Part shown: positions 1-64,000 of the stretch, piece after piece
How the letters are laid out: the number at the start of each line of letters is the position of its first letter
Numbering within the stretch: position 1 is the first letter of the stretch
NCBI RefSeq assembly: GCF_003574315.2
Contig: NZ_AP025739.1
Coordinates: 4,774,001-4,838,000, forward strand
Source: Capsulimonas corticalis
GTDB lineage: Bacteria; Armatimonadota; Armatimonadia; Armatimonadales; Capsulimonadaceae
Reading direction: 5' to 3'
Length of the DNA: 64,000 nucleotides
Notes under the pieces: model-generated
Told to the model about the DNA's origin: nothing
Databases searched by the model: none
Seen by the model: the letters and a program-made list of their open reading frames with translations, nothing else
Translations under genes and position numbers: made by a program

Positions 1-57
1 TCATCGGTAAGCACCGACCAAGAGTATTATTACAAGCTTCAAAAGTAACGATTACCG

Positions 58-86
58 CCGGCGCGGCGACTTATTCGCCGCGCCGG
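58..86. terminator. GC-rich hairpin upstream of first gene
   Basis: A perfect 12-bp inverted repeat (arms 58-69 and 75-86, CCGGCGCGGCGA and its complement) with a 5-base loop. No T-tract follows, so it may be a Rho-independent-like hairpin of a gene left of the window or a leader hairpin of the next gene. The rest of positions 1-130 shows no gene. Confidence 0.4.
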
Positions 87-130
87 AACCTCGATTGAAG
101 TTGTAGCATATCCTCGAAAGCGTACTTATC

Positions 131-1357
131 ATGAAGACTTCCATGTCCAACCATCACGTCACGGCCTTACTTGCCGGGCTAGGACTGCTTGCGACTGTTC
201 CGCTGGCGCATGCCGCTGAGCCCGAGAAATATCAGACAATCTCCGCTAAGACGATCCAGTGTGATGAAACGTCATTTCGCGCGGATTCGGACGGTAATCT
301 CCAGCCGAAGATCAAGTTTCATGTCACCATCGAAGGCCCGAAGCATGTTCGCATCGACGCGTCCGGGATCGATGACCCGAAGCCGGCGTTTTATGTTTAC
401 AGCGGCGCGAAGGAGTACGAGTATATCGGCTCCGACAGCAGCTATCGTATCTTTGACGGGCCGACGGACAGCGGTTCGGCTTCGGCGATCCGCAATCTTT
501 CGTGCGTCGATTTCATCTTGAAATCGGATCTCAACGACAAAGTGGATGACGGCGTCAAGCGGACCATCACGAAGGTTACCGTCGATGGAATGCCGATGAT
601 CCTGCGCACCGATTCTCGGGGACCATCCAAGGACAAAGAGGGCGTGGATACCATCTATGAAGACTGCCTTTGGTATCACGCGGATACGCTGCTGCCGTAC
701 AAGCGAACCGGGTTTATGGTGCAGGGCGACAAGCGCACGCCGACCCTGGGCGTGGAGTATACGAACTACGTCCTCAACAAACCCGTGGCCGCGACGAAGT
801 TTGTTTGGGCGCCGCCTGCCGGCGCCAAGGAATTCGTCATGCATACCCCTCCCGCTCCGCTGGCGGCTGGCGTGACGGCTCCGGATTTCACGGCGATCTC
901 GCCCGACGGTAAGCAAGTTAAGCTGTCGGACTTCAAGGGCAAGCCCGTCATCCTCGATTTCTGGGCGACCTGGTGCGGCCCCTGCCAGGCGGCCATGCCG
1001 CATCTGGAGAAGATTTACCAGCAAGTCAAAACCAAGGATGTCGTTATCCTCGCCGTTTGTGTTTGGGACAAGAAGCCCGACTATGAGAAGTGGGTCACGA
1101 AGAACATCGGGAGCAAATATAACTTCCCGGTCGCATTCGATCCCGCCGGCACAACGGACGGCGCGAGCATTGCCGGCAAGCTGTACCAGGTCTCCGGCAT
1201 CCCGACACAATTCGTCATCGATAAAGACGGCAAAATCGCCGCAGTCAGCGTCGGATACGACGAAAGCAAGCATGTCTTGGAAGATGCTCTCGGAAAACTC
1301 GGCGTCACCGTCGCGATGGCGGACGCCCCCGCGATTACTGTCGCCGCCAAGCCCTAG
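131..1357 (+). CDS. Secreted TlpA-family thioredoxin-like protein with N-terminal DUF2092-like domain
   Basis: 408 aa. An N-terminal signal peptide (hydrophobic LLAGLGLLATVPLAHA, cleavage near residue 28) directs it across the membrane. Residues about 30-235 resemble the beta-rich LolA/DUF2092-like domain found before thioredoxin domains in Planctomycetota and Armatimonadota. Residues about 248-395 are an AhpC/TSA-Redoxin domain (APDF start, FWATWCGPC) with the redox-active Cys-Gly-Pro-Cys at residues 282-285 and the cis-Pro region GIPTQFVIDKDG. Likely an extracytoplasmic thiol-disulfide reductase. A DUF2283 gene follows 29 bp downstream. The ATG has no strong ribosome site. The substrate is unknown. 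Confidence 0.85.
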   Translation: MKTSMSNHHVTALLAGLGLLATVPLAHAAEPEKYQTISAKTIQCDETSFRADSDGNLQPKIKFHVTIEGPKHVRIDASGIDDPKPAFYVYSGAKEYEYIGSDSSYRIFDGPTDSGSASAIRNLSCVDFILKSDLNDKVDDGVKRTITKVTVDGMPMILRTDSRGPSKDKEGVDTIYEDCLWYHADTLLPYKRTGFMVQGDKRTPTLGVEYTNYVLNKPVAATKFVWAPPAGAKEFVMHTPPAPLAAGVTAPDFTAISPDGKQVKLSDFKGKPVILDFWATWCGPCQAAMPHLEKIYQQVKTKDVVILAVCVWDKKPDYEKWVTKNIGSKYNFPVAFDPAGTTDGASIAGKLYQVSGIPTQFVIDKDGKIAAVSVGYDESKHVLEDALGKLGVTVAMADAPAITVAAKP

Positions 1358-1386
1358 CGGCGAGAGCGCATTTTATTGAATTATGG

Positions 1387-1629
1387 ATGAGCATCACGCC
1401 TATTATGAAAGTTACTTACGATTCTCAATCGGATCGTGTGCGCATTCTCTTTAGCAATGCGCCCATCGAACGCAGCGCCGCCGAGGCGGCCGGATTAACC
1501 CTCGACTACGATGACAAAGGCCACGTTGTGGGATTGGAGCTAGCGCAGGCCTCTCTGCGCATGCACGATCCCCGCGCCGTGGAGTTCGTGGAGGAAAGCG
1601 ACGCCATCGCCAACGAAGGCGTCGCCTGA
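1387..1629 (+). CDS. DUF2283 family small protein
   Basis: 80 aa from the upstream ATG, or 74 aa from the ATG at 1405 (MKVTYDSQSDRVRI), which is where family members usually begin. The pattern MKVTYD...D.V.I.F...P.......GL.LDYD..G.VVGLEL..AS is typical of DUF2283, a small beta-rich domain of unknown function often encoded near toxin-antitoxin or regulatory genes. It lies 29 bp after the thioredoxin gene and may be co-transcribed. No partner gene that would suggest a toxin-antitoxin pair is present. Confidence 0.75.
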   Translation: MSITPIMKVTYDSQSDRVRILFSNAPIERSAAEAAGLTLDYDDKGHVVGLELAQASLRMHDPRAVEFVEESDAIANEGVA

Positions 1630-1664
1630 TCTTCGCTGAGCTCTTACCTCAAGCCACAACACCA

Positions 1665-1697
1665 CAACGCCCATTTCTTTTTCAGAAATGGGCGTTG
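1665..1697. terminator. Bidirectional hairpin between convergent genes
   Basis: A perfect 14-bp stem (1665-1678 and 1684-1697) with loop TTTTC. It sits between the end of the DUF2283 gene and the end of the convergent DUF5695-like gene, so it can serve both. There is no long T-tract. Confidence 0.6.
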
Positions 1698-1739
1698 CGG
1701 CGTTGTATGAACCAACTCTTGCAAGCGAAGACGTTCGGA

Positions 1740-4502
1740 TTATCGATCGTTTAGCTTCACCCAAGTCACGCCGTCTTTCAGCGCGATCGGGTACGCTCCG
1801 TGCTCCAGCGCCGGCGTTTCCGAGGGGTGGTAGGCGCCGACACCGGAGATCTTTGCCGGCTGCTCGATTAGAAGCCGCGCCAGCGGAGTTTCTTTGGTTT
1901 TGGGGACGAGACCGATCCGCACGGCGTTAGTTTTGGTGTTAACCTCGACTGTGTCGAACGCGCCGGCGTCGAGGGTGAGCCAGAGACCGCGCGGAGCGAT
2001 GTAGACGCGGGACCGGAACGAGTCGCGGGGATGGATCGCGATCCAGTCGCCATGGTGTGTCACATTGCCGCCGAAGGCCTGCCAGCCGAAGTCGGGATGG
2101 TCGATCACATAGGTGGCGGCGTCGAGCGCGTGGCCGAAGAAATTCGGGCCGTAATCGCCGGAGTAGGCGTCCCACTTGAGCGTGGATGGGAACGTGTGGA
2201 ACGCCGCCGAGGCGAAACCATCCTGGTCGATATTAGATAGCGGGCCCATCACGCCGCCGTAGCCGACGCGCAGCAGGTAATAGTCGTCCGGATGGTCTCG
2301 GTACTCTTTCAATACCGGAATGGCGTTGAGTCCGGAGCCGTAGTGATGGATTTGACGCTCGATCCGGCTGAGCTTGCCGCCGTAGAGGAAGTCCCAGTAA
2401 CGGCGTGCGTCGCCGTTATAACCCCAATGGGGCAAGGTGGGCATGTAGCCGAGGATGGCGCTGAGCGTTACCTCCGCCTGCGCGTCATAGCCGAAGTACT
2501 TGGACCAGGAATAGACTTCCTCCTGGCCCGTGGAATCCCACGCCATCTCGCTGCCGAATGGGTAATCCCGCTTGCTCCAGCGATCGGCGCGTGTTTTCAT
2601 GCGCGCCTCCAGAGCGGCGGCCTTGTCCGTCCAGCCTTCGCGTTTTACGTCTTTGAGAAGCTCCAGGAAAACGTCGCCCTCCATCAGTCCCAGCTGCATG
2701 TATCCAACCGTGTCGTCGCCATTGGCGTCCGTACTCGTCAGATACATCGTGGTCTGGTAAGCCTGGTCGAGATACCAATCCCAGGGGTGATTTTTCACCA
2801 TGCCGGGATGGTTGCGCGCCACTCGGTACATTGCCCAGTAGGCGGCCACGACATGCGGATAATTGTATCCGCGCCCGATATCTTCCGAATCTTTCTTATT
2901 CCAGCTTGTCCAGCTCCGCCAGTCCTGAGCCGGATCGTACTGGAAGTTCGGCAGGCCCTTGGGATCATAATAGAACATGCTCTTGCGAACGCCGTATTTG
3001 TTGGGACCGTCTTTATACTGAATGCCGCCCCAAAGGACGCCGTCGACGAACTGCTCGTACTTTGCGACTTCCTCAGGGCTCGGCTGTCCAAATTCCTTCA
3101 TCGCGGCGGCGACATACGCGCCGGATCCTCCTTCATCGCCCAGCCCGGAGATCCAGACGCGGCTATCCTGCGTGACCTGCTTGTCGGCTTCCCGGTCGTA
3201 ACTGATCACGGAAGGACTGCGGCCGAAGGGGTCCTGGGGATCGACAAACCACTGCTTGGTCGTCAGGAATCGGCCCATGTCCGCCACCGCCCGCGCGGCC
3301 GGCTTGATCACATAATAACTGACCGTTTGCTTCAGACCATCCGCGTATGTGACAGTGAGGCGCGCTCGTCCCCAGGTTTTGCCGTGCAAAGCGTAGGCTT
3401 TCCAGCCGTTGCGCGCCGGGGGCGCGGCCGCTGTTGCAATAGCGCCCGCCGGCTCCACGCGGATCTCCTTCACAGCCTGGGGATACTTCAAGAACAGCCG
3501 GCCGTCCTGATCCATGGGGAGGACATAGCCCGGGATCCCGATCGCCAGCGGGCGTTTGTTCGCCTCCAGCGTCTTGTCGATATGGCGGATCGTATCGGAG
3601 AGCAGAAATTTGACCCCATAAGTGCGCGTCTCGCCCGGCGCGAGCGAGGCCATGGTCGGCGCGTTCCATTGCTTCACACCGCGCCATTCTTTCTCGGCGT
3701 AAGCCTCCGTGTGAACGAGCCAGTTCATCATGCCTTCAAACGTCTGCTCCGGCCGGCGCGGTTCGTTCAATAGTTGATACGCCTCGAAAGGCGTCTTTCC
3801 GTAGGGCGTCACGATCAGCGTCGGACCGTGTCCGCTGAGGCGAGTGACCTGGAGATAGCCCGCGTCCTGTCCGATATACGGATCGGAAAACGCGCATTTT
3901 TCGTGGGCTTCGGCAAGCTCACGGTTGGTAATGATGTTGTTGAACACCATCGGAATCCCGAGCGCGCCGATCTGCACGACGGAGGCGGATTTGTTTTTGA
4001 TATCGAACTTGAGCACGAGCTTGCCGCTGTCCAATGCCCAGGTGCGCGTGATTTGCAGCGGACAATCCGGGTCCAGCGTCGGAGTCAGGTCTGAAGAGGC
4101 GAGGGCGCCGCCCGTTGTTGGCAGCGGGGTGACAGGCTGCCGATGCTTGGCGGTGGAGTAATCCGTCCAATCTCCCGATGTCTGCGAGCGTAGACGCAGC
4201 GTCAGATCTCCCAGATCGAAAAAGCCGTCGCCGGAGCGCTCGGCGAGTCTGTCGGACGGGGTGAAGTCAAAGCCGGCTCCGCCGGCGGGCAGCAGCGCGG
4301 CGATCGTCTGTGACGACTTGACGAGCTTCAAGGCGAAGTCCGGCGTGGAAAAATCCATCGTTCCGTTCTCCATTCCAAGCGCCGTGGGCGCGCCCGGCGG
4401 CGCAGGCGCCTGGGCCAGGACGGAGTGCGGCGCCGGTGAACAGAGGCTGATCGAGATCATGCCGCCCAGCAGATAACGGGTCGATCGGTTCAAAATGCGC
4501 AC
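1740..4502 (-). CDS. Secreted DUF5695-like protein (probable carbohydrate-active enzyme)
   Basis: 920 aa from a GTG start at 4502, preceded by a GAGAGA ribosome site; the frame stays open upstream to 4586, but only the GTG start puts the signal peptide (RYLLGGMISISLCSPAPHSVLAQA) at the N terminus. An N-terminal beta-sandwich is followed by a long helical region rich in aromatic residues (YNYPHVVAAYWAMYRVARNHP, HWGYNGDARRYWDFLYGG), as in alpha/alpha-toroid glycosidases. I assign DUF5695 from this overall pattern; the catalytic activity is unknown. It is divergent from an AraC regulator, a common arrangement for regulated CAZyme genes. Confidence 0.65.
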   Translation of the reverse strand: MRILNRSTRYLLGGMISISLCSPAPHSVLAQAPAPPGAPTALGMENGTMDFSTPDFALKLVKSSQTIAALLPAGGAGFDFTPSDRLAERSGDGFFDLGDLTLRLRSQTSGDWTDYSTAKHRQPVTPLPTTGGALASSDLTPTLDPDCPLQITRTWALDSGKLVLKFDIKNKSASVVQIGALGIPMVFNNIITNRELAEAHEKCAFSDPYIGQDAGYLQVTRLSGHGPTLIVTPYGKTPFEAYQLLNEPRRPEQTFEGMMNWLVHTEAYAEKEWRGVKQWNAPTMASLAPGETRTYGVKFLLSDTIRHIDKTLEANKRPLAIGIPGYVLPMDQDGRLFLKYPQAVKEIRVEPAGAIATAAAPPARNGWKAYALHGKTWGRARLTVTYADGLKQTVSYYVIKPAARAVADMGRFLTTKQWFVDPQDPFGRSPSVISYDREADKQVTQDSRVWISGLGDEGGSGAYVAAAMKEFGQPSPEEVAKYEQFVDGVLWGGIQYKDGPNKYGVRKSMFYYDPKGLPNFQYDPAQDWRSWTSWNKKDSEDIGRGYNYPHVVAAYWAMYRVARNHPGMVKNHPWDWYLDQAYQTTMYLTSTDANGDDTVGYMQLGLMEGDVFLELLKDVKREGWTDKAAALEARMKTRADRWSKRDYPFGSEMAWDSTGQEEVYSWSKYFGYDAQAEVTLSAILGYMPTLPHWGYNGDARRYWDFLYGGKLSRIERQIHHYGSGLNAIPVLKEYRDHPDDYYLLRVGYGGVMGPLSNIDQDGFASAAFHTFPSTLKWDAYSGDYGPNFFGHALDAATYVIDHPDFGWQAFGGNVTHHGDWIAIHPRDSFRSRVYIAPRGLWLTLDAGAFDTVEVNTKTNAVRIGLVPKTKETPLARLLIEQPAKISGVGAYHPSETPALEHGAYPIALKDGVTWVKLNDR

Positions 4503-4693
4503 GGTGGTAATTTCTCTCTTTGTACGATATCTCCCATTATCCCATGGCCGTTTGCGGACGGCAATAGGAAACATTATCGATCCCATGGAAGATATTGACC
4601 CGGGTGATATTCCAGGGCAAATGGGCGGGATTCCGAGCGGCGCGCGTGTGGATCAATATTTTCCATGTTTTGGCAGTGTTTTACATTGCTCGA

Positions 4694-4721
4694 TTGTGGG
4701 CGCTCTGTGTTAAACTATACT
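4694..4721 (+). promoter_or_regulatory. Predicted sigma70-type promoter
   Basis: TTGTGG (4694-4699), a 16-base spacer, then TATACT (4716-4721). It points toward the AraC gene, but an intrinsic terminator lies only about 50-75 bases downstream. Confidence 0.5.
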
Positions 4722-4727
4722 ATCAGG

Positions 4728-4800
4728 CTTGCCGCAACGGATGCGGATTGCTTATGACGCGTTGAAGCGTCCATCGTTTTGCGAATCGATGGACTTTTTT
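4728..4800 (+). ncRNA. Candidate small RNA or attenuated leader upstream of AraC gene
   Basis: A transcript from the promoter ending at 4721 would begin near 4728 and reach the T-tract at 4795-4800, giving about 73 nt. It contains a CCGC...GCGG hairpin and the terminator hairpin. It could be a free small RNA or a leader whose termination is regulated before the AraC gene at 4880. No known family was recognised. Confidence 0.35.
4769..4800 (+). terminator. Intrinsic terminator in the AraC leader
   Basis: Stem GTCCATCG / CGATGGAC (4769-4776 and 4787-4794) with a 10-base loop followed by six T residues. It is oriented with the + strand, about 80 bp before the AraC start. Confidence 0.6.
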
Positions 4801-4879
4801 ATTCTGCGGCTTTGGTACTTTCGCATCCACTGCGATTTACCATCTGTTTTGAGCGAGGCGCTCAGGAAGAGAACTGGTA

Positions 4880-5872
4880 ATGAACACATCCGCGTCGGTT
4901 TGGACTTCGGCGCCGGAGCGCCACTATCGGGATTTGGCGTCGCCGGCGGCGAAAGATGTCGATCAGCTGCGCGAGGCGATCCTTCAGATCGGCCTCAGCG
5001 CGCTCTCCTCCAGCGATTCCCGCGCCCTGGTCCTGCCTCCTCCCAAACACTTTGCGCCCAAGCGGGTGGAGGGGCACAAAGATCTCCATCATCATCGGTA
5101 TTTGGAGATCGGCATTGTCACGAAAGGCGAGATGACGATCTGGTGGGAGGGAAGCACCGCCCAGTGCGCCGCCGGATCCGTGTTTGTGATTCCTCCAGGC
5201 GTGCGCTACCTTCCGCATGCGGACGTTCCCGGCCGGAGCAAGACGCCGCATTCCGTCGTCTGGCTGGCGCTGCACCGGGGCTGTGCGGTGGTGCATATGT
5301 GCTCGCTGAAGGACAGCGTGCATCAGCTCAGCGAATACTATTCGTTCACCGAGGCGCAGGTGACAAATGTCGCGCGCAGCATTTCGCAGGAGCTGGCCGA
5401 GCGCTCGCCCAACTATGACACCGTCATTCGCGGTGGGCTGTTGTGCCTGTTCACCTGGCTGCAGCGCGCCCCGGTGCATCGGATTTCGCGCATGAGCGGA
5501 ACGGGCAAGGATGCGAAACCCGGCGACGACGATACGTTCAGCAACCGGGTCGAGTCGTATTTCCTGTCTCACTACCATCGCCCCATCTCTCTCTCGCAAG
5601 TCGCGTCCTCCATGGGATGCAGTCCGGCGCATCTGTGCCGGCACTTTCGGGCGCTGACGGGGCAGACGCCGTTTCAGTTTCTGCGCGATGTCCGCATTGA
5701 GGCGGCGAAGCGGCTTCTGTGCTCCGAGGTTCCGATCGCCCGGGTCGCTGAGATGGTGGGTTTCGACGATCCGCTGTACTTCAGCAAGGTCTTTTCCGGA
5801 CGCACCGGCGAATCGCCGCATAGCTACCGGGTGCGTTCGCGCACGAACGGCTATCAAGAACTGGCGTCCTGA
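4880..5872 (+). CDS. AraC-family transcriptional regulator with cupin-like sensor
   Basis: 330 aa. An AGGAAGAG ribosome site precedes the ATG. Residues about 50-145 form an AraC-type cupin sugar-sensing domain (HHHRYLEIGIVTKGEMTIWWEG, then VFVIPPGVRYLPH). Residues about 229-318 contain the two helix-turn-helix units (ISLSQVASSMGCSPAHLCRHF and VARVAEMVGFDDPLYFSKVF-like sequence). It probably controls the divergent DUF5695-like gene and/or the GH35 gene 237 bp downstream in response to a sugar. No effector can be named from the sequence. Confidence 0.9.
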   Translation: MNTSASVWTSAPERHYRDLASPAAKDVDQLREAILQIGLSALSSSDSRALVLPPPKHFAPKRVEGHKDLHHHRYLEIGIVTKGEMTIWWEGSTAQCAAGSVFVIPPGVRYLPHADVPGRSKTPHSVVWLALHRGCAVVHMCSLKDSVHQLSEYYSFTEAQVTNVARSISQELAERSPNYDTVIRGGLLCLFTWLQRAPVHRISRMSGTGKDAKPGDDDTFSNRVESYFLSHYHRPISLSQVASSMGCSPAHLCRHFRALTGQTPFQFLRDVRIEAAKRLLCSEVPIARVAEMVGFDDPLYFSKVFSGRTGESPHSYRVRSRTNGYQELAS

Positions 5873-5925
5873 TCGCGGCGCGATATTTTCCACATCACAG
5901 CATCGATAGCGCGGTCTGCATATGA

Positions 5926-5962
5926 GAATGCCTGGCGAACAAATGCGCCAGGCATTCTTTTT
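5926..5962 (+). terminator. Intrinsic terminator after AraC gene
   Basis: A perfect 12-bp stem (GAATGCCTGGCG at 5926-5937, complement at 5946-5957), an 8-base loop and five T residues. It ends the AraC transcript. The remaining gap to 6110 holds a GTAAGCG-TTTCC stretch near 6010 that only weakly resembles a LacI-type operator. Confidence 0.85.
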
Positions 5963-6109
5963 GCATGCGCAGGACTGACTGCGAGGGTGGCCGCCGCGCC
6001 CTGTTTACCGTAAGCGTTTCCGTTATCTCGGACAGGATTCCTTGCCTCGAACGGTGAACAACCGAGCAGCCGCTTTCGGCTGCGTATTTCGACGACTAAG
6101 GGTTCTACG

Positions 6110-7864
6110 ATGAAGACATTTGCTATCTCCGGTGATTCATTTACATATGGCGGCGAGCCGATTCAGATCATCTCCGGCGCACTTCACTATTTCCGTATCC
6201 TGCCGGAGCACTGGGAAGACCGCCTGTTAAAGCTCAAGGCGTGCGGTCTCAATGCGGTCGAAACGTATATGCCCTGGAACCACCATCAGCCGTCTCCCGA
6301 CCAATTTTGCTTTGAGGGGATGCTCGATGTCGTTCGTTTTATCCAAATGGCCCATCAGCTCGACTTAATGGTGATCGTCCGCCCCAGCCCGTATATTTGC
6401 GCCGAATGGGAGTTTGGGGGACTGCCGGCATGGCTGCTGGCGGATCCGGGAATGCGGCTGCGCTGCATGCATCCGGCGTATCTCGTCGCCGTTGAACGGT
6501 ATCACGCCGCCGTGCTGCCGCTTCTGGCGCCGCTGCAATGCACGCAGGGCGGCCCGATCATCGCGATGCAGATCGAGAACGAATATGGAAGCTATGGAAA
6601 CGACCATCAGTATCTGCGTTTTCTGGAGGACAGCATCCGGGCGCACGGCGTGGATGTGCTGCTGATGACCTCCGATGGACCGACCGAACCCATGCTTCAG
6701 GGCGGAACACTGCCGCACGTTCATAAAACCGCGAACTTCGGTTCCCACCCGCTAGACGCATTCCGCACGCTGCGCAAGTATCAGCCGGGCGGCCCCATGA
6801 TGTGCATGGAGTTTTGGAACGGCTGGTTCGATCATTGGGGAGCGCCGCACCATACGCGGGCGTCGGAGGACGTCGCGCCGGATCTGGATGCGCTGCTGGC
6901 GACGGGCGCCTCGGTCAATATCTATATGTTCCATGGCGGCACGAACTTCGGCTTCTCCAACGGCGCCAACTGCACGCCGGAGGCGAAGGGCGTCCAGAAC
7001 TATCAGCCTACGGTGACGAGCTACGATTACGACGCCCCCTTGAACGAGGCGGGGGATCCGACGCCGAAATATGAAGCGTTCCGGAATGTGATCGGCAAGT
7101 ACCGCACGCTGCCGGACATCCCGGTCCCAGGGCCGTCGCCGAAGGCGGCGTATGGCGCTGTCGAACTCACGCATCAGGCAGGACTGTTCGACAGTTTGTC
7201 CCAGATTTCTGACGGCGTCCGCCGAACCAATCCGGAAACGATGGAAGAATTGGGTCAGAATTACGGCTTCATTCTTTACCGGACGCACGTCGCGGGACCG
7301 CGTCCGGCGGAGAATTTGGTTCTTCAGGAAGTGCGAGACCGCGCCCATATTTTCGTGAACGGCGAGTTTCGCGGCGTCTTTTACCGCAACGATCTGGAGA
7401 CGACGATTCCGGTGGAGATTCCCGCCGAGGGCGCGCAGCTGGACATTCTCGTCGAGAATATGGGACGCGTCAACTATGGCCCATTGATGAACGAGCGCAA
7501 GGGCGTGACCGAGGGTATACGCTTGGGCAATCAGTTCTTGTTTGGCTGGGAGATCTTTTGCCTGCCGTTGGAAGACCTTTCTTCGGTCCCGTTCACCGAA
7601 GCGACAGCCCGCGCGCTGCCGGGATTCTTCCGGGGGACGCTCCATGTGGAGACGCTAGCGGACACGTTCCTGTCGCTTCCCGGCTGGACAAAAGGCGTGG
7701 CGTTCATCAATGGCTTCAACCTCGGGCGCTACTGGAATCAGGAGCCGCATCGGGCTCTCTACGTCCCGGCGCCGCTGCTTCGCGCGGGCGCGAACGAAGT
7801 GATCCTGTTCGAACTGGAGGGAATGAAGCAGGCAATCGTCGAATTCCGAGATTCGCCGATCTAA
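6110..7864 (+). CDS. GH35 beta-galactosidase
   Basis: 584 aa, close to the usual length of bacterial single-chain GH35 enzymes. Residues 1-330 form the TIM barrel, with the family signatures SGALHYFRI, RPSPYICAEWEFGGLPAWLL and QIENEYGSYGND. By homology Glu158 (in ENEYG) is the acid/base and Glu234 (in MCMEFWNGWFDHWG) the nucleophile. C-terminal jelly-roll domains end with FINGFNLGRYWNQEPH. There is no signal peptide, so it acts in the cytoplasm on imported beta-galactosides. A GntR/LacI regulator and a sugar importer follow, consistent with uptake and then hydrolysis. Confidence 0.95.
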   Translation: MKTFAISGDSFTYGGEPIQIISGALHYFRILPEHWEDRLLKLKACGLNAVETYMPWNHHQPSPDQFCFEGMLDVVRFIQMAHQLDLMVIVRPSPYICAEWEFGGLPAWLLADPGMRLRCMHPAYLVAVERYHAAVLPLLAPLQCTQGGPIIAMQIENEYGSYGNDHQYLRFLEDSIRAHGVDVLLMTSDGPTEPMLQGGTLPHVHKTANFGSHPLDAFRTLRKYQPGGPMMCMEFWNGWFDHWGAPHHTRASEDVAPDLDALLATGASVNIYMFHGGTNFGFSNGANCTPEAKGVQNYQPTVTSYDYDAPLNEAGDPTPKYEAFRNVIGKYRTLPDIPVPGPSPKAAYGAVELTHQAGLFDSLSQISDGVRRTNPETMEELGQNYGFILYRTHVAGPRPAENLVLQEVRDRAHIFVNGEFRGVFYRNDLETTIPVEIPAEGAQLDILVENMGRVNYGPLMNERKGVTEGIRLGNQFLFGWEIFCLPLEDLSSVPFTEATARALPGFFRGTLHVETLADTFLSLPGWTKGVAFINGFNLGRYWNQEPHRALYVPAPLLRAGANEVILFELEGMKQAIVEFRDSPI

Positions 7865-7902
7865 GCGTTCAACCAAATACAACCCAATCGCCACCAAAGA
7901 CG

Positions 7903-7958
7903 ATCCTGTCGATATGTATAAAATATATATTGACAGGATTTCTCTTTGTGTATATACT
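7903..7958 (+). promoter_or_regulatory. Consensus promoter with overlapping palindromic operator
   Basis: TTGACA (7930-7935), a 17-base spacer and TATACT (7953-7958) make a near-consensus promoter. An imperfect 37-bp palindrome (7903-7939, ATCCTGTC...GACAGGAT, 15 of 18 pairs matching) covers the -35 box. This arrangement fits repression, most simply autorepression by the regulator encoded at 8002, which would also control the importer genes. Confidence 0.8.
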
Positions 7959-8001
7959 TGGTCTATTCTGGCTGTTTCTGGTAACAGACGCCAACTCTTC
8001 C

Positions 8002-9177
8002 ATGACAACCAACAGCGTGAGTCCACAGCAACTATTTTTGACAATACAGGAACGCATCGAGTCCGGCCGATACGCGCCGGGCGCGTGGCTTCCCACCGAA
8101 CGCACTCTGGCGCAGGAGTTCTCCGTGGACCGCTCCGGAATCCGCAGCGCTCTCGCGCAGCTGGAGGAGAAGGGGCTGATCACGCGGGAGCCGGGCCGTC
8201 GGCCCTGGGTCACCCAGCGCGGCGAAAAGCGAAAGCGCGCCTCGGACCCGGTCCCCGCCGTCTCATCCGTGCAGCGCAGCGTCGTCGCTATTCTTCCTCA
8301 GCATCCCATGCACCCGGCGTCGCTCTTTATTCTCCACGGTCTCAACACGGCGCTGCGCAGCGGCGGCGCGCCGCCGCTGCGCTTGCAGGTGTTCGACACC
8401 AATGGCGACAGCGACAGCTCGGCCGTGGATCTGGAGAAGCAGGCGCTGGACGCCGTTTTGGATGAGAACGTCGCCGGCGTCGTCATCTGGCATATGGGCG
8501 GCGAGGATACGCTTCCTCAGCTGCGTGAACTTCAGGCGCGCGGCGTGCCGGTCGTCTTTATCGACCGCTATCCTGATGGACATTACTGCGACTATGTCGG
8601 CGTGGATAACCAGGCGAGCATCGAAGAAGCGATCACTCATCTGCGCAGCCTGGGACATCACCGGATCGCCCATCTGACGACCGATGAGCCGACGACGGCG
8701 GTTATTGAGCGCCGCGACTCGTACCTGGAGATCATGTCGGCGTCCTGGTCCGAGCCGAGGCCGGAGTGGCTGTTCGTGCTCGTGCGTAAGGACATTCGGT
8801 ATGTCAAGAACGAGGCGGCGGTGCGCGCCGCCTTTGACCAGTTTTTCGGAGCCCCGGAGCCGCCGACCGCGATCATCACGATGAATGACGCGCTGGCGCA
8901 TTACTTCATGCATGAGGCCGCGTCGCGCGGCAAATCCGCGCCGGCCGACTTCAGCATCATCGGCTTCGACAATGTCGAGCGCCATTCGCCGCGGCCCGCC
9001 ACACTCACCACGATGCACCAGCCGTTTGACAAAATGGGACGGCGCGCGGCGAAGCTGCTGCTGGAGCGTCTCGCCAACCCCGACAAAAATCTCGAGAAGC
9101 GGCATATTTTGATGTCCGCTCCGCTTCTCGTCCGATCGACCTGTCGATCTCTGGAAAACGCCCACGCGGATTCCTGA
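8002..9177 (+). CDS. GntR-type winged helix / LacI-type effector regulator (AraR-like architecture)
   Basis: 391 aa. The frame is open from 7558, inside the GH35 gene, but the promoter at 7930-7958 and the N terminus of the DNA-binding domain place the start at ATG 8002. Residues about 7-67 are a GntR winged helix (QERIESGRYAPGAWLPTERTLAQ...RSALAQLEEKGLITREPG). Residues about 85-385 are a LacI/periplasmic-binding-like sensor (GVVIWHMGG, PVVFIDRYPDG, LGHHRIAHLT, SIIGFDNVERHSP). This is the architecture of the Bacillus subtilis arabinose repressor AraR. It lies 28 bp before the importer gene and is probably its repressor. Confidence 0.9.
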   Translation: MTTNSVSPQQLFLTIQERIESGRYAPGAWLPTERTLAQEFSVDRSGIRSALAQLEEKGLITREPGRRPWVTQRGEKRKRASDPVPAVSSVQRSVVAILPQHPMHPASLFILHGLNTALRSGGAPPLRLQVFDTNGDSDSSAVDLEKQALDAVLDENVAGVVIWHMGGEDTLPQLRELQARGVPVVFIDRYPDGHYCDYVGVDNQASIEEAITHLRSLGHHRIAHLTTDEPTTAVIERRDSYLEIMSASWSEPRPEWLFVLVRKDIRYVKNEAAVRAAFDQFFGAPEPPTAIITMNDALAHYFMHEAASRGKSAPADFSIIGFDNVERHSPRPATLTTMHQPFDKMGRRAAKLLLERLANPDKNLEKRHILMSAPLLVRSTCRSLENAHADS

Positions 9178-9205
9178 ACGCATTGCTCGCTTTGGGTTTT
9201 TAACT

Positions 9206-11674
9206 ATGCAACATTTGATCGACAAGAAGACCTTTTCGCCGATTTTGCGCTCGCTCCTCTGGATTCTGCTGATTACCCTCGGTGTCACCATGATGGGATC
9301 GGTCGTTTCGCGCGCCGCCGAGCCGGTCAATCTCGTCATTTGGGGATTGGAGTCCAGCGAGGAGTCGAAGGACCAGGACGCAAAGATCGCCGAGTTCGAG
9401 CGCCGCAATCCGGGCATTAAGGTCTCCGCGCTCTCGATGGGCGCGGGCGCTATGAACCCGCAGAAGCTGATGACGGCGATTGTCGGCGGCGTGCCGCCGG
9501 ACCTCGTTCGCCAGGACCGGTTCACCGTCGGCGACTGGGCCAGTCGCGGCGCCTTCCGCTCCCTGAACGACTTTCTCGCGGAAGACGCGGCCAGCCAAAA
9601 TCCCAAGGCGATCCGGCAGGCGGATTACGTTCCGGCCACCTGGAGCGAAGTGCTTTATCAGGGCAAAACGTACGGTATTCCTCAGGATACGGACGACCGC
9701 GTTCTTTACTATAACAAGACGATGTTCCGCGCGGCGGGCCTCGATCCGGAAAAGCCGCCGCGCACCTGGAGCGAGCTAATCTACGACGCCAAGAAGCTGA
9801 CCAAGCGCAACTCCGTGGGCGGCCTGGAGCAGATTGGACTGATCCCGACCTTCGGCGAAGGATGGCTTTATTTGTGGTCGTGGCAGGCCGGCGGTGAACT
9901 GCTTTCGCCCGATGGCCGCACCTGTACGCTGGCGAACCCCAGCACCGAGTACGCGCTGACGAACATCGTTAGCTGGTGGGATGCGCTGGGCGGAGTCGAC
10001 ACCATCAACGCCTTCTCCGGCTCGTTCCAGGGCCAGGAGCAGGACCCGCTGATGACCGGCAAGCTGGCGATGGAGGTCGGCGGCGACGGCATCATCAACT
10101 CGATCGCGCGCTACCATCCCGAGCTGGACTTCGGCGTCTGCCCCGTTCCCGTGCCCGACGACCGGTTTAACCATGTCGGCAAGTACAAAAACGAGCCGAC
10201 CTATCTGACCTGGTCCGGCGGCGCCGCGTGGGTCATCCCGCAAGGCGCGAAGCATGCCCGGGAAGCATGGCGGTTTATCCAGTGGATGAACTCGGCCGAG
10301 GCGGAGCTGATCGGCAACAAAGCGCAGGCGGCTTATGTCCACGGCAAAGGACGTTTATTTGTCCCGAACCTCACGGCCAACCGAATTGCTACGGCGGCCG
10401 TCTTCGGCGCATACAAGAGTACGCTGCCGCCCAAGTTCTTAATCGCCAAGCAAACCGCGCTGGATCTGCTGCCCTACACCAAGTTCCGGCCGGTGACGTT
10501 TGTCGGCCAGCGCCTCTGGGACGAGCATGTGCGCGCCGTCGATCAATCGATCCGCCACGTGAAATCGCCGCATGACGCCCTTTTGTACGGCCAAAAGCAC
10601 GTCCAGATCGAACTCGATACGGTTTACAACCGGGAATCGCACCCGGTGCTTCCGATGAAGCCGCTCGTGACGGCCATCGTCCTGATCGCAGTGATCGGTT
10701 TCGCCATTCTGGGATTGAAGATCGCGCAGTGGATGCGCTCGCAGCGCCGCGCCACCCGGGCGGAGGCGTGGGCTGGCTTCGGATTTGTGACGCCATGGAT
10801 CATCGGATTTTTGGTGTTCACGCTGGGACCGATCATCGCGTCGCTGATCCTCTCATTCTGTGACTACGACGTCCTGCATCCCGCTCGGTGGGCAGGCGCG
10901 TCCAACTATGTTTCGCTGGCGACGATCGACCGCGCCTTCATCATCAAGAGCATTGGCAACGCCCTGTATTTGGCGCTGTTCGGCATCCCATTAGGAATGT
11001 GTACGAGCCTTGCGATGGCGATGCTGCTCAACACCAAGGTGAAGGGGCTGCAAATTTACCGCACGGCGTTCTACATGCCCAGCATTATCCCCGTTGTTGC
11101 GACGACCGTTCTCTGGGCGTGGATCCTCAATGGCGATCCGAACCGGGGCTTGCTCAACGCCTTCTGGCAGACCTCAATCACTCCCTGGATGCATGTGGCG
11201 CCGCCGGGATGGCTCTCGGTTCCCGCCTGGACCAAGCCCAGCTTGATCCTGATCGGCCTGTGGGGCGCGGGCGGCGGCATGATCCTGTGGCTGGCGGGCC
11301 TCCAGTCGGTGCCGGCGACGCTGTATGAGGCCGCCTCCCTGGACGGCGCCAGCAGCTGGGCGCAGTTCCGCCACATTACCTTGCCGATGCTTTCACCCTA
11401 TATCTTCTTCAACTTGATCATGGGTACGATCGGCGCGCTGCAAACATTCGAGACCGCCTATATTCTCGGCAACACGGGCGGCGGAGGCGGAACAGGCCCG
11501 GACGACAGTCTGCTGGTGCCCGTCGTCTATCTCTTCAACAACGCCTTCCAATACTTCAAGATGGGGTACGCCAGCGCGCTCGCCTGGATCCTGTTCGTCA
11601 TCATTCTGGGACTGACGATGGGGCAGCTGAAGATGGCGCCGCGCTGGGTGCACTACGAGACGGAAGAGAAGTAG
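9206..11674 (+). CDS. Fused sugar-binding protein / ABC transporter permease (MalE-MalF-like)
   Basis: 822 aa. An N-terminal membrane segment or signal (LWILLITLGVTMMG) is followed by a family 1 extracellular solute-binding domain at about 35-450 (VNLVIWGLESSEESKDQDAK..FERRNPGIKV). A membrane helix near 485-508 joins it to a MalF-type permease with several helices. The EAA loop that contacts the ATPase begins at Glu708 (EAASLDGASSWAQFRHITLP). Separate genes normally encode these two parts, so the binding protein here is tethered to the membrane. The second permease follows 36 bp downstream. No ATPase gene is present in the window; a shared MsmK-like ATPase elsewhere would be needed. Confidence 0.9.
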   Translation: MQHLIDKKTFSPILRSLLWILLITLGVTMMGSVVSRAAEPVNLVIWGLESSEESKDQDAKIAEFERRNPGIKVSALSMGAGAMNPQKLMTAIVGGVPPDLVRQDRFTVGDWASRGAFRSLNDFLAEDAASQNPKAIRQADYVPATWSEVLYQGKTYGIPQDTDDRVLYYNKTMFRAAGLDPEKPPRTWSELIYDAKKLTKRNSVGGLEQIGLIPTFGEGWLYLWSWQAGGELLSPDGRTCTLANPSTEYALTNIVSWWDALGGVDTINAFSGSFQGQEQDPLMTGKLAMEVGGDGIINSIARYHPELDFGVCPVPVPDDRFNHVGKYKNEPTYLTWSGGAAWVIPQGAKHAREAWRFIQWMNSAEAELIGNKAQAAYVHGKGRLFVPNLTANRIATAAVFGAYKSTLPPKFLIAKQTALDLLPYTKFRPVTFVGQRLWDEHVRAVDQSIRHVKSPHDALLYGQKHVQIELDTVYNRESHPVLPMKPLVTAIVLIAVIGFAILGLKIAQWMRSQRRATRAEAWAGFGFVTPWIIGFLVFTLGPIIASLILSFCDYDVLHPARWAGASNYVSLATIDRAFIIKSIGNALYLALFGIPLGMCTSLAMAMLLNTKVKGLQIYRTAFYMPSIIPVVATTVLWAWILNGDPNRGLLNAFWQTSITPWMHVAPPGWLSVPAWTKPSLILIGLWGAGGGMILWLAGLQSVPATLYEAASLDGASSWAQFRHITLPMLSPYIFFNLIMGTIGALQTFETAYILGNTGGGGGTGPDDSLLVPVVYLFNNAFQYFKMGYASALAWILFVIILGLTMGQLKMAPRWVHYETEEK

Positions 11675-11710
11675 GCGACGGCGCGTTTGAAACTGAGTGG
11701 TTGAAAAATT

Positions 11711-12988
11711 ATGAACCTAATCGTTTGGCTGATTATCGTCGTTGCCGCTTACGCCTCCGTGGGCTTCTGGGTGGCGAACATCATTCGGGCATTCCGGCTG
11801 GGACGAACGCCGCTGGCGGCCACGCTATTGGCGCTGCCGTTGGCGGCGCTCCTCGCAAGCATGTTCCTCACGCCGGCCGTGCGGATCATCGCCTTTGAAG
11901 CGGTGCTGGCGGCGGGAACCGCGGTGCTGGCGAAAGTCTTTGCGCCCGCCGTGGACGTCGTGCCGCAAAAAGAAACGAAGACCTCGGTGCTGCACCTGGT
12001 GCTGATCTCCGGCTCGGCGCTCTTCCTGATCCCGTTCTTCTGGATGTTCATTACCTCGGTCAAGGAAGACAGTCAGATGACTCACTTCCCGCCCGAGTTT
12101 ATTCCCACCCAGCAGGTCAAGATCAAGCTCGACGGTAAGGACGCCGGGCTGGTATGGATGACCAACAACGGCATGCGCGTCAAGGGCGCCGTCACCGAAA
12201 CCTTTCCCGACGGCACCGAGGATGTGCGCGTCTTGAACGGCGGTCAGACGAAGCGGGTGTCCAAAGCGGACGTCACGGAGATCCGCCGCTTCGATCCGGT
12301 CTGGAAGAACTATCCGGATGCGCTCGACTTCCTGCCGGCGGAAAGCCACTATGGCCTGGTCAATCTGCAAAACACGCTGATCATCGCTCTGATGTCGGTG
12401 ATCGGCACCACGCTTTCGTCGAGCCTGGTCGCCTACGGCTTCTCGCGCTTGAAATGGCCCGGCCGGGACTGGCTGTTTGGGATCGTGCTGGCGACGATGA
12501 TGCTTCCGGACGCCGTCACGATGATGCCGCGCTTCCTGATCTTCCGCGACCTGCACTGGATCGACACGCTGTACCCGCTCTGGGTGCCATCGTTCTTCGC
12601 CGGCGCGTTCAATGTCTTCTTGCTGCGCCAGTTCTTCATGGGAATCCCCAAGGAGCTGGAGGACGCGGCGAAGATCGACGGGTGCAGCTACTTCACCACC
12701 TACTGGCGCGTGATGCTGCCGATGGTGAAGCCCGCGCTGGCCGCCGTCTCGATCATGACGTTCATCGGCGCCTGGAAAGACTTTATGGGCCCGCTGATCT
12801 TCATCTCGACGCCGCAGAAGATGCCGCTTTCGTATGTGCTCCAGTTGTTCAACTCATCGCACGGCGGCGAGCCGGGAATGCTGATGGCGGCCACGACGCT
12901 CGTTATGCTGCCGGTCATCGTGCTGTTCTTCTTCACGCAGCGCTACTTCATCGAAGGCGTCTCGCTGACGGGACTTGGCGGCCGATAG
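11711..12988 (+). CDS. Sugar ABC transporter permease (MalG-like) with extracytoplasmic insertion
   Basis: 425 aa, longer than the usual 280 aa MalG-type protein. Three extra hydrophobic segments lie in residues 1-80. After the first core helix (about 95-118), residues about 120-215 form a polar insertion (VKIKLDGKDAGLVWMTNNG...RVSKADVTEIRRF) that is probably outside the cell and close to the fused binding domain of the partner. The EAA loop is at about 314-335 (ELEDAAKIDGCSYFTTYWRV). The last gene of the importer operon. Confidence 0.9.
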   Translation: MNLIVWLIIVVAAYASVGFWVANIIRAFRLGRTPLAATLLALPLAALLASMFLTPAVRIIAFEAVLAAGTAVLAKVFAPAVDVVPQKETKTSVLHLVLISGSALFLIPFFWMFITSVKEDSQMTHFPPEFIPTQQVKIKLDGKDAGLVWMTNNGMRVKGAVTETFPDGTEDVRVLNGGQTKRVSKADVTEIRRFDPVWKNYPDALDFLPAESHYGLVNLQNTLIIALMSVIGTTLSSSLVAYGFSRLKWPGRDWLFGIVLATMMLPDAVTMMPRFLIFRDLHWIDTLYPLWVPSFFAGAFNVFLLRQFFMGIPKELEDAAKIDGCSYFTTYWRVMLPMVKPALAAVSIMTFIGAWKDFMGPLIFISTPQKMPLSYVLQLFNSSHGGEPGMLMAATTLVMLPVIVLFFFTQRYFIEGVSLTGLGGR

Positions 12989-13001
12989 CTGACAGACGCT
13001 A

Positions 13002-13037
13002 AAAAAAGGCGCTGGGGAATTCCCCAGCGCCTTTTTT
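13002..13037. terminator. Strong bidirectional intrinsic terminator
   Basis: A perfect 36-bp palindrome (arms 13002-13019 and 13020-13037): an A-tract, GGCGCTGGGGAA, its complement and a T-tract. It ends the importer operon. Confidence 0.92.
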
Positions 13038-13261
13038 ATGCGCGACGGAAAGATGCTCGTCCCGGAAACGACTGCCGTAAGCCTCGCGAAATATTCGTCG
13101 ACCTGCTGTTCCTGCTCCGCGATAATGTCCGCTAGGTGTTCTGCGACTTTGTCCAATTTGTGTTAGCGCCTGTTATGGACTTTCCGCACAATAGCTATCG
13201 TTAATCGCTAGCTTGGTTGATCTCGTGGGAATCTTTTTCGAATATGTCATGTACTATCAAC

Positions 13262-13845
13262 ATGACTACTCGAAAATCATATCCCTCTGATGTTTCCGAT
13301 GGCGAGAGGGCGTTCGTCGCTCCTTATTTGACGCTCATTGTTACGGATGCTCCGTAACGACAACATAGTCTGCGCGAAATCCTAGCGCCGCCATCTATGA
13401 CGGCCAGACGCTCCAGTCGACTCCCGAGCGCGGCGACCACTCGGGATATGACGGTGCTAAAAAACGCAAAGGCAGTAAGATCCACATCGCCGTCGATACT
13501 CTTGGCCATCTGCTGAACCTGGCGATCACACCCGCCAACGAACAGGAACAAGCGCAAGTCTCCGAGCTGACCAAGGCAGTTCAAGAAGCGACAGGCAACA
13601 CGGTGGAACTGGCGTATGTCGATCAGGGTTACACGGGCGAGGCCACTGCAAATGCCGCGAAGGAGCAGGGCGTGACGCTGAAAGTAATCAAGCGCCCAGA
13701 CGCCAAACGCGGGTTTATACTGTTGCCGCGTCGTTGGGTCGTGGAAAGATCGTTTGCCTGGAAGTCGCGATTTCGTCGCTTGGTCCAAAAGAGCGGGTTT
13801 GTCGATGTTTGTCACCAGCCTTATCCCGCGATGATCGAGGGGTTC
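13262..13845 (+). pseudogene. Decayed IS5-family transposase
   Basis: An N-terminal piece (ATG 13262; MTTRKSYPSDVSDGERAFVAPYL) runs to a stop at 13355. The C-terminal DDE part continues from about 13369 in another frame ([64 protein letters not shown]). All three putative catalytic acids (YDGQ, VDQG, VVERS) survive, but the middle of about 90 residues is missing and the frame is broken. It resembles IS5-family enzymes with a DUF4096-like N terminus. No clear terminal inverted repeats were found. The stretch 13038-13261 holds no supported gene. Confidence 0.85.
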
Positions 13846-13933
13846 GTCGGGCGCATCGGGGTCTCTACGAGATCACGGGCGGCCGCGCTTTGCCAATCGC
13901 CGCGCAGCCGCAGGAAGCTCTCCGAGACGGATT

Positions 13934-14821
13934 TTAAACTGGAAGGGCTTGATTGGCTCGCCACACGGAATCCGGGCCTGGAGGCGGATCGTCGCCCCAG
14001 ACCTTCATGGTAAGGAACTCCGGAAGATGCAGCGCGATCACTGTTTCCCAGAGCGTCTCCACATCGGCGAAGGTGCGCAGAGTCGGGCTCGCGCCAATCG
14101 CAGCGTACTCTGCCCGCATCTGCTGTGATTTGGCGCCGAGCCAGGCCGCCTCCTCCGCCGCCATTCGTTCGCCGATTCGGCGATCGGCCAGCCGCGCATC
14201 CAGCCCCATCGCGAAATGCGGACCCGGCGCGCCCGGCGGCGGCAGGCGGGAGATGTCCACGCAGTCGGGCTCCAGCGCCCACAGCAGGGAAGTCTCCACT
14301 TTGCCCGCGTGGTCGCCGCCGCGCCCGTCAAACCCGGACGTGTTGGCCTCGAAGTCGGGAAGCCCGTAGAGGCGGACGCCGGCGTGGGGCTGTACCAGCG
14401 ACAGCAGCGTCTTCAGATCCTCCCAATTTGGCCCGTAGTGACCGGTCAGGAAGATCGCCGCGTGAAACCCCAGGGCGTCGGCCGTTCGAATATGGTAACA
14501 GACGTTTTGGAAGTGCCGCCATGGTGGCAGCGACGTCAGCCAGGACCGAGGAACTTCGCCGATGTTTTTGGCGGCCCAGCCGGCGTATCCGCTGACTTCA
14601 TGAATGTGCCAGTAGTCCGGCGGCGCTACGACACCTCCGGATGCGCGCGCCGCGAGGCAGGCGACGGCGTGCGCCTTCAGCGCATCCAACCCCAGAGCGC
14701 AGTGCGGCCCATGCGGCTCGCAAAGCCCTTGCGGAAAATAGACGACCGGGCAGGCCGTGAACGCCGCCTCCAACTCGTCCGGAAACATTCGCTCCCAACG
14801 GACTTCTCGGCGTGACATCAT
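13934..14821 (-). CDS. Creatininase-family amidohydrolase-like protein
   Basis: 295 aa. The creatininase fold is indicated by metal-ligand motifs: Glu35, His37 and Asp46 ([13 protein letters not shown]), a His in TGHYGPN and a Glu in HAGKVETS. Family members hydrolyse cyclic amides such as creatinine or act in flavin and mycofactocin metabolism; the substrate here cannot be told. It is cytoplasmic, with no signal peptide. It follows the PhyH-like gene by 37 bp on the same strand, so the two form an operon. Its 3' end lies next to the transposase remnant but appears intact. Confidence 0.85.
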
Positions 14822-14858
14822 CGCGTTTCCTTCATCGTCTTCTTGGTGTGGGGAGTTT

Positions 14859-15659
14859 TCAAATCTCGGCTGCTGGGAAATGGGAACGATCTTGATGCCA
14901 GGCGACGCCGCCTGTGAGCTGCCGGCGCACCGGATCGGTTTGCCGGTCCGCGAACTCCGGCGTGATTTCGTATCCCTGCTCCCATTGCTTCATCCAGGCG
15001 TGCTTGTAAAGGATCATGATAAGCCGTCGCGGCAGGTCGCCGGTCAGGGGCGAGTTGGTGTGCCAGATCTCGGTGTTGTTGATCAGGCACGAACCGGCGG
15101 GCCCGGTGACTCCGATCTGTCCGGGGATAAACTTCGGCTGGCCGTTTGCCTCGTTCATCTCCGGAGGACAAGCGCGGTCGTTGCGATGAGTTCCCGGCAG
15201 GAGCGTGAAGGGGCCGGTATCCTCGCGAACATCGCTCAGGAAATAGGTGCAGCGCAGCCAGAAGTTCTGACGTGGGTACGGAATATCTGTCATCCACTGA
15301 AAATCGTTGTGCCAGGAGATATAGGCGGGAGTGCGCGGCAGCTTGTGGTCCAGTTCTCCTCCTGACGCCAGCTCGATGTCGGCACCAATGACGGCGCGGG
15401 CGATGGGAAATGTCGTCGGCAAATCCATCAGGGTTTCGAATGCTGGATCGCGTTCCAGAATGCGCGGTGTCTCCACGCGCGTCGCCCCCGGCGCGAGCGG
15501 AGTGCGCGCGAGCTGGGCGTCATAGGCGATGGAAAGTGTGGCGACCTGCGAGGAAGTCAGCGCGTCTTCCATCAATACGTAACCATCCCGCCGTATCAGG
15601 GCGACAATCTCGTCCCGCGGCGTTTTCGGCGTCACTCGGTTCATCGGCGGCGTCTCCAT
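14859..15659 (-). CDS. Phytanoyl-CoA dioxygenase (PhyH)-family protein
   Basis: 266 aa from ATG 15659; the frame is open 23 codons further, but the alternative N terminus is not family-like. It carries the iron-binding HxD pair His117/Asp119 (SWHNDFQW), the distal His in NTEIWHTNSP and the 2-oxoglutarate-binding Arg region LPRRLIMILY. Thus a non-heme Fe(II)/2-oxoglutarate oxygenase. Its substrate is unknown. It is divergent from an AraC gene that probably regulates it, and precedes the creatininase-like gene in one operon. Confidence 0.85.
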   Translation of the reverse strand: METPPMNRVTPKTPRDEIVALIRRDGYVLMEDALTSSQVATLSIAYDAQLARTPLAPGATRVETPRILERDPAFETLMDLPTTFPIARAVIGADIELASGGELDHKLPRTPAYISWHNDFQWMTDIPYPRQNFWLRCTYFLSDVREDTGPFTLLPGTHRNDRACPPEMNEANGQPKFIPGQIGVTGPAGSCLINNTEIWHTNSPLTGDLPRRLIMILYKHAWMKQWEQGYEITPEFADRQTDPVRRQLTGGVAWHQDRSHFPAAEI

Positions 15660-15735
15660 AAAAACAGCGATGCTCCATGGTACACTGTGCAGGCGTGATG
15701 GGCCATTCCCGTAACAGCAAAGGGGCATATCTCTT

Positions 15736-16650
15736 TTGACAAACTCATTCGTTTCTGGTGAAATCCGTCGCGTTTACGTAACGCTTGGCGCAGTTGCAGG
15801 CGATGCGCCGGCGCCCGTCGGAGACGCGTTCCAGCGGATCATCGCGGTAGAGGAGGTTTGTCCTCCTGGCGCGGTCTATACGCCGCCGCCGCTGGAATGG
15901 CTCACGTTGTTTGGAACGCTACACGGCCACGCCATGACTCACATCGGCGCGCATACGCTGACGCATCAGGCAGGTTCTTTGATCGCCGTCGCTTCCGGTA
16001 GTCAGATCATCGAGCACGTGGACGCGCGCCTGCCTTGGCGAGTTCGGTACTTGCTGCTGACGGGATCGTGGGCGGATCAAATGGACGATTGGCTGCGGCG
16101 GAAAGAGCCCTGCGCCGCTATCGAAGCCTCCGCCGCGCGGAATGGGCGTCTCCTGTGCGAGATGGTCGATCTGGCGCTGACGCAGGAGGACGGCTGGCGG
16201 TGGGTGTTTGTGAGTCGCTGCGCCGAACTTTGGGGCGCATTGTATTCTGATCGCTCCGACGCTCTCGGGGCGTCTCTCCTCACGCAGGTTGGCTTGATAC
16301 TCGATGAAGCTCCGGCAGAGCGGCTGACGGTGGCGCAGATCGCGGCGCGTGTGCATCTGACGCCCAGGCAGTTGATCTATCGCTTTCAAAATGCAGCAGG
16401 CGAACCTCTGGCGCAATGGACTCGACGACGGCGAGTTGCGGCGGCGCGGCGTCTCCTGAGCCAGGGCTATTCGGTGACGACCGTCGCCGAACGGCTTGGT
16501 TTCGCCAATCCCTATCACTTTTCACGCGCATTCAAGGCTGTCACCGGAGCCACGCCTTCCCATGTTCGCGAAGACGCACTGCGGGGATCCCTGCATGCCT
16601 GCGCATCGGAGCTTGATTCAGGAAGATCCGATGTTACCTCGGAGCAGTAA
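15736..16650 (+). CDS. AraC-family transcriptional regulator
   Basis: 304 aa from a TTG start supported by an AAGGGG ribosome site about nine bases upstream; no in-frame ATG is near. Residues 1-130 form a cupin-like N-terminal domain. Residues about 195-285 hold the AraC helix-turn-helix pair (LTVAQIAARVHLTPRQLIYRFQ and TTVAERLGFANPYHFSRAFK). Divergent from the PhyH/creatininase operon with only 76 bp between starts, so a shared control region is likely. Confidence 0.88.
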   Translation: MTNSFVSGEIRRVYVTLGAVAGDAPAPVGDAFQRIIAVEEVCPPGAVYTPPPLEWLTLFGTLHGHAMTHIGAHTLTHQAGSLIAVASGSQIIEHVDARLPWRVRYLLLTGSWADQMDDWLRRKEPCAAIEASAARNGRLLCEMVDLALTQEDGWRWVFVSRCAELWGALYSDRSDALGASLLTQVGLILDEAPAERLTVAQIAARVHLTPRQLIYRFQNAAGEPLAQWTRRRRVAAARRLLSQGYSVTTVAERLGFANPYHFSRAFKAVTGATPSHVREDALRGSLHACASELDSGRSDVTSEQ

Positions 16651-16682
16651 CACCAAGCCTTGCAAAATATTCATTGACCTGC

Positions 16683-16738
16683 TTGACAGGGCGGGCTGAG
16701 CTTGTTATAATAGCGACGTGATGAACTTGGTTAATCAC
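16683..16738 (+). promoter_or_regulatory. Perfect consensus promoter plus operator-like palindrome
   Basis: TTGACA (16683-16688), a 17-base spacer and TATAAT (16706-16711) match the sigma70 consensus exactly. Immediately downstream, at the expected transcription start, lies a 21-bp palindrome (16718-16738) of the form GTGATnAACnnnGTTnATCAC. The form is LacI-like. A very strong promoter with an operator at +1 fits tight repression of the GH12 gene. Confidence 0.85.
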
Positions 16739-16792
16739 TACTGTAGGGAGTTTTGGTGTATTTGTTTCAGTTGCATCACAGTATGATGGGCA

Positions 16793-17533
16793 ATGAAAAG
16801 GAGCAACGTAAGCGAAATGAAGCTGACAGTCAAAAAAATTGCGCCCGTCTGTCTGGGCGTCATGGCCGCCGCCGGGATGATGCTGACATCGACGACGAAA
16901 GCGAACGCCTGGTCATGGGTGGACAGCAGCCGATGGGACACCTGGAGCAATGGAGGCTATTGGGTACAGCAGGATATTTGGGGAACATCGACAGTCGGCC
17001 AAACAATCTACGCAAACTCGTATTCGAACTGGCAGGTCACAGCCAATTACAGCGGCGGCGGCATTAAGTCTTATCCCGCCGTCGGACGAACGATCAACAA
17101 ATCACTCAGTTCCCTTGGGTCGCTGGTGAGCTGGTATTCGGCGTCCAACCCCGGCGGCTCTTCTTATGACAACGCCTACGATATTTGGCTCAATGGGAGC
17201 GGCTATGAAGTCATGATCTGGCAATCCTGGAACGGCACACAGCCGATCGCCAGTTCGTATAACGCGCAGGGCGTGGCGAACGCCACCGTCTGGAATGTCA
17301 ACATTGGCGGAACGACGTACAATTTCTACCAGCGAGGAACGGTGTTCAGTTTCCTGCGAACAAGCCAATCGAGCTCCTCGTGGACCGATATCCGCGCGGT
17401 GCTGCAGTATTTGAACAACAACCATTGGTTTAATAACCCGACGGTTACGAATGTGCAGTTCGGATGGGAAATCATCAGCACGGGCGGCAGCAAAACGTAT
17501 GCACTGAATGGCTATTATTGCAATTTTAGCTAA
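16793..17533 (+). CDS. Secreted GH12 endoglucanase-like enzyme
   Basis: 246 aa; an internal ATG at 16817 gives a 238 aa product and a more typical signal peptide (MKLTVKKIAPVCLGVMAAAG...ANA). An AAGGAG lies 14 bases before it. The mature part is a beta jelly roll. The GH12 catalytic motifs are present: Glu139 in YEVMIWQSW is the nucleophile and Glu226 in FGWEIIS the acid/base. GH12 enzymes cleave beta-1,4-glucan or xyloglucan. It is a single-gene unit flanked by a strong promoter and a hairpin. Confidence 0.9.
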   Translation: MKRSNVSEMKLTVKKIAPVCLGVMAAAGMMLTSTTKANAWSWVDSSRWDTWSNGGYWVQQDIWGTSTVGQTIYANSYSNWQVTANYSGGGIKSYPAVGRTINKSLSSLGSLVSWYSASNPGGSSYDNAYDIWLNGSGYEVMIWQSWNGTQPIASSYNAQGVANATVWNVNIGGTTYNFYQRGTVFSFLRTSQSSSSWTDIRAVLQYLNNNHWFNNPTVTNVQFGWEIISTGGSKTYALNGYYCNFS

Positions 17534-17586
17534 TACGGCGTCCTCGTTTTCGCAGCAAGACGATCCAGGCCCGCGTGCGGGCGGGA

Positions 17587-17614
17587 GAGGCGGGACAATG
17601 GATAGTCCCGCCTC
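17587..17614. terminator. Hairpin between convergent genes
   Basis: A 10-bp stem (GAGGCGGGAC / GTCCCGCCTC, 17587-17596 and 17605-17614). It separates the GH12 gene from the convergent GDSL gene, one base from the latter's stop. T-tract weak. Confidence 0.6.
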
Positions 17615-17615
17615 C

Positions 17616-18383
17616 TCAATTCGGCAACTTTGACGGATAAATGATCGGGACGATGTGGTCTGCCCAGATCGTCGCCACCGCCTCGCTTCCCAGCGCGCTG
17701 GGGTGGACATGGTCCAAGCCGATGGCCTCCGGATGACTGAGCGTATACTGATAAAGCTCGCCCGAAGGATCCGCGTCGAAAACCGAGCCGGGATGCTTGG
17801 CGGCCTCTTGCTCGACAATCGCGGCGATGGCGCTCCGGTATCCGCTGAGCCTTTGGACGCCTTCCGTCGTATGATTGCGCCCCTGCGCCATGATATACGG
17901 CGGACTTTGCAGAATGACCCGATATCCATTGTCCGTCAGTTCATCCACGATTTTTTCAAGTTGCACTTGGTATGTCCCGGGACTGAACGCGCCATAGTGT
18001 TCCGAAGAGTCATTGATGCCCAGCGCGACGAACACCCAGGGATAAGTCCGCGCTGGGGCGCTTGCTTCCGCCGCGCGCAGTAGCTTACCGTCTGGACGCC
18101 AGTTGAACGTATTCGTTCCGCCGGCGCCGCGATTTTTGATCCGTACCTCCATCTTCCCCGACAGACGTTCCTGAAGAAGTTTGCCAAGCTGTTTTCCTGC
18201 GGGAGCGGCGTGTTTTGCGTTCGGCGCGAGCTGGACCAGCCAGGAGTCGCCGATCAGTAAAACGCCCGTGGAAGGGATTGTCGTGTCCGCCGCCAAATGA
18301 TGGATCGGCGTGGCGAGCGATGCGAAGATGGCTCCGAAGGCAAGAACATTATGGAATATCATCAAAATCCTCAAACTGAACAT
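17616..18383 (-). CDS. Secreted SGNH/GDSL hydrolase
   Basis: 255 aa (248 aa from the in-frame ATG at 18362). Signal peptide, then the four SGNH blocks: GDSW with Ser47, NRGAGG (Gly), ALGIND (Asn) and DHVHPSALG (Asp/His). Members are esterases, often deacetylating polysaccharides. It could remove acetyl or other ester groups from plant glycans. Divergent from the FAD oxidoreductase gene; the later starts of both leave about 90 bp for control signals. Confidence 0.88.
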   Translation of the reverse strand: MFSLRILMIFHNVLAFGAIFASLATPIHHLAADTTIPSTGVLLIGDSWLVQLAPNAKHAAPAGKQLGKLLQERLSGKMEVRIKNRGAGGTNTFNWRPDGKLLRAAEASAPARTYPWVFVALGINDSSEHYGAFSPGTYQVQLEKIVDELTDNGYRVILQSPPYIMAQGRNHTTEGVQRLSGYRSAIAAIVEQEAAKHPGSVFDADPSGELYQYTLSHPEAIGLDHVHPSALGSEAVATIWADHIVPIIYPSKLPN

Positions 18384-18450
18384 GCGAAAATGTTCGGTTA
18401 TGCGTCAATATGAACTCAAGATACCCGACTGGAAAGGCGTCACACACGTT

Positions 18451-20742
18451 ATGCTGATACAAGGACCGGAACGAAGCCGTTCCCTTCGCGTCGAGAACCT
18501 CCAGAGCGATCTTGTGGTGGTCGGCGGCGGACTGGCGGGAGTCTGCTGCGCGATCACGGCGGCGCGTGCCGGAACGCGCGTTACGCTGGCGCAGGATCGT
18601 CCGGTGCTGGGCGGCAATGCGTCGAGCGAGGTGCGGCTCTGGACCCTCGGCGCGACCAGCCATATGATCAATAATAACCGATGGGCGCGCGAAGGCGGCT
18701 TGATCGATGAGATCCTGGTGGAAAATCTATTTCGGAACCCGGAAGGCAATCCGCTGCTGTTCGACGCGCTGCTGCTGGAGAAGACGATCGCGGAGCCCAA
18801 TATCACGCTGCTGCTGAACACGGCGGTCCATGAGGCCGAAACTTCGGAGGATGGGGCAATCACGAAGGTCGCCGCGTTCTGCTCGCAGAACGCGACCCGC
18901 TATGTGCTGTCCGCCCCCCTGTTCGTGGACGCTTCCGGCGACGGCGTGGTCGGATTTCTCGCCGGCGCCGCGTTTCGCATGGGCGCGGAGGCGACATCGG
19001 AGTTCGGCGAAAAGTTCGCGCCGAGCCGGGAATATGGCGAGCTGCTGGGACACTCGCTTTATTTCTACAGTAAAGACGCCGGCAAGCCCGTTCGGTATGT
19101 TCCGCCGGCCTTCGCGCTCGCCGACGTCGAAACCGCGATTCCCCGGTTTCGCTCGCTGAACGCCCAGAGCTACGGCTGCCGTCTCTGGTGGTTCGAATGG
19201 GGCGGGCGGCTGGACACAGTGCACGACACCGAAAAGATCAAGTGGGAGCTTTGGAAAGTCGTCTACGGCGTCTGGGACTATATCAAAAACTCGGGCAAGT
19301 TTCCGGAAGCCGAAAACCTCACGTTGGAATGGGTAGGTCACATCCCCGGCAAGCGCGAAAGCCGCCGCTTTGAAGGCGATTATATGCTGCGCCAGCAGGA
19401 CATCGTGGAGCAGAGGGAGTTTGACGATGTGGTCGCGTTCGGCGGCTGGAGCATCGATTTGCATCCCGCCGATGGGATCTTCAGCGAGCATCCCGGCTGC
19501 AATCAGTGGCACTCCAAAGGGATCTTCGGCATCCCATATCGATCGTACTACTCTCGCAACGTCCCGAATCTCTTCCTCGCCGGCCGCATTATCTCCGCCA
19601 GCCATGTGGCCTTTGGGTCGACGCGCGTGATGGCGACCTGCGCCCATGGCGCGCAGGCGGTCGGCGCGGCGGCCGCGATCTGCGCGCGCGAAGGCTTGCA
19701 GCCGCGCGATATGACCACACCAGCGCGCATGACCGAGCTTCAGCGCGATCTGCTGCGCGCCGGACAGCATCTGCCTGGCCGGCGTTTGCGGGATGACGCC
19801 GACCTGGTCCAAAGGGCGTCGATCGCGGCGACCAGCCGGCTTCGGCTGGAATCCTTTCCGCCGGATGGTCCGTTATTGCCGCTGAAAGAGTCCTGGGCGA
19901 TGCTGCTGCCGGCGGAGGCCGGTCCCGCGCCGTCCGCGACGTTTTGGGTGGATGTCGATGAACCGGGCGCCGTGCTGGATGCGGAGCTTCGCGTGAGCTC
20001 GCGTTCCGGCAGCCACACGCCGGATACAACGCTGGATCGGCGGCGCGTCACGCTTTCCCCAGGCCGCGGCCAGTCCGTGACGTTCGAGTTCGACGCGCGC
20101 ATTTCCGAACCCGGGTATCTCTTCGTGTGCTTGATGCATAACGATCGGGTGCAGGTCCGATGCACCGAGCATCGCGTGACCGGCGTGATGTCGGTCTGCC
20201 GCTGGTACAATCCGGCGTCCGGCGAAGAGGCCGCTCAGACGCCGCCCCGCGATATCGGGGTGGACGCGTTCGAATTCTGGACTCCTCGCCGGCGTCCGAA
20301 CGGGCAGAACCTCGCCGTGACGCTGGGGCGGAGGGTAGACGTGTTTGGACCGGATAACCTGATCAATGGCGTGCAGCGTCCAACGACGCAGCCCAACGCC
20401 TGGGTCGCCGACACCGTCGACCCGTCACCGGAGCTCACTTTCACATGGGACGCGCCGCAGACCATCGGGCGCATCGAGCTGTTCTTCGACACGGACTACG
20501 ATCACGCGATGGAATCCGTCCTGATGGGCCATCCTGAAAGCGTGACGCCGTTTTGCGTGCGCGCTTATACGCTCCGCGATTCGCAGGGGCGGGTGCTGGC
20601 CGAGCGGTTGGACAACCATCAGACCCGCAATACCATCTTGCTGGAGCCGCCCGTCCATACGGACCGTCTGACGCTGGAAGTCGAACACCCAAGCGCATCG
20701 GTCCCGGCGTCGGTTTTTGAGATCCGCGCCTACGAACGCTGA
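18451..20742 (+). CDS. FAD-dependent oxidoreductase with discoidin-like C terminus
   Basis: 763 aa from ATG 18451; in-frame ATGs at 18400 and farther upstream overlap the divergent gene. The Rossmann motif VVVGGGLAGVCCA is about 17 residues in, followed by RPVLGGNASSEVRLW, matching the FAD_oxidored family (PF12831) common in Planctomycetota and Armatimonadota. Residues about 500-620 form a beta domain, and the last 150 resemble a discoidin (F5/8C) fold. No signal peptide is visible. The substrate is unknown; its position before GH127 and GH2 genes suggests a role in sugar or lignin-linked catabolism. Confidence 0.8.
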   Translation: MLIQGPERSRSLRVENLQSDLVVVGGGLAGVCCAITAARAGTRVTLAQDRPVLGGNASSEVRLWTLGATSHMINNNRWAREGGLIDEILVENLFRNPEGNPLLFDALLLEKTIAEPNITLLLNTAVHEAETSEDGAITKVAAFCSQNATRYVLSAPLFVDASGDGVVGFLAGAAFRMGAEATSEFGEKFAPSREYGELLGHSLYFYSKDAGKPVRYVPPAFALADVETAIPRFRSLNAQSYGCRLWWFEWGGRLDTVHDTEKIKWELWKVVYGVWDYIKNSGKFPEAENLTLEWVGHIPGKRESRRFEGDYMLRQQDIVEQREFDDVVAFGGWSIDLHPADGIFSEHPGCNQWHSKGIFGIPYRSYYSRNVPNLFLAGRIISASHVAFGSTRVMATCAHGAQAVGAAAAICAREGLQPRDMTTPARMTELQRDLLRAGQHLPGRRLRDDADLVQRASIAATSRLRLESFPPDGPLLPLKESWAMLLPAEAGPAPSATFWVDVDEPGAVLDAELRVSSRSGSHTPDTTLDRRRVTLSPGRGQSVTFEFDARISEPGYLFVCLMHNDRVQVRCTEHRVTGVMSVCRWYNPASGEEAAQTPPRDIGVDAFEFWTPRRRPNGQNLAVTLGRRVDVFGPDNLINGVQRPTTQPNAWVADTVDPSPELTFTWDAPQTIGRIELFFDTDYDHAMESVLMGHPESVTPFCVRAYTLRDSQGRVLAERLDNHQTRNTILLEPPVHTDRLTLEVEHPSASVPASVFEIRAYER

Positions 20743-20817
20743 AGGTGATATTTATCCCGGAAATGTATGCTTTTGTGTCCTGTTCAGCGACGCGGACGGA
20801 TGATACAATAGGAGCAT

Positions 20818-23208
20818 ATGAAACACATAAAAACGTTTAACTCTGTCGTGATTCTGGCGACTCTGGCGGGCGCGGGGTCGGCGACGCCGAAGATCGCGCC
20901 GAAAGTCCAGTCGTTTCCATTGACGGGTGTGCGTCTTCTGGACGGTCCGTTCCAGCACGCGCAAAAACTCGATCGGGATTATCTGCTGGCGCTGGACCCG
21001 GACCGGCTGCTCCACAACTTCCGCACGAACGCCGGTCTCGCGGCGAAGGCGCCGATCTATGGCGGCTGGGAAAGCGCGGGCGTCGCCGGGCACACCTTCG
21101 GGCACTATCTGTCCGCGATGTCCATGATGTATCAGTCCACGGGTGATGCGCGCCTCAAGCAGAAGATCGATTACTGCGTCGATGAGATCGCGCTGTGCCA
21201 GGAAAAAAGCGGCGACGGGTATGTGAGCGCCATCCCCGACGGGCGCGCGATGTTCAACGATGTCAAAGCCGGTCATGGCGACGGTGTGCATCGCGGCTGG
21301 GTGCCGTGGTACACCATGCACAAGCTCTTCGCCGGCCTGCGCGACGCGTATCAGCTTGCAGGCAATCCAAAGGCGAAAACCTGTCTGATCAAGCTCTCGG
21401 ATTGGGCGATCGGCGTCACCAGGAACCTCAGCGACGAACAGTGGGCGATCATGCTGACGCAGGAACACGGCGGCATGAATGAGACGCTCGCCGACGTGTA
21501 CGCCATCACCGGCGAGCAGAAGTATCTCGATTTGGCGCACAAGTTCTCCCAGCGCGCCCTGCTCGATCCGATGAGCGAGCGCAAGGACATTCTGGACGGC
21601 TGGCACGCCAACACGCAGATCCCCAAGGTCATTGGCTTCGAGCGCATCTACGAGCTGACCGGCGACCCCAGGTATGGCGGCGCCGCCCATTTCTTTTGGG
21701 AGACCGTCATTCAGAACCGCACCTTCGCCATCGGCGGTAACTCCGATCACGAGCACTTCTTCGATCCCGCCGATACGAAAGATCACCTCTCGGGTGAGAC
21801 AGCCGAGAACTGCAACGTTTACAACATGCTCAAGCTGACGCGCGATTTCTACGAAGTCGATCCGTCGGAGGCGTGGATGGAGTATTACGAGCGGGCGCTC
21901 TTCAATCAGATCTTGAGCTCTCAGGATCCCGTCAAAGGCGGCTTCAACTATCTCAATTCCCTCAAGCCCGGCGGTTTCAAGGTCTATTCCAATCCCACGA
22001 CGGCGTTCTGGTGCTGTGTTGGCACGGGAATGGAGAACCACGCAAAGTACGGCGACACGATCTATTTCCATGATGACAGCACGCTGTTCGTCAACCTGTT
22101 CATCGCCTCGCGCGTGCGCTGGGCAGCGAAGGGTCTCACTCTCACGCAAAATACGCGCTTCCCCGACGCCGATACGACGGAGCTGAAAGTCGCCGCCGCG
22201 AAGCCCACGGCGTTCACACTCAAACTGCGTGAGCCGGCGTGGACGACGGGCGCGTCACTCAGTGTCAACGGCAAGCCGCAAAAACTCACCCACGGACCCG
22301 GCGGCTACACCAGCATCGCGCGCACCTGGAAGAATGGCGATGTCGTCACATGGCGCATGCCGATGCATCTCCAATCCGAACCGCTCCACGACAGCCCCCG
22401 CCAGCGCGCCATCCTCTACGGCCCGATCGTCCTCGCGGGCGATATGGGACGCGAAGGCATGGACCGGATCAGCGACTATGTGGACGACCAGACGATCGAC
22501 TCCAACTTTCCCGCGCCGGCCGCCCCCGCGATGGTCTCCAATATCGATTGGAATACGTCGACGGCTTGGACGAAGAATATTCATCGCGCCCCCGGATCTA
22601 GCCTGGCGTTCGAGGCGCGCGGCATCGGACAGAATACTTCCGGACAGGAAACACGCATTAAGCTGATCCCATTCTCCCGCGCCCAGCACATCCGTTACAA
22701 CGTCTATTGGGACATCGAAACGCCATCCGATTGGCAGGCGAAGCGGGACGCGCTCGACGTGGAAGAGCGGCGGCAGCGCGATCTGGCCGCGCGGACACTG
22801 GATGAATTCCGGCCTAACGAGCAGCAATCGGAAACCGATCATGGCCTGGCGGGCGAAAAGACCGAAGCCGGCAACGCCCTCGGACGCAAGTATCGCCACG
22901 CCACCGATGGCGGCTACTTCGAGTTCCATCTGAAGACCGATCCCACGGTGGACAATGAGCTGGTGGTCACGTACTGGGGCAGCGAAAGCGGCAATCGCGT
23001 GTTCGACCTCCTCGTGGACGGCCAGACTATCGCCAGCCAGATACTGCTGGACAATAAACCCAACGAGTTCTTCGACAAATCCTACGCCATCCCAAGCGCA
23101 TTGACGCACGGCAAGCGCACCGTCACCGTCCGCTTCGCCGCGCACCCCGGCGCGATGGCCGGAGGAATCTTCGGCGTCCGCATGGTGAAGGCAAGCGCGG
23201 ACCGGTAA
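20818..23208 (+). CDS. Secreted GH127 beta-L-arabinofuranosidase
   Basis: 796 aa with a signal peptide (SVVILATLAGAGS). The (alpha/alpha)6 domain shows GH127/DUF1680 hallmarks: GHYLSAM, WYTMHKLFAGL, Glu330 and Cys332 (GETAENCNVYNM) and Cys399-Cys400 (WCCVGTGMENH). In HypBA1 the corresponding Glu and Cys residues bind zinc and one Cys is the nucleophile. C-terminal beta domains (DUF4986/DUF6805-like) follow. It should release L-arabinose from plant glycoproteins or arabinan. A TACAAT box at 20804-20809 places transcription start almost at the ATG, so the leader is very short. Confidence 0.92.
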   Translation: MKHIKTFNSVVILATLAGAGSATPKIAPKVQSFPLTGVRLLDGPFQHAQKLDRDYLLALDPDRLLHNFRTNAGLAAKAPIYGGWESAGVAGHTFGHYLSAMSMMYQSTGDARLKQKIDYCVDEIALCQEKSGDGYVSAIPDGRAMFNDVKAGHGDGVHRGWVPWYTMHKLFAGLRDAYQLAGNPKAKTCLIKLSDWAIGVTRNLSDEQWAIMLTQEHGGMNETLADVYAITGEQKYLDLAHKFSQRALLDPMSERKDILDGWHANTQIPKVIGFERIYELTGDPRYGGAAHFFWETVIQNRTFAIGGNSDHEHFFDPADTKDHLSGETAENCNVYNMLKLTRDFYEVDPSEAWMEYYERALFNQILSSQDPVKGGFNYLNSLKPGGFKVYSNPTTAFWCCVGTGMENHAKYGDTIYFHDDSTLFVNLFIASRVRWAAKGLTLTQNTRFPDADTTELKVAAAKPTAFTLKLREPAWTTGASLSVNGKPQKLTHGPGGYTSIARTWKNGDVVTWRMPMHLQSEPLHDSPRQRAILYGPIVLAGDMGREGMDRISDYVDDQTIDSNFPAPAAPAMVSNIDWNTSTAWTKNIHRAPGSSLAFEARGIGQNTSGQETRIKLIPFSRAQHIRYNVYWDIETPSDWQAKRDALDVEERRQRDLAARTLDEFRPNEQQSETDHGLAGEKTEAGNALGRKYRHATDGGYFEFHLKTDPTVDNELVVTYWGSESGNRVFDLLVDGQTIASQILLDNKPNEFFDKSYAIPSALTHGKRTVTVRFAAHPGAMAGGIFGVRMVKASADR

Positions 23209-23242
23209 ATAAGTTGGGTGCCCAGATAGTCCTCCGCGTCCG

Positions 23243-23271
23243 TTGACAAAGAATATCGCGTATGATATGAT
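23243..23271 (+). promoter_or_regulatory. Near-consensus promoter giving a leaderless transcript
   Basis: TTGACA (23243-23248), 17 bases, TATGAT (23266-23271) with an extended -10 TGA. The expected start of transcription falls on the ATG at 23278. The operator-like CATATGATCG (23285-23294) lies just inside the coding start. Confidence 0.75.
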
Positions 23272-23277
23272 GTTGTC

Positions 23278-26200
23278 ATGAAGTCATATGATCGTACGCG
23301 TTTATGCGTCAGTGTTAGACGCGCCCTCTGGGCGCTCGCCGCATCTGTTTGCCTGGTTATTGGAGGCGTGGGACATGCGGCGCGGGCAGGCGCCGTGTTT
23401 TCGCGCGCGTTTGCGCCGAGTGACGGGGTGGTCTCGCCTGCGGAGAAGCCGTACCGGGACGAGATTTGTTTGAACGGGCGCTGGCGTTTTGAGCCGGTTC
23501 CCGTTCCCGCCGGTTATCCGCGCGACACCGGCGTTCCCCCGGAACTGCCGCCGCCGTCGGATGACGACTGGGATCCTACTCCCATCAAAATTCCCTCGCC
23601 CTGGAATGTAAACACATGGGGCAACGGTCGAAATGTCGGGGCGGGGACAGATCGGCCGTATCAGCCCAGCTCGCTTTACTATCCCAGCTATCCCGAATCG
23701 TGGGACCATGCGGAAATGGGATGGCTGCGGCGCAGCTTCACGGTTCCCGCGTCGTGGCGGGACAAGCGCGTGACGCTGCACTTTGAGGCGGTGGCGGGCG
23801 AGTGCGAGGTTCGGGTGAACGGGCGCAGCGCTGGGCGTCACTTTGACGATTTCCTGCCGTTTGATGTCGATGTGACCGATCTTATTCGGCGCGGCGGGTC
23901 CAACGAATTGCTGGTCGGCGTCCGATCGCAAAACCTCTTCAACCACCGCAGCGCGAAATATCCCAACTTCCTCAAGCCCTATCCACATGGCTCGTCCCTC
24001 GACGGCATTGTGGGAATCTGGCAGGATGTCTCGCTGGTCGCACTTCCGACCGTCCGGATTTCGGAAACGTTCGTGCAGCCGCTGGTCGACAAGAATACTC
24101 TCCTCGTGCAGGCGACCGTGCGAAACGACACCGGGCTGGCGCAGCATATTCGGGTGGGAGGCAATGTCCGCCCCTGGATCAATCTGGCCGGCAAGGATGT
24201 TCTTTCGGCGCCGGAGCCGAAGTCGCGGCTGGGGGAGCCCGTACTCGCGGTCCCGGATGTCTCGGTCGATATCCCCGCCCATTCCCAACAAATCGTCACA
24301 TGGAAAACGCTCGTCAACGGCAGGCTGAGCTTCTGGACCCCGGATACGCCCAGGCTCTACGGTCTGGTGCTCAGGGCGGCGCGGCGGGGGCAAACGGCCG
24401 ACGCCCAGTACACGCGCTTTGGATGGCGTCAGCTCAAAATCCATGGGCGCGATCTTCTGCTCAATGGCGGGAAGATCCAGTTGACGGGGGATCTTTCGCA
24501 TCCATTCGGGCCGTTCATGATGTCGCGCCGCTTTGTCTACGCCTGGTTTACCATGATCAAGGGGTTCGGCGGAAACGCCGTCCGTCCCCACGCCCAGCCT
24601 TATCCGCGATATTACATGGACATGGCCGACGAGATGGGGGTGATGGTGCTCGACGAAACGGGGATCTTCGGCAGCGCCATCGCTTTGAATTTGGAGGATC
24701 CGGCGGCGTGGCCCCGGTTTGAGGCCGAGTACCATGGGCTGATCCAGCGCGACCGCAACCACCCATCGGTCTTCGGCTGGAGCGTCGGCAACGAGATGTT
24801 CGCGGTCTTCGGCCAGGCTTCCCAGGAGGATCGGGGCGCCTACCGGACCCGGCTCGCCGCTCTTGCCCGGACTTCCACACAGCTCGATCCGACGCGGCCG
24901 TGGGAATCGTGCGACGGCGACAAAGATCTGGAGGGCGGCATTCCGACCTGGAGCGCGCACTTCGGCCATGGACTCTGGACACAAAACCTGCCGCCGGTGT
25001 CGGTCGATAAACCGCGCATGGTGGGCGAATCCGGCGGCACGTACTATGCGCGTCCGGAGCAGCTCGCCGTTTTCAACGGCGACCGCGCCTATGAGAGCTA
25101 CGCCGGCCGCAATGAAGCGCTGGGGATCGACGTCTATCAGAACGTCGTCCAAATGGCGCGTCCCTCTCTGACGTTTTACTCCGCCAGTGAGACCGTGTGG
25201 TTCGGCCTGGAGCATCTTAACCTTGGCTACCATGACTACGCAAGGCTGCCGAATGCAAGCGACGGCATTACCTTCGGCTCCTATGTGGAGGGGCGGCCCG
25301 GCATGCAGCTGGAGCGTATTCCGCCGTATGTCACTACGCTCAACCCTGGCTGGGATCCGTCGCTGCCGCTGTACAAGCCGCTCGCCATGTTCGAGGGGAT
25401 GAAGGCCGCTCTGCACCGGCCGTCGCCAACGCCTGGATCGTGGGATCATCCATCGCCGCAGCCGGCGCGATCGGCGCCGCCCGCGCCGGCGCAAACGGTG
25501 GTCGTGTTCGCTGGCGACCGCAGCGGCGATCTTTATCAGCGCTTGAACCTCCTCGGAACGCCGTTTGCGTCGAATGACGCCGACGCGGCCAGGGCGATGA
25601 CTCTGATTGTGGACGGGCAGGCCCTGAAATCCGAAGACGTGGCGGCGATCCAGCAGCAAATCCACGCCGTCACCGCGCGCGGCGGAGCGGCGATTGTGAT
25701 GATCCGGGATCAGAGCGCCCCGATGGATCTGATCGGCAAACTGCTGCCGGCGCCCATCGCCGCCACATCGCGCCAGTCGACCATGCTTGATATCCATCAT
25801 GGCGGCCCCTGGGTCGATTCCTTCGGTCTGCCGGACACGTACTTCGCCGAAAACTCCGTGGATAAGCATATCACGAAGTGCGGCCTTGGCGGCGCCTTTG
25901 TCGACGGGGGATCGACGCTGCTCAGCGCCAGCAATACCGACTGGTCGCTCTTTAATAACGTGCCCGAAGTCGCGAAGTGCGGCGCCGTCGTGCTGTACGA
26001 GCATCTCCTCAAACCGAGCGGCGCGGCGCTGGTCACGCGGAAGATGGGGGCGGGGACAATCGCCGTCTCGGCGATCGATTACGAGCCGACGGCGGACGCC
26101 TACCTCCAATTCTGGCGCCGCCTGCTCTCCAACATCGGCGTCCAAATGCAGCCCGTGCGTCAGAAGTGGCTCGTCCCCACCGCCTTCCAGGGCGACAATG

Positions 26201-26673
26201 GGGCGACCTGGCGATACACGACCGACAAACCGGCGGACGACTGGATCTCACCGGATTTCGACTCCGGCGCCTGGAAGAGCGGCTCCTCGGGCTTTGGCGA
26301 CGACGTTCCCGGCGCCAAGCCGCGCACTCCGTGGAATACCGGCGATATCTGGCTGCGCGCCGAGTTCTCGGCGACCCCTGAGGAGCTGGCGAATGTCAAT
26401 CTGCTGGTCCATCACGACGAGGACTTGGAAGTCTACGTGAACGGGACGCGTATCTACCAGGCCAGCGGGTTCATCACCCAGTACCAGCCGATCACGCTGA
26501 CGGCTGAGGAGCGCAAGGCGTTCCACCCTGGGCGTAACGTGGTGGCGGCGCACTGCCATCAAACGGCCGGCGGACAGTATGTGGACGTGGGGATTGTTTC
26601 CGGCGCGGTCATTTCCTCGGGGGCAGCCGCTCCGGGGCATGACCTGCTGCTGAACGGGCCGAAAGATCAGTAG
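23278..26673 (+). CDS. Secreted GH2-family glycoside hydrolase
   Basis: 1131 aa. Signal peptide (ALWALAASVCLVIGGVGHAARA). A GH2 N-terminal sugar-binding domain (GWLRRSFTVPASW, ECEVRVNGRSAG), an immunoglobulin-like domain and a TIM barrel follow. Glu506 in GWSVGNEMF is the likely acid/base and Glu584 in MVGESGG the likely nucleophile. Residues about 770-940 form an extra alpha/beta region, and about 960-1115 a jelly-roll resembling a carbohydrate-binding module. GH2 specificities include galactoside, mannoside and glucuronide, so the substrate stays open. No ribosome site, consistent with the leaderless promoter. Confidence 0.9.
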   Translation: MKSYDRTRLCVSVRRALWALAASVCLVIGGVGHAARAGAVFSRAFAPSDGVVSPAEKPYRDEICLNGRWRFEPVPVPAGYPRDTGVPPELPPPSDDDWDPTPIKIPSPWNVNTWGNGRNVGAGTDRPYQPSSLYYPSYPESWDHAEMGWLRRSFTVPASWRDKRVTLHFEAVAGECEVRVNGRSAGRHFDDFLPFDVDVTDLIRRGGSNELLVGVRSQNLFNHRSAKYPNFLKPYPHGSSLDGIVGIWQDVSLVALPTVRISETFVQPLVDKNTLLVQATVRNDTGLAQHIRVGGNVRPWINLAGKDVLSAPEPKSRLGEPVLAVPDVSVDIPAHSQQIVTWKTLVNGRLSFWTPDTPRLYGLVLRAARRGQTADAQYTRFGWRQLKIHGRDLLLNGGKIQLTGDLSHPFGPFMMSRRFVYAWFTMIKGFGGNAVRPHAQPYPRYYMDMADEMGVMVLDETGIFGSAIALNLEDPAAWPRFEAEYHGLIQRDRNHPSVFGWSVGNEMFAVFGQASQEDRGAYRTRLAALARTSTQLDPTRPWESCDGDKDLEGGIPTWSAHFGHGLWTQNLPPVSVDKPRMVGESGGTYYARPEQLAVFNGDRAYESYAGRNEALGIDVYQNVVQMARPSLTFYSASETVWFGLEHLNLGYHDYARLPNASDGITFGSYVEGRPGMQLERIPPYVTTLNPGWDPSLPLYKPLAMFEGMKAALHRPSPTPGSWDHPSPQPARSAPPAPAQTVVVFAGDRSGDLYQRLNLLGTPFASNDADAARAMTLIVDGQALKSEDVAAIQQQIHAVTARGGAAIVMIRDQSAPMDLIGKLLPAPIAATSRQSTMLDIHHGGPWVDSFGLPDTYFAENSVDKHITKCGLGGAFVDGGSTLLSASNTDWSLFNNVPEVAKCGAVVLYEHLLKPSGAALVTRKMGAGTIAVSAIDYEPTADAYLQFWRRLLSNIGVQMQPVRQKWLVPTAFQGDNGATWRYTTDKPADDWISPDFDSGAWKSGSSGFGDDVPGAKPRTPWNTGDIWLRAEFSATPEELANVNLLVHHDEDLEVYVNGTRIYQASGFITQYQPITLTAEERKAFHPGRNVVAAHCHQTAGGQYVDVGIVSGAVISSGAAAPGHDLLLNGPKDQ

Positions 26674-26696
26674 CGGCAATGGTCGAGCCGCGCAGT

Positions 26697-26735
26697 AAAA
26701 AGATCGCTCAGCCGATTGGCTGAGCGATCTTTTTT
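26697..26735. terminator. Bidirectional intrinsic terminator
   Basis: Stem AGATCGCTCAGCC / GGCTGAGCGATCT (26701-26713, 26718-26730), loop GATT, A-tract before and T-tract after. It serves the convergent GH2 and pseudopilin genes. Confidence 0.92.
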
Positions 26736-26764
26736 GAGCCGTGCATTCGCACCGCCGAATGCGG

Positions 26765-27550
26765 CTACGGTGTAGTCGGTTTGATCAGATACCAGTAGTA
26801 GGGGCTCCCGCCGGGGTAGGCGGGCGTCGGCTTCGCGGTGTTCTTCATAAACTTCACATGGCCGTCGTACCAGGCGATGTTCAGCCCGTCGGTGTGCCGC
26901 TTGTCGATATAGCCCGTAGTGGTTGCGCGTCCATAGGTGGGTGCGCCCATCGTCCATCCGTTGCCGTAATAGGTATTGGTGGCGATGTCTTCAAACTGCG
27001 CGCCCCAGATATTGGTGGTGGGAACGCCGTCCATGATCAAGATCGTGTCCGAGGGATCCGAGACGCCGGCGCCGGTTGGGCCGGCGGAGTTGTCGCTGCC
27101 GCCGGGCGGCACTCCGATCGCGCTATTGCCGGTGGTGGTGACGAAGACGACATTGTAGCCGTAATCCGTTCCGTGAGCGCAGACATCGGGGTTGGAGGCA
27201 CAGTTCGAGAGGAAGTCCTGGCCGGGGTGGGGAGCCACATCGGGGCAGGTATAGATGGCGGCGCTCTTCGTGTAGGGATAGAGCATCTCCGGCCACATCA
27301 TGCGGCCGATAAACGGGTTGCCGAAATCGTGCCCGGCCCCTGTGTAAAACTCGTCGTTGTCCTGAGCGTATTGCAGTTCGGCCAGGCCGATCTGCTTGAG
27401 ATTGGAAGCGCAGCTGATCTGCCGAGCCTTTTCGCGGGCCTTCGCGAAGACGGGAAAAAGGATTGCGGCAAGGATTGCGATGATTGCTATGACAACTAGC
27501 AATTCAATTAAAGTGAAACCCTGCGTGTTCTTGGCTGGGCTGTGTATCAT
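26765..27550 (-). CDS. DUF1559 pseudopilin (type II secretion GspG-like N terminus)
   Basis: 261 aa from ATG 27550, chosen because AAAGGAGG lies eight bases upstream. The N terminus has the prepilin leader and hydrophobic helix [19 protein letters not shown] followed by [17 protein letters not shown]. The soluble part carries the DUF1559 pattern QYAQDNDE ... YTCPD ... and ends with a glycine and aromatic-rich tail. DUF1559 proteins are abundant in Planctomycetota and Armatimonadota and of unknown function; a prepilin peptidase elsewhere should process it. It is divergent from the DUF5010 gene. Confidence 0.92.
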
Positions 27551-27603
27551 GGGAACCTCCTTTAGGATCGCATCGTGACGATGGTCTTGTTTCGTCACAC
27601 GGA

Positions 27604-27632
27604 ATGATATCATAGTATCGATCATATGTCAA
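27604..27632 (-). promoter_or_regulatory. Near-consensus promoter for pseudopilin gene
   Basis: On the minus strand: TTGACA (27632-27627), 17 bases, TATCAT (27609-27604), with TGA before the -10. The -10 lies in the perfect palindrome ATGATATCAT (27604-27613), and CATATGATCG (27628-27619) sits in the spacer. Confidence 0.8.
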
Positions 27633-27679
27633 TATGTTTTTATCGTATGACTTGATGTAATTATTTTACGTCTTACCAT

Positions 27680-27708
27680 TGACAGCCATGCGTAAACGTG
27701 ATAGACTT
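27680..27708 (+). promoter_or_regulatory. Near-consensus promoter for DUF5010 gene
   Basis: TTGACA (27680-27685), 17 bases, TAGACT (27703-27708), with TGA before the -10. Transcription would start near 27715, about 75 bases before the ATG. Confidence 0.75.
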
Positions 27709-27789
27709 TTCCACGGAACACGAATGGCGGCCATGTGGCGCCGTCATCGCGCACTCTGCTGCGCAATCTCATGGTTCCGGGAGAAACAA

Positions 27790-29784
27790 ATGTCAAAGTG
27801 GAAGTTTCGAAACGTATTAATTGCTTCAATTGCTTTACTGTCGCTGGTGTCGGGAGCGCGAGCGGGGGATCTGGTGGTGGATGTGAACGCCGATGTGGAC
27901 CCGTTCGGCAACGATCAGATGAGCATCAGCTCCCTCTTGAGTTTTCAAAGCGCCAATACCCTGTACGCGCTCCCGATGTTCAATGCGCCGGTGGGGGATC
28001 ACGCCGCTTACTGGGATAACATGGTCGAACAATACGATTCCGCAGGCGTGAACGCAATCGCGGTCTGGCTCAAGGGAAACAACCATGAGGCGACCTTCGC
28101 GAACTTCGTGACCGCCGCCAACAAGCGCGGCGTCGCCGACAAAGTCAAGATTATGCCGTTCGATGATAATGCGGCCTCGTGGACGGCGATGCGCAACTAT
28201 CAAACGACCGGACATTACGATTACTCAACGTTGTTCGATATGAGCGATCCCGCGAATTGGGCCTATATCTGGAACAATATTCTTAAAGTCTTCTGGCAAA
28301 ACGTTCCTGACGCCAATCGTTATAAGATCAACGGCCGCCCGGCGTACGCCATCTGGTCGGCGGCGCCCGCGTTTCTTTCCCACCTGAACGGCAATGGCTC
28401 CAAGATGATCGGCTACCTCCGCCAGCAATGCCAATCGACGTTCGGCTTCAACCCTTACATTCTCGTGCCGGGCGATTGGATCCCCAACGATCCCTCCAGC
28501 AGCGCGGCGGGAGTGGTCGACGGCGTTTACCCCTGGTTCGTCCCCGTCCCAGGCGCTCCTTACAAAGAATGGAGCACGAATACCTATAACGGCGTGAAGT
28601 ATGGCGTCGCCGTACCGCAGTTCCATATTTCCTCGCCCGCCGATCCCAATTCATCGACCTGGATCATCGATCCGCAAAACGGCAATACCCTCGCGAATGG
28701 GCTGAATAACACGATCGGCGCCGGCTGCGCACTGACGCTTGTCGAAGGCTTTGACGATTACTGGGAAAACACGGAGTGCTGGCGCGCGGCCAATGTCGAT
28801 CGTAACGGAAATGCGCTGGGATACGCGCAAACCTACTTTGACTACCCCAATGAACGCATCAATATTCTCAGAGCGCATAGCAGCACTCCGTTTCCGGCAA
28901 ACCTAAAAGAAGAAGCGGAAGGGTGTGATGCGTTCGCGGGCGGCGTGTCCGGCGGCGGGGTCTACCGCAGCGGAAATATTTCGATCCAGACCTGCGCCGA
29001 TACGGGCGGCGGATGGAATGTGTGCTCGGGCAAGAACGGCCAGACGCTGACCTGGGACAGCGTTCCGTTTCCGGGAGCGACGCACATCTATTTGCGGGCG
29101 GCGTGCGCGCTGAGCGGCAAGTCGATGCATTTCGTCATCGATGGCGCGAGTTATCCGGCGGTGAATATTCCCAATAGTGGAGGGTGGCAGAACTGGGTCA
29201 CCGTGGATATGGGCGCGTACTCCGTTCCCGTCAATAGCTATCACACCGTGCAACTGGTCTGGAACGCGGACGACTGCAATATCAACTGGTGGCGCCTTGG
29301 ACCGGCGAGCGGCGGCGCGATCGGGAACGGAATTTATCGGATCGTCGCGAAGACCACCGGAAATGTTTTGAGCTGTCGGGGCGGCAGCTACGCGAACGGC
29401 GCGATCGCCGAGCTTCAGCCCGCCAACGGCGCCAACTATCAGCGCTGGAGCGTGACTAATCTCGGCAACGGCTACTACTCTGTCCGCGTGGTCAACGCCG
29501 ATGGGACAATCGGCGACTCGCTCGACTGTACGGGCTGCTCGCCCAATGATGGAACACAAGTCGAGCTGTGGAGTTACAACGGCGGCTCATGCCAGCAATG
29601 GGGATTTACCCAGCAGCCGGACGGATATTACAGCATCGGTACGGCGGGAACGAAGACGGGCGGCGCCCATGACGTGCTCGACGGCGCGGGCTGCTCGGGA
29701 GCGGCGGGCGCGAATGTGCTCCTCTGGGGCTGGGACGGCTATCCCAATGGATGCCAGCAGGAATGGAGCTTCCAGCCCGCATGA
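27790..29784 (+). CDS. Secreted DUF5010-type protein with CBM and ricin-like domain
   Basis: 664 aa from ATG 27790, which has a GGGAGA ribosome site and a signal peptide (VLIASIALLSLVSGARA); the frame is open upstream to 27679. Residues about 25-375 form a TIM-barrel-like DUF5010 domain (GVNAIAVWLKGNN, FDDNAASWTA, YKINGRPAYAIW, LVEGFDDYWENTE). Residues about 385-515 resemble a CBM6/35 jelly roll. The last 130 residues are a ricin/CBM13 beta-trefoil with repeated QxW-like motifs (YQRWSVTN, CQQWGF). A paralogue is encoded at 62012. Probably a glycan-binding glycosidase; the reaction is not established. Confidence 0.82.
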   Translation: MSKWKFRNVLIASIALLSLVSGARAGDLVVDVNADVDPFGNDQMSISSLLSFQSANTLYALPMFNAPVGDHAAYWDNMVEQYDSAGVNAIAVWLKGNNHEATFANFVTAANKRGVADKVKIMPFDDNAASWTAMRNYQTTGHYDYSTLFDMSDPANWAYIWNNILKVFWQNVPDANRYKINGRPAYAIWSAAPAFLSHLNGNGSKMIGYLRQQCQSTFGFNPYILVPGDWIPNDPSSSAAGVVDGVYPWFVPVPGAPYKEWSTNTYNGVKYGVAVPQFHISSPADPNSSTWIIDPQNGNTLANGLNNTIGAGCALTLVEGFDDYWENTECWRAANVDRNGNALGYAQTYFDYPNERINILRAHSSTPFPANLKEEAEGCDAFAGGVSGGGVYRSGNISIQTCADTGGGWNVCSGKNGQTLTWDSVPFPGATHIYLRAACALSGKSMHFVIDGASYPAVNIPNSGGWQNWVTVDMGAYSVPVNSYHTVQLVWNADDCNINWWRLGPASGGAIGNGIYRIVAKTTGNVLSCRGGSYANGAIAELQPANGANYQRWSVTNLGNGYYSVRVVNADGTIGDSLDCTGCSPNDGTQVELWSYNGGSCQQWGFTQQPDGYYSIGTAGTKTGGAHDVLDGAGCSGAAGANVLLWGWDGYPNGCQQEWSFQPA

Positions 29785-29892
29785 CCTTCGCGCCGACCGC
29801 CATGGCGATGAAGTGGCGGGCCGAATCAACACGAACTGGCGAATTGTTTTGTGGATGATGTCATAATCTGTATCAAACGTCTCTCCCTGTGA

Positions 29893-29919
29893 TAGAATGA
29901 GTACGTATCACCATATGAC
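29893..29919 (+). promoter_or_regulatory. Extended -10 promoter and operator-like site
   Basis: TGA-TAGAAT (-10 at 29893-29898) with a weak -35. At the transcription start, GAGTACGTATCACCATATGAC (29899-29919 contains GAGTACG and CATATG) resembles sites at 23285, 27619 and 32995. Confidence 0.5.
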
Positions 29920-29975
29920 CGATGCGCAAGCACCGGATCTGGCGCCAAGAGAGCCATTGAGAAAGTGACATATCC

Positions 29976-31151
29976 ATGAAGAATGACGGCGCCGCCGACT
30001 TCACGAAGCTGCATTCGCCGTTATATCGCGTGATCGAGCAGAACCTGAGGGATCGTATCCAGAGCGGCCACTGGCCTCCCGGAGCGATGCTGCCGAGCCG
30101 CAAGGCGCTCGCCCAGGAGTATGATGTCGATATGCGCACGATCCAGCGCGCCGTCAGCGGCCTGCTCGCCGATGGCGCGCTGAACGCGCATGGCGGACGA
30201 GGGACATTCGTCGCCCAGGCCACGGATGCCGGCGGCGAGAACTCGCCGGGCGCGGGCGTGCAAACCGTGGTGATCGTCGCCGACCCCTCGTTCCATCCCG
30301 GCCCCGGCTGGTTCGCCGTCGTGAACTCCATCCATGAGGGCTTGCGCCGCCAGGATCTCCAATATCGGATCGTCACGATCAATACAGCCGACAAGTCGCC
30401 CGAAAGCGTGATCCGGCATGAGCGGGACGCCTTGAAGATGGCGGCGACGGAGGATGTCGCCGGCGTCATTATGTTTCACGCCGGCGGCGAAGCGACACTG
30501 CCCGATATCCAGCGCGTCCTTTCGGCAAAGATCCCGGTCGTCTTTGTCGACCGCGTTCCCTTCGAGCACGGCTGCGATTTCGTCGGCATCGACAACCGCA
30601 TGGCGGCGCGCGAGGCGGTCGACTATTTGATTTCCATCGGGCATCGGAAGATCGCCTTCGTCGCGCCCGATGAAAACGTCTCGTCCGTCCAGGAGCGCAT
30701 GGAGGGGTACTTCGACGCGCGCATGAGCGCGGGGCTGGTGACCTCGGAAGACCTCGTTTTCCCGCTGTCCCTGGAAAAACTCTTCGCGAACGCCACGGTC
30801 AAATCCGAGGTCGAGCGGGTCATCGACGCGATGATGGCCCTGCCGGAGCCGCCCACGGCGGTTTTCGCCGTCAACGACTTTATTGCCGAATATATACTGA
30901 TCGCGCTGGAGGAAAAGGGGATCGCCGTCCCCGAGACGCTGAGCGTCATCGGGTTCGACGATATCGAACGCTTCGCGCCGCAAAAGCCGAAATTGACGAC
31001 GGTCCGGCAGCCCTTCGAATCGATCGGAGACCGCGCCGCCTCCATGCTGATCTGGCGAATGAACCATCGCGACAATCCCGCCGCGGCTTACCAGCATGTG
31101 CTGCTGCCGACCCGGCTGGTGGCGCGCGGGTCTACGAGGGAGATCGGGTAG
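29976..31151 (+). CDS. GntR/LacI-type (AraR-like) transcriptional regulator
   Basis: 391 aa. Residues about 15-80 are a GntR winged helix (IEQNLRDRIQSGHWPPGAMLPSRKALAQEY, TIQRAVSGLLADGALNAHGGRGTFV). The remainder is a LacI-type sugar-binding sensor (GVIMFHAGGEATLPDIQRV, PVVFVDRVPFEHG, IGHRKIAFVAP, SVIGFDDIERFAP). It is very similar to the protein encoded at 33161, so one arose by duplication. Its gene ends three bases from the convergent GH71/99-like gene. It probably represses nearby enzyme genes in the absence of a sugar. Confidence 0.9.
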   Translation: MKNDGAADFTKLHSPLYRVIEQNLRDRIQSGHWPPGAMLPSRKALAQEYDVDMRTIQRAVSGLLADGALNAHGGRGTFVAQATDAGGENSPGAGVQTVVIVADPSFHPGPGWFAVVNSIHEGLRRQDLQYRIVTINTADKSPESVIRHERDALKMAATEDVAGVIMFHAGGEATLPDIQRVLSAKIPVVFVDRVPFEHGCDFVGIDNRMAAREAVDYLISIGHRKIAFVAPDENVSSVQERMEGYFDARMSAGLVTSEDLVFPLSLEKLFANATVKSEVERVIDAMMALPEPPTAVFAVNDFIAEYILIALEEKGIAVPETLSVIGFDDIERFAPQKPKLTTVRQPFESIGDRAASMLIWRMNHRDNPAAAYQHVLLPTRLVARGSTREIG

Positions 31152-31154
31152 GGA

Positions 31155-32954
31155 TCAGTTCGAAATTCGGATATCGTCGATATAGCCGCGATATTCGCCC
31201 TTCGCGCCGGGCCGGTCGAAGGCGACCCAGACTTTGCGGATCTTCTTCCCCGCAAGCGACCCTAAACGGCTGGTGACGACGCTCCAGGCGCCGAGCGGAA
31301 TTTCGCCGCCGTGGCCGGCCGATGGGCGCAGGGGATGGCCGTTCTGGTCGACGCATTTGCTGGTTCGCAATGTCGTTCCATCCGTAAATAAGATATCCAC
31401 GCCGGCGTAACGGCCGTTGTCCTGCTCGGGGTAGATCCAGTAATAGAGCAGCGTGTTCGGCGTGATCGTCTTCGGGCTGTTGGTGACGTCGAAGACTTTA
31501 TAGTAGCAGTAGGTCGCCGCTCCGCCGGAGGCTGTTCCTGAATACGCCAGCGACGCCGAACCGCTCTGGGCCTTGTCGCTGGTGACGGCGCACTGAGCGT
31601 CGGCGATGTTCCTGGGGCTCTTGTTGTACGCTGCGTCGGGGCTGCTGGCCGCAGGCTGGCCGCTTTCAAAGCTGGTTGCGAGAAGGTCGTTCCAGGGTTT
31701 CGTGGGCAGTGTGCGCGTGAGCGGCGTTCGCCCCTTGATCATGTTGGCCCCGTCGTGCGTGAGGCGCAGGTAGAAGTCCGACGAGAGCGATATTCCGTCG
31801 GCGTCCAGCCAGAGGAACCAGTGGTCCGTGGGAGTGAAGCTGGGATCTTCCGCCGATTTCGCGATCTGCGTCGCTTCATTGTATTCGTCGAACATCGAGA
31901 CAAAGCACGTCTTGAGGCCGAGGCTGCGCAGGTTGGCGAACTGCGCCCACATCAGCGTTCCGCCGACGCGCGGGATGATGTTCTTTGTCTTTCCGTTCGA
32001 GTTGAAAAAGGACGTGCCGGGATAGACGCACGGGATATAGTCGATCCCATGCTGCTTGCACCAGGCGGCTTCGGGTTTGAGGTTGCTCGCGGCGTAGCGG
32101 TCCGCTCCGTCGGCGCCGGAGAAGCGTCCGACGGCCCAGGGATTGATCGCATTGCAGGCGAGATAAACGTCGTCGAAGCCGGGAAGCATATCGTGGAAGC
32201 CGCCCTGGCCGTTCCAGCCGGTCGGAACGCCCCCGATAACGTAGTATCCGTGGCTTTGAAACCAGCGGACCAGGGCGAGCCACTGCTGGGGATCCTTGGA
32301 GATATTGTTTCCGTCCAGCCCCATCCCCCAGAGCTCGACGACCGGTTTCCCGTTTTGGCGCGCATACGCCGGCGATGCGGCGATGCGCTGGCCGACGGCG
32401 AAATTGGTCCAGTCCTTTTCGATCGACGCCACCCAATCCGGTCCCCATCCGCCGCCGCCCGAACCGCTGGCGTCGTATTCGATATAGAACTTGACGCCGG
32501 TCTTCTCGCAGGCGCGCATCATCTTCGTGGTGACGTCATTCTTTTGATATTTGTATGTGATGTCCGAATAAACATCGCCGAAGCGCTGGATGGCGGCGAC
32601 ATCGATCCCGTATTGCTTCATCCAGCCGACATGGCGCTTGATGGTGAAGTCTCGGTCGGAGGCGAATGTCTTGGAAGGATTGCCGTTGGGCAGCGGCCCC
32701 CACTTATTCGGATTGGCGAACTGCTCGGAATCGGGAAACTCGCGCATATCGGGATAACACTCGAAGTTTCCATGGTAGTTGCCTTCGCGTTTTGTCAGGC
32801 TGCCGACCGGGGAGCCGTCGCCTTTGACGGAAAACCAGCCCTGGTATCCGGCGATCACTTTTCCGACGATATCCTGCGCCTGGGCGGGGCGGGGGGCAAG
32901 CGCGAGAGACGCTAAGATCACGCACGCGGGGATCTTCCACGGACTTCTATTCAT
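31155..32954 (-). CDS. Secreted GH71/99-like glycoside hydrolase with C-terminal jelly roll
   Basis: 599 aa from ATG 32954 (one codon inside the longest frame). Signal peptide ending RPAQAQ. The catalytic-like part begins IVGKVIAGYQGWF and shares PDMREF, HVGWMKQYGIDVAAIQRFG, KPVVELWGMG, GYYVIGGVP, YPGTSFFNSNGK and SMFDEYNEAT with the two proteins at 58664 and 60267. This pattern is annotated as GH71/99-like; GH99 members act on alpha-mannosides, but activity here is unproven. Residues about 425-599 form a carbohydrate-binding jelly-roll-like domain instead of the beta-gamma-crystallin-like tail of its paralogues. Confidence 0.8.
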   Translation of the reverse strand: MNRSPWKIPACVILASLALAPRPAQAQDIVGKVIAGYQGWFSVKGDGSPVGSLTKREGNYHGNFECYPDMREFPDSEQFANPNKWGPLPNGNPSKTFASDRDFTIKRHVGWMKQYGIDVAAIQRFGDVYSDITYKYQKNDVTTKMMRACEKTGVKFYIEYDASGSGGGGWGPDWVASIEKDWTNFAVGQRIAASPAYARQNGKPVVELWGMGLDGNNISKDPQQWLALVRWFQSHGYYVIGGVPTGWNGQGGFHDMLPGFDDVYLACNAINPWAVGRFSGADGADRYAASNLKPEAAWCKQHGIDYIPCVYPGTSFFNSNGKTKNIIPRVGGTLMWAQFANLRSLGLKTCFVSMFDEYNEATQIAKSAEDPSFTPTDHWFLWLDADGISLSSDFYLRLTHDGANMIKGRTPLTRTLPTKPWNDLLATSFESGQPAASSPDAAYNKSPRNIADAQCAVTSDKAQSGSASLAYSGTASGGAATYCYYKVFDVTNSPKTITPNTLLYYWIYPEQDNGRYAGVDILFTDGTTLRTSKCVDQNGHPLRPSAGHGGEIPLGAWSVVTSRLGSLAGKKIRKVWVAFDRPGAKGEYRGYIDDIRISN

Positions 32955-33006
32955 CAATTGTTTGCTCTTTCGGAGTATCGGTCGTTACCCAGGTGAGTAC
33001 GACCAT

Positions 33007-33035
33007 ATCTTATCATTGGAATGGCGTCCTGTCAA
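33007..33035 (-). promoter_or_regulatory. Near-consensus promoter for GH71/99-like gene
   Basis: Minus strand: TTGACA (33035-33030), 17 bases, TAAGAT (33012-33007), TGA before the -10. An operator-like GAGTACGACCATATC (32995-33009, plus strand) lies over the transcription start. Confidence 0.8.
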
Positions 33036-33083
33036 TAAAAAACAGGGGAAATCTCGTGATCAGCGCATCGAGAAAATCGATGA

Positions 33084-33112
33084 TTGACAGATCCACCGAG
33101 TCGTGATAACAT
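33084..33112 (+). promoter_or_regulatory. Near-consensus promoter for regulator gene
   Basis: TTGACA (33084-33089), 17 bases, TAACAT (33107-33112), TGA before the -10. Downstream, CGTATTACGAAATCATATC (33117-33135) contains the same ATATGAT-like half-site as the neighbouring promoters, in reverse. Confidence 0.75.
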
Positions 33113-33160
33113 AACCGTATTACGAAATCATATCATCGTGTGGGTGTGGAAAGCGACGCA

Positions 33161-34348
33161 ATGAGCAGAATTGGCGACAGGAAACTCCGCGGCGATCGGG
33201 ACCTCTCCATGGCCGTCTACCGGCGTATTGAAGAGGATCTGCGCGGCCGCATTGCCTCCGGCGAGTGGATGGCGGGCGCCATGATTCCCAGCCGCAAGGA
33301 TCTAGCCGCCGAATACGGGGTAGATCTGGGCACCATTCAGCGCGCCGTCGCCGGTTTGCTGTCCGACGGGGCGCTGCGTGCGGACGGCGGACGCGGAACA
33401 TTTGTCGCGATGTCCGCCGGCGCGTCCCGCCTGCCGAGCGTGTCGAAGAGATCCGTCACGCCTAAAATGATCGCGCTGATTTACGATCAGTCTTTCAACC
33501 CGACGGATATCGGGGCGCAGTCGATTCCCCGGTCGATATATCATAAATTCCTGGAGGAAGAAGCGAACTGCCGTCTGCTCATCTTCGATACCCACGGCGA
33601 AACGCCGGAGCGGATCGTGGAGCTGGAAGGGCACGCCTTGGACGCCGTTGAGAGCGAAGGCGTCTCCGGCGTGATCGTCTGGCACAGCGGCGGAGAGAGC
33701 ACCCTGCCACAGATCCGGCGCATCATGGACCGAGGCGTTCCCGTGATCTTCATGGATCGCTACCCGCTCGGTTTCGATTGTGACTTCGTGGGCGTGGACG
33801 ATGAGTTCAGCGGCCAGGAGGCCACGGATTACTTGCTGGGCCTGGGACATCGCCGCATCGCTTTTCTCGCTCCGCTGGAGAATATCACGACGATCGACCA
33901 GCGTCTGGCCGGATACAAGAAAGCCCTCGCGAATGTCGGCATCCTCCCGTCGCCGGAACTCATTTGCCGGCTGCCCTATACGCTCAGCCTGAATATGGTG
34001 ACCCTGAAACAGCAGATGAAGGCGGCGGCGGCCTCGCTCGCGGCCCTGAACGATCCGCCGACCGCCGTGTTCGCGGTCAACGATCTCCTGGCGCATTACT
34101 ATATCTCAGCCATCAAAGAGCTGGGACTATCCGTTCCGGGGGAGATGAGCGTGATCGGCTTTGACGATATGGACCGTTTTGCGCCCGCGCCCCAGTTTTT
34201 GACGACGATGCATCAGCCCTTCGAGACGATGGGCGAGCGCACCGCCGAACTGCTGCTCAAGCGTCTCCAAACGCCGGGGCAGCGCACCTTCCAGCACATT
34301 TTGCTTCCGACCAAGCTCGTTGTCCGCCAGTCCTGTCGTTCTCTCTAG
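33161..34348 (+). CDS. GntR/LacI-type (AraR-like) transcriptional regulator
   Basis: 395 aa from ATG 33161, which has GGAAAG seven bases upstream; a GTG at 33140 is the alternative. GntR winged helix at about 12-80 (IEEDLRGRIASGEWMAGAMIPSRKDLAAEYG), LacI-like sensor thereafter (GVIVWHSGGESTLPQIRRI, PVIFMDRYPLG, LGHRRIAFLAP, SVIGFDDMDRFAP). Divergent from the GH71/99-like gene with overlapping control regions, and 48 bp upstream of a pseudopilin gene, so it likely controls both. Confidence 0.9.
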   Translation: MSRIGDRKLRGDRDLSMAVYRRIEEDLRGRIASGEWMAGAMIPSRKDLAAEYGVDLGTIQRAVAGLLSDGALRADGGRGTFVAMSAGASRLPSVSKRSVTPKMIALIYDQSFNPTDIGAQSIPRSIYHKFLEEEANCRLLIFDTHGETPERIVELEGHALDAVESEGVSGVIVWHSGGESTLPQIRRIMDRGVPVIFMDRYPLGFDCDFVGVDDEFSGQEATDYLLGLGHRRIAFLAPLENITTIDQRLAGYKKALANVGILPSPELICRLPYTLSLNMVTLKQQMKAAAASLAALNDPPTAVFAVNDLLAHYYISAIKELGLSVPGEMSVIGFDDMDRFAPAPQFLTTMHQPFETMGERTAELLLKRLQTPGQRTFQHILLPTKLVVRQSCRSL

Positions 34349-34396
34349 TTTTGCCAAACGCGAACGACGCCGTTTGACTCTGACACTCAAGGAGAA

Positions 34397-35227
34397 GTGA
34401 TGAAACAGAAAAAGGGATTTACACTGATCGAATTGCTCGTTGTGATCGCAATCATTGCGATTCTTGCCGCCATTCTCTTCCCGGTCTTCGCCAAAGCGCG
34501 CGAAAAGGCTCGGCAGATCTCTTGCCTCAGCAATGAAAAGCAAATTGGTTTGGGTTTTATGCAATACACGCAAGACAATGATGAAAACTTCCCGCTCGGA
34601 GCCAAGGTCAACGGCGACCCCCGTTACGGCCTGGGTTGGCCGGCCACGATCTACGCCTATATCAAGAGCAAGGCGGTGTTTGTCTGCCCGGATGACTCCG
34701 TCAAATCATCGGGTGGGGGAGACATACTCTCTTACAACTACAATATGAACATTCCCAATCCGCCGGAGGTCGGCGGCGTCGGCGGGGCTATCGCGAAATT
34801 CGGCTCACCCGCGAAAACGGTCGTCATCTGCGAAATGTCAAACGATCCGTTCCGCTACGTTCAGATCGCCGATCCCAATAATATCGGCGCCTCCATCGGC
34901 AACGGGACGCAAAACTTCGGCAATATGACCTACGCCACCGGCTGGTTCGGCGCCTTCGGCGCCAATGCGGGCGGACTGGACGCCGACGGCAGCCGTTTCC
35001 AGGGACAAAAAGGGCGTCACAACCAAGACGGCTCCAATTATCTGATGGCGGACGGTCACGCCAAATATATGCGCTCCACGCTGATCTCTCCCGGGTGGAC
35101 AAACACCAATCCCAACGACGGCGGCAGCGCGACTTGCCCGAACGGCCAATACTGTATCGCAGCCGGGCCGGACGCATCCGTTATGGCGTCCAACGGACAG
35201 CCGTTCGCCGCGACATTCAGCCCATAG
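34397..35227 (+). CDS. DUF1559 pseudopilin
   Basis: 276 aa. The ribosome site AAGGAG precedes the ATG. N terminus [19 protein letters not shown], then the [17 protein letters not shown] segment and DUF1559 features ([34 protein letters not shown]). First of three consecutive pseudopilin genes (34397, 35412, 36447). It lies 48 bp after the regulator and is probably transcribed with it. The soluble domain differs strongly from the other two, so it is not a recent duplicate of them. Confidence 0.92.
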
Positions 35228-35241
35228 TCATAAGCACGACA

Positions 35242-35276
35242 GCCCCGGCGTTCACAGTGAGCGCCGGGCTTTTTTT
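35242..35276 (+). terminator. Intrinsic terminator
   Basis: GC-rich stem (GCCCCGGCG...CGCCGGGC) with one bulge, followed by a run of seven T residues. Ends the 34397 transcript. Confidence 0.85.
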
Positions 35277-35292
35277 GTGTGAATAGGGAGTA

Positions 35293-35352
35293 GAATAGAT
35301 CAAGAAATTGAGGGAATAGCGACTAGACACACGAAATCTCATGACCTATAAT
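35293..35352 (+). promoter_or_regulatory. Promoter with conserved upstream box
   Basis: TAGACA (35324-35329), 17 bases, TATAAT (35347-35352). The 36 bases 35293-35328, starting GAATAGATCAAGAAAT and ending GACTAGAC, recur almost unchanged at 36308-36343 before the next pseudopilin gene at the same distance from its -10. A shared activator site or duplicated promoter. Confidence 0.75.
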
Positions 35353-35411
35353 GAGTGCAATACAGCCACAATTTACTCATCGGTTGTTACATTCATCGCC
35401 AAGGAGAAATC

Positions 35412-36218
35412 ATGAAAACTAGGCAAGGATTTACGTTAATTGAGCTCCTCGTTGTCATAGCGATCATCGCGATTCTCGCCGCTATTCTCTTCCCGGTCTT
35501 CGCGAAGGCGCGTGACAAAGCTCGCCAAACGGCCTGTCTCAGCAATGAGAAGCAGATGGCGTTAGCCTTCATGCAGTACATTCAAGACAATGACGAGCGT
35601 TTTCCTGCTTGTTTCGACAACATCCGGATCATGAATTGGGGACAGTTGATCTATCCGTACGTCAAAAGCTTGAACGTCTACAAATGCCCGTCCAACCCGA
35701 TCGCGGACGCTCCGGGAAATATGGACTATTCCGGCGGCAGCCTCTTGATTCCCGCTTCTTATATGATGAACGGTCTGTTGGGCTTCCAGCAGGGGCCGGG
35801 GCAGGAGTTCTACGGCGCATGGCATTCCTATGCGGCCATTAACGAGCCCGCGCAAAAAATACTGGTTTCCGAAGCAAGCGGCCATAATCCGCACTCCAAC
35901 TGGCCCGACTGGTGGGAATGCAGCGGCGGCCCATGCACTACAGCGAACTATACTCACTCCCCAATCCATGATGTCTGGTATGTCGGCCATTCCGGCTTTA
36001 TGAACTGCATCTTTATTGACGGACACGTCAAGGCTATGAAGCCCGTCAATACGATGAATAAAATCGCCATGTGGGGACAAGCCTTCCCAAGCGATCAATA
36101 CCCGGCGGGATCCGACCCGCTCTGCACCGGCAACTATTCGGACGACGCCATCAACTGCAATGACGTCAACCCCAGCGCGGTGACATGTTTAGCCGGTTTG
36201 ACCACAAAGTATCAGTAA
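35412..36218 (+). CDS. DUF1559 pseudopilin
   Basis: 268 aa from ATG 35412, preceded by AAGGAG; the frame is open upstream to 35355 without support. N terminus [19 protein letters not shown] followed by [17 protein letters not shown]. The soluble domain is close to that of the 36447 product: [45 protein letters not shown] and a C terminus of the form NPSAV...KYQ. Two tandem genes with the same promoter box therefore arose by local duplication. Confidence 0.92.
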
Positions 36219-36247
36219 ACCGCACGACTCGATTCCGTTTTTCCCGT

Positions 36248-36286
36248 GAGACGGCGACTTACCCCCATAGTCGCCGTCTCTTTTTT
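36248..36286 (+). terminator. Intrinsic terminator
   Basis: Perfect 11-bp stem GAGACGGCGAC / GTCGCCGTCTC and six T residues. Confidence 0.92.
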
Positions 36287-36307
36287 GAGTCTGGTAAATA
36301 GACATGA

Positions 36308-36367
36308 GAATAGATCAAGAAATCGAGGGGATTGAGACTAGACGTATCGCCATAGGTGCTCTATAAT
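36308..36367 (+). promoter_or_regulatory. Promoter with conserved upstream box (second copy)
   Basis: TAGACG (36339-36344), 17 bases, TATAAT (36362-36367), preceded by the box 36308-36343 that matches 35293-35328 at all but four or so positions. Confidence 0.75.
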
Positions 36368-36446
36368 AACTCTAGTGCAAAGGAGACACCAATTCTTCTT
36401 CGACTGATACGGCGCACTTAGTATTCTATCATTAAAGGAACAACAG

Positions 36447-37289
36447 ATGAACACGCGAAAAGGTTTTACGCTCATTGAATTACTCGTGGTTATCGCTATC
36501 ATTGCGATACTTGCCGCCATCCTCTTCCCGGTCTTCGCCAAGGCGCGCGAAAAGGCTCGGCAGATCAGCTGTATCTCCAATGAGAAGCAGATCGGACTTG
36601 CGTTTATGCAGTATGCGCAGGACAGCGACGAGCGTCTGCCGGCGGCTTGGGACAGCGGCCGCTCTCCTCGCACCAACTGGGGACAGATGATTTTCCCCTA
36701 CGTGAAAAGCCTGCAAGCATTTGTGTGCCCGTCCAATTCCGTCACCACCACGAACAACGCGCTGATGGGAGAATCGGACGGTCAAGATCCGAAGATCCCG
36801 TCCTCGTACGCTATGAACGCGGACCTGGGATTCCAGAACGGCGATATCGTGAATGGGCAAAATGACTACGGCTCCTACCATGGAATCGCCGGCATCGCGA
36901 CCCCCGCCTCCAAAGTACTGGTGACGGAATCTCAGAGAGGCGACGCGCATTCGCACTGGCCGGACTGGTGGCAGTGTGGCGGCTCCGACTGCTCCAGCGC
37001 CGCTCAGGCGGCGAGCGCGCCGATCGTGAATGCGTTGTTTGCGGGTCATACGGGCCGAATCAATGTCATCTACTGCGATGGTCATGCGAAGTCGATGAAG
37101 CCGATTGATCTGGTGACCCCGGTCAGCCAGTTCGGTCAGCTCGGATCATCGGGGTCCTATGCGGCGTCCGACACGAACTGCTCGGTGAACCCGACGGATC
37201 CCAATAATGGCTTCAACGCCATCAACTGCGACACGCCCAACCCGAGCGCTGTCTTCGCCGCGCAGGCTTTGAGCCAGAAGTACCAGTAG
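36447..37289 (+). CDS. DUF1559 pseudopilin
   Basis: 280 aa; AAAGGA lies about eight bases before the ATG. N terminus [36 protein letters not shown]. Soluble domain shares [47 protein letters not shown] and NPSAVF...KYQ with the preceding gene's product. The cysteine pairs flanking the WPDWW segment may form disulfides outside the cell. Function is inferred only from the pseudopilin N terminus. Confidence 0.92.
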
Positions 37290-37314
37290 AGCGCCGCGTA
37301 ACTGGGTATTGATG

Positions 37315-37355
37315 ATGGACGGTGACTTTTGGACTATTGTCACCGTCCATATTTT
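37315..37355 (+). terminator. Intrinsic terminator
   Basis: Perfect 12-bp stem ATGGACGGTGAC / GTCACCGTCCAT (37315-37326, 37339-37350) then ATTTT. Confidence 0.85.
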
Positions 37356-37387
37356 CATGTCAGGTCCGCTCCGAGATAATCCGCAAA

Positions 37388-39148
37388 ATGAACCTCGCAA
37401 AAATCCGCGCCGTTTCGATCTGTCTGTCGATATCATTCGGTCTGCTGGCAACGCCGCCCGCTGTCATGGCGCAGGCGCCGCCCGGCGTCCACGGGGACGG
37501 CGTGACGGACGACACGGCGGCGCTCCAGGCGGCGCTGGATGAGGCCGGTAAAAGCGGATCGGACGTAACGCTCGGGACCGGCCGTTATCTGATCAAGGGC
37601 GCGTTGACGGTTCCGCCCGGCGTATCGCTGCGCGGAACCTGGGAATCACCGCACCACGGCGCCTGGGAGCATGGGACGACTTTTCTGCTGACCGGCGGGC
37701 GCGGGCAGGAGAACGGCCCCGCCGCGATTACCCTACAGCAAAGCAGCTCTCTGCTGGGCGTCACGATGGTCTGGCCGGAAGAGACGGCGGACAATATCGT
37801 TCCGTATCCCTGGGCAGTGCATGGCTATGGGATGCATAACACGGTCGAAAATGTGACGCTGGTCAACGCCTATCAGGGGATCAAGATCGGGCAGCCGTCG
37901 AGCGAACTGCACTTGATCCGCAATGTCTTTGGATGTGTGCTGCGCCGGGGGATCTTTATCGACTCCACGACGGATATTGGACGCATCGAAAACGTTCACT
38001 TCAACACGCACTATTGGATGCGGAGCGGGTACCCCTCGATCCAGCTCGCCAAGGGTGATACCGGCCGTTATGTGACCGGGTTCACCGAGAAGAATTTAGA
38101 AGCGTTTATCTTTGGCCGCTCGGACTGGGAATACGTTCTCAATACCTTCGTGTGGGGCGCGCACATTGGCTATCGGTTTATCAAGACTCCGGAAGGCGCC
38201 TGTAACGGGCAATTTATGGGGATCGGCGCCGACGCCTGCGCGGTCGGCGTGCTGGTCGATTACTTGCAGGGCATCGGTATTCAGGTGACGAACGGTGAAT
38301 TCACGGCCTTTGTGGGCGAACCCAACGCCGGGATCGTCATTTCGCCGACGGCGGTTGGCGCGGCGCAGTTCGTCAACTGCAACTTCTGGACGACGCCCGG
38401 CGGCGCGATCCAGGTGCACGGCAACGCCCAGGTAACCGTGAACGCCTGCCACTTCGCCGAAGGGGCGAAGGACGGCGTTATTCAGGCCGACAAAGGCCAC
38501 TTGATCGTCAGCAGCAACAGCTTCGCCGCCACCGGCAAAGCAGTGACTCTGAAGCCGGGCGTGCGCTCAGCGATCGTCACCAGCAATTTGCAGCCGGGCG
38601 GATTGGTGGTGGACAACAAGATCGGCGCCTTCGCGCAGATCGCTCTGAACGAGATCGCCTACAAATTTCCCGCGTCGCTCACGGCGCATTACCTAGTCAA
38701 CATCGGCGCGTCCGGCGATGAAGAGTTCCTGCGCGACGGGTGGGGCGGAAGCGAAGACGTCGGGAGCGATCCCCCTAGCGTCCAATCCCGGTTCCACGCG
38801 GCGCGCTGGACGACCGGCGACGCCACGCTCCGCCTCCCCGTCAAATCCGGCGCGGCGTACACGCTCACCGTCTGGCTGCTCACCCGGGACAAGACGCCCC
38901 AGCAAACCGTCTCCGTGGCGGGGCGCAAAGCGCCGGCGACCATCGGCAAGAACGAACAGATCACCTTGCAAATCCCCGCGTCGGCGACCCAGGGGCGCGA
39001 TTCCATCGACGTAAAGATCTCCGGGCAAGCCTGGTCGCCCTCAAAAGTCATTCCCGGCAGCGGCGATGCGCGCCTGCTCGGCGCCCGGGTCTTCGGCGTG
39101 GAGATGAAATCCGCCGGCGGTCCGGCGCAAGCCAAGATCGTCAATTAA
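37388..39148 (+). CDS. Secreted right-handed beta-helix protein (pectate lyase superfamily/GH28-related)
   Basis: 586 aa from ATG 37388, which gives a proper signal peptide (AVSICLSISFGLLATPPAVMAQA); the frame is open from 37322. VHGDGVTDDTAALQAALDEA is the entry motif of the Pectate_lyase_3 superfamily. Residues about 60-410 are beta-helix coils (VENVTLVNAYQGIKIG, RIENVHFNTHYWMRSG, FVNCNFWTTPGGAIQV). The last 170 residues form a beta-sandwich that may bind carbohydrate. Probably a polysaccharide lyase or hydrolase acting on pectin-like material; the catalytic residues could not be assigned. It starts an enzyme cluster running to 46175. Confidence 0.78.
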   Translation: MNLAKIRAVSICLSISFGLLATPPAVMAQAPPGVHGDGVTDDTAALQAALDEAGKSGSDVTLGTGRYLIKGALTVPPGVSLRGTWESPHHGAWEHGTTFLLTGGRGQENGPAAITLQQSSSLLGVTMVWPEETADNIVPYPWAVHGYGMHNTVENVTLVNAYQGIKIGQPSSELHLIRNVFGCVLRRGIFIDSTTDIGRIENVHFNTHYWMRSGYPSIQLAKGDTGRYVTGFTEKNLEAFIFGRSDWEYVLNTFVWGAHIGYRFIKTPEGACNGQFMGIGADACAVGVLVDYLQGIGIQVTNGEFTAFVGEPNAGIVISPTAVGAAQFVNCNFWTTPGGAIQVHGNAQVTVNACHFAEGAKDGVIQADKGHLIVSSNSFAATGKAVTLKPGVRSAIVTSNLQPGGLVVDNKIGAFAQIALNEIAYKFPASLTAHYLVNIGASGDEEFLRDGWGGSEDVGSDPPSVQSRFHAARWTTGDATLRLPVKSGAAYTLTVWLLTRDKTPQQTVSVAGRKAPATIGKNEQITLQIPASATQGRDSIDVKISGQAWSPSKVIPGSGDARLLGARVFGVEMKSAGGPAQAKIVN

Positions 39149-39198
39149 TATTTTACTTATCGTTCGCATTCAATGCATATTAAAGGCAATTAAAGACA

Positions 39199-42100
39199 AT
39201 GGTTAAGCTTCGTACTCTTCTGGGCGTGCTGTCCCTGCCCATCGCGGCGGCGGGCATTGCTTCGGCGGCGCCGGTTAACTCCTTTGAGCCGGCGACGGGA
39301 ACGATCGTCGACAAACGATGGCAGTCAGGCCTGCCGCTGGGCGGCATCGGCGTCGGCAAAATCGAATTGATGACGGACGGCTCGTTCGGCAACTTCACCA
39401 ATCAGCATAACTGGGACCGGCCGTACGCCTGGGCGAAGGGCGCTTTCGCGGCCATTCGTGTGAAGAGCGCCGGCGGCGAGCCCGTTGCGCGCATGCTGCG
39501 TTTGAAGAGCGACGGCGAGTACGCCGGCGTGGACAATGTCGCGCATACCCGCATGCAGGGCTGGTTCCCGCGCGCCCAAATCGATTACAGCGACGCCGCG
39601 CTGCCGGTCAAGGTGCGCCTCAACGCCTTCTCGCCATTGATTCCGCACAACGCCAAGGATTCGGGGCTGCCGATTGCCTGCCTGGATTATGTCGTCACCA
39701 ACACCTCGGACAAATCGGTGAGCGCGACGGTCGCGCTGGCGTGGCCGAATCTGCTGGGGTGGGGTGGCAAAGGCGGCGTGAGCTGGGACGATCTGACCGG
39801 CAATTCTCAGGCGCCGGCCGCGGTCGGCGCGCTGACGGGACTGCGCTACACGACCACGCAGAAGTATGACGATCAGCATCAGAACGTGCTGGGCGAAGAT
39901 TTCGTGAGCGTGCGCAAGGACGCCGGAGTGGATGTCTCCACCTGCTCGGCCTGGGACGCGGGCGCCGCAACGCCGTCGTTCTGGAGCGACTTCGCGTCGT
40001 CCGGCACGCTGCCCCCGGCCGCGCCCGGCGCGGCGCCGCAGCCGGCGGGCGCGGTGGCGGCGAGCGTGACGCTCGCGCCAGGCGAGACGCGCACGCTGCA
40101 TTACTATGTCGTGTGGGCGATGCCGAACCTGCTGATGGTGAACCCCATCAAGCATTACACCGGAGCGTACGATGAGTCGCCGGCGCGCGTGCCGAGCCTC
40201 ACGGAGCAGAACCCCGAGCGCTGGACCACCAATCGCGGCATGCACACCGGCGACAGCCTGGTGATCGATCTCGGCAAAGTCCTCACGCCGACCGAAATTG
40301 ATCTCAAGAGCGGAGAAGGTGCGTCGCCGAGCGACTATCCGCGCGGCATGAAGGTCGAAGTCTCGACGGATGGATCGGCGTGGACGACCGTCGCCGACAA
40401 GACCAAGGAAGAGATGTTCGAATCGCTCGCCAAGGTGGCGCTGACGCCGACCGCCGGCCGCTATGTGCGCTTGACGAACGAGGGCGACGACGGCCTTTTC
40501 TGGAGCATCTATGGCCTGGGCGTGCGCGTGCAGGAGCAGGACGCTCTGATCGATCCCACGAATGTGACGGCGCGCATGCCGCACGCCGATTTGACCATCG
40601 ATAACGTACAGGCCGGCCACTACTGGCAGAACTATTGGAGCGACGGGCTGAAGATCGCCGATTACGCCGATAAAAACGCGGACCGCCTGCTCAAGGAAAC
40701 GCGCGCCTGGCAGGATCCAGTCTTGAAATCCGACGTTCCCTTCTGGCTGAAGCTCAAGCTGATCAACTGCGCATTCCCGATGTTCTCCAACACCGTTCTG
40801 ACCAAGAACGGCGAGTTCAGCGTTCTGGAAAGCCCCATCGAGATGGGCGGGGCGCTGGGCACGATGGATCAGCGTATGGCGGCGCACGCCTTCCTGACGG
40901 CGTTCTTCCCGGAGCTGGATCGCGCGGAGCTGGAGCAGTACGCGCAGTGCCAGCAGCCCGACGGTCGCATCACGCACTTCGACGGCAACGTCCACGTGGC
41001 GATGGTTAATCCGAATGTCAACTACGGCATCACCGACTGGCCGGACCTCTCCACCTCGTGGATCAGCCAATCCGTCAAGCTGTATCGATGGACGGGCGAC
41101 AAGTCGTTCCTGGACCGCGTGCATCCCCATATCGCGAGCGCCATGGAGTGGCTGCGCAAGGACGGCGCGGATTACGAGTATATTCCCGCCGGCGGCAGCA
41201 CTTACGACTATGAGACCCTGCCGCGCGGGCAGTTCATCTACTCGGCGTCGTGCTATCTGGGCGCGCTGCGCGCCGCGTCGGCCATCTCCGATCCCGCGGA
41301 AGCCGCGAAGTACGACAAGACCTTCGCCAACGTGCAGGCGTCCGTGATGAAGAACCTCTGGACCGGGACGTACTTCCGCAAGTGGAAACAGCCGTCCACG
41401 GGCCGCACCGTCGACGACAGCTTTATCGCGAATCTCGCCGGCGACTGGATGACGCGCATCTCCGGACTGCCGACGACCCTGGACGCAAAGATCGTTCATC
41501 AGAGCGTCGCCCAGACGATGGCGCGGCATCAGAAACCGTTCTTCCCGATGCCGCCGATGCAGGTGACGACCGAAGGCAAGATTACCACGAGCGCCTGTTA
41601 TTCGCTCCAGCACGAGCCCTATCTCGGCTGTGAGGCCATTTACGACAACTACGTGGACGACGGCATGGAGACCATCCGCCGCATGTACTTCTCCATCTGG
41701 GAGGAGAACAACAGCCCGTGGGACGAGTCGCTCTGCTACGACGCCTCCAGCGGCCGCAAGGGCGGATTGCCGACATATATGACGTGTCCAACGAGCTGGT
41801 TCGTTCTGGACGCGCTCGCCGGAACATCCATTGATGTCCCGAATGGCCGACTCTACGTCTCGCCGCGCCTGACATCGGCGCAGACCGAACTGCATATCCC
41901 CGTCTATCTGTCGCGCTTCTGGGGATGGCTAGACTATGTTCCCGCCGCGCATAAACTGACGCTGAAGATCGACAAGGTCTTCGGCCCCAACGCCGAACTC
42001 CAAAAGTCGCTCTACCATTTGGCGAGCGCGAAGACCGACGAAATGCCGGAGACCGTCACGATCCGCTCCGTGGCCGCGAGCGGCGACGCGCAGCCGATCG

Positions 42101-42654
42101 CGCTGGCGACGCCCTTTACGGTCAAGGAAGGCGCCGTGCTGGATCTCTCCTCCCAGATCGACCGGCTCGCGATCCCCAAGCATACCGATGTGGTGAACTT
42201 CGAAGTGCGCGCGAAGATCAATCGCCCGGGACTTCCCGCCGAACGTTGGACGCTGACGGATAACCTGCACGACAACCCGCAGCTGGCGGCGATCATCGGA
42301 CAGGACGCGCTGGACGGCAACCCGGAATCCCGCTGGACAACAGGGCGGGGCCTCCAGGCCGGCGACTCGTTCACGCTGGACATGGGCGCCGCGCAAAAGG
42401 TCGCGAAGATGGTGCTGGACGATTCGAAGTTCCCCGGCGACTATCCCGAGGGTTATCAACTCGAAGGCAGCACGGACGGAAAGGCATGGTCGCAGATTGC
42501 GCAGGCGACGCCGCAGGAAACGGAGGCGGCCGTCCAGAACGGAGTGCTTACTATTAACTTCACACCGACGGAGGCGCGTTATCTTCGCGTGACGAGCACC
42601 GGGGCGCACAGCCTCTGGTGGTCCGTCGCCGAGATCTCCGTCGATGCTCCGTAA
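39199..42654 (+). CDS. Secreted GH116-like glycosidase with two discoidin domains
   Basis: 1151 aa with a signal peptide (LLGVLSLPIAAAGIASA). The N terminus (GLPLGGIGVGKIELMTDGSFGNFTNQHNW) is typical of the GBA2/GH116 beta-glucosidase-like family, and residues about 480-900 form its (alpha/alpha)6 domain (ITDWPDLSTSW, STYDYETLPRGQFIYSASCYLGALRAA). An F5/8C (discoidin) domain at about 335-445 is inserted between the N-terminal beta domain and the barrel, and a second one is at about 1019-1151. The Asp in STYDY may be the acid/base. Likely a cell-surface beta-glucosidase or xylosidase. Confidence 0.82.
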   Translation: MVKLRTLLGVLSLPIAAAGIASAAPVNSFEPATGTIVDKRWQSGLPLGGIGVGKIELMTDGSFGNFTNQHNWDRPYAWAKGAFAAIRVKSAGGEPVARMLRLKSDGEYAGVDNVAHTRMQGWFPRAQIDYSDAALPVKVRLNAFSPLIPHNAKDSGLPIACLDYVVTNTSDKSVSATVALAWPNLLGWGGKGGVSWDDLTGNSQAPAAVGALTGLRYTTTQKYDDQHQNVLGEDFVSVRKDAGVDVSTCSAWDAGAATPSFWSDFASSGTLPPAAPGAAPQPAGAVAASVTLAPGETRTLHYYVVWAMPNLLMVNPIKHYTGAYDESPARVPSLTEQNPERWTTNRGMHTGDSLVIDLGKVLTPTEIDLKSGEGASPSDYPRGMKVEVSTDGSAWTTVADKTKEEMFESLAKVALTPTAGRYVRLTNEGDDGLFWSIYGLGVRVQEQDALIDPTNVTARMPHADLTIDNVQAGHYWQNYWSDGLKIADYADKNADRLLKETRAWQDPVLKSDVPFWLKLKLINCAFPMFSNTVLTKNGEFSVLESPIEMGGALGTMDQRMAAHAFLTAFFPELDRAELEQYAQCQQPDGRITHFDGNVHVAMVNPNVNYGITDWPDLSTSWISQSVKLYRWTGDKSFLDRVHPHIASAMEWLRKDGADYEYIPAGGSTYDYETLPRGQFIYSASCYLGALRAASAISDPAEAAKYDKTFANVQASVMKNLWTGTYFRKWKQPSTGRTVDDSFIANLAGDWMTRISGLPTTLDAKIVHQSVAQTMARHQKPFFPMPPMQVTTEGKITTSACYSLQHEPYLGCEAIYDNYVDDGMETIRRMYFSIWEENNSPWDESLCYDASSGRKGGLPTYMTCPTSWFVLDALAGTSIDVPNGRLYVSPRLTSAQTELHIPVYLSRFWGWLDYVPAAHKLTLKIDKVFGPNAELQKSLYHLASAKTDEMPETVTIRSVAASGDAQPIALATPFTVKEGAVLDLSSQIDRLAIPKHTDVVNFEVRAKINRPGLPAERWTLTDNLHDNPQLAAIIGQDALDGNPESRWTTGRGLQAGDSFTLDMGAAQKVAKMVLDDSKFPGDYPEGYQLEGSTDGKAWSQIAQATPQETEAAVQNGVLTINFTPTEARYLRVTSTGAHSLWWSVAEISVDAP

Positions 42655-42675
42655 TCGGGAGAGAAAGAAAAGCAC

Positions 42676-43503
42676 ATGACATCCTCGCTGGCCGTTCAAA
42701 CGTATACGCTCCGTGACTTCACCAAAAACGCCGAGGGCTTCGCGCGCAGTTTGGAAAAGATCCGGGCAATCGGGTATCCGGCGGTCCAGCTCTCCGCCGT
42801 GGGCGCGATGGCGGGCGAGGCGCCCGAAGTCTCGGCCGCCGAGGCGCGCCGGATGCTGGACGACAACGGCCTGAGATGCATCGCCACCCACCGCGATTGG
42901 ACGCGGCTCACGCAGAACACAGACGAAGAGATCGAATTCCATCAAACGCTGGGATGCGATTACGCGGCGATCGGCGGGCTTCCCGGCAATTACTCGTCAG
43001 ATGGGCCGGCCGGTTTCCTCGCCTTTCTGCGCGACTCCGCCCCGGTCATCCGGCGTCTCAAGGACGCCGGAATACGGTTTGGCTATCACAACCATAGCTG
43101 GGAGTTCGAGCGCGTGAGCGCTCGTCCCGGCGACAAACACACGCTGCTCGATATCTTTCTCGAAGAAGGCGGTCCCGAATTCTTCCTGGAGCTCGATCTC
43201 TACTGGGTCAGCCATGCGGGCGTCAACCCGGAGCGATTTGTCGAGCGCGGTCATGGCCGCCTCCCGGTCATCCATGTCAAAGACAAAGGCGTGATCGGTC
43301 ATGAGACTCTGATGACGCCGGTCGGCGAGGGCAACCTCGACTGGACGCATTTGCTGCCCGCCTGCGCGGCGGCAGGCGTGGAGTGGTATGTCGTCGAGCA
43401 GGACGAATGCCGGCGCGATCCGTTCGACTGCCTTGCCTCCAGCTATCAATTTCTCAAAACATCATTCTCCCACTTACTCTCTCATCGCGAAAAAAAGCCA
43501 TGA
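42676..43503 (+). CDS. Sugar phosphate isomerase/epimerase-like TIM barrel protein
   Basis: 275 aa, cytoplasmic. GGAGAGAAAG gives the ribosome site 22 bp after the GH116 stop. AP endonuclease 2/xylose isomerase-like fold (LAVQTYTLRDF at the start; GYHNHSWEF, FFLELDLYWVSHAG, VIHVKDKG, YVVEQDECRRDP, the usual metal ligands His/Glu/Asp). Its stop overlaps the GH3 start by ATGA, which implies translational coupling. It would isomerise a sugar or keto-sugar released by the enclosing enzymes. Confidence 0.88.
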   Translation: MTSSLAVQTYTLRDFTKNAEGFARSLEKIRAIGYPAVQLSAVGAMAGEAPEVSAAEARRMLDDNGLRCIATHRDWTRLTQNTDEEIEFHQTLGCDYAAIGGLPGNYSSDGPAGFLAFLRDSAPVIRRLKDAGIRFGYHNHSWEFERVSARPGDKHTLLDIFLEEGGPEFFLELDLYWVSHAGVNPERFVERGHGRLPVIHVKDKGVIGHETLMTPVGEGNLDWTHLLPACAAAGVEWYVVEQDECRRDPFDCLASSYQFLKTSFSHLLSHREKKP

Positions 43504-46175
43504 CACTCATCAATACTCCCACCGCCAACGGCGTTCTCGCCGCCGATCTGCTGACCACGCGCTCCGAAACCGCGAAAGCGCCTTATTGGAATCGCGCGCT
43601 GCCGGAATCCGAACGGATCGCCGATCTGCTGGGCCGCATGACCCTGCTGGAGAAGGCGCGCCAGCTCGATCTCTACATGGGCGAGCACTTCGTCGACCGC
43701 ATGCGCAACCATACGATGATGGCGCTCGACGCCCGGTTCGACGAGGCCAGCGCGGAAGCGCTGCTGGGCGACGCGGGCGTCGGCGCCATCCATGACCTCT
43801 ACCCGCCGACTTCGGAAGTCCCGAACGCGGTGCAGGATTGGCTGCGGCGGACATCGCGCCTGGGCATCCCCGCGTTGTTCGCCGAGGAGGCGCTGCATGG
43901 CCTCTGCACGCCCGGCAATACGGCGTTTCCGCAGTCCATCGGGCTGGCGTCCACCTGGAACCCAGCGCTGATCGAGAAGGTGGGAGCGGTAGTGGGAGCG
44001 GAGATGCGCTCTGCGAATATCCACTTCGCCTTCGGACCGGTGTTCGATGTCGCTCGCGATCCGCGCTGGGGCCGGACGGAAGAGACCTATGGCGAGGACG
44101 CGCACCTGGTCGCGCGGATCGGCGTCGCCTTCATCCAGGGGATGCAGGGCGAAACGCTGGCGAGCGATCACACCGCCGCCGCCGAGCCCAAGCACTTCGC
44201 CGGTCACGGCGCTCCGGAAGGGGGGCGCAACACGGCGCCGCTGCACGCCGGGCCGCGCGAGATGGCCGAAACCATGCTGCCGCCGTTCGAAGCGGCGATC
44301 CGCGAGTGCGGCGTCCTGGGAATCATGTGCGCCTACCATGAAATCGACGGCGTTCCGTGCGCGGCGAATGGCGATCTGCTGACGGGGATTTTACGCGACC
44401 AGTGGGGCTTCGAGGGCATGGTGCTGTCGGACCTGGGCGCCATTCGGCTGCTGCTGGAGCGGCATCGCGTCGCCGCGGATCCCGCCGATGCGGTCAGGCA
44501 GGCGCTCACCGCCGGCATGGATATGCAGTATTACGATTTCGATCACAAAGTCTTTGAGGACGCCATTATTGACGGCGTGGAGAGCGGCAAGCTGACCATT
44601 GAAGTCGTGGACCAGGCAGTGTCCCGCGTGCTGCGTCTGAAGTTCCGTCTCGGTCTGTTCGAAAACCCGAAGATCGATACGACGCTCGCCGCGCGCGTCA
44701 AGCTCAGCGCGGAGCACCGGGCGGTCAACTTGCAGGCGGCGCGCGAATCGATCTGTCTGCTCAAAAACGATGGGGCGGCGCTGCCGCTGCGCAAGGACTT
44801 TGCCCGAATCGCCGTGCTGGGACCGAACGCCTCGCAGGCTCGCTCCGGCGACTATTCGAGCAGCGGCGCCGGCGATGCGATCTCTCTGCTGAAGGGCGTT
44901 CAGAGCGCCGTTTCTCCCGCGACGGAGGTTCTCTTCGCCGATGGCACTGGCGCGTCCGTCAGCGCCTCGGCCCTGCCCGAACATTGGCTGAGCCATGAGG
45001 GCGGAGCGGGCCTGCGCGCCGAGCTCTTTGCGAGCGTGGATATGGAGGCCGACCCCCTGGTCCGGCGCGTCGATTCCACGATCGACTTCAACTGGGTCGC
45101 CGCATTGCCGGCGGCGGGCATGCCGGTCGACGGGTTTTCCGTCCGCTGGAGCGGGACTCTGGCGCCGGATATCACAGCCGACGGCTTCCTGAGCATTCCC
45201 CCGCAGGATATCATGCATGTCTGGCTGGACGGCGATCTGGTATTGAGCAGCTGGGAGCCGGGCGCGCCGCTCCAAAAGCCCATCTCATTGGTGGCGGGGC
45301 GTTCCTATGCGCTCACCGTCGAGTATCGAAAGATGAGCGGCGGCGCCAGCGTGCGTGTCGGCTGGGCGGCGAAGTCGGGCGATCTGGAGGCGGCGGTCGC
45401 GCTTGCCCGGAGCGCCGATGTCGCCATCATCGCCCTCGGCGAGCCTCCCGGCATCTCGGGAGAAGGGATGGACCGTTCGAATATCGATCTTCCCAAAGAC
45501 CAGATGCAGTTGCTGAAAGCCGTCCACGCGACCGGAACCCCGGTCGTCGTCGTGCTCATGAACGGACGGCCGCTCACGATCAACTGGGCGGCGGAGCACA
45601 TCCCCGCGATTGTCGAAGCCTGGTACCCGGCGGAAGTCGGCGGCGAAGCCCTCGCCGAAGTCTTGTTCGGCGATTACAACCCCGCCGGCCGTCTCCCGGT
45701 CACGTTCCCCAAATCCATCGGCCAGCTCCCGCTAACCTACGATCACAAGCACAGCACTGAAGCGCGCTATGTCGATCTCGACTGGCGCCCCTTGTTCCCA
45801 TTCGGCCATGGCCTGAGCTACACGCAGTTCGAATACTCGAACCTCGAAGTCCAGCCCGTCGAAAGCGTCGCCACAAAGTTCACGGTCTCGGTGACCGTGA
45901 CGAACACCGGGGAGCGCGACGGCGACGAAGTCGTCCAGCTCTACCTGCGCGATGTCGTCGCCAGCGTCACCACCCCCGTCCGCCTGCTCAAAGCCTTCGA
46001 GCGCATCCATCTGAAAGCCGGCGAACAGATGCGTCTGTCCTTCAGCCTGGGCCACCGTGAGCTGTCCCTGATCGACCGAAACCTCAATCGGGTGGTGGAG
46101 CCCGGCGCGTTTGAAGTCTACGTCGGCGGCAGCTCCGACGCCACGCTGACGGCTGAGTTTCGGATTGTGGAGTAG
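43500..46175 (+). CDS. GH3 beta-glycosidase with inserted PA14 domain
   Basis: 891 aa from ATG 43500 (overlapping the isomerase stop); the frame is open upstream. Standard GH3 order: TIM barrel at about 20-350 with RDPRWGRTEETYGEDAHLV, and nucleophile Asp311 in VLSDLGAI; then the alpha/beta domain, interrupted by a PA14 domain at about 505-640 (LRAELFASVDM...), as in beta-glucosidases such as KmBglI; and a C-terminal Fn3-like domain (VVQLYLRDVVASVTTPVRLLKAF). It lacks a signal peptide. Likely cleaves short beta-gluco- or xylo-oligosaccharides in the cytoplasm. Confidence 0.93.
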   Translation: MTLINTPTANGVLAADLLTTRSETAKAPYWNRALPESERIADLLGRMTLLEKARQLDLYMGEHFVDRMRNHTMMALDARFDEASAEALLGDAGVGAIHDLYPPTSEVPNAVQDWLRRTSRLGIPALFAEEALHGLCTPGNTAFPQSIGLASTWNPALIEKVGAVVGAEMRSANIHFAFGPVFDVARDPRWGRTEETYGEDAHLVARIGVAFIQGMQGETLASDHTAAAEPKHFAGHGAPEGGRNTAPLHAGPREMAETMLPPFEAAIRECGVLGIMCAYHEIDGVPCAANGDLLTGILRDQWGFEGMVLSDLGAIRLLLERHRVAADPADAVRQALTAGMDMQYYDFDHKVFEDAIIDGVESGKLTIEVVDQAVSRVLRLKFRLGLFENPKIDTTLAARVKLSAEHRAVNLQAARESICLLKNDGAALPLRKDFARIAVLGPNASQARSGDYSSSGAGDAISLLKGVQSAVSPATEVLFADGTGASVSASALPEHWLSHEGGAGLRAELFASVDMEADPLVRRVDSTIDFNWVAALPAAGMPVDGFSVRWSGTLAPDITADGFLSIPPQDIMHVWLDGDLVLSSWEPGAPLQKPISLVAGRSYALTVEYRKMSGGASVRVGWAAKSGDLEAAVALARSADVAIIALGEPPGISGEGMDRSNIDLPKDQMQLLKAVHATGTPVVVVLMNGRPLTINWAAEHIPAIVEAWYPAEVGGEALAEVLFGDYNPAGRLPVTFPKSIGQLPLTYDHKHSTEARYVDLDWRPLFPFGHGLSYTQFEYSNLEVQPVESVATKFTVSVTVTNTGERDGDEVVQLYLRDVVASVTTPVRLLKAFERIHLKAGEQMRLSFSLGHRELSLIDRNLNRVVEPGAFEVYVGGSSDATLTAEFRIVE

Positions 46176-46182
46176 GAGTGCG

Positions 46183-46232
46183 GCCCTCACCCGGCCCTTC
46201 GGGCCACCCTCTCCCAAAGATCTGGGAGAGGG
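46183..46232. repeat. REP-like double hairpin
   Basis: GGCCC-TTC-GGGCC (46193-46205) followed by a 10-bp stem CCCTCTCCCA / TGGGAGAGGG (46207-46232). This sequence style (CCCTCACCCGGCC...GGGAGAGGG) recurs as extragenic palindromes in several phyla. It may also serve as the GH3 terminator. The rest of 46233-46416 holds nothing supported. Confidence 0.55.
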
Positions 46233-46416
46233 TTAAGGTTTGGATCAAAGGTCCAAATAATTTCAAACTCTGCCCCGGGCGCCATGCCTGCGCAAAGCCG
46301 CCGGCATATTCTGTGGTTGAGAGAAAACGCCGCGTTCCGCTTCGTGCGTAATCCATGTCATTTCCGTTTGTCAGCCTCTCCATCCCTTCCATTTTTTGAT
46401 GTATTCTCTTCCCTGT

Positions 46417-46445
46417 TTGCGTCTCCCGTCTCGCGGTGGTAGAAT
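46417..46445 (+). promoter_or_regulatory. Promoter for AraC-LamG gene
   Basis: TTGCGT (46417-46422), 17 bases, TAGAAT (46440-46445) with TGG before it. Transcription near 46452 supports the ATG at 46468 and rules out the earlier ATGs of the frame. Confidence 0.6.
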
Positions 46446-46467
46446 AAAAAGAGAAGCGTTTCGTCTT

Positions 46468-48012
46468 ATGAATGCAAAGCCTTATCCACAGCCGATCTCT
46501 TTATCCCTGGTCGGTATCGACGCCGTCCATGATACGGGGTATACGGTCGACCGCCGCACGGGAAGCGATGAGTATCTGTTCGAATTTTTCGACAGCCCCA
46601 TCACGCTTCAGGACGGCCGGGAGCGCCGTCAATATACCGGAGGAGTCTTTATCCTCTACGCGCCCGGGCAGCGACAGTACTTCCGCGCGGATGGACCGTT
46701 GACCCATACCTGGTTCCAGCTTTCCGGCGCCGGGGTTGCGGATTGCGTCGAGCGATATCAAATCCCCGTGAATTGCGCGACGGAGACTCGGCATCCGGAT
46801 TTCCTGGCGCCGATGCTTCGCGAGGCGCTCCAGCACCAGGCCCGCAAGCACCGGAACTGGGAGGACTCCGTCACGGAAGTCTGCCGCAACGTCTTCCGGC
46901 GCCTGTCGCGGGCGCTGTTCCAGACCGGGCCGGTCGAGCTGTCGCCCTACCAGAAGCAGGCGCTGGCGACGCTGCGCGGGGTGCGCGCTCAGGTCTATAA
47001 AGACTTGCAGCGGCGCTGGACAGTGGAAGACATGGCGGCGCTTGCGAATATGAGCGCGCAGCGCTTCGCCGTGGCGTACCGATCGTGCTTTGGAACCGGG
47101 CCGATCGACGACCTGATCGATGTTCGGCTTCGGCACACGGAGATGCTGCTCCGTCATCTGCCGATCACCGTTGTCGAAGCCGCGCAGCACTTTGGGTTCA
47201 ACACGGGCTCGAATTTTCACGTGCTGTTTCGCGAGCGGATGGGGCGTTCGCCGCGTAAATCGGCCAAGGCGCGCGCGCTGCCGGCGATCTCCAGCGTGAC
47301 CGAGGATCAATGGGAGAGCTCGAAGGCGGCGAAAAAGGTCGATCTTCTTTATCTGGAGCCCGCGGCGCACTGGAGCTTCAATCAACTGGGCGCGGAGATC
47401 GTGGATGAATTGGGCAAGCACTCCCCGGCGGTGCTGTCGAGCGGCGTCACCAAGATCAAGGGGCGGAATGGCAACGCCCTGCACTTTGATGGGACGGGGC
47501 ACGCCGTCATTTCCGAGACAGTCATCGATACATCGCGCAGCTACACGGTATCCGCCTGGCTGCGACACGACCGCCCGGGCCGTATGACGGCGGTCAGCAT
47601 CGGCAATCTGCACCATGGGGCGTTTTACCTTCAGTACATTACGCTGGAGGGCGGCTTCAAGTTCGCGGTCACGGTGTCCGAGCGCGACCCGCTGGCGATC
47701 TTTGTCACCAGCTCTCAGCCCAGCGTCGACGGCGAATGGCGGCATGTGATCGGCGTGCACGACGCGGAGCAGCAGGAGATCCGTCTCTATATCGACGGCG
47801 CGCTGGAAGGTCGGACTGCCTACGCCACTCCCTGGAGCGCCGACTGCGCGACCTATCTGGGCGGGTGCGAAGTGATGGACACGATCCAGGATCGCTGGTT
47901 TGGCTCGATGGACGATGTGCGAATCTACGACCGGGCGCTTTCGGATGCGGAGATCGTCATGCTGTACCAGGGCGATGAGGAAAACCTTGCGATGGATCGT
48001 CAGGAGCAATAA
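46468..48012 (+). CDS. AraC-family regulator fused to a LamG/concanavalin A-like domain
   Basis: 514 aa from ATG 46468. Residues 1-130 form a cupin-like domain (EYLFEFFDSPITLQDG, GGVFILYAPGQRQYF). Residues about 181-262 contain the AraC helix-turn-helix pair (WTVEDMAALANMSAQRFAVAYRS and VVEAAQHFGFNTGSNFHVLF). Residues about 302-503 are a LamG/ConA-like beta-sandwich (HWSFNQLG, NGNALHFDGTGHAVIS, SYTVSAWLRHD, GEWRHVIGVHD, IRLYIDGALEG, MDDVRIYDRALSDAEIVMLYQ), a fold otherwise found almost always in secreted proteins. There is no signal or membrane helix. The next gene, four bases away, encodes a similar regulator without the LamG part. Confidence 0.88.
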   Translation: MNAKPYPQPISLSLVGIDAVHDTGYTVDRRTGSDEYLFEFFDSPITLQDGRERRQYTGGVFILYAPGQRQYFRADGPLTHTWFQLSGAGVADCVERYQIPVNCATETRHPDFLAPMLREALQHQARKHRNWEDSVTEVCRNVFRRLSRALFQTGPVELSPYQKQALATLRGVRAQVYKDLQRRWTVEDMAALANMSAQRFAVAYRSCFGTGPIDDLIDVRLRHTEMLLRHLPITVVEAAQHFGFNTGSNFHVLFRERMGRSPRKSAKARALPAISSVTEDQWESSKAAKKVDLLYLEPAAHWSFNQLGAEIVDELGKHSPAVLSSGVTKIKGRNGNALHFDGTGHAVISETVIDTSRSYTVSAWLRHDRPGRMTAVSIGNLHHGAFYLQYITLEGGFKFAVTVSERDPLAIFVTSSQPSVDGEWRHVIGVHDAEQQEIRLYIDGALEGRTAYATPWSADCATYLGGCEVMDTIQDRWFGSMDDVRIYDRALSDAEIVMLYQGDEENLAMDRQEQ

Positions 48013-48015
48013 TCG

Positions 48016-48831
48016 ATGCGCGCTAATCCCAGGGCTGAAAAGATCGAAGTGCTGGAGATCGCCATCGATGCGATCCACGGTCGGGGTTTTGAAATGAACG
48101 CGCCCACGGATACGCCGTACTATACGTTTTCCTATTACAACTGCCCGATCGTCGTGCTGGATTCCAGCGGATGCCGCGAATGGCCGGCGGGCGTCAGTCT
48201 GCTGCACGCGCCGAATGACCCGCGCTATCTTCGCGCGGAGAGCGCCGATCTTCTCAATACCTGGTTTCACTTCGCCGGCCCCGGCGTGCCGGCGTGCCTG
48301 GCGGAGTACGAGATCCCGATCAACACGGTGGTGGATCTGGGGGAGCTGCCGTTTCTGCGGCCGATCCTGGAGGAGGTGCGTCAGGAACGGATCCAGCAGC
48401 CGCTGCACTGGGAAGACGCCGTTTCCGATCTTATCCGCCGATTGTTTCGGGAGTTCGGAGCGCTGAAATCCGATCTGGACAACTCGCTGACGCCCGCGCA
48501 GCGCACCCAGGAGCGCACGCTGCGCGATATCCGCATGCAGGTTCACGCCGATATGGCGCATGAATGGACCGTTCCGGAGATGGCGGCGCTGGGGAACTGG
48601 CACCCAACCTGGTTCGCGACGGTTTACACCCGGCAGTTCGGCGTCAGCCCCATGAACGACCTGCTGAACGTGCGCCTCGCGCATGCGGAGGCGCTGCTGG
48701 TCCATCTCCCGATGACTGTCTCCCACATCGCCGCCAGCTGCGGTTTCGCCAATGTGGAGCACTTCAACCGCCTGTTTCGCAAGCGCAAAGGGTGTACGCC
48801 CAGCCAGATTCGCAAGCAGGGCAAGCGCTGA
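48016..48831 (+). CDS. AraC-family transcriptional regulator
   Basis: 271 aa; starts three bases after the preceding stop, so it is co-transcribed. Its cupin-like N terminus (YYTFSYYNCPIVVLDSSG, GVSLLHAPNDPRYL, TWFHFAGPGVPACLAEYEIPIN) and helix-turn-helix pair (EWTVPEMAALGNWHPTWFATVYTR; TVSHIAASCGFANVEHFNRLF) parallel the AraC part of the gene before it. The pair therefore came from a tandem duplication in which only one copy has a LamG tail. The two could form a heterodimer; this is inference. Confidence 0.9.
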   Translation: MRANPRAEKIEVLEIAIDAIHGRGFEMNAPTDTPYYTFSYYNCPIVVLDSSGCREWPAGVSLLHAPNDPRYLRAESADLLNTWFHFAGPGVPACLAEYEIPINTVVDLGELPFLRPILEEVRQERIQQPLHWEDAVSDLIRRLFREFGALKSDLDNSLTPAQRTQERTLRDIRMQVHADMAHEWTVPEMAALGNWHPTWFATVYTRQFGVSPMNDLLNVRLAHAEALLVHLPMTVSHIAASCGFANVEHFNRLFRKRKGCTPSQIRKQGKR

Positions 48832-48841
48832 TAATGAGAAT

Positions 48842-48853
48842 ATGCCATAGAGT
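48842..48853. promoter_or_regulatory. Operator-like site ATGCCATAGAGT
   Basis: ATGCCATAGAGT occurs identically at 50224-50235 and, in reverse and slightly varied form, at 50188-50199 and 57636-57647. It lies in the 187-bp gap before the GntR/LacI regulator at 49019. A TATGAT near 48880 could be its -10; nothing else is seen in the gap. Confidence 0.55.
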
Positions 48854-49018
48854 ATTGGTGATTGCGGTCACTTGTATGCTATGATGAATGGAGAGTTCAC
48901 TCAATCGCGGGGGATTTCATCCGTAGTCGCCGGAGAATATGGATCGGGTAAAATCCGTGGGTATTTCACAGCGAACGATTCCTGAGCGTTAGGGTCCGCG
49001 AGAGAAAGATAACATTCA

Positions 49019-50158
49019 TTGCAGGAAAAAAGGTGGGTATCGATCGCGTCGTCGATCAAAGGCGCCATTCGGCGCGGGGAGCTGTACGCCGGCGCGCGCA
49101 TCGCGTCGGAGACGGAGATGGCGGCGCAGTGGAACGTCAGCCCCATGACCGTCCACCGCGCGCTGACGGAGCTTCAGCGCGAAGGGTGGGTGGTGCGCCG
49201 CCGCAAGATCGGCACGGTCGTCGCCGACCGCGCCGCGCTGCCGGTAACCAAAGTCGCGCTGATCTTCTCCAGCCACGCGCATCTGCCGGGCGCCGCCTAC
49301 GCCGCCGGTATCGAGGAAAGCCTGGGCGAAGGGCTTCAGCTTCTGCCGCTCAGCACCAGTAATTTAGCCTCCGAAGAGGCGAAGTGCCTGGAGCGGGCCG
49401 CCGCCGAGTGCAGCGCCATCATCTGCTATCCCACGGGAGCGCCCGAAAATACGCCGCTGCTGCGGCGCATCGCCGCCGAAAAGCCGCTGATCTTCGTCGA
49501 CTGTATGCCGGATGGGATCGAAGCCGATGTCGTGATGACGGACAATACCGGCTCGATGCTGATGGGGATGCAGCACCTGCGCAGCCTGGGGCATACCCGG
49601 ATTGCATACTTCATGGAGTACCCGCACATGGTTTCGTCGGAGCGAGAACGCTACGACGGCTACCGGCAGTTCATGAAGCAGGATATCGGCGTCGCGGACC
49701 CGGAGCGCTGGGTGCGGCGAATCTCCAAGGCGATGTCCTGGAAACAGTACTATGACCGTGTGGAATCGATGATGGCGGAGCTGCTGAGCGAGGACGATCC
49801 CATCACGGCGATCGCGTGCCAGCAGGACGCAACCATGTCCGCCGTTCTGGAGGCGTGCGTCCACCTGGGCGTTTCGCTTCCCGACGAGCTGGCCGTCCTG
49901 AGCTTCAACGACATGCAGGCCAAGCTTCAGCCGCTGGCGCACAGCGTGCATCGCCTTGTCCAGCGCCCGGTCGAGATGGGCAACATGGTCTCCAAACGGA
50001 TCCAGCTCCGTCTGAACTCCGCCGGCGTCGCGCCTCAGCAGATGCGGCTGATGACGGACCTTTATCCCGCGCTGCCCTATACCCCGACGGACGCGGCGAA
50101 GCAGTTTGCCGACGCGCGCGAAGCCCGGCGAAACGGCGTCCCCGCACGCGCCGAATAG
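49019..50158 (+). CDS. GntR/LacI-type (AraR-like) transcriptional regulator
   Basis: 379 aa from a TTG start; no in-frame ATG precedes the DNA-binding domain, and the ribosome site is weak. Winged helix at about 8-68 (IASSIKGAIRRGELYAGARIASETEMAAQWNVSPMTVHRALTEL... in short segments), then a LacI-like sensor (KVALIFSSHA, LIFVDCMPDGIEA, LGHTRIAYFMEYP, ELAVLSFNDM). The operator-like motif ATGCCATAGAGT upstream of it and in front of the following operon suggests this protein as the binder. Confidence 0.85.
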   Translation: MQEKRWVSIASSIKGAIRRGELYAGARIASETEMAAQWNVSPMTVHRALTELQREGWVVRRRKIGTVVADRAALPVTKVALIFSSHAHLPGAAYAAGIEESLGEGLQLLPLSTSNLASEEAKCLERAAAECSAIICYPTGAPENTPLLRRIAAEKPLIFVDCMPDGIEADVVMTDNTGSMLMGMQHLRSLGHTRIAYFMEYPHMVSSERERYDGYRQFMKQDIGVADPERWVRRISKAMSWKQYYDRVESMMAELLSEDDPITAIACQQDATMSAVLEACVHLGVSLPDELAVLSFNDMQAKLQPLAHSVHRLVQRPVEMGNMVSKRIQLRLNSAGVAPQQMRLMTDLYPALPYTPTDAAKQFADAREARRNGVPARAE

Positions 50159-50173
50159 CCGCCGTTTCTTCTC

Positions 50174-50235
50174 TTGACAGGCTTTCAACCCTATAGTATA
50201 ATATCTGAGTGGCCGCTGTCCCAATGCCATAGAGT
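50174..50235 (+). promoter_or_regulatory. Consensus promoter with two operator-like sites
   Basis: TTGACA (50174-50179), 17 bases, TATAAT (50197-50202). ACCCTATAGTAT (50188-50199) overlaps the -10, and ATGCCATAGAGT (50224-50235) lies in the leader about 15-26 bases after the expected start. The promoter is nearly the same as that at 57622-57650. Confidence 0.8.
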
Positions 50236-50331
50236 GTAAATTGGGAACATCCTTGACGGCCATTCGGTATTTCCTCTCAAAAATTCCAGTCGCTATTGTT
50301 CTTATCGCCACCCTGATCGCGAGTATTACCC

Positions 50332-53300
50332 ATGCTGAAATGGACCGCCGCCGCACTTCCGCTCCTGATGGTGGGCCAGTGCGGCCTTTCCGTCGCCGCG
50401 CCCGCCGCGGGAAACGACGCTTCATCTTCGCTGCTGCCCAATTCGGGATGGCGGCTGACTCTCGATCCCCAGGCCCAGTGGCGCGACGACACGCTGTATC
50501 TGCCCGGCGATGTGAATCTGAGCGCCATGCCCGTTCATCCGCCCACCGGCGGATGGTCCGCGCTCAATGCGTCCTCGGGAATCGCCGTTTCGCTGCCGGG
50601 AACGGTTGAGGAGCATTACTGGGGCCGGTCGCCTGCCCATGTCCTGAATCCGGCGGATCCGAACCAGGTCGTCAATGGCGACGGATCCTATACCGGCGTC
50701 TCCTGGTGGTCCCGTTCCTTCACGCCGCCCAGGCTCAAGCCGGGCGAGCGTCTCATCTTTTCCTTCCCCGGCGCGCGTCTGCGCGCGGAAGTTTATGTGA
50801 ACGGCGAACTCGTCGGCTACGACGCCGTGACCGAAACGGCCTTTGAGGCCGACGCCACGCGGGCGGTCAAGCCCAATCAGCCCAATACGCTCGCGGTGCG
50901 CATTACCAACCCCGGCGGCAACTTCGCCTGGGTCGATTTCGATCGATTGAAATGGGGCAAGTACGACCTGCCGATTTCACACGGATTCGGCGGCCTGGAC
51001 GGCGGAATCGCGATGGCGGCGCGCGGGCCGGTCGCCGTCACCGATCTGGCGATGCTGAACAACCCCGATCCGCGAAAGATCACCTTCACCGCGCAGGTCT
51101 CATCCACAGGCCCGGCGTATGACGGCCCCGTCGCGCTGTCCATCTGTCAACATGGCAAAGCGATCTGGACCGGGACGGCTGCCGCGCGGATCACCTCCGG
51201 CGGGACGGCGACGGTGACAAAGTCCGTCACGCTCGCGAGCGCGAAATTGTGGTCCGTGGGTCGGCCCAATCTCTATCAAGGCGTGGCGGCGATCCCGTCG
51301 ATTGCGCACTCGGACCGCGCGGCGACATTCGGGTTCCGCTGGTTTACCGCGACAGGCGTCGGCTCCGACGCCGAGCTTCTGCTCAACGGCAAGCGTATTG
51401 TGGTGAAGTCCTCGATCTCCTGGGGACTCTGGTCGCCGAACGGCATGTTTCCCGATCAGGCGGCGGCGGACCGGGAGGTGGCGGCCGCGCGCGCCATCGG
51501 TCTGAACGCCGTGCAAAACCACCGGCATATGCCCAAGCCCATCGTGCTGGACACCTTCGACCGCGCCGGGCTGATGCGCTACTGCGAGGCCGGCGCCGGC
51601 GGCTTCACGTACCTTTGGGAAAAGGAGCCCGCCTACGCCAGCCAGGGACCGATCGACACCTCGGGCGCGGGCGGCGAGCCGACGGAGTTTTACAACAAGT
51701 ACGAGCTGTGCAAAGTTTTGGCGATGATCAAGGCCGAACGCTCGCATCCTTCGGCCATTATCTGGTCGCTGCAAAACGAAGCGTCGCTCAATCGGCGTAA
51801 TCCGAAGGTCTATTATGTGCTGCGCAAAATGCGCGAAGCCGACCCGTCGCGCATTGTGATGCTGGAATCGGGTTTCAGCACCAGCGATCAGGTTTGGTCG
51901 CTGCCGTATTCCCGCGATTTGATGATCGATACCGGCAAAGGCTCGGGCTGGAACGACACGCATACGGCGGACGATTCGCCGGGCAGCGTTTATCTTGATC
52001 GGTACTATCATTCGGCGACGGATTTCAAATATGGCCCGGATGTCAAGGCGGAGGTGCGCGTGTGGGGCGAGATGGCGTCGGGGGCGTCGCCCGACGATCA
52101 CACGGCGATGAACGCCTGGTACAAGTCGCACGGCGTTCCGGGATACGACCGCGCCGCGCACGAGGCGATCGAGACCGCGTACGACAAGTTTCTGGACGCT
52201 TACGGCTTCCGCGTTGCGTTTCCCAGCGCCGAAGCGATATTCCGAGGAGCGGCCGACAAGCATTACGACAATGCGGCGCGCATGCTGGCGAATGGCCGGA
52301 TCAACAATTGGAACGACTACCTGGTGCTGTCCGGATGGGAATCCACGGCCATTGACAACCATAGCGGCATGGTCGATGCGCTGCGCATGCCGAAGACCGA
52401 TCCGGCGCCGATCCATGCGGCCGCCGCTCCGGCGCTGCTTGTCATCCGCGCGCCCCATATGGTGGTGGCGCTGGGCGATCCAGCGAGCGTCGATATCCAT
52501 CTCGTCAATGAGATCGGCTTGAAGGGGCGCTATACCCTGAAGGTTACGGCTGCGGGAGGAGACGGCAAGACGTTCTTCACCGAGTCCTCCCCAGTCGTCG
52601 TGGCCGGCGGCGACACGTTCGGACAGCCGCTCCAAACCGGCGTCGCAATCCAGCCGCGAGGGCGGGGGACATTGTCCGTCACGGCTTCGCTCATCAGTCC
52701 GGCCGGCGCCGTCGCGCTGAAACAGACGGAAAAGCTGCTTGTCGTCGATACTCAGCCGAAGGCCCTCAAAACCTCCGTCGCCACTCTGGGATCGCCGCAA
52801 TTCGGCGCGGCGCTTCAGAAGCGCTTCGGCGTCGCCTCCGTCCCGTATACGTCCGCGCTTGGCAAAGTCGACACCATTGTGATCGACCCGTCGGCCCCCG
52901 GCGAAACCGCGCACTGGCAATCGACGCAGGTGGAGGCCGCGACGATCCACACTGCCGATAATCCTGAGCTCTATACGGCACAGATGTACGGCCATGCCGG
53001 CCCGGTGGTCCATTACGCCGATCTCGCTCCGGGAACGGCGCATGTCGATCTCTACTTCGCCGAAACCTACTTCGATCAGCCCGGCAAGCGCGTATTCGAT
53101 GTCGCCTTAAACGGCCAAACAGTGCTTCAGGACTTCGATATCGTTCAGGCGGCGGGCGGGCCGAACATCCCTATTGTCAAGAGCTTCCCCGTGGAGATCG
53201 GCGCGGGCGGCGGCCTCGATCTGGCAATCCCCAGCGTTCGCGCGGACAACGCCAGCATCGCGGCCATTCGCATTACGGACTCCCAGGGGCGCGTCACGCG

Positions 53301-53874
53301 GGAAGTCTTTCGCAAGTCCTCTTACCGCGATCCACAGGGCAATCTCTGGAACGCCCTCGGGGGAACCGGCTACGATTGGTCGCTCTCCACATCGGATCTG
53401 ATCGCGCGCGTTCGCGACGGCGCCCGCCTCGTGATTCTTTCCAACGACTCTGAAGGCGCCGACGCCCAGTCCGCCGCGAGCGCGCTGGCGAAGGAGCGCG
53501 TTCTGACTTACTCAGGAATGGCGGGGACCTCCGGCCCGTCCTGGCTGGGGTTCTGGTACTTCGGAAAATCCCACTGGCTGCTGAGCGGTCTGCCGTCCAA
53601 CTGCGTCCTTGGCTGGCCCTATCAGATCACCAGCGGTAATGGAATGATCGTGACGGCGCCGGGCCTGGACGCCGTGATCGGATACGGTATGCACCACAGC
53701 ACGACCTTGGGCCTCGGCGCCGCCGTGGTTCCCTGCGGCCAGGGGCAGATCGTCCTCTTCTGCCTGCCCGGCTTAGCCCAGGCCTTTTCGTCCGACCGCG
53801 CCGACGGATTCGATCCCGTCACCGCGCGCCGAATCGTCTACAACGCTCTCGCCGGCCCCGGCGCCGCGCAATAA
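50332..53874 (+). CDS. Secreted GH2-family glycosidase with malectin-like domain
   Basis: 1180 aa with a signal peptide (WTAAALPLLMVGQCGLSVAAPA). GH2 sugar-binding domain (YTGVSWWSRSFTPP, LRAEVYVNGELVGYD), a beta-sandwich, then a TIM barrel with acid/base Glu483 in WSLQNEAS. About residues 860-985 form a malectin-like carbohydrate-binding domain (VDLYFAETYFDQPGKRVFDVALNG). The long leader of about 120 bases carries an operator-like site. First gene of a three-gene operon with an esterase-like and a GH95-like gene. The exact glycoside cannot be told. Confidence 0.88.
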   Translation: MLKWTAAALPLLMVGQCGLSVAAPAAGNDASSSLLPNSGWRLTLDPQAQWRDDTLYLPGDVNLSAMPVHPPTGGWSALNASSGIAVSLPGTVEEHYWGRSPAHVLNPADPNQVVNGDGSYTGVSWWSRSFTPPRLKPGERLIFSFPGARLRAEVYVNGELVGYDAVTETAFEADATRAVKPNQPNTLAVRITNPGGNFAWVDFDRLKWGKYDLPISHGFGGLDGGIAMAARGPVAVTDLAMLNNPDPRKITFTAQVSSTGPAYDGPVALSICQHGKAIWTGTAAARITSGGTATVTKSVTLASAKLWSVGRPNLYQGVAAIPSIAHSDRAATFGFRWFTATGVGSDAELLLNGKRIVVKSSISWGLWSPNGMFPDQAAADREVAAARAIGLNAVQNHRHMPKPIVLDTFDRAGLMRYCEAGAGGFTYLWEKEPAYASQGPIDTSGAGGEPTEFYNKYELCKVLAMIKAERSHPSAIIWSLQNEASLNRRNPKVYYVLRKMREADPSRIVMLESGFSTSDQVWSLPYSRDLMIDTGKGSGWNDTHTADDSPGSVYLDRYYHSATDFKYGPDVKAEVRVWGEMASGASPDDHTAMNAWYKSHGVPGYDRAAHEAIETAYDKFLDAYGFRVAFPSAEAIFRGAADKHYDNAARMLANGRINNWNDYLVLSGWESTAIDNHSGMVDALRMPKTDPAPIHAAAAPALLVIRAPHMVVALGDPASVDIHLVNEIGLKGRYTLKVTAAGGDGKTFFTESSPVVVAGGDTFGQPLQTGVAIQPRGRGTLSVTASLISPAGAVALKQTEKLLVVDTQPKALKTSVATLGSPQFGAALQKRFGVASVPYTSALGKVDTIVIDPSAPGETAHWQSTQVEAATIHTADNPELYTAQMYGHAGPVVHYADLAPGTAHVDLYFAETYFDQPGKRVFDVALNGQTVLQDFDIVQAAGGPNIPIVKSFPVEIGAGGGLDLAIPSVRADNASIAAIRITDSQGRVTREVFRKSSYRDPQGNLWNALGGTGYDWSLSTSDLIARVRDGARLVILSNDSEGADAQSAASALAKERVLTYSGMAGTSGPSWLGFWYFGKSHWLLSGLPSNCVLGWPYQITSGNGMIVTAPGLDAVIGYGMHHSTTLGLGAAVVPCGQGQIVLFCLPGLAQAFSSDRADGFDPVTARRIVYNALAGPGAAQ

Positions 53875-53892
53875 ACCTTGAGGATCGCTTCC

Positions 53893-54699
53893 ATGAATTT
53901 CGATAACGAAACCAAAATCTCGGACTTCCATGGCTTCACATGCCATGAGTTCCAATTGAGCGGCCGCGAAGCGCGTGTCGCCGAGCCGAAGACCGCGCTT
54001 CCGGGCCGCCCCTGGATCTGGCGGACGATGTTCTGGGACGCCTTTCCGAGCGCCGATATCGCCCTGCTGGAGCGCGGCTTCCATGTCGGCTATGTCGATC
54101 CCGGAGATACTTACGCGAACGCCGAAGCGCTCGCGCTGTACGATGCTTTGTACGATTTGTTAACCACGCGATACGGCTTTTCGAAGAAGCCGGCGCTGGA
54201 GGGACTGAGTCGAGGCGGCTTCTGCGCTTACCGTTGGACGTACTTTAATACCGATAAAGTCGGCTGTATCTACGGGGACGCGCCGCTGTGCGATATCAAT
54301 GCATTGAGCCGGCATGGAGAAGCCTGGCGCAATATCATGAACGCCTACGGCGCTTCCGACGACGCTCAGATGAAGACGCTCGAAGGCAATCCAATCGATA
54401 GCCTGCCGATGCTCGCCGCCGCGCATATCCCCATCATCCATGTCTGCGGCGATGAAGACACGGCCGCCGTCAACGCCGATAATAACGACATCGTTCAGGC
54501 GCGCTATCCGGCGCTGGGCGGGGAGTTCACGCTGATCATGAAGCAGGGCTGCCCGCATCATCCTCATGGCCTGAAGGATCCCACGCTGGTCGCCGATTTT
54601 ATTGTCGCCCATTGCGCGGAGGGCGCCGCGCTGGTCGCGGCGATGGAGCGCGCTCCGAAATCGGGCGCGGTCATTTCTATCCCCGCCGGTGAGTGGTGA
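53893..54699 (+). CDS. Alpha/beta-hydrolase fold esterase-like protein
   Basis: 268 aa from ATG 53893, with GAGG about ten bases upstream, 18 bp after the GH2 stop. Nucleophile Ser106 sits in LEGLSRGGF (GxSxGG), an Asp in CGDEDTAAV and the His in CPHHPHGL complete the triad. No signal peptide, so it acts in the cytoplasm, perhaps removing acyl groups from imported oligosaccharides. Resembles uncharacterised prolyl-oligopeptidase-like hydrolases found in CAZyme loci. Confidence 0.8.
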   Translation: MNFDNETKISDFHGFTCHEFQLSGREARVAEPKTALPGRPWIWRTMFWDAFPSADIALLERGFHVGYVDPGDTYANAEALALYDALYDLLTTRYGFSKKPALEGLSRGGFCAYRWTYFNTDKVGCIYGDAPLCDINALSRHGEAWRNIMNAYGASDDAQMKTLEGNPIDSLPMLAAAHIPIIHVCGDEDTAAVNADNNDIVQARYPALGGEFTLIMKQGCPHHPHGLKDPTLVADFIVAHCAEGAALVAAMERAPKSGAVISIPAGEW

Positions 54700-54730
54700 C
54701 ATCTTGTTTGCCATATTTCAAGGACAGACT

Positions 54731-57460
54731 ATGAATCTCAAATCTCTGGCGGCGGCCGCGCTTTCCCTCGTGTCGCTGGCGTACTGGACCGTTCCGGCCA
54801 TCGCCGCCCCGGCCATGCAATCGTTCAACTCCGCCGCCGGCGTGATGGATGTGGACTACGCGCATTACCTTTCCAAGCACGACATCGTTTTCAATAAGCC
54901 GATCACGAATCCCCTGTACGGCGTTACCGTGGGCAACGGCCGCCTCGGCGCGATGGTCTGGAACACGGACGGGCTGACGATGCAGGTGAGCGGCGTGGAC
55001 GCCTCCGAGGAGACGGCGTTTTCCTCCGGCGTGATCCATCTGAGCGCGGCGCCGGGAATGGACGCCGGCGCGGCGAAGTTCCAGCAGCGCCTTTCGCTCT
55101 ACGACGGCGTTCTCACGACGAAATACGACGCCGATCGCACCGTGACGGTGATGGGAGCGCCCAACTCGGAAGTGATGGGCGTCCATGTGGACGATCGGCG
55201 CGCGGGCGTCTCCGCCGTCACGCTGGATCTCAGTTTGTGGGATGTCGATAAGCTCGGGGGCGGCGATGTTCCCAATATGGACACGTGGCGCACCGTGACC
55301 ACTTACGCCGACGCGACCGGGATCGGCCTCAGCCGTGGGCAGGCGGATCCGAATAACTTCGGCTACACGCTCGCGGCGTCCGTCGAAGGCGCGAAGTTCA
55401 CCGCTCAGACCATCGGGCCCAACAAAGTCCGGCTGGTCATCACGCCGTCTTCCCACTATACGATCTGGATCGCCTGCGCCAGCCGTCTCAATGCGCCCGG
55501 TCACAACTCCATCCCGCAAGCGCAGCGTTTGCTCACGGGCGTCAAGAGCAAGGGGTATGCGGCCACGCTATCGAGCTATGAGAACTGGTGGCATGCGTTC
55601 TGGGCGAAGTCCTTTGTCCAGTACTCCAACGCGTCCGGCGACGCCGATTATCTGGAAAACATGTACTACCTCTATACGTACATGATTGCCGCCGGCGGCT
55701 ACGCCAATTATCCGTTCCACTTCATCAACGGCGCTTACAGCGCCGTGGCGGATCAGCACAGCAGCAAATGGAGCGTGGCGTACTGGTTCTGGAACCAGCG
55801 CGACGTCTACAATTCGTTCCTGGCGAGCAACCACGTGGCCGTGATCGACGGATTCAACAATCTGTACTCGCGCAACTTCGACGCCCTCAAATCTTACACC
55901 AAGACCAAGTATGGCATTGACGGCATCTGGGTTCCGGAGACGATGGGGTGGGACGGCAACGCGCGCCATACCGACGACAGCGATTTCACCAAGAACATCT
56001 ATTCGACCGGAACCGAAGCGGCGAACAATATGTACGATCGTTATCGATATACGAACGACGACTCGTATCTGCGCACGACCGCGTATCCGTTTATGAAGGA
56101 AATCGCGAAGTTCTATACGAGCAAGCTGACCAAAAACGCGGATACCGGCAAATATGAAATGCTGATATCCAACGCGCATGAGACCTACTGGCGCGTGAAG
56201 AACGCGATCACGGATCTCGCCGCCGTGCGCAGCTTGTTTCCGGTGGCGATTTCTTCGAGCGAAACGCTGGGCGTGGACGCCGATCTGCGCGCGCAGTGGC
56301 GGGACGTGCTGGCCAACCTCGCCCCATATCCCGTCGCCGACGATGGACTGAGCTATCTGCCGCACGATCCGCCGGCGATCAAGATGACCAACGGCGAGAA
56401 CATCACCAGCGAACTGCTCTGGCCCTACAGTGTCACGGGGATTGGTTCGCCCGACTATGCAAAGGCGCTGAACAACTGGAACAGCCGTCCGAACCCATAC
56501 AGCAATGTCTGGTCCCCCGACGCAATCCAGGCGGCCCGTCTCGGGCTGGGCGACGCGGCCTATCAAGGGCTGAAGGTGATGCTGGAGATCTACCAGACCT
56601 ATCCCAACGGGCGAACGGACAACACCAACGGCGAATTCGAGTATATGGGCGTGCACTTGCTCGCGATGAATGAATCCCTGCTGCAAAGCTACAACGACAA
56701 GATCCGCGTGTTTCCGGCGGCGCCGAGCGACACATCCTTCGTAGGCCGCTTTACGCTTCTCGCCAAGGGCGGCTTCCTGGTCAGCTCCGAGCGGGACAAC
56801 GCGGGCGTCAAATATGTCGGGGTCAAGAGCCTATACGGCAATCCGGCGACGCTGGTGAATCCCTGGGTCGGTCAGGCGGTCATCGTCCGAAACGCGTCGG
56901 GCGGCGCCGTGCTGAAGTCCTCGGATCCCGAACTCCAATTCACGACGACGGCGAACACCGTTTACATCGTCGAACGGGCCTCGAAGCCGCTGAGCGCCTA
57001 CAAGCGCGTCACGCTGACGGGAAAAGCGAACGGCGACGCGAAGTTCCTGACCACAACGGCGATGATCGGCTCATCCACCCTGGCGCGTCCGGACACGGGC
57101 AAATACGAGGCGGAAGCCGCTGAGCTGACGCAGTGCTTTGCATCGTCGGATCTCGCGGCGTCCAACGTCCGGGAAGTGACGAATATGCGGCTCGGCTCCG
57201 CCGTCACGTTCCGCAATGTTCGCGCGGGCGGTAAACTCTCGATTCAGTACTGCACCTTCAGCGATCCCGGCAAGCTGACGCTCTATGTCAATGGAACGCG
57301 CATTCAAGATGTGGTTTTTCCGGCGACAAAGAGCTGGACGGGGACTTACGCGATCACTACGGTTGCGGTTCCGATTCCTAAAGGGGCGACGGTCACGCTG
57401 CGATATGATGACGGCGACTCCGGCGTCAATCTCGACTACCTGCGCATCGAGGGCTCCTGA
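54731..57460 (+). CDS. Secreted GH95-like glycosidase with C-terminal CBM
   Basis: 909 aa from ATG 54731 (AAGGA upstream; signal peptide SLAAAALSLVSLAYWTVPAIA). ITNPLYGVTVGNGRLGAMVW matches the opening of GH95/GH65-like enzymes. The (alpha/alpha)6 part (YLENMYYLYTYMIAAGG, YWFWNQRDVYNSFLASN, GIWVPETMGWDG, NGEFEYMGVHLLAMNESLLQS) and a beta tail follow. Residues about 790-909 form a CBM6/35-like module (KYEAEAAELTQ, LTLYVNGTRIQDV, VNLDYLRIEG). GH95 includes alpha-L-fucosidases and galactosidases; activity is not proven. 31 bp from the esterase gene. Confidence 0.72.
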   Translation: MNLKSLAAAALSLVSLAYWTVPAIAAPAMQSFNSAAGVMDVDYAHYLSKHDIVFNKPITNPLYGVTVGNGRLGAMVWNTDGLTMQVSGVDASEETAFSSGVIHLSAAPGMDAGAAKFQQRLSLYDGVLTTKYDADRTVTVMGAPNSEVMGVHVDDRRAGVSAVTLDLSLWDVDKLGGGDVPNMDTWRTVTTYADATGIGLSRGQADPNNFGYTLAASVEGAKFTAQTIGPNKVRLVITPSSHYTIWIACASRLNAPGHNSIPQAQRLLTGVKSKGYAATLSSYENWWHAFWAKSFVQYSNASGDADYLENMYYLYTYMIAAGGYANYPFHFINGAYSAVADQHSSKWSVAYWFWNQRDVYNSFLASNHVAVIDGFNNLYSRNFDALKSYTKTKYGIDGIWVPETMGWDGNARHTDDSDFTKNIYSTGTEAANNMYDRYRYTNDDSYLRTTAYPFMKEIAKFYTSKLTKNADTGKYEMLISNAHETYWRVKNAITDLAAVRSLFPVAISSSETLGVDADLRAQWRDVLANLAPYPVADDGLSYLPHDPPAIKMTNGENITSELLWPYSVTGIGSPDYAKALNNWNSRPNPYSNVWSPDAIQAARLGLGDAAYQGLKVMLEIYQTYPNGRTDNTNGEFEYMGVHLLAMNESLLQSYNDKIRVFPAAPSDTSFVGRFTLLAKGGFLVSSERDNAGVKYVGVKSLYGNPATLVNPWVGQAVIVRNASGGAVLKSSDPELQFTTTANTVYIVERASKPLSAYKRVTLTGKANGDAKFLTTTAMIGSSTLARPDTGKYEAEAAELTQCFASSDLAASNVREVTNMRLGSAVTFRNVRAGGKLSIQYCTFSDPGKLTLYVNGTRIQDVVFPATKSWTGTYAITTVAVPIPKGATVTLRYDDGDSGVNLDYLRIEGS

Positions 57461-57621
57461 ACTCCATGCATGACTGGGGGATGGGCGCCGCCATGGCGTC
57501 CATTCTCTTTGTGATTACTATAGTGTATTAATATGATTTCGATATTCAATTGATCCGCTCAGTACTCAGTAAATGTACAAAACATATGAATAAATCCCTA
57601 TAAAGTTCTAAAAATAAAGTG

Positions 57622-57650
57622 TTGACAGCTTTAAAACTCTATAGTATAAT
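57622..57650 (+). promoter_or_regulatory. Consensus promoter with operator-like site
   Basis: TTGACA (57622-57627), 17 bases, TATAAT (57645-57650). ACTCTATAGTAT (57636-57647) overlaps the -10. The 29-base unit is strongly similar to 50174-50202. The rest of the AT-rich stretch 57461-57621 includes ACTATAGTGTAT near 57520 and no gene. Confidence 0.8.
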
Positions 57651-57718
57651 TGGTCATGTCGAGATTATTGCTCGGAAGTATATTTCCTGAAGCCGATTGT
57701 TACGAGAGGAAACCTGCC

Positions 57719-58570
57719 ATGAATATCTTATCCAACTCTGAGCGTGGGAAGGCTCCCGGAGCCTCGCGAATGAAGCTGGGCTTCACGCTGATCGAATTAC
57801 TAGTAGTTATTGCTATAATTGCGATTCTTGCCGCCATCCTATTTCCGGTCTTCGCGAAGGCGCGCGAAAAGGCGCGGCAAATCAGCTGCCTTTCCAATGA
57901 GAAACAAATCGGCCTGGGGCTGCTGATGTACTCCCAGGACTACGATGAGTATTTCCCGGCGTCGACGTATTTTTCCGGCATCACCTTGAACAGCGGCGTG
58001 TGGACGAACACCATGCTGCTGGCGCAGCCTTATATCAAATCCAAAAACGTCTGGTCCTGTCCAAGCAATCCGTATAACAAGTTCTCGATGAACTATGCGA
58101 CGCAGGATGACGCCTTCACATCCTACGCGCTCAATATGCAGCTGTTCGACAAAACCTACTATGGCGCCCCGCACAACAGCGGATTTATCGACAAGCCGTC
58201 CAACAAGATCATGATCGCGGAATCCGTCGCCTACGCCAACGGCGGCGCCGATCCGCCGGCGGGAAATGGCGCGCATTACACCTCGATGGGCTGGTCCTAC
58301 TGGGACGGCGATGCGGACGGCTTCGCGCGAGAGGGCTTCTGCCACAACACCGGAACCATGAACGTGGTGTACTGCGACGGTCATGCGAAGGCCGTCCGAC
58401 CGGAGCAGACGGCGGGCGCCAACGGACAGGTAAACGCCTGGGGCATCTTTACCGACAACGGCGGCGGCTCATGCAATGGGCTGTGGCTCGCGGGCGGCTT
58501 GAACTGCGACAACTACTCTCCCGGCGCCACGCAGGATCTTGCGAACCTGCGCAAGAAGTGGGCTCCATAG
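57719..58570 (+). CDS. DUF1559 pseudopilin
   Basis: 283 aa from ATG 57719 (GAGAGGAAAC upstream). Leader of about 17 residues before [19 protein letters not shown]; then [17 protein letters not shown] and DUF1559 features ([38 protein letters not shown]). Fifth pseudopilin of the window. It is the first gene of a unit with two GH71/99-like genes, and shares its promoter type with the GH2-esterase-GH95 operon. This again couples a pseudopilin to secreted enzymes. Confidence 0.92.
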
Positions 58571-58587
58571 AATCTGTCGGTCTCGTA

Positions 58588-58634
58588 AACCTTCCTCTCG
58601 CTGGAAATACGGCTCCGGGCGAGGGGAGGGTTTT
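58588..58634 (+). terminator. Intrinsic terminator
   Basis: Stem AACCTTCCTCTCGC with GCGAGGGGAGGGTT (G-U pairs allowed), T-tract after. It would limit read-through from the pseudopilin gene to the next gene. Confidence 0.75.
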
Positions 58635-58663
58635 CTATTGTTGTATGTGATGAGAATTTTAGA

Positions 58664-60163
58664 ATGACTTTTCGATTGCGCGCCGCGTTTCGCATTCATC
58701 CTTGGCTCTGCTGCGTTGCCGGTGTTTTCTGTGTGTTTGGTTTGGGGGCGCAGGCCATGATGGCCGCCAGCCCTGTGGGAGATGTGGTCGGGAAGGTGAC
58801 CGTCGGATATCAGGGCTGGTTTTCCGCCGCAGGCGACGGTTCTCCGGTCAACAACTGGGGACACCAAAACCTGGAGATGTGGCCCGATATGCGGGAATAC
58901 AAAGCGGCGTATCCGGCAACCCATCACGCGCTGGGAAACGGTCAGCCGGCGACGATGTTTTCCTCGTACGATCAGCAGACGATCGACACGCATTTCCACT
59001 GGATGGCGCAGAATGGGATCGACACGGCGGCTCTGCAGCGCTTCGGCAATGAGATCGATCCGGCCAGCACGCTCAAGGCCCAGCGCGACGGCGTCGCCGT
59101 GAAGATGATGGCGGCCGCACAGGCGACCGGGCGCAAGTTTTACATCATGTACGATATGTCCGGCGGCACGGAGCATTTGAAGAGCGACTGGACCGACACG
59201 ATTGTCAATACCCTGCATCTGACGAAATCGTCCGCCTACGCCCGGCAGAACGGCAAGCCCGTCGTGTGCTTGTGGGGCCTGGGCTACACCTGGTTCAAAT
59301 TGAGCCCCTCAGATGGAAAGGCGCTGGTCAATTGGTTTAAGAGCCAGGGCTGCTATGTGATTGGGGGGCTCCCCGGCCAGTGGCGCACAGGAACCGGCGA
59401 TTCGCGCGCGGACTACGCCGAGGCTTACAACGCCTGTGATATGATCTCGGCCTGGGCGGTCGGCCGGCCCGTGGACGGCAGCTATCAAGGCTGGATCTCC
59501 GGAGATTTCGCCTATTGCACGGCGCACGGTATCTACTATCAACCAGACGCCTATCCCGGCACATCGTTCTTCAACAGCAATGGGGCGCGTTCGCCGAAGA
59601 ACCAGTTTCCGCGAAAGCATGGCGACTTCCTGTGGGCGCAATTCGCCGCCATGCGCAAGGCCGGGGCGCCCAGCGTTTATATCTCCATGTTCGATGAGAT
59701 GAATGAGGCGACCTCCATCTTCAAATGCGCCGAAGACGCCTCCGCGATGCCGGCGGGAGAATGGTTTCTGCCGCTCGACGCCGAAGGCGTTCACGTTTCT
59801 TCGGACTATTATCTGCGTCTCGTTTGCGACGGCGGCAAGATGATCAAAGGGAAGGTCCCATACCAGGAGACGAATCCCACGCCGTTTGTAATTTCCGGCG
59901 TTGCCTTCTTCCCCGGATTGCAATATGGCGGAGCCGCCACGGAGTTCTTGCCGAAGGGCAGCTATCCACAGGCCAAGCTTGCGGCGGAAGGAGTGCGCAA
60001 GCGCGGAGCGCTGTCCATGCGAATCCCGTTCGGCTGGAAAGTGATCGCCTATTCCGGCGACAACTTCACGGGAGCTTCGTGGACGATCACCTCGGACACG
60101 CCGAATCTGCCCGGGCGCAGTCCTCGGAAAAATCTCACGATGCTGTCCTGCAAGATCCAGTAA
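58664..60163 (+). CDS. Secreted GH71/99-like protein with beta-gamma-crystallin-like domain
   Basis: 499 aa; signal peptide (FRIHPWLCCVAGVFCVFGLGAQAMMAA). Catalytic-like part from VVGKVTVGYQGWF with PDMREY, HWMAQNGIDTAALQRFGNE, KFYIMYDMSGG, KPVVCLWGLGYTWF, GCYVIGGLPGQW, YPGTSFFNSNG and SMFDEMNEAT. About residues 405-499 (GVAFFPGLQYGG, PFGWKVIAYSGDNFTG) form a beta-gamma-crystallin-like double motif. Tandem paralogue of the next gene. Possible alpha-mannan-active enzyme. Confidence 0.8.
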   Translation: MTFRLRAAFRIHPWLCCVAGVFCVFGLGAQAMMAASPVGDVVGKVTVGYQGWFSAAGDGSPVNNWGHQNLEMWPDMREYKAAYPATHHALGNGQPATMFSSYDQQTIDTHFHWMAQNGIDTAALQRFGNEIDPASTLKAQRDGVAVKMMAAAQATGRKFYIMYDMSGGTEHLKSDWTDTIVNTLHLTKSSAYARQNGKPVVCLWGLGYTWFKLSPSDGKALVNWFKSQGCYVIGGLPGQWRTGTGDSRADYAEAYNACDMISAWAVGRPVDGSYQGWISGDFAYCTAHGIYYQPDAYPGTSFFNSNGARSPKNQFPRKHGDFLWAQFAAMRKAGAPSVYISMFDEMNEATSIFKCAEDASAMPAGEWFLPLDAEGVHVSSDYYLRLVCDGGKMIKGKVPYQETNPTPFVISGVAFFPGLQYGGAATEFLPKGSYPQAKLAAEGVRKRGALSMRIPFGWKVIAYSGDNFTGASWTITSDTPNLPGRSPRKNLTMLSCKIQ

Positions 60164-60171
60164 ATCGCATC

Positions 60172-60202
60172 TCTCGGCGCCGCTGTGAACGCGGCGCCGA
60201 GA
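60172..60202 (+). terminator. Intrinsic hairpin between tandem genes
   Basis: Perfect 12-bp stem TCTCGGCGCCGC / GCGGCGCCGAGA, then TCCTT. A perfect AATTATT-GT-AATAATT palindrome (60215-60230) lies downstream in the promoter region of the next gene. Confidence 0.75.
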
Positions 60203-60266
60203 TCCTTAATTAGTAATTATTGTAATAATTGCAATTCAGAATGACCAAAACAAAGGAGAACTAACG

Positions 60267-61763
60267 ATGCATGCTCAGCTCAATGGGGTGAAGGGCGTCG
60301 GCTTACGGATTCTCGGCTTGGGACTGGCGGCGCTTGCCCTTGGCTTCGGCGGCGCGGCCCGCGCCGCCAGTCCGCCCGGCGACGTGGTCGGCAAGGTGAC
60401 GGTTGGCTATCAGGGATGGTTCTCGGCGCCGGGCGACGGCTCGCCTGTCAACAATTGGGGCCACACGAATCTGGAGACGTGGCCGGATATGCGCGAATAC
60501 ACGGCGGCTTATCAAACGGCGTATCCCAATCTTGGGAATGGTCAGCCGGCCACAAACTTCTCTTCTTACGATCAATCCACGGTAAACATCCACTTCAATT
60601 GGATGGCGCAGAATGGAATCGACACGGCGGCGCTGCAGCGATTCGGCAACGAGATCGTCCCTGGCAGCACCTTGAAGGCCCAGCGCGATGGCGAGGCGAC
60701 TCGGGTGATGAATGCGGCGCAGACGAACGGGCGCAAATTTTACATCATGTATGACATGTCCGGCGGCACGACCTATCTTCAGTCGGACTGGACAAACACG
60801 ATCGTCAATACGCTGCATCTGACATCGTCCTCGGCCTACGCCAAGCAAAACGGCAAACCCGTCGTCTGTCTCTGGGGGCTGGGCTACACCTGGTTCGGTC
60901 TCAGTCCGACCGATGGCCTCTCGCTGGTCAACTGGTTCAAGAACCAGGGGTGCTATGTCATCGGCGGCGTGCCCGGCCAGTGGCGCACGGGAACCGGGGA
61001 TTCTCGACCGGACTATGCGACGGTCTACAACACCTGCAATATGGTGATGGCGTGGGCGGTCGGGCGGGTGGTGGACTCCACGTACCAGCCCTGGGTTTCG
61101 GGCGATCTGGCTTATTGTAATGCGAACGGAATGGACTATCAGCCGGACGCATATCCGGGCACTTCCTTTTACAACACCAACGGCCCATCGTCCCCCAAGA
61201 ACCAGTACCCGCGAAATCATGGGGATTTTATGTGGTCGCAGTTCGCGGCGATGCGCAATGCGGGCGCCTCCAGCGTTTACATCTCTATGTTTGACGAGAT
61301 GAACGAAGCGACGTCGATCTTCAAATGCGCCGAAGATTCGTCGATGATCCCGGCCAACAACTGGTTCCTGACGCTCGACGCCGACGGCGTTCACGTCTCC
61401 TCCGACTACTATCTGCGCCTCACCTGCGATGGAGGCAAAATGATCAAAGGGCAGATCCCTTATCAGACGGCGCACCCCACGCCCTTCACCATCACCGGCG
61501 TTACTTTCTATCAGGACACATTGTACGGAGGCGGCTTCGGCCAAGCGCTGGCGAAGGGCAGCTACACGCTGGCGCAGCTTGCGGCCAAAGGCGTCCCAAA
61601 CGACTGGGCGTCCTCCGTGCGCATTCCCCCCGGCTGGACGGTGATTATGTATTCGGACGACAACTTCTCCGGGACTTCCTGGACTCTGACCTCGGATAAC
61701 TCGAACTTCCCCGGCTTGAGCCCCAACGGGAACGATGTGATGTCGTCGTGTAAGATCCAGTGA
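60267..61763 (+). CDS. Secreted GH71/99-like protein with beta-gamma-crystallin-like domain
   Basis: 498 aa; AAGGAG eight bases before the ATG; signal peptide (ILGLGLAALALGFGGAARAAS). Nearly the same catalytic segments as the preceding gene's product (GWFSAPGDGSPVNNWGH, HFNWMAQNGIDTAALQRFGNE, MFDEMNEATSIFKCAED). The C-terminal 92 residues (407-498) show the beta-gamma-crystallin pattern clearly: VTFYQDTLYGGGFGQALAKG, PNDWASSVRIPPGWTVIMY, DNFSGTSWTL. Such domains bind calcium or surfaces. A recent tandem duplication. Confidence 0.8.
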   Translation: MHAQLNGVKGVGLRILGLGLAALALGFGGAARAASPPGDVVGKVTVGYQGWFSAPGDGSPVNNWGHTNLETWPDMREYTAAYQTAYPNLGNGQPATNFSSYDQSTVNIHFNWMAQNGIDTAALQRFGNEIVPGSTLKAQRDGEATRVMNAAQTNGRKFYIMYDMSGGTTYLQSDWTNTIVNTLHLTSSSAYAKQNGKPVVCLWGLGYTWFGLSPTDGLSLVNWFKNQGCYVIGGVPGQWRTGTGDSRPDYATVYNTCNMVMAWAVGRVVDSTYQPWVSGDLAYCNANGMDYQPDAYPGTSFYNTNGPSSPKNQYPRNHGDFMWSQFAAMRNAGASSVYISMFDEMNEATSIFKCAEDSSMIPANNWFLTLDADGVHVSSDYYLRLTCDGGKMIKGQIPYQTAHPTPFTITGVTFYQDTLYGGGFGQALAKGSYTLAQLAAKGVPNDWASSVRIPPGWTVIMYSDDNFSGTSWTLTSDNSNFPGLSPNGNDVMSSCKIQ

Positions 61764-61797
61764 AGATGCCCCCGGCCCCCACAGCGTTATACGCGAG

Positions 61798-61942
61798 TAT
61801 AAAACTCGGGCCTTGGGAGTCGCTTCGCGACTAACCACCCAAAGGGTACCCGCGTGCCGGACGGAGGAATATGTTGTCGATTACCAGCATTTGCGTCCGG
61901 CACGGACGCCTAGCCGAAGGCTCCCAAGACCCGGCTTTTATA
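61798..61942. repeat. Large nested inverted-repeat element
   Basis: Outer arms 61798-61819 and 61921-61942 pair at about 19 of 22 positions (TATAAAA..CGGG.CTTGGGAG). Inside lie hairpins AGTCGC-TTC-GCGACT (61818-61832), ACCC-AAA-GGGT and AGCC-GAA-GGCT, and a perfect 11-bp inverted repeat CGTGCCGGACG / CGTCCGGCACG (61853-61863, 61894-61904). It has no open frame. It could be a MITE-like element, a REP-type repeat or a structured RNA. It lies between a GH71/99-like and a DUF5010 gene. Confidence 0.65.
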
Positions 61943-62011
61943 GCCGGGGAACGTGTGAGCAATAGCGTTAAGGGTTAATAGAAGTTATTGCTATTTAGAT
62001 AAGGAGCACAT

Positions 62012-63898
62012 ATGAGAAACACTGCTGTTTTACTCGCCGCAATGGCGGCGACGCTCATGACCGCCGTCGCCGCGCATGCGCAGTTCGTGGGCGTTACCTG
62101 CGGCTGGAACTATTCGAACGATCTTTCTGGGCCGAATACCGGCATGGCGAACACGCCGCTGTTCAACCCGGACCCGGCGAATCCGAACCGGACCTGGGAT
62201 GAATGGGCGGAGGAGTTGGGGGCGAGTGGGGTGGATTTCGTCTGCCCGAACCTGCGCGGGTCGTATCCGGAGACGGGGCTCAGTCCGGTGAATATTGCGC
62301 CGCTGATCACGGCGTTGAACAACCGGGGGCTGAACGATCGGATCAAGCTGGCGATCTTTGACGATAACGCGAGCTCCTGGACCGCCGAATGGAATGAAGC
62401 GAACGGGCGCGGCTTTGGCTACGCGCAGCCGTTCGACATCAGCAACTCCGCCAACTGGACCTATCTGTGGGACTATAACTACAAGCTGTTCTATCAGACC
62501 GTGCCGGATGCAAATCGCTTCAAGATCAATGGGCGTCCGGTGATTATCTTGTGGACCGGCAACACATATTTCATCGGCAACATGCAGGGCAATATGTCCC
62601 GCGCGCTGCTTTATGTGCGCCAGCAGTGCCAGAGTACGTTTGGGTTCAATCCGTATATTATTGTTTCGGGCGACACGCTCTCCCACGACACGACCTGTAA
62701 CAATCCTTCGGTGGTCGACGCCGTGCATAACTGGTTCAATCCAAACTCAACCGGCGCGCCGGGCTATACGCTGACGAACTTCAATAACGTGCTGACCGGC
62801 GCGCTCTGCCCGCAATTCCAGACGGCGGCGAACGGCTCGTGGGTGGACGCCAACCATGGCGTCCAGCTCGACACATCGCTGCAAAATACGCACGGCGCCG
62901 GCGCGCAGCTAACTTTGATTGAGGGCTTCACGGACTGGGAGGAGGACGCCGCGCTGTTTCGCGGCCGGAACTTGGACCCGACCGGCGCATCGCTCGGTTA
63001 CAGCTCCACCTATTACGACTATCCAAACCAGCGTCTGAACATCACGCGCAAGAACAGCAACAATCCGTTTCCGGCGGATCTGAAGGAGGAGATTGAAGGA
63101 TGCGACACTTTTGGCGGCGGCGTGCGAAGCGGTCCGGCCAACTACTACCGCAATGGCCCGATTTCCATCGAGACGACTGCGGACGCCGGCGGCGGCTTCG
63201 ACGTTGGTAATATTCAGGCCAATCAGTGGTTCGAATGGCAGGCTGTCCCGGTCCAGGGCGCAAAGCACTTTCTGGTGCGTGTCGCCACCACGGCCGCGAA
63301 CTGCCGCGTGCACTTTGTGATCGACGGATCGACCAAGCCCTCGGTCACGCTTCCCAATACGGGCGGCTGGCAGACGTGGACGACCGTGGACGCCGGCTCA
63401 TACGGCGCCTTCGCGGCCGGATCCACGCATACCGTGCGCCTGGTCTGCGAAACCGGCGGGATGAACCTCAACTACTGGAAGCTCGGCGGAACGATCCCCA
63501 TCGGCAGCACGATCAGCTTGCAATCGCGCGCCAATAACAACTACGTGACGGCAAGCGCCACGGGCGCCTCGCCTTTGATTGCAAGCAGCGCGACCGTCGG
63601 GACGGCGCAGCTCTTCACGGTGGTCGATATGGGGAATGGGTGCGTCGCCCTGCGCGCCCAGATCAACAACGATTATGTCTGCGCCGACAATGGGGGAGCG
63701 GCCAATCTGATCAATAACCGGACATCGGCCGGCCTGTGGGAGACGTTCCAGTGGATCGAAAACACGGACGGAACGATCTCGCTCAAGTCCAACTCCGACC
63801 AGGAGTTTGTCTGCGCCGAAAACGCGGGCGCGAATCCGCTGATCGCGAACCGGCCCGGACACGGCCTCTGGGAAGGATTTAACTACGCGATCCACTAA
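62012..63898 (+). CDS. Secreted DUF5010-type protein with CBM and fascin-like trefoil
   Basis: 628 aa; AAGGAG before the ATG; signal peptide (AVLLAAMAATLMTAVAAHAQ). DUF5010-like TIM-barrel domain at about 25-355 (WAEELGASGVDFVCPNLRG, FDDNASSWTAEW, FKINGRPVIILW, LIEGFTDWEEDAALFRGRN), then a CBM6/35-like jelly roll (about 365-495; NCRVHFVIDGSTKPSV). The last 130 residues form a beta-trefoil with fascin-like repeats (ISLQSRANNNYVTAS, VALRAQINNDYVCAD, ISLKSNSDQEFVCAE). Paralogue of the 27790 product, which ends in a ricin-like trefoil instead. Confidence 0.82.
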   Translation: MRNTAVLLAAMAATLMTAVAAHAQFVGVTCGWNYSNDLSGPNTGMANTPLFNPDPANPNRTWDEWAEELGASGVDFVCPNLRGSYPETGLSPVNIAPLITALNNRGLNDRIKLAIFDDNASSWTAEWNEANGRGFGYAQPFDISNSANWTYLWDYNYKLFYQTVPDANRFKINGRPVIILWTGNTYFIGNMQGNMSRALLYVRQQCQSTFGFNPYIIVSGDTLSHDTTCNNPSVVDAVHNWFNPNSTGAPGYTLTNFNNVLTGALCPQFQTAANGSWVDANHGVQLDTSLQNTHGAGAQLTLIEGFTDWEEDAALFRGRNLDPTGASLGYSSTYYDYPNQRLNITRKNSNNPFPADLKEEIEGCDTFGGGVRSGPANYYRNGPISIETTADAGGGFDVGNIQANQWFEWQAVPVQGAKHFLVRVATTAANCRVHFVIDGSTKPSVTLPNTGGWQTWTTVDAGSYGAFAAGSTHTVRLVCETGGMNLNYWKLGGTIPIGSTISLQSRANNNYVTASATGASPLIASSATVGTAQLFTVVDMGNGCVALRAQINNDYVCADNGGAANLINNRTSAGLWETFQWIENTDGTISLKSNSDQEFVCAENAGANPLIANRPGHGLWEGFNYAIH

Positions 63899-63956
63899 AG
63901 GATGCTCTCCTGCTAGGTCTAAACTACAGAGTTATTAATGGCGTGACGCCAATCGA

Positions 63957-63982
63957 TGGCCGGTGATTTCAATCGCCGGCCA
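63957..63982. terminator. Hairpin after DUF5010 gene
   Basis: TGGCCGGTGATT and its near-complement (63957-63968, 63971-63982; one G-U pair). No T-tract is visible before the window ends. Otherwise positions 63899-64000 show nothing. Confidence 0.5.
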
Positions 63983-64000
63983 CGATGCAAAACCGCAATC

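Follow-up and report, generated by a model that had tools for sequence, protein, structure and literature searches.

In the AraC/XylS family of transcriptional regulators, E. coli AraC carries a sensor-type N-terminal domain, a linker and a double helix-turn-helix (HTH). The AraC-LamG regulator of Capsulimonas corticalis described here has the double HTH, a linker and a putative N-terminal domain of the same type, and differs from AraC by about 215 additional residues predicted to form a C-terminal LamG sandwich. In Rob, another member of the AraC family, an additional domain likewise sits C-terminal to the HTH as LamG does in AraC-LamG; however, the Rob domain is GyrI-like (effector) and not LamG, and Rob is without an N-terminal cupin-like domain. 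The profile of the AraC-LamG subfamily also picks up the DNA-binding part of Rob. A survey of AraC/XylS proteins recorded 106 different companion domains (PMC5882156), and an odd partner domain is thus not rare per se. On the LamG side, the fused domain matches exported bacterial Laminin_G_3 (PF13385) domains in sequence family and fold but differs from them in being joined to a DNA-binding regulator that has no export signal. Among solved structures, its predicted sandwich is closest in fold to domain 4 of AbnA, a GH43 arabinanase; this domain binds arabinan (Kd about 8-11 uM; PMC9110388) but is a module of an extracellular enzyme, and the likeness is one of fold. No description of AraC-LamG regulators was found in the papers searched, and we read the protein as a new domain architecture within a known family.

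The window, i.e., the whole stretch of 64,000 nucleotides that was analysed, corresponds to positions 4774001-4838000 of the chromosome and harbors the first of two AraC-LamG genes (copy 1). The gene and the parts of its product are as follows (positions are those of the window).

46468..48012, + strand: AraC-LamG regulator gene, copy 1, 514 aa, a single open reading frame with an 81% identical orthologue.
46468..46959, + strand: N-terminal AraC-type sensor/dimerisation region, residues 1-164, predicted as a cupin-like beta barrel plus helices.
47032..47259, + strand: AraC double HTH, residues 189-264, PF12833 over the cut-off.
47260..47352, + strand: variable linker, predicted helix, residues 265-295, with low pLDDT and higher dN/dS.
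47353..47979, + strand: LamG/ConA-like sandwich, residues 296-504 (Pfam core 341-496), from PF13385 and the AlphaFold model.

The frame runs from the ATG at 46468 to the TAA at 48010-48012 with zero internal stops. Strong similarity to the orthologue starts at this ATG and is mostly gone upstream of it, which supports ATG 46468 as the start; on the same ground, the upstream TTG at 46396 was rejected. The sequence-only reading had described a cupin plus AraC protein continuing in frame into a LamG domain, and the fusion is genuine, with one intact frame, both Pfam domains over their cut-offs and all of the reported LamG motifs present (FNQLG, SYTVSAWLRHD, WRHVIGVHD, DDVRIYDRALSDAEI). The domain-database search that it had proposed, run here with Pfam, returned HTH_18 at residues 189-264 (39.5 bits vs. 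a cut-off of 33.6), HTH_AraC (36.7 vs. 26.6 bits) and Laminin_G_3 (PF13385) at residues 341-496 (E 1.7e-25, 90.3 bits vs. 27.6). The cupin assignment held in part. AlphaFold predicted a beta-rich N-terminal region followed by helices, with strands at residues 11-86 at pLDDT of about 91-97, and hhalign matched the subfamily profile to E. coli AraC at 99.1% across residues 17-270, the score coming largely from the HTH part; Pfam gave no match to the N-terminal 171 residues, even at E 1.

Structural modeling of the LamG part alone gave a confident jelly-roll (pLDDT 90.8, pTM 0.90), and the sequence-only reading, which had named failure to obtain a LamG sandwich as a ground for refutation, was thereby supported. 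The nearest solved structure, AbnA domain 4 (PDB 5hon, 5ho2), was matched at a Z of about 24, with an rmsd of about 2.1 A over 195 residues at 18-20% identity. The top PDB match by single-sequence search was 4qvs (E 1e-12), a LamG domain from an S-layer domain-containing protein, as against the regulator-fused domain here. Fold matches to the binding domain of clostridial neurotoxins were also obtained; they reflect only the common jelly-roll, and no toxin function was inferred from them. The linker was modelled at pLDDT 48-68 across much of its length, and the full-length model had a pTM of 0.56, at which the relative placement of the domains is uncertain.

Comparison of the copy 1 orthologues by NG86 gave dN/dS values, to be taken as rough owing to the high dS of LamG, of 0.092 for the N-terminal part, 0.054 for the HTH region (residues 165-268), 0.21 for the linker (residues 269-299) and 0.092 for the LamG part. 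Purifying selection acts on the LamG part. Seven of its residues (M373, N380, H383, Y387, Y390, H431 and W477), several of them aromatic or histidine, are identical in both divergent fused copies and uncommon in the ten exported-type LamG domains compared, which suggests a retained, specialised surface that may serve as a binding site or as an interface.

The second AraC-LamG gene (copy 2) is located on the same 7.65-Mb chromosome at 4923521-4925050, 103 kb from copy 1, and its product shares 36-38% identity with that of copy 1 over nearly the full length. A second Capsulimonas species contains a full-length orthologue of copy 1 with 81% identity; its copy 2 is in two halves because of a contig break, the AraC part ending contig C390 and the LamG part ending contig C607. 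Among 291 Armatimonadota genomes, the AraC-LamG order, whose distribution the sequence-only reading had proposed to check, was found only in the two Capsulimonas genomes and in none of the other 289, nor was it found in about 470 genomes outside the phylum, a limited sample in which two phyla were represented by only 1-2 genomes. A contig search with patterns of the N-terminal domain, which reach close kin only, matched a Capsulimonas MAG alone. In the plasmid search, zero records covered 80% of the protein, and the matches listed were LamG-only in extent. The second copy, the two-regulator cassette, GH116 and the restriction to one genus among the genomes searched had gone unreported in the sequence-only reading.

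Phylogenetic analysis placed the four fused AraC parts in one clade (99/95) and their tail-less AraC partners in another (99/95), each dividing into copy 1 and copy 2, with a solo tail-less AraC outside both. The four fused LamG domains also formed one clade (100/99), nested in an Armatimonadota LamG group (98/99) in which several relatives come from exported-type proteins. That the fused and partner clades divide alike fits a single fusion followed by duplication of the pair. The simplest account from these trees would be a tandem duplication of the AraC gene, one gain of LamG and then duplication of the two-gene unit; the fused copies lie on long branches, and this history has good support without being certain. 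Directly upstream of copy 2 lies a gene for a GH116 protein that is 62.6% identical to the GH116 enzyme upstream of copy 1 and, owing to this identity, was probably part of the duplicated block. Elsewhere in the same genome, C1:442642-447331 (L007, L008, L010) encodes a tandem array of four similar proteins of exported type, each about 400 aa long and with LamG at the C-terminus; two of the four rank with the closest LamG relatives of the fused domain.

The genes surrounding copy 1 are organized as follows.

39199..42654, + strand: GH116 enzyme with F5/8 type C domains, paralogue of the GH116 upstream of copy 2.
42676..43503, + strand: xylose-isomerase-like TIM barrel protein (PF01261).
43500..46175, + strand: GH3 enzyme with a PA14 insert, beta-xylosidase/alpha-arabinosidase/beta-glucosidase-like, likely start ATG 43500.
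48016..48831, + strand: tail-less AraC paralogue (partner), starting 3 bases past the AraC-LamG stop and belonging to the partner clade.
49019..50158, + strand: regulator with a GntR-type HTH and a LacI-type sugar sensor, the third regulator, which adjoins the pair in the other species too.

The neighbouring AraC paralogue was confirmed by Pfam to be without the LamG tail, and the same stop-N3-ATG spacing between AraC-LamG and partner was observed at all four junctions seen. The set of GH116, AraC-LamG and AraC occurs twice in the genome. The window also contains the glycosidases GH2 (two), GH3, GH35, GH95, GH116 and GH127, sugar-type ABC transporter genes and three GntR/LacI-type regulators, and is a large polysaccharide-use region. 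The three regulators, each with a GntR HTH and a LacI-type periplasmic-binding sensor, are located at 29976-31151, 33140-34348 and 49019-50158. For the GH3 gene, ATG 43500 is the most likely start and gives a 4-base overlap with the TIM-barrel gene at its stop; the GTG listed at 43383 probably lies too far upstream. A frame of 822 aa at 9206-11674 (+) with SBP_bac_1 and BPD_transp_1 is an apparent fusion of an extracellular substrate-binding protein with an ABC permease, and a second permease gene comes after it, at 11711-12988. In the other species, copy 1 adjoins a GH95-like enzyme instead of GH3, which indicates that the target enzyme is not fixed. A simple comparison of the regions upstream of AraC-LamG, GH116, the GntR-type gene and GH2 revealed no shared operator, only blocks common to orthologues and short matches. 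A 27-base match upstream of the AraC-LamG loci (46331-46357, CGCGTTCCGCTTCGTGCGTAATCCATG) was rejected as an operator, as it is a dispersed repeat that occurs twice in this genome and six times in that of the second Capsulimonas. Scanning the window for Rfam families and tRNAs gave no matches.

Taken as a mechanism, these features could be explained if a cytoplasmic one-component regulator of the AraC/XylS family gained a C-terminal LamG domain before the gene duplication, the probable donor being an exported LamG protein from the same lineage. AraC-LamG and its tail-less partner would be made from a tightly coupled two-gene unit and would probably cooperate, either as a heteromer or at adjacent sites, with the nearby glycosidase genes (GH116, GH3) as presumed targets. 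The most likely ligand of LamG would be an oligosaccharide or glycoside that these glycosidases release and the cell imports; its binding would change how the AraC part binds DNA or activates transcription, so that LamG would add a second ligand input to that of the N-terminal domain. Sensing of an oligosaccharide by the LamG part is the leading hypothesis and a plausible one, though put forward tentatively; it is favoured because of the sugar-enzyme neighbourhood and because the nearest fold is the arabinan-binding AbnA domain 4. Against the mechanism as a whole stand the failure to find an operator common to the candidate target genes, the uncertain placement of the domains in the full-length model and the different enzyme next to copy 1 in the other species. 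A stronger form, in which the protein would represent a new class of one-component regulator combining cupin-like and intracellular lectin inputs, reading oligosaccharide length or type and acting as an obligate heteromer with the tail-less AraC, appears improbable.

The main rival is that LamG serves as a protein-interaction module for the tail-less partner or another cytoplasmic protein and binds no sugar. LamG/ConA sandwiches are common protein-binding folds and bind proteins as well as sugars. The fixed, close pairing with the tail-less paralogue, retained at all four junctions, together with the parallel divergence of the pair members in two clades, also fits a heteromer-forming role, and the fusion-specific residues could form an interface instead of a binding site. 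On the other hand, the partner has the architecture of an ordinary AraC protein, ordinary AraC proteins mostly dimerise via the N-terminal domain, and the solved structure closest in fold is a domain that binds glycan; an interaction module is possible, if rather unlikely. A decidedly improbable reading is that LamG is an inherited spacer or stabilising tail without a ligand, attached to an otherwise ordinary AraC regulator. The variable linker and extreme C-terminus would suit such a tail, as would the faster change of LamG relative to the HTH (dN 0.15 vs. 0.05 between the copy 1 orthologues), but LamG and the sensor part have the same dN/dS, and LamG has been retained, with its specific residues, in both copies despite their divergence.

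LamG domains are usually extracytoplasmic, although this location does not define the family, and among the 17 other LamG proteins of this genome inspection revealed an N-terminal secretion or Tat-type signal in 13 and none in three, the remaining one not being covered at its start. The two AraC fusions are hence unusual in location. Export or membrane association of AraC-LamG or its LamG part, as a one-piece surface sensor, would agree with these 13 relatives, but is very improbable: the HTH sits between the N-terminus and LamG, and hydropathy analysis of the copy 1 protein, in which the Kyte-Doolittle mean over 19 residues never rose above 0.88, detected no hydrophobic segment, in agreement with the earlier claim that it lacks a signal peptide or membrane helix. 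We infer that the protein is cytoplasmic. The chance that a sequencing or assembly error joined an AraC gene to an exported LamG gene, the ground for refutation that the earlier reading had itself named, is negligible, as nothing was found in its favour and it is ruled out by the presence of another copy on the chromosome, the full-length 81% orthologue in another species, the intact frame, the matching trees and the dN/dS of about 0.09 over the LamG part.

The AraC-LamG fusion is old, duplicated and maintained by selection amid plant-sugar enzymes. A bacterial transcription factor in a little-studied phylum has recruited a LamG/ConA-like domain of the kind typically seen in exported proteins that handle glycans, and has kept it through duplication; the resulting protein probably represents a sugar-responsive switch of a new form. 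Were LamG to sense oligosaccharides, it would provide a route for reading polysaccharide breakdown products inside the bacterial cell, as well as a ready-made sensor part for synthetic biology.
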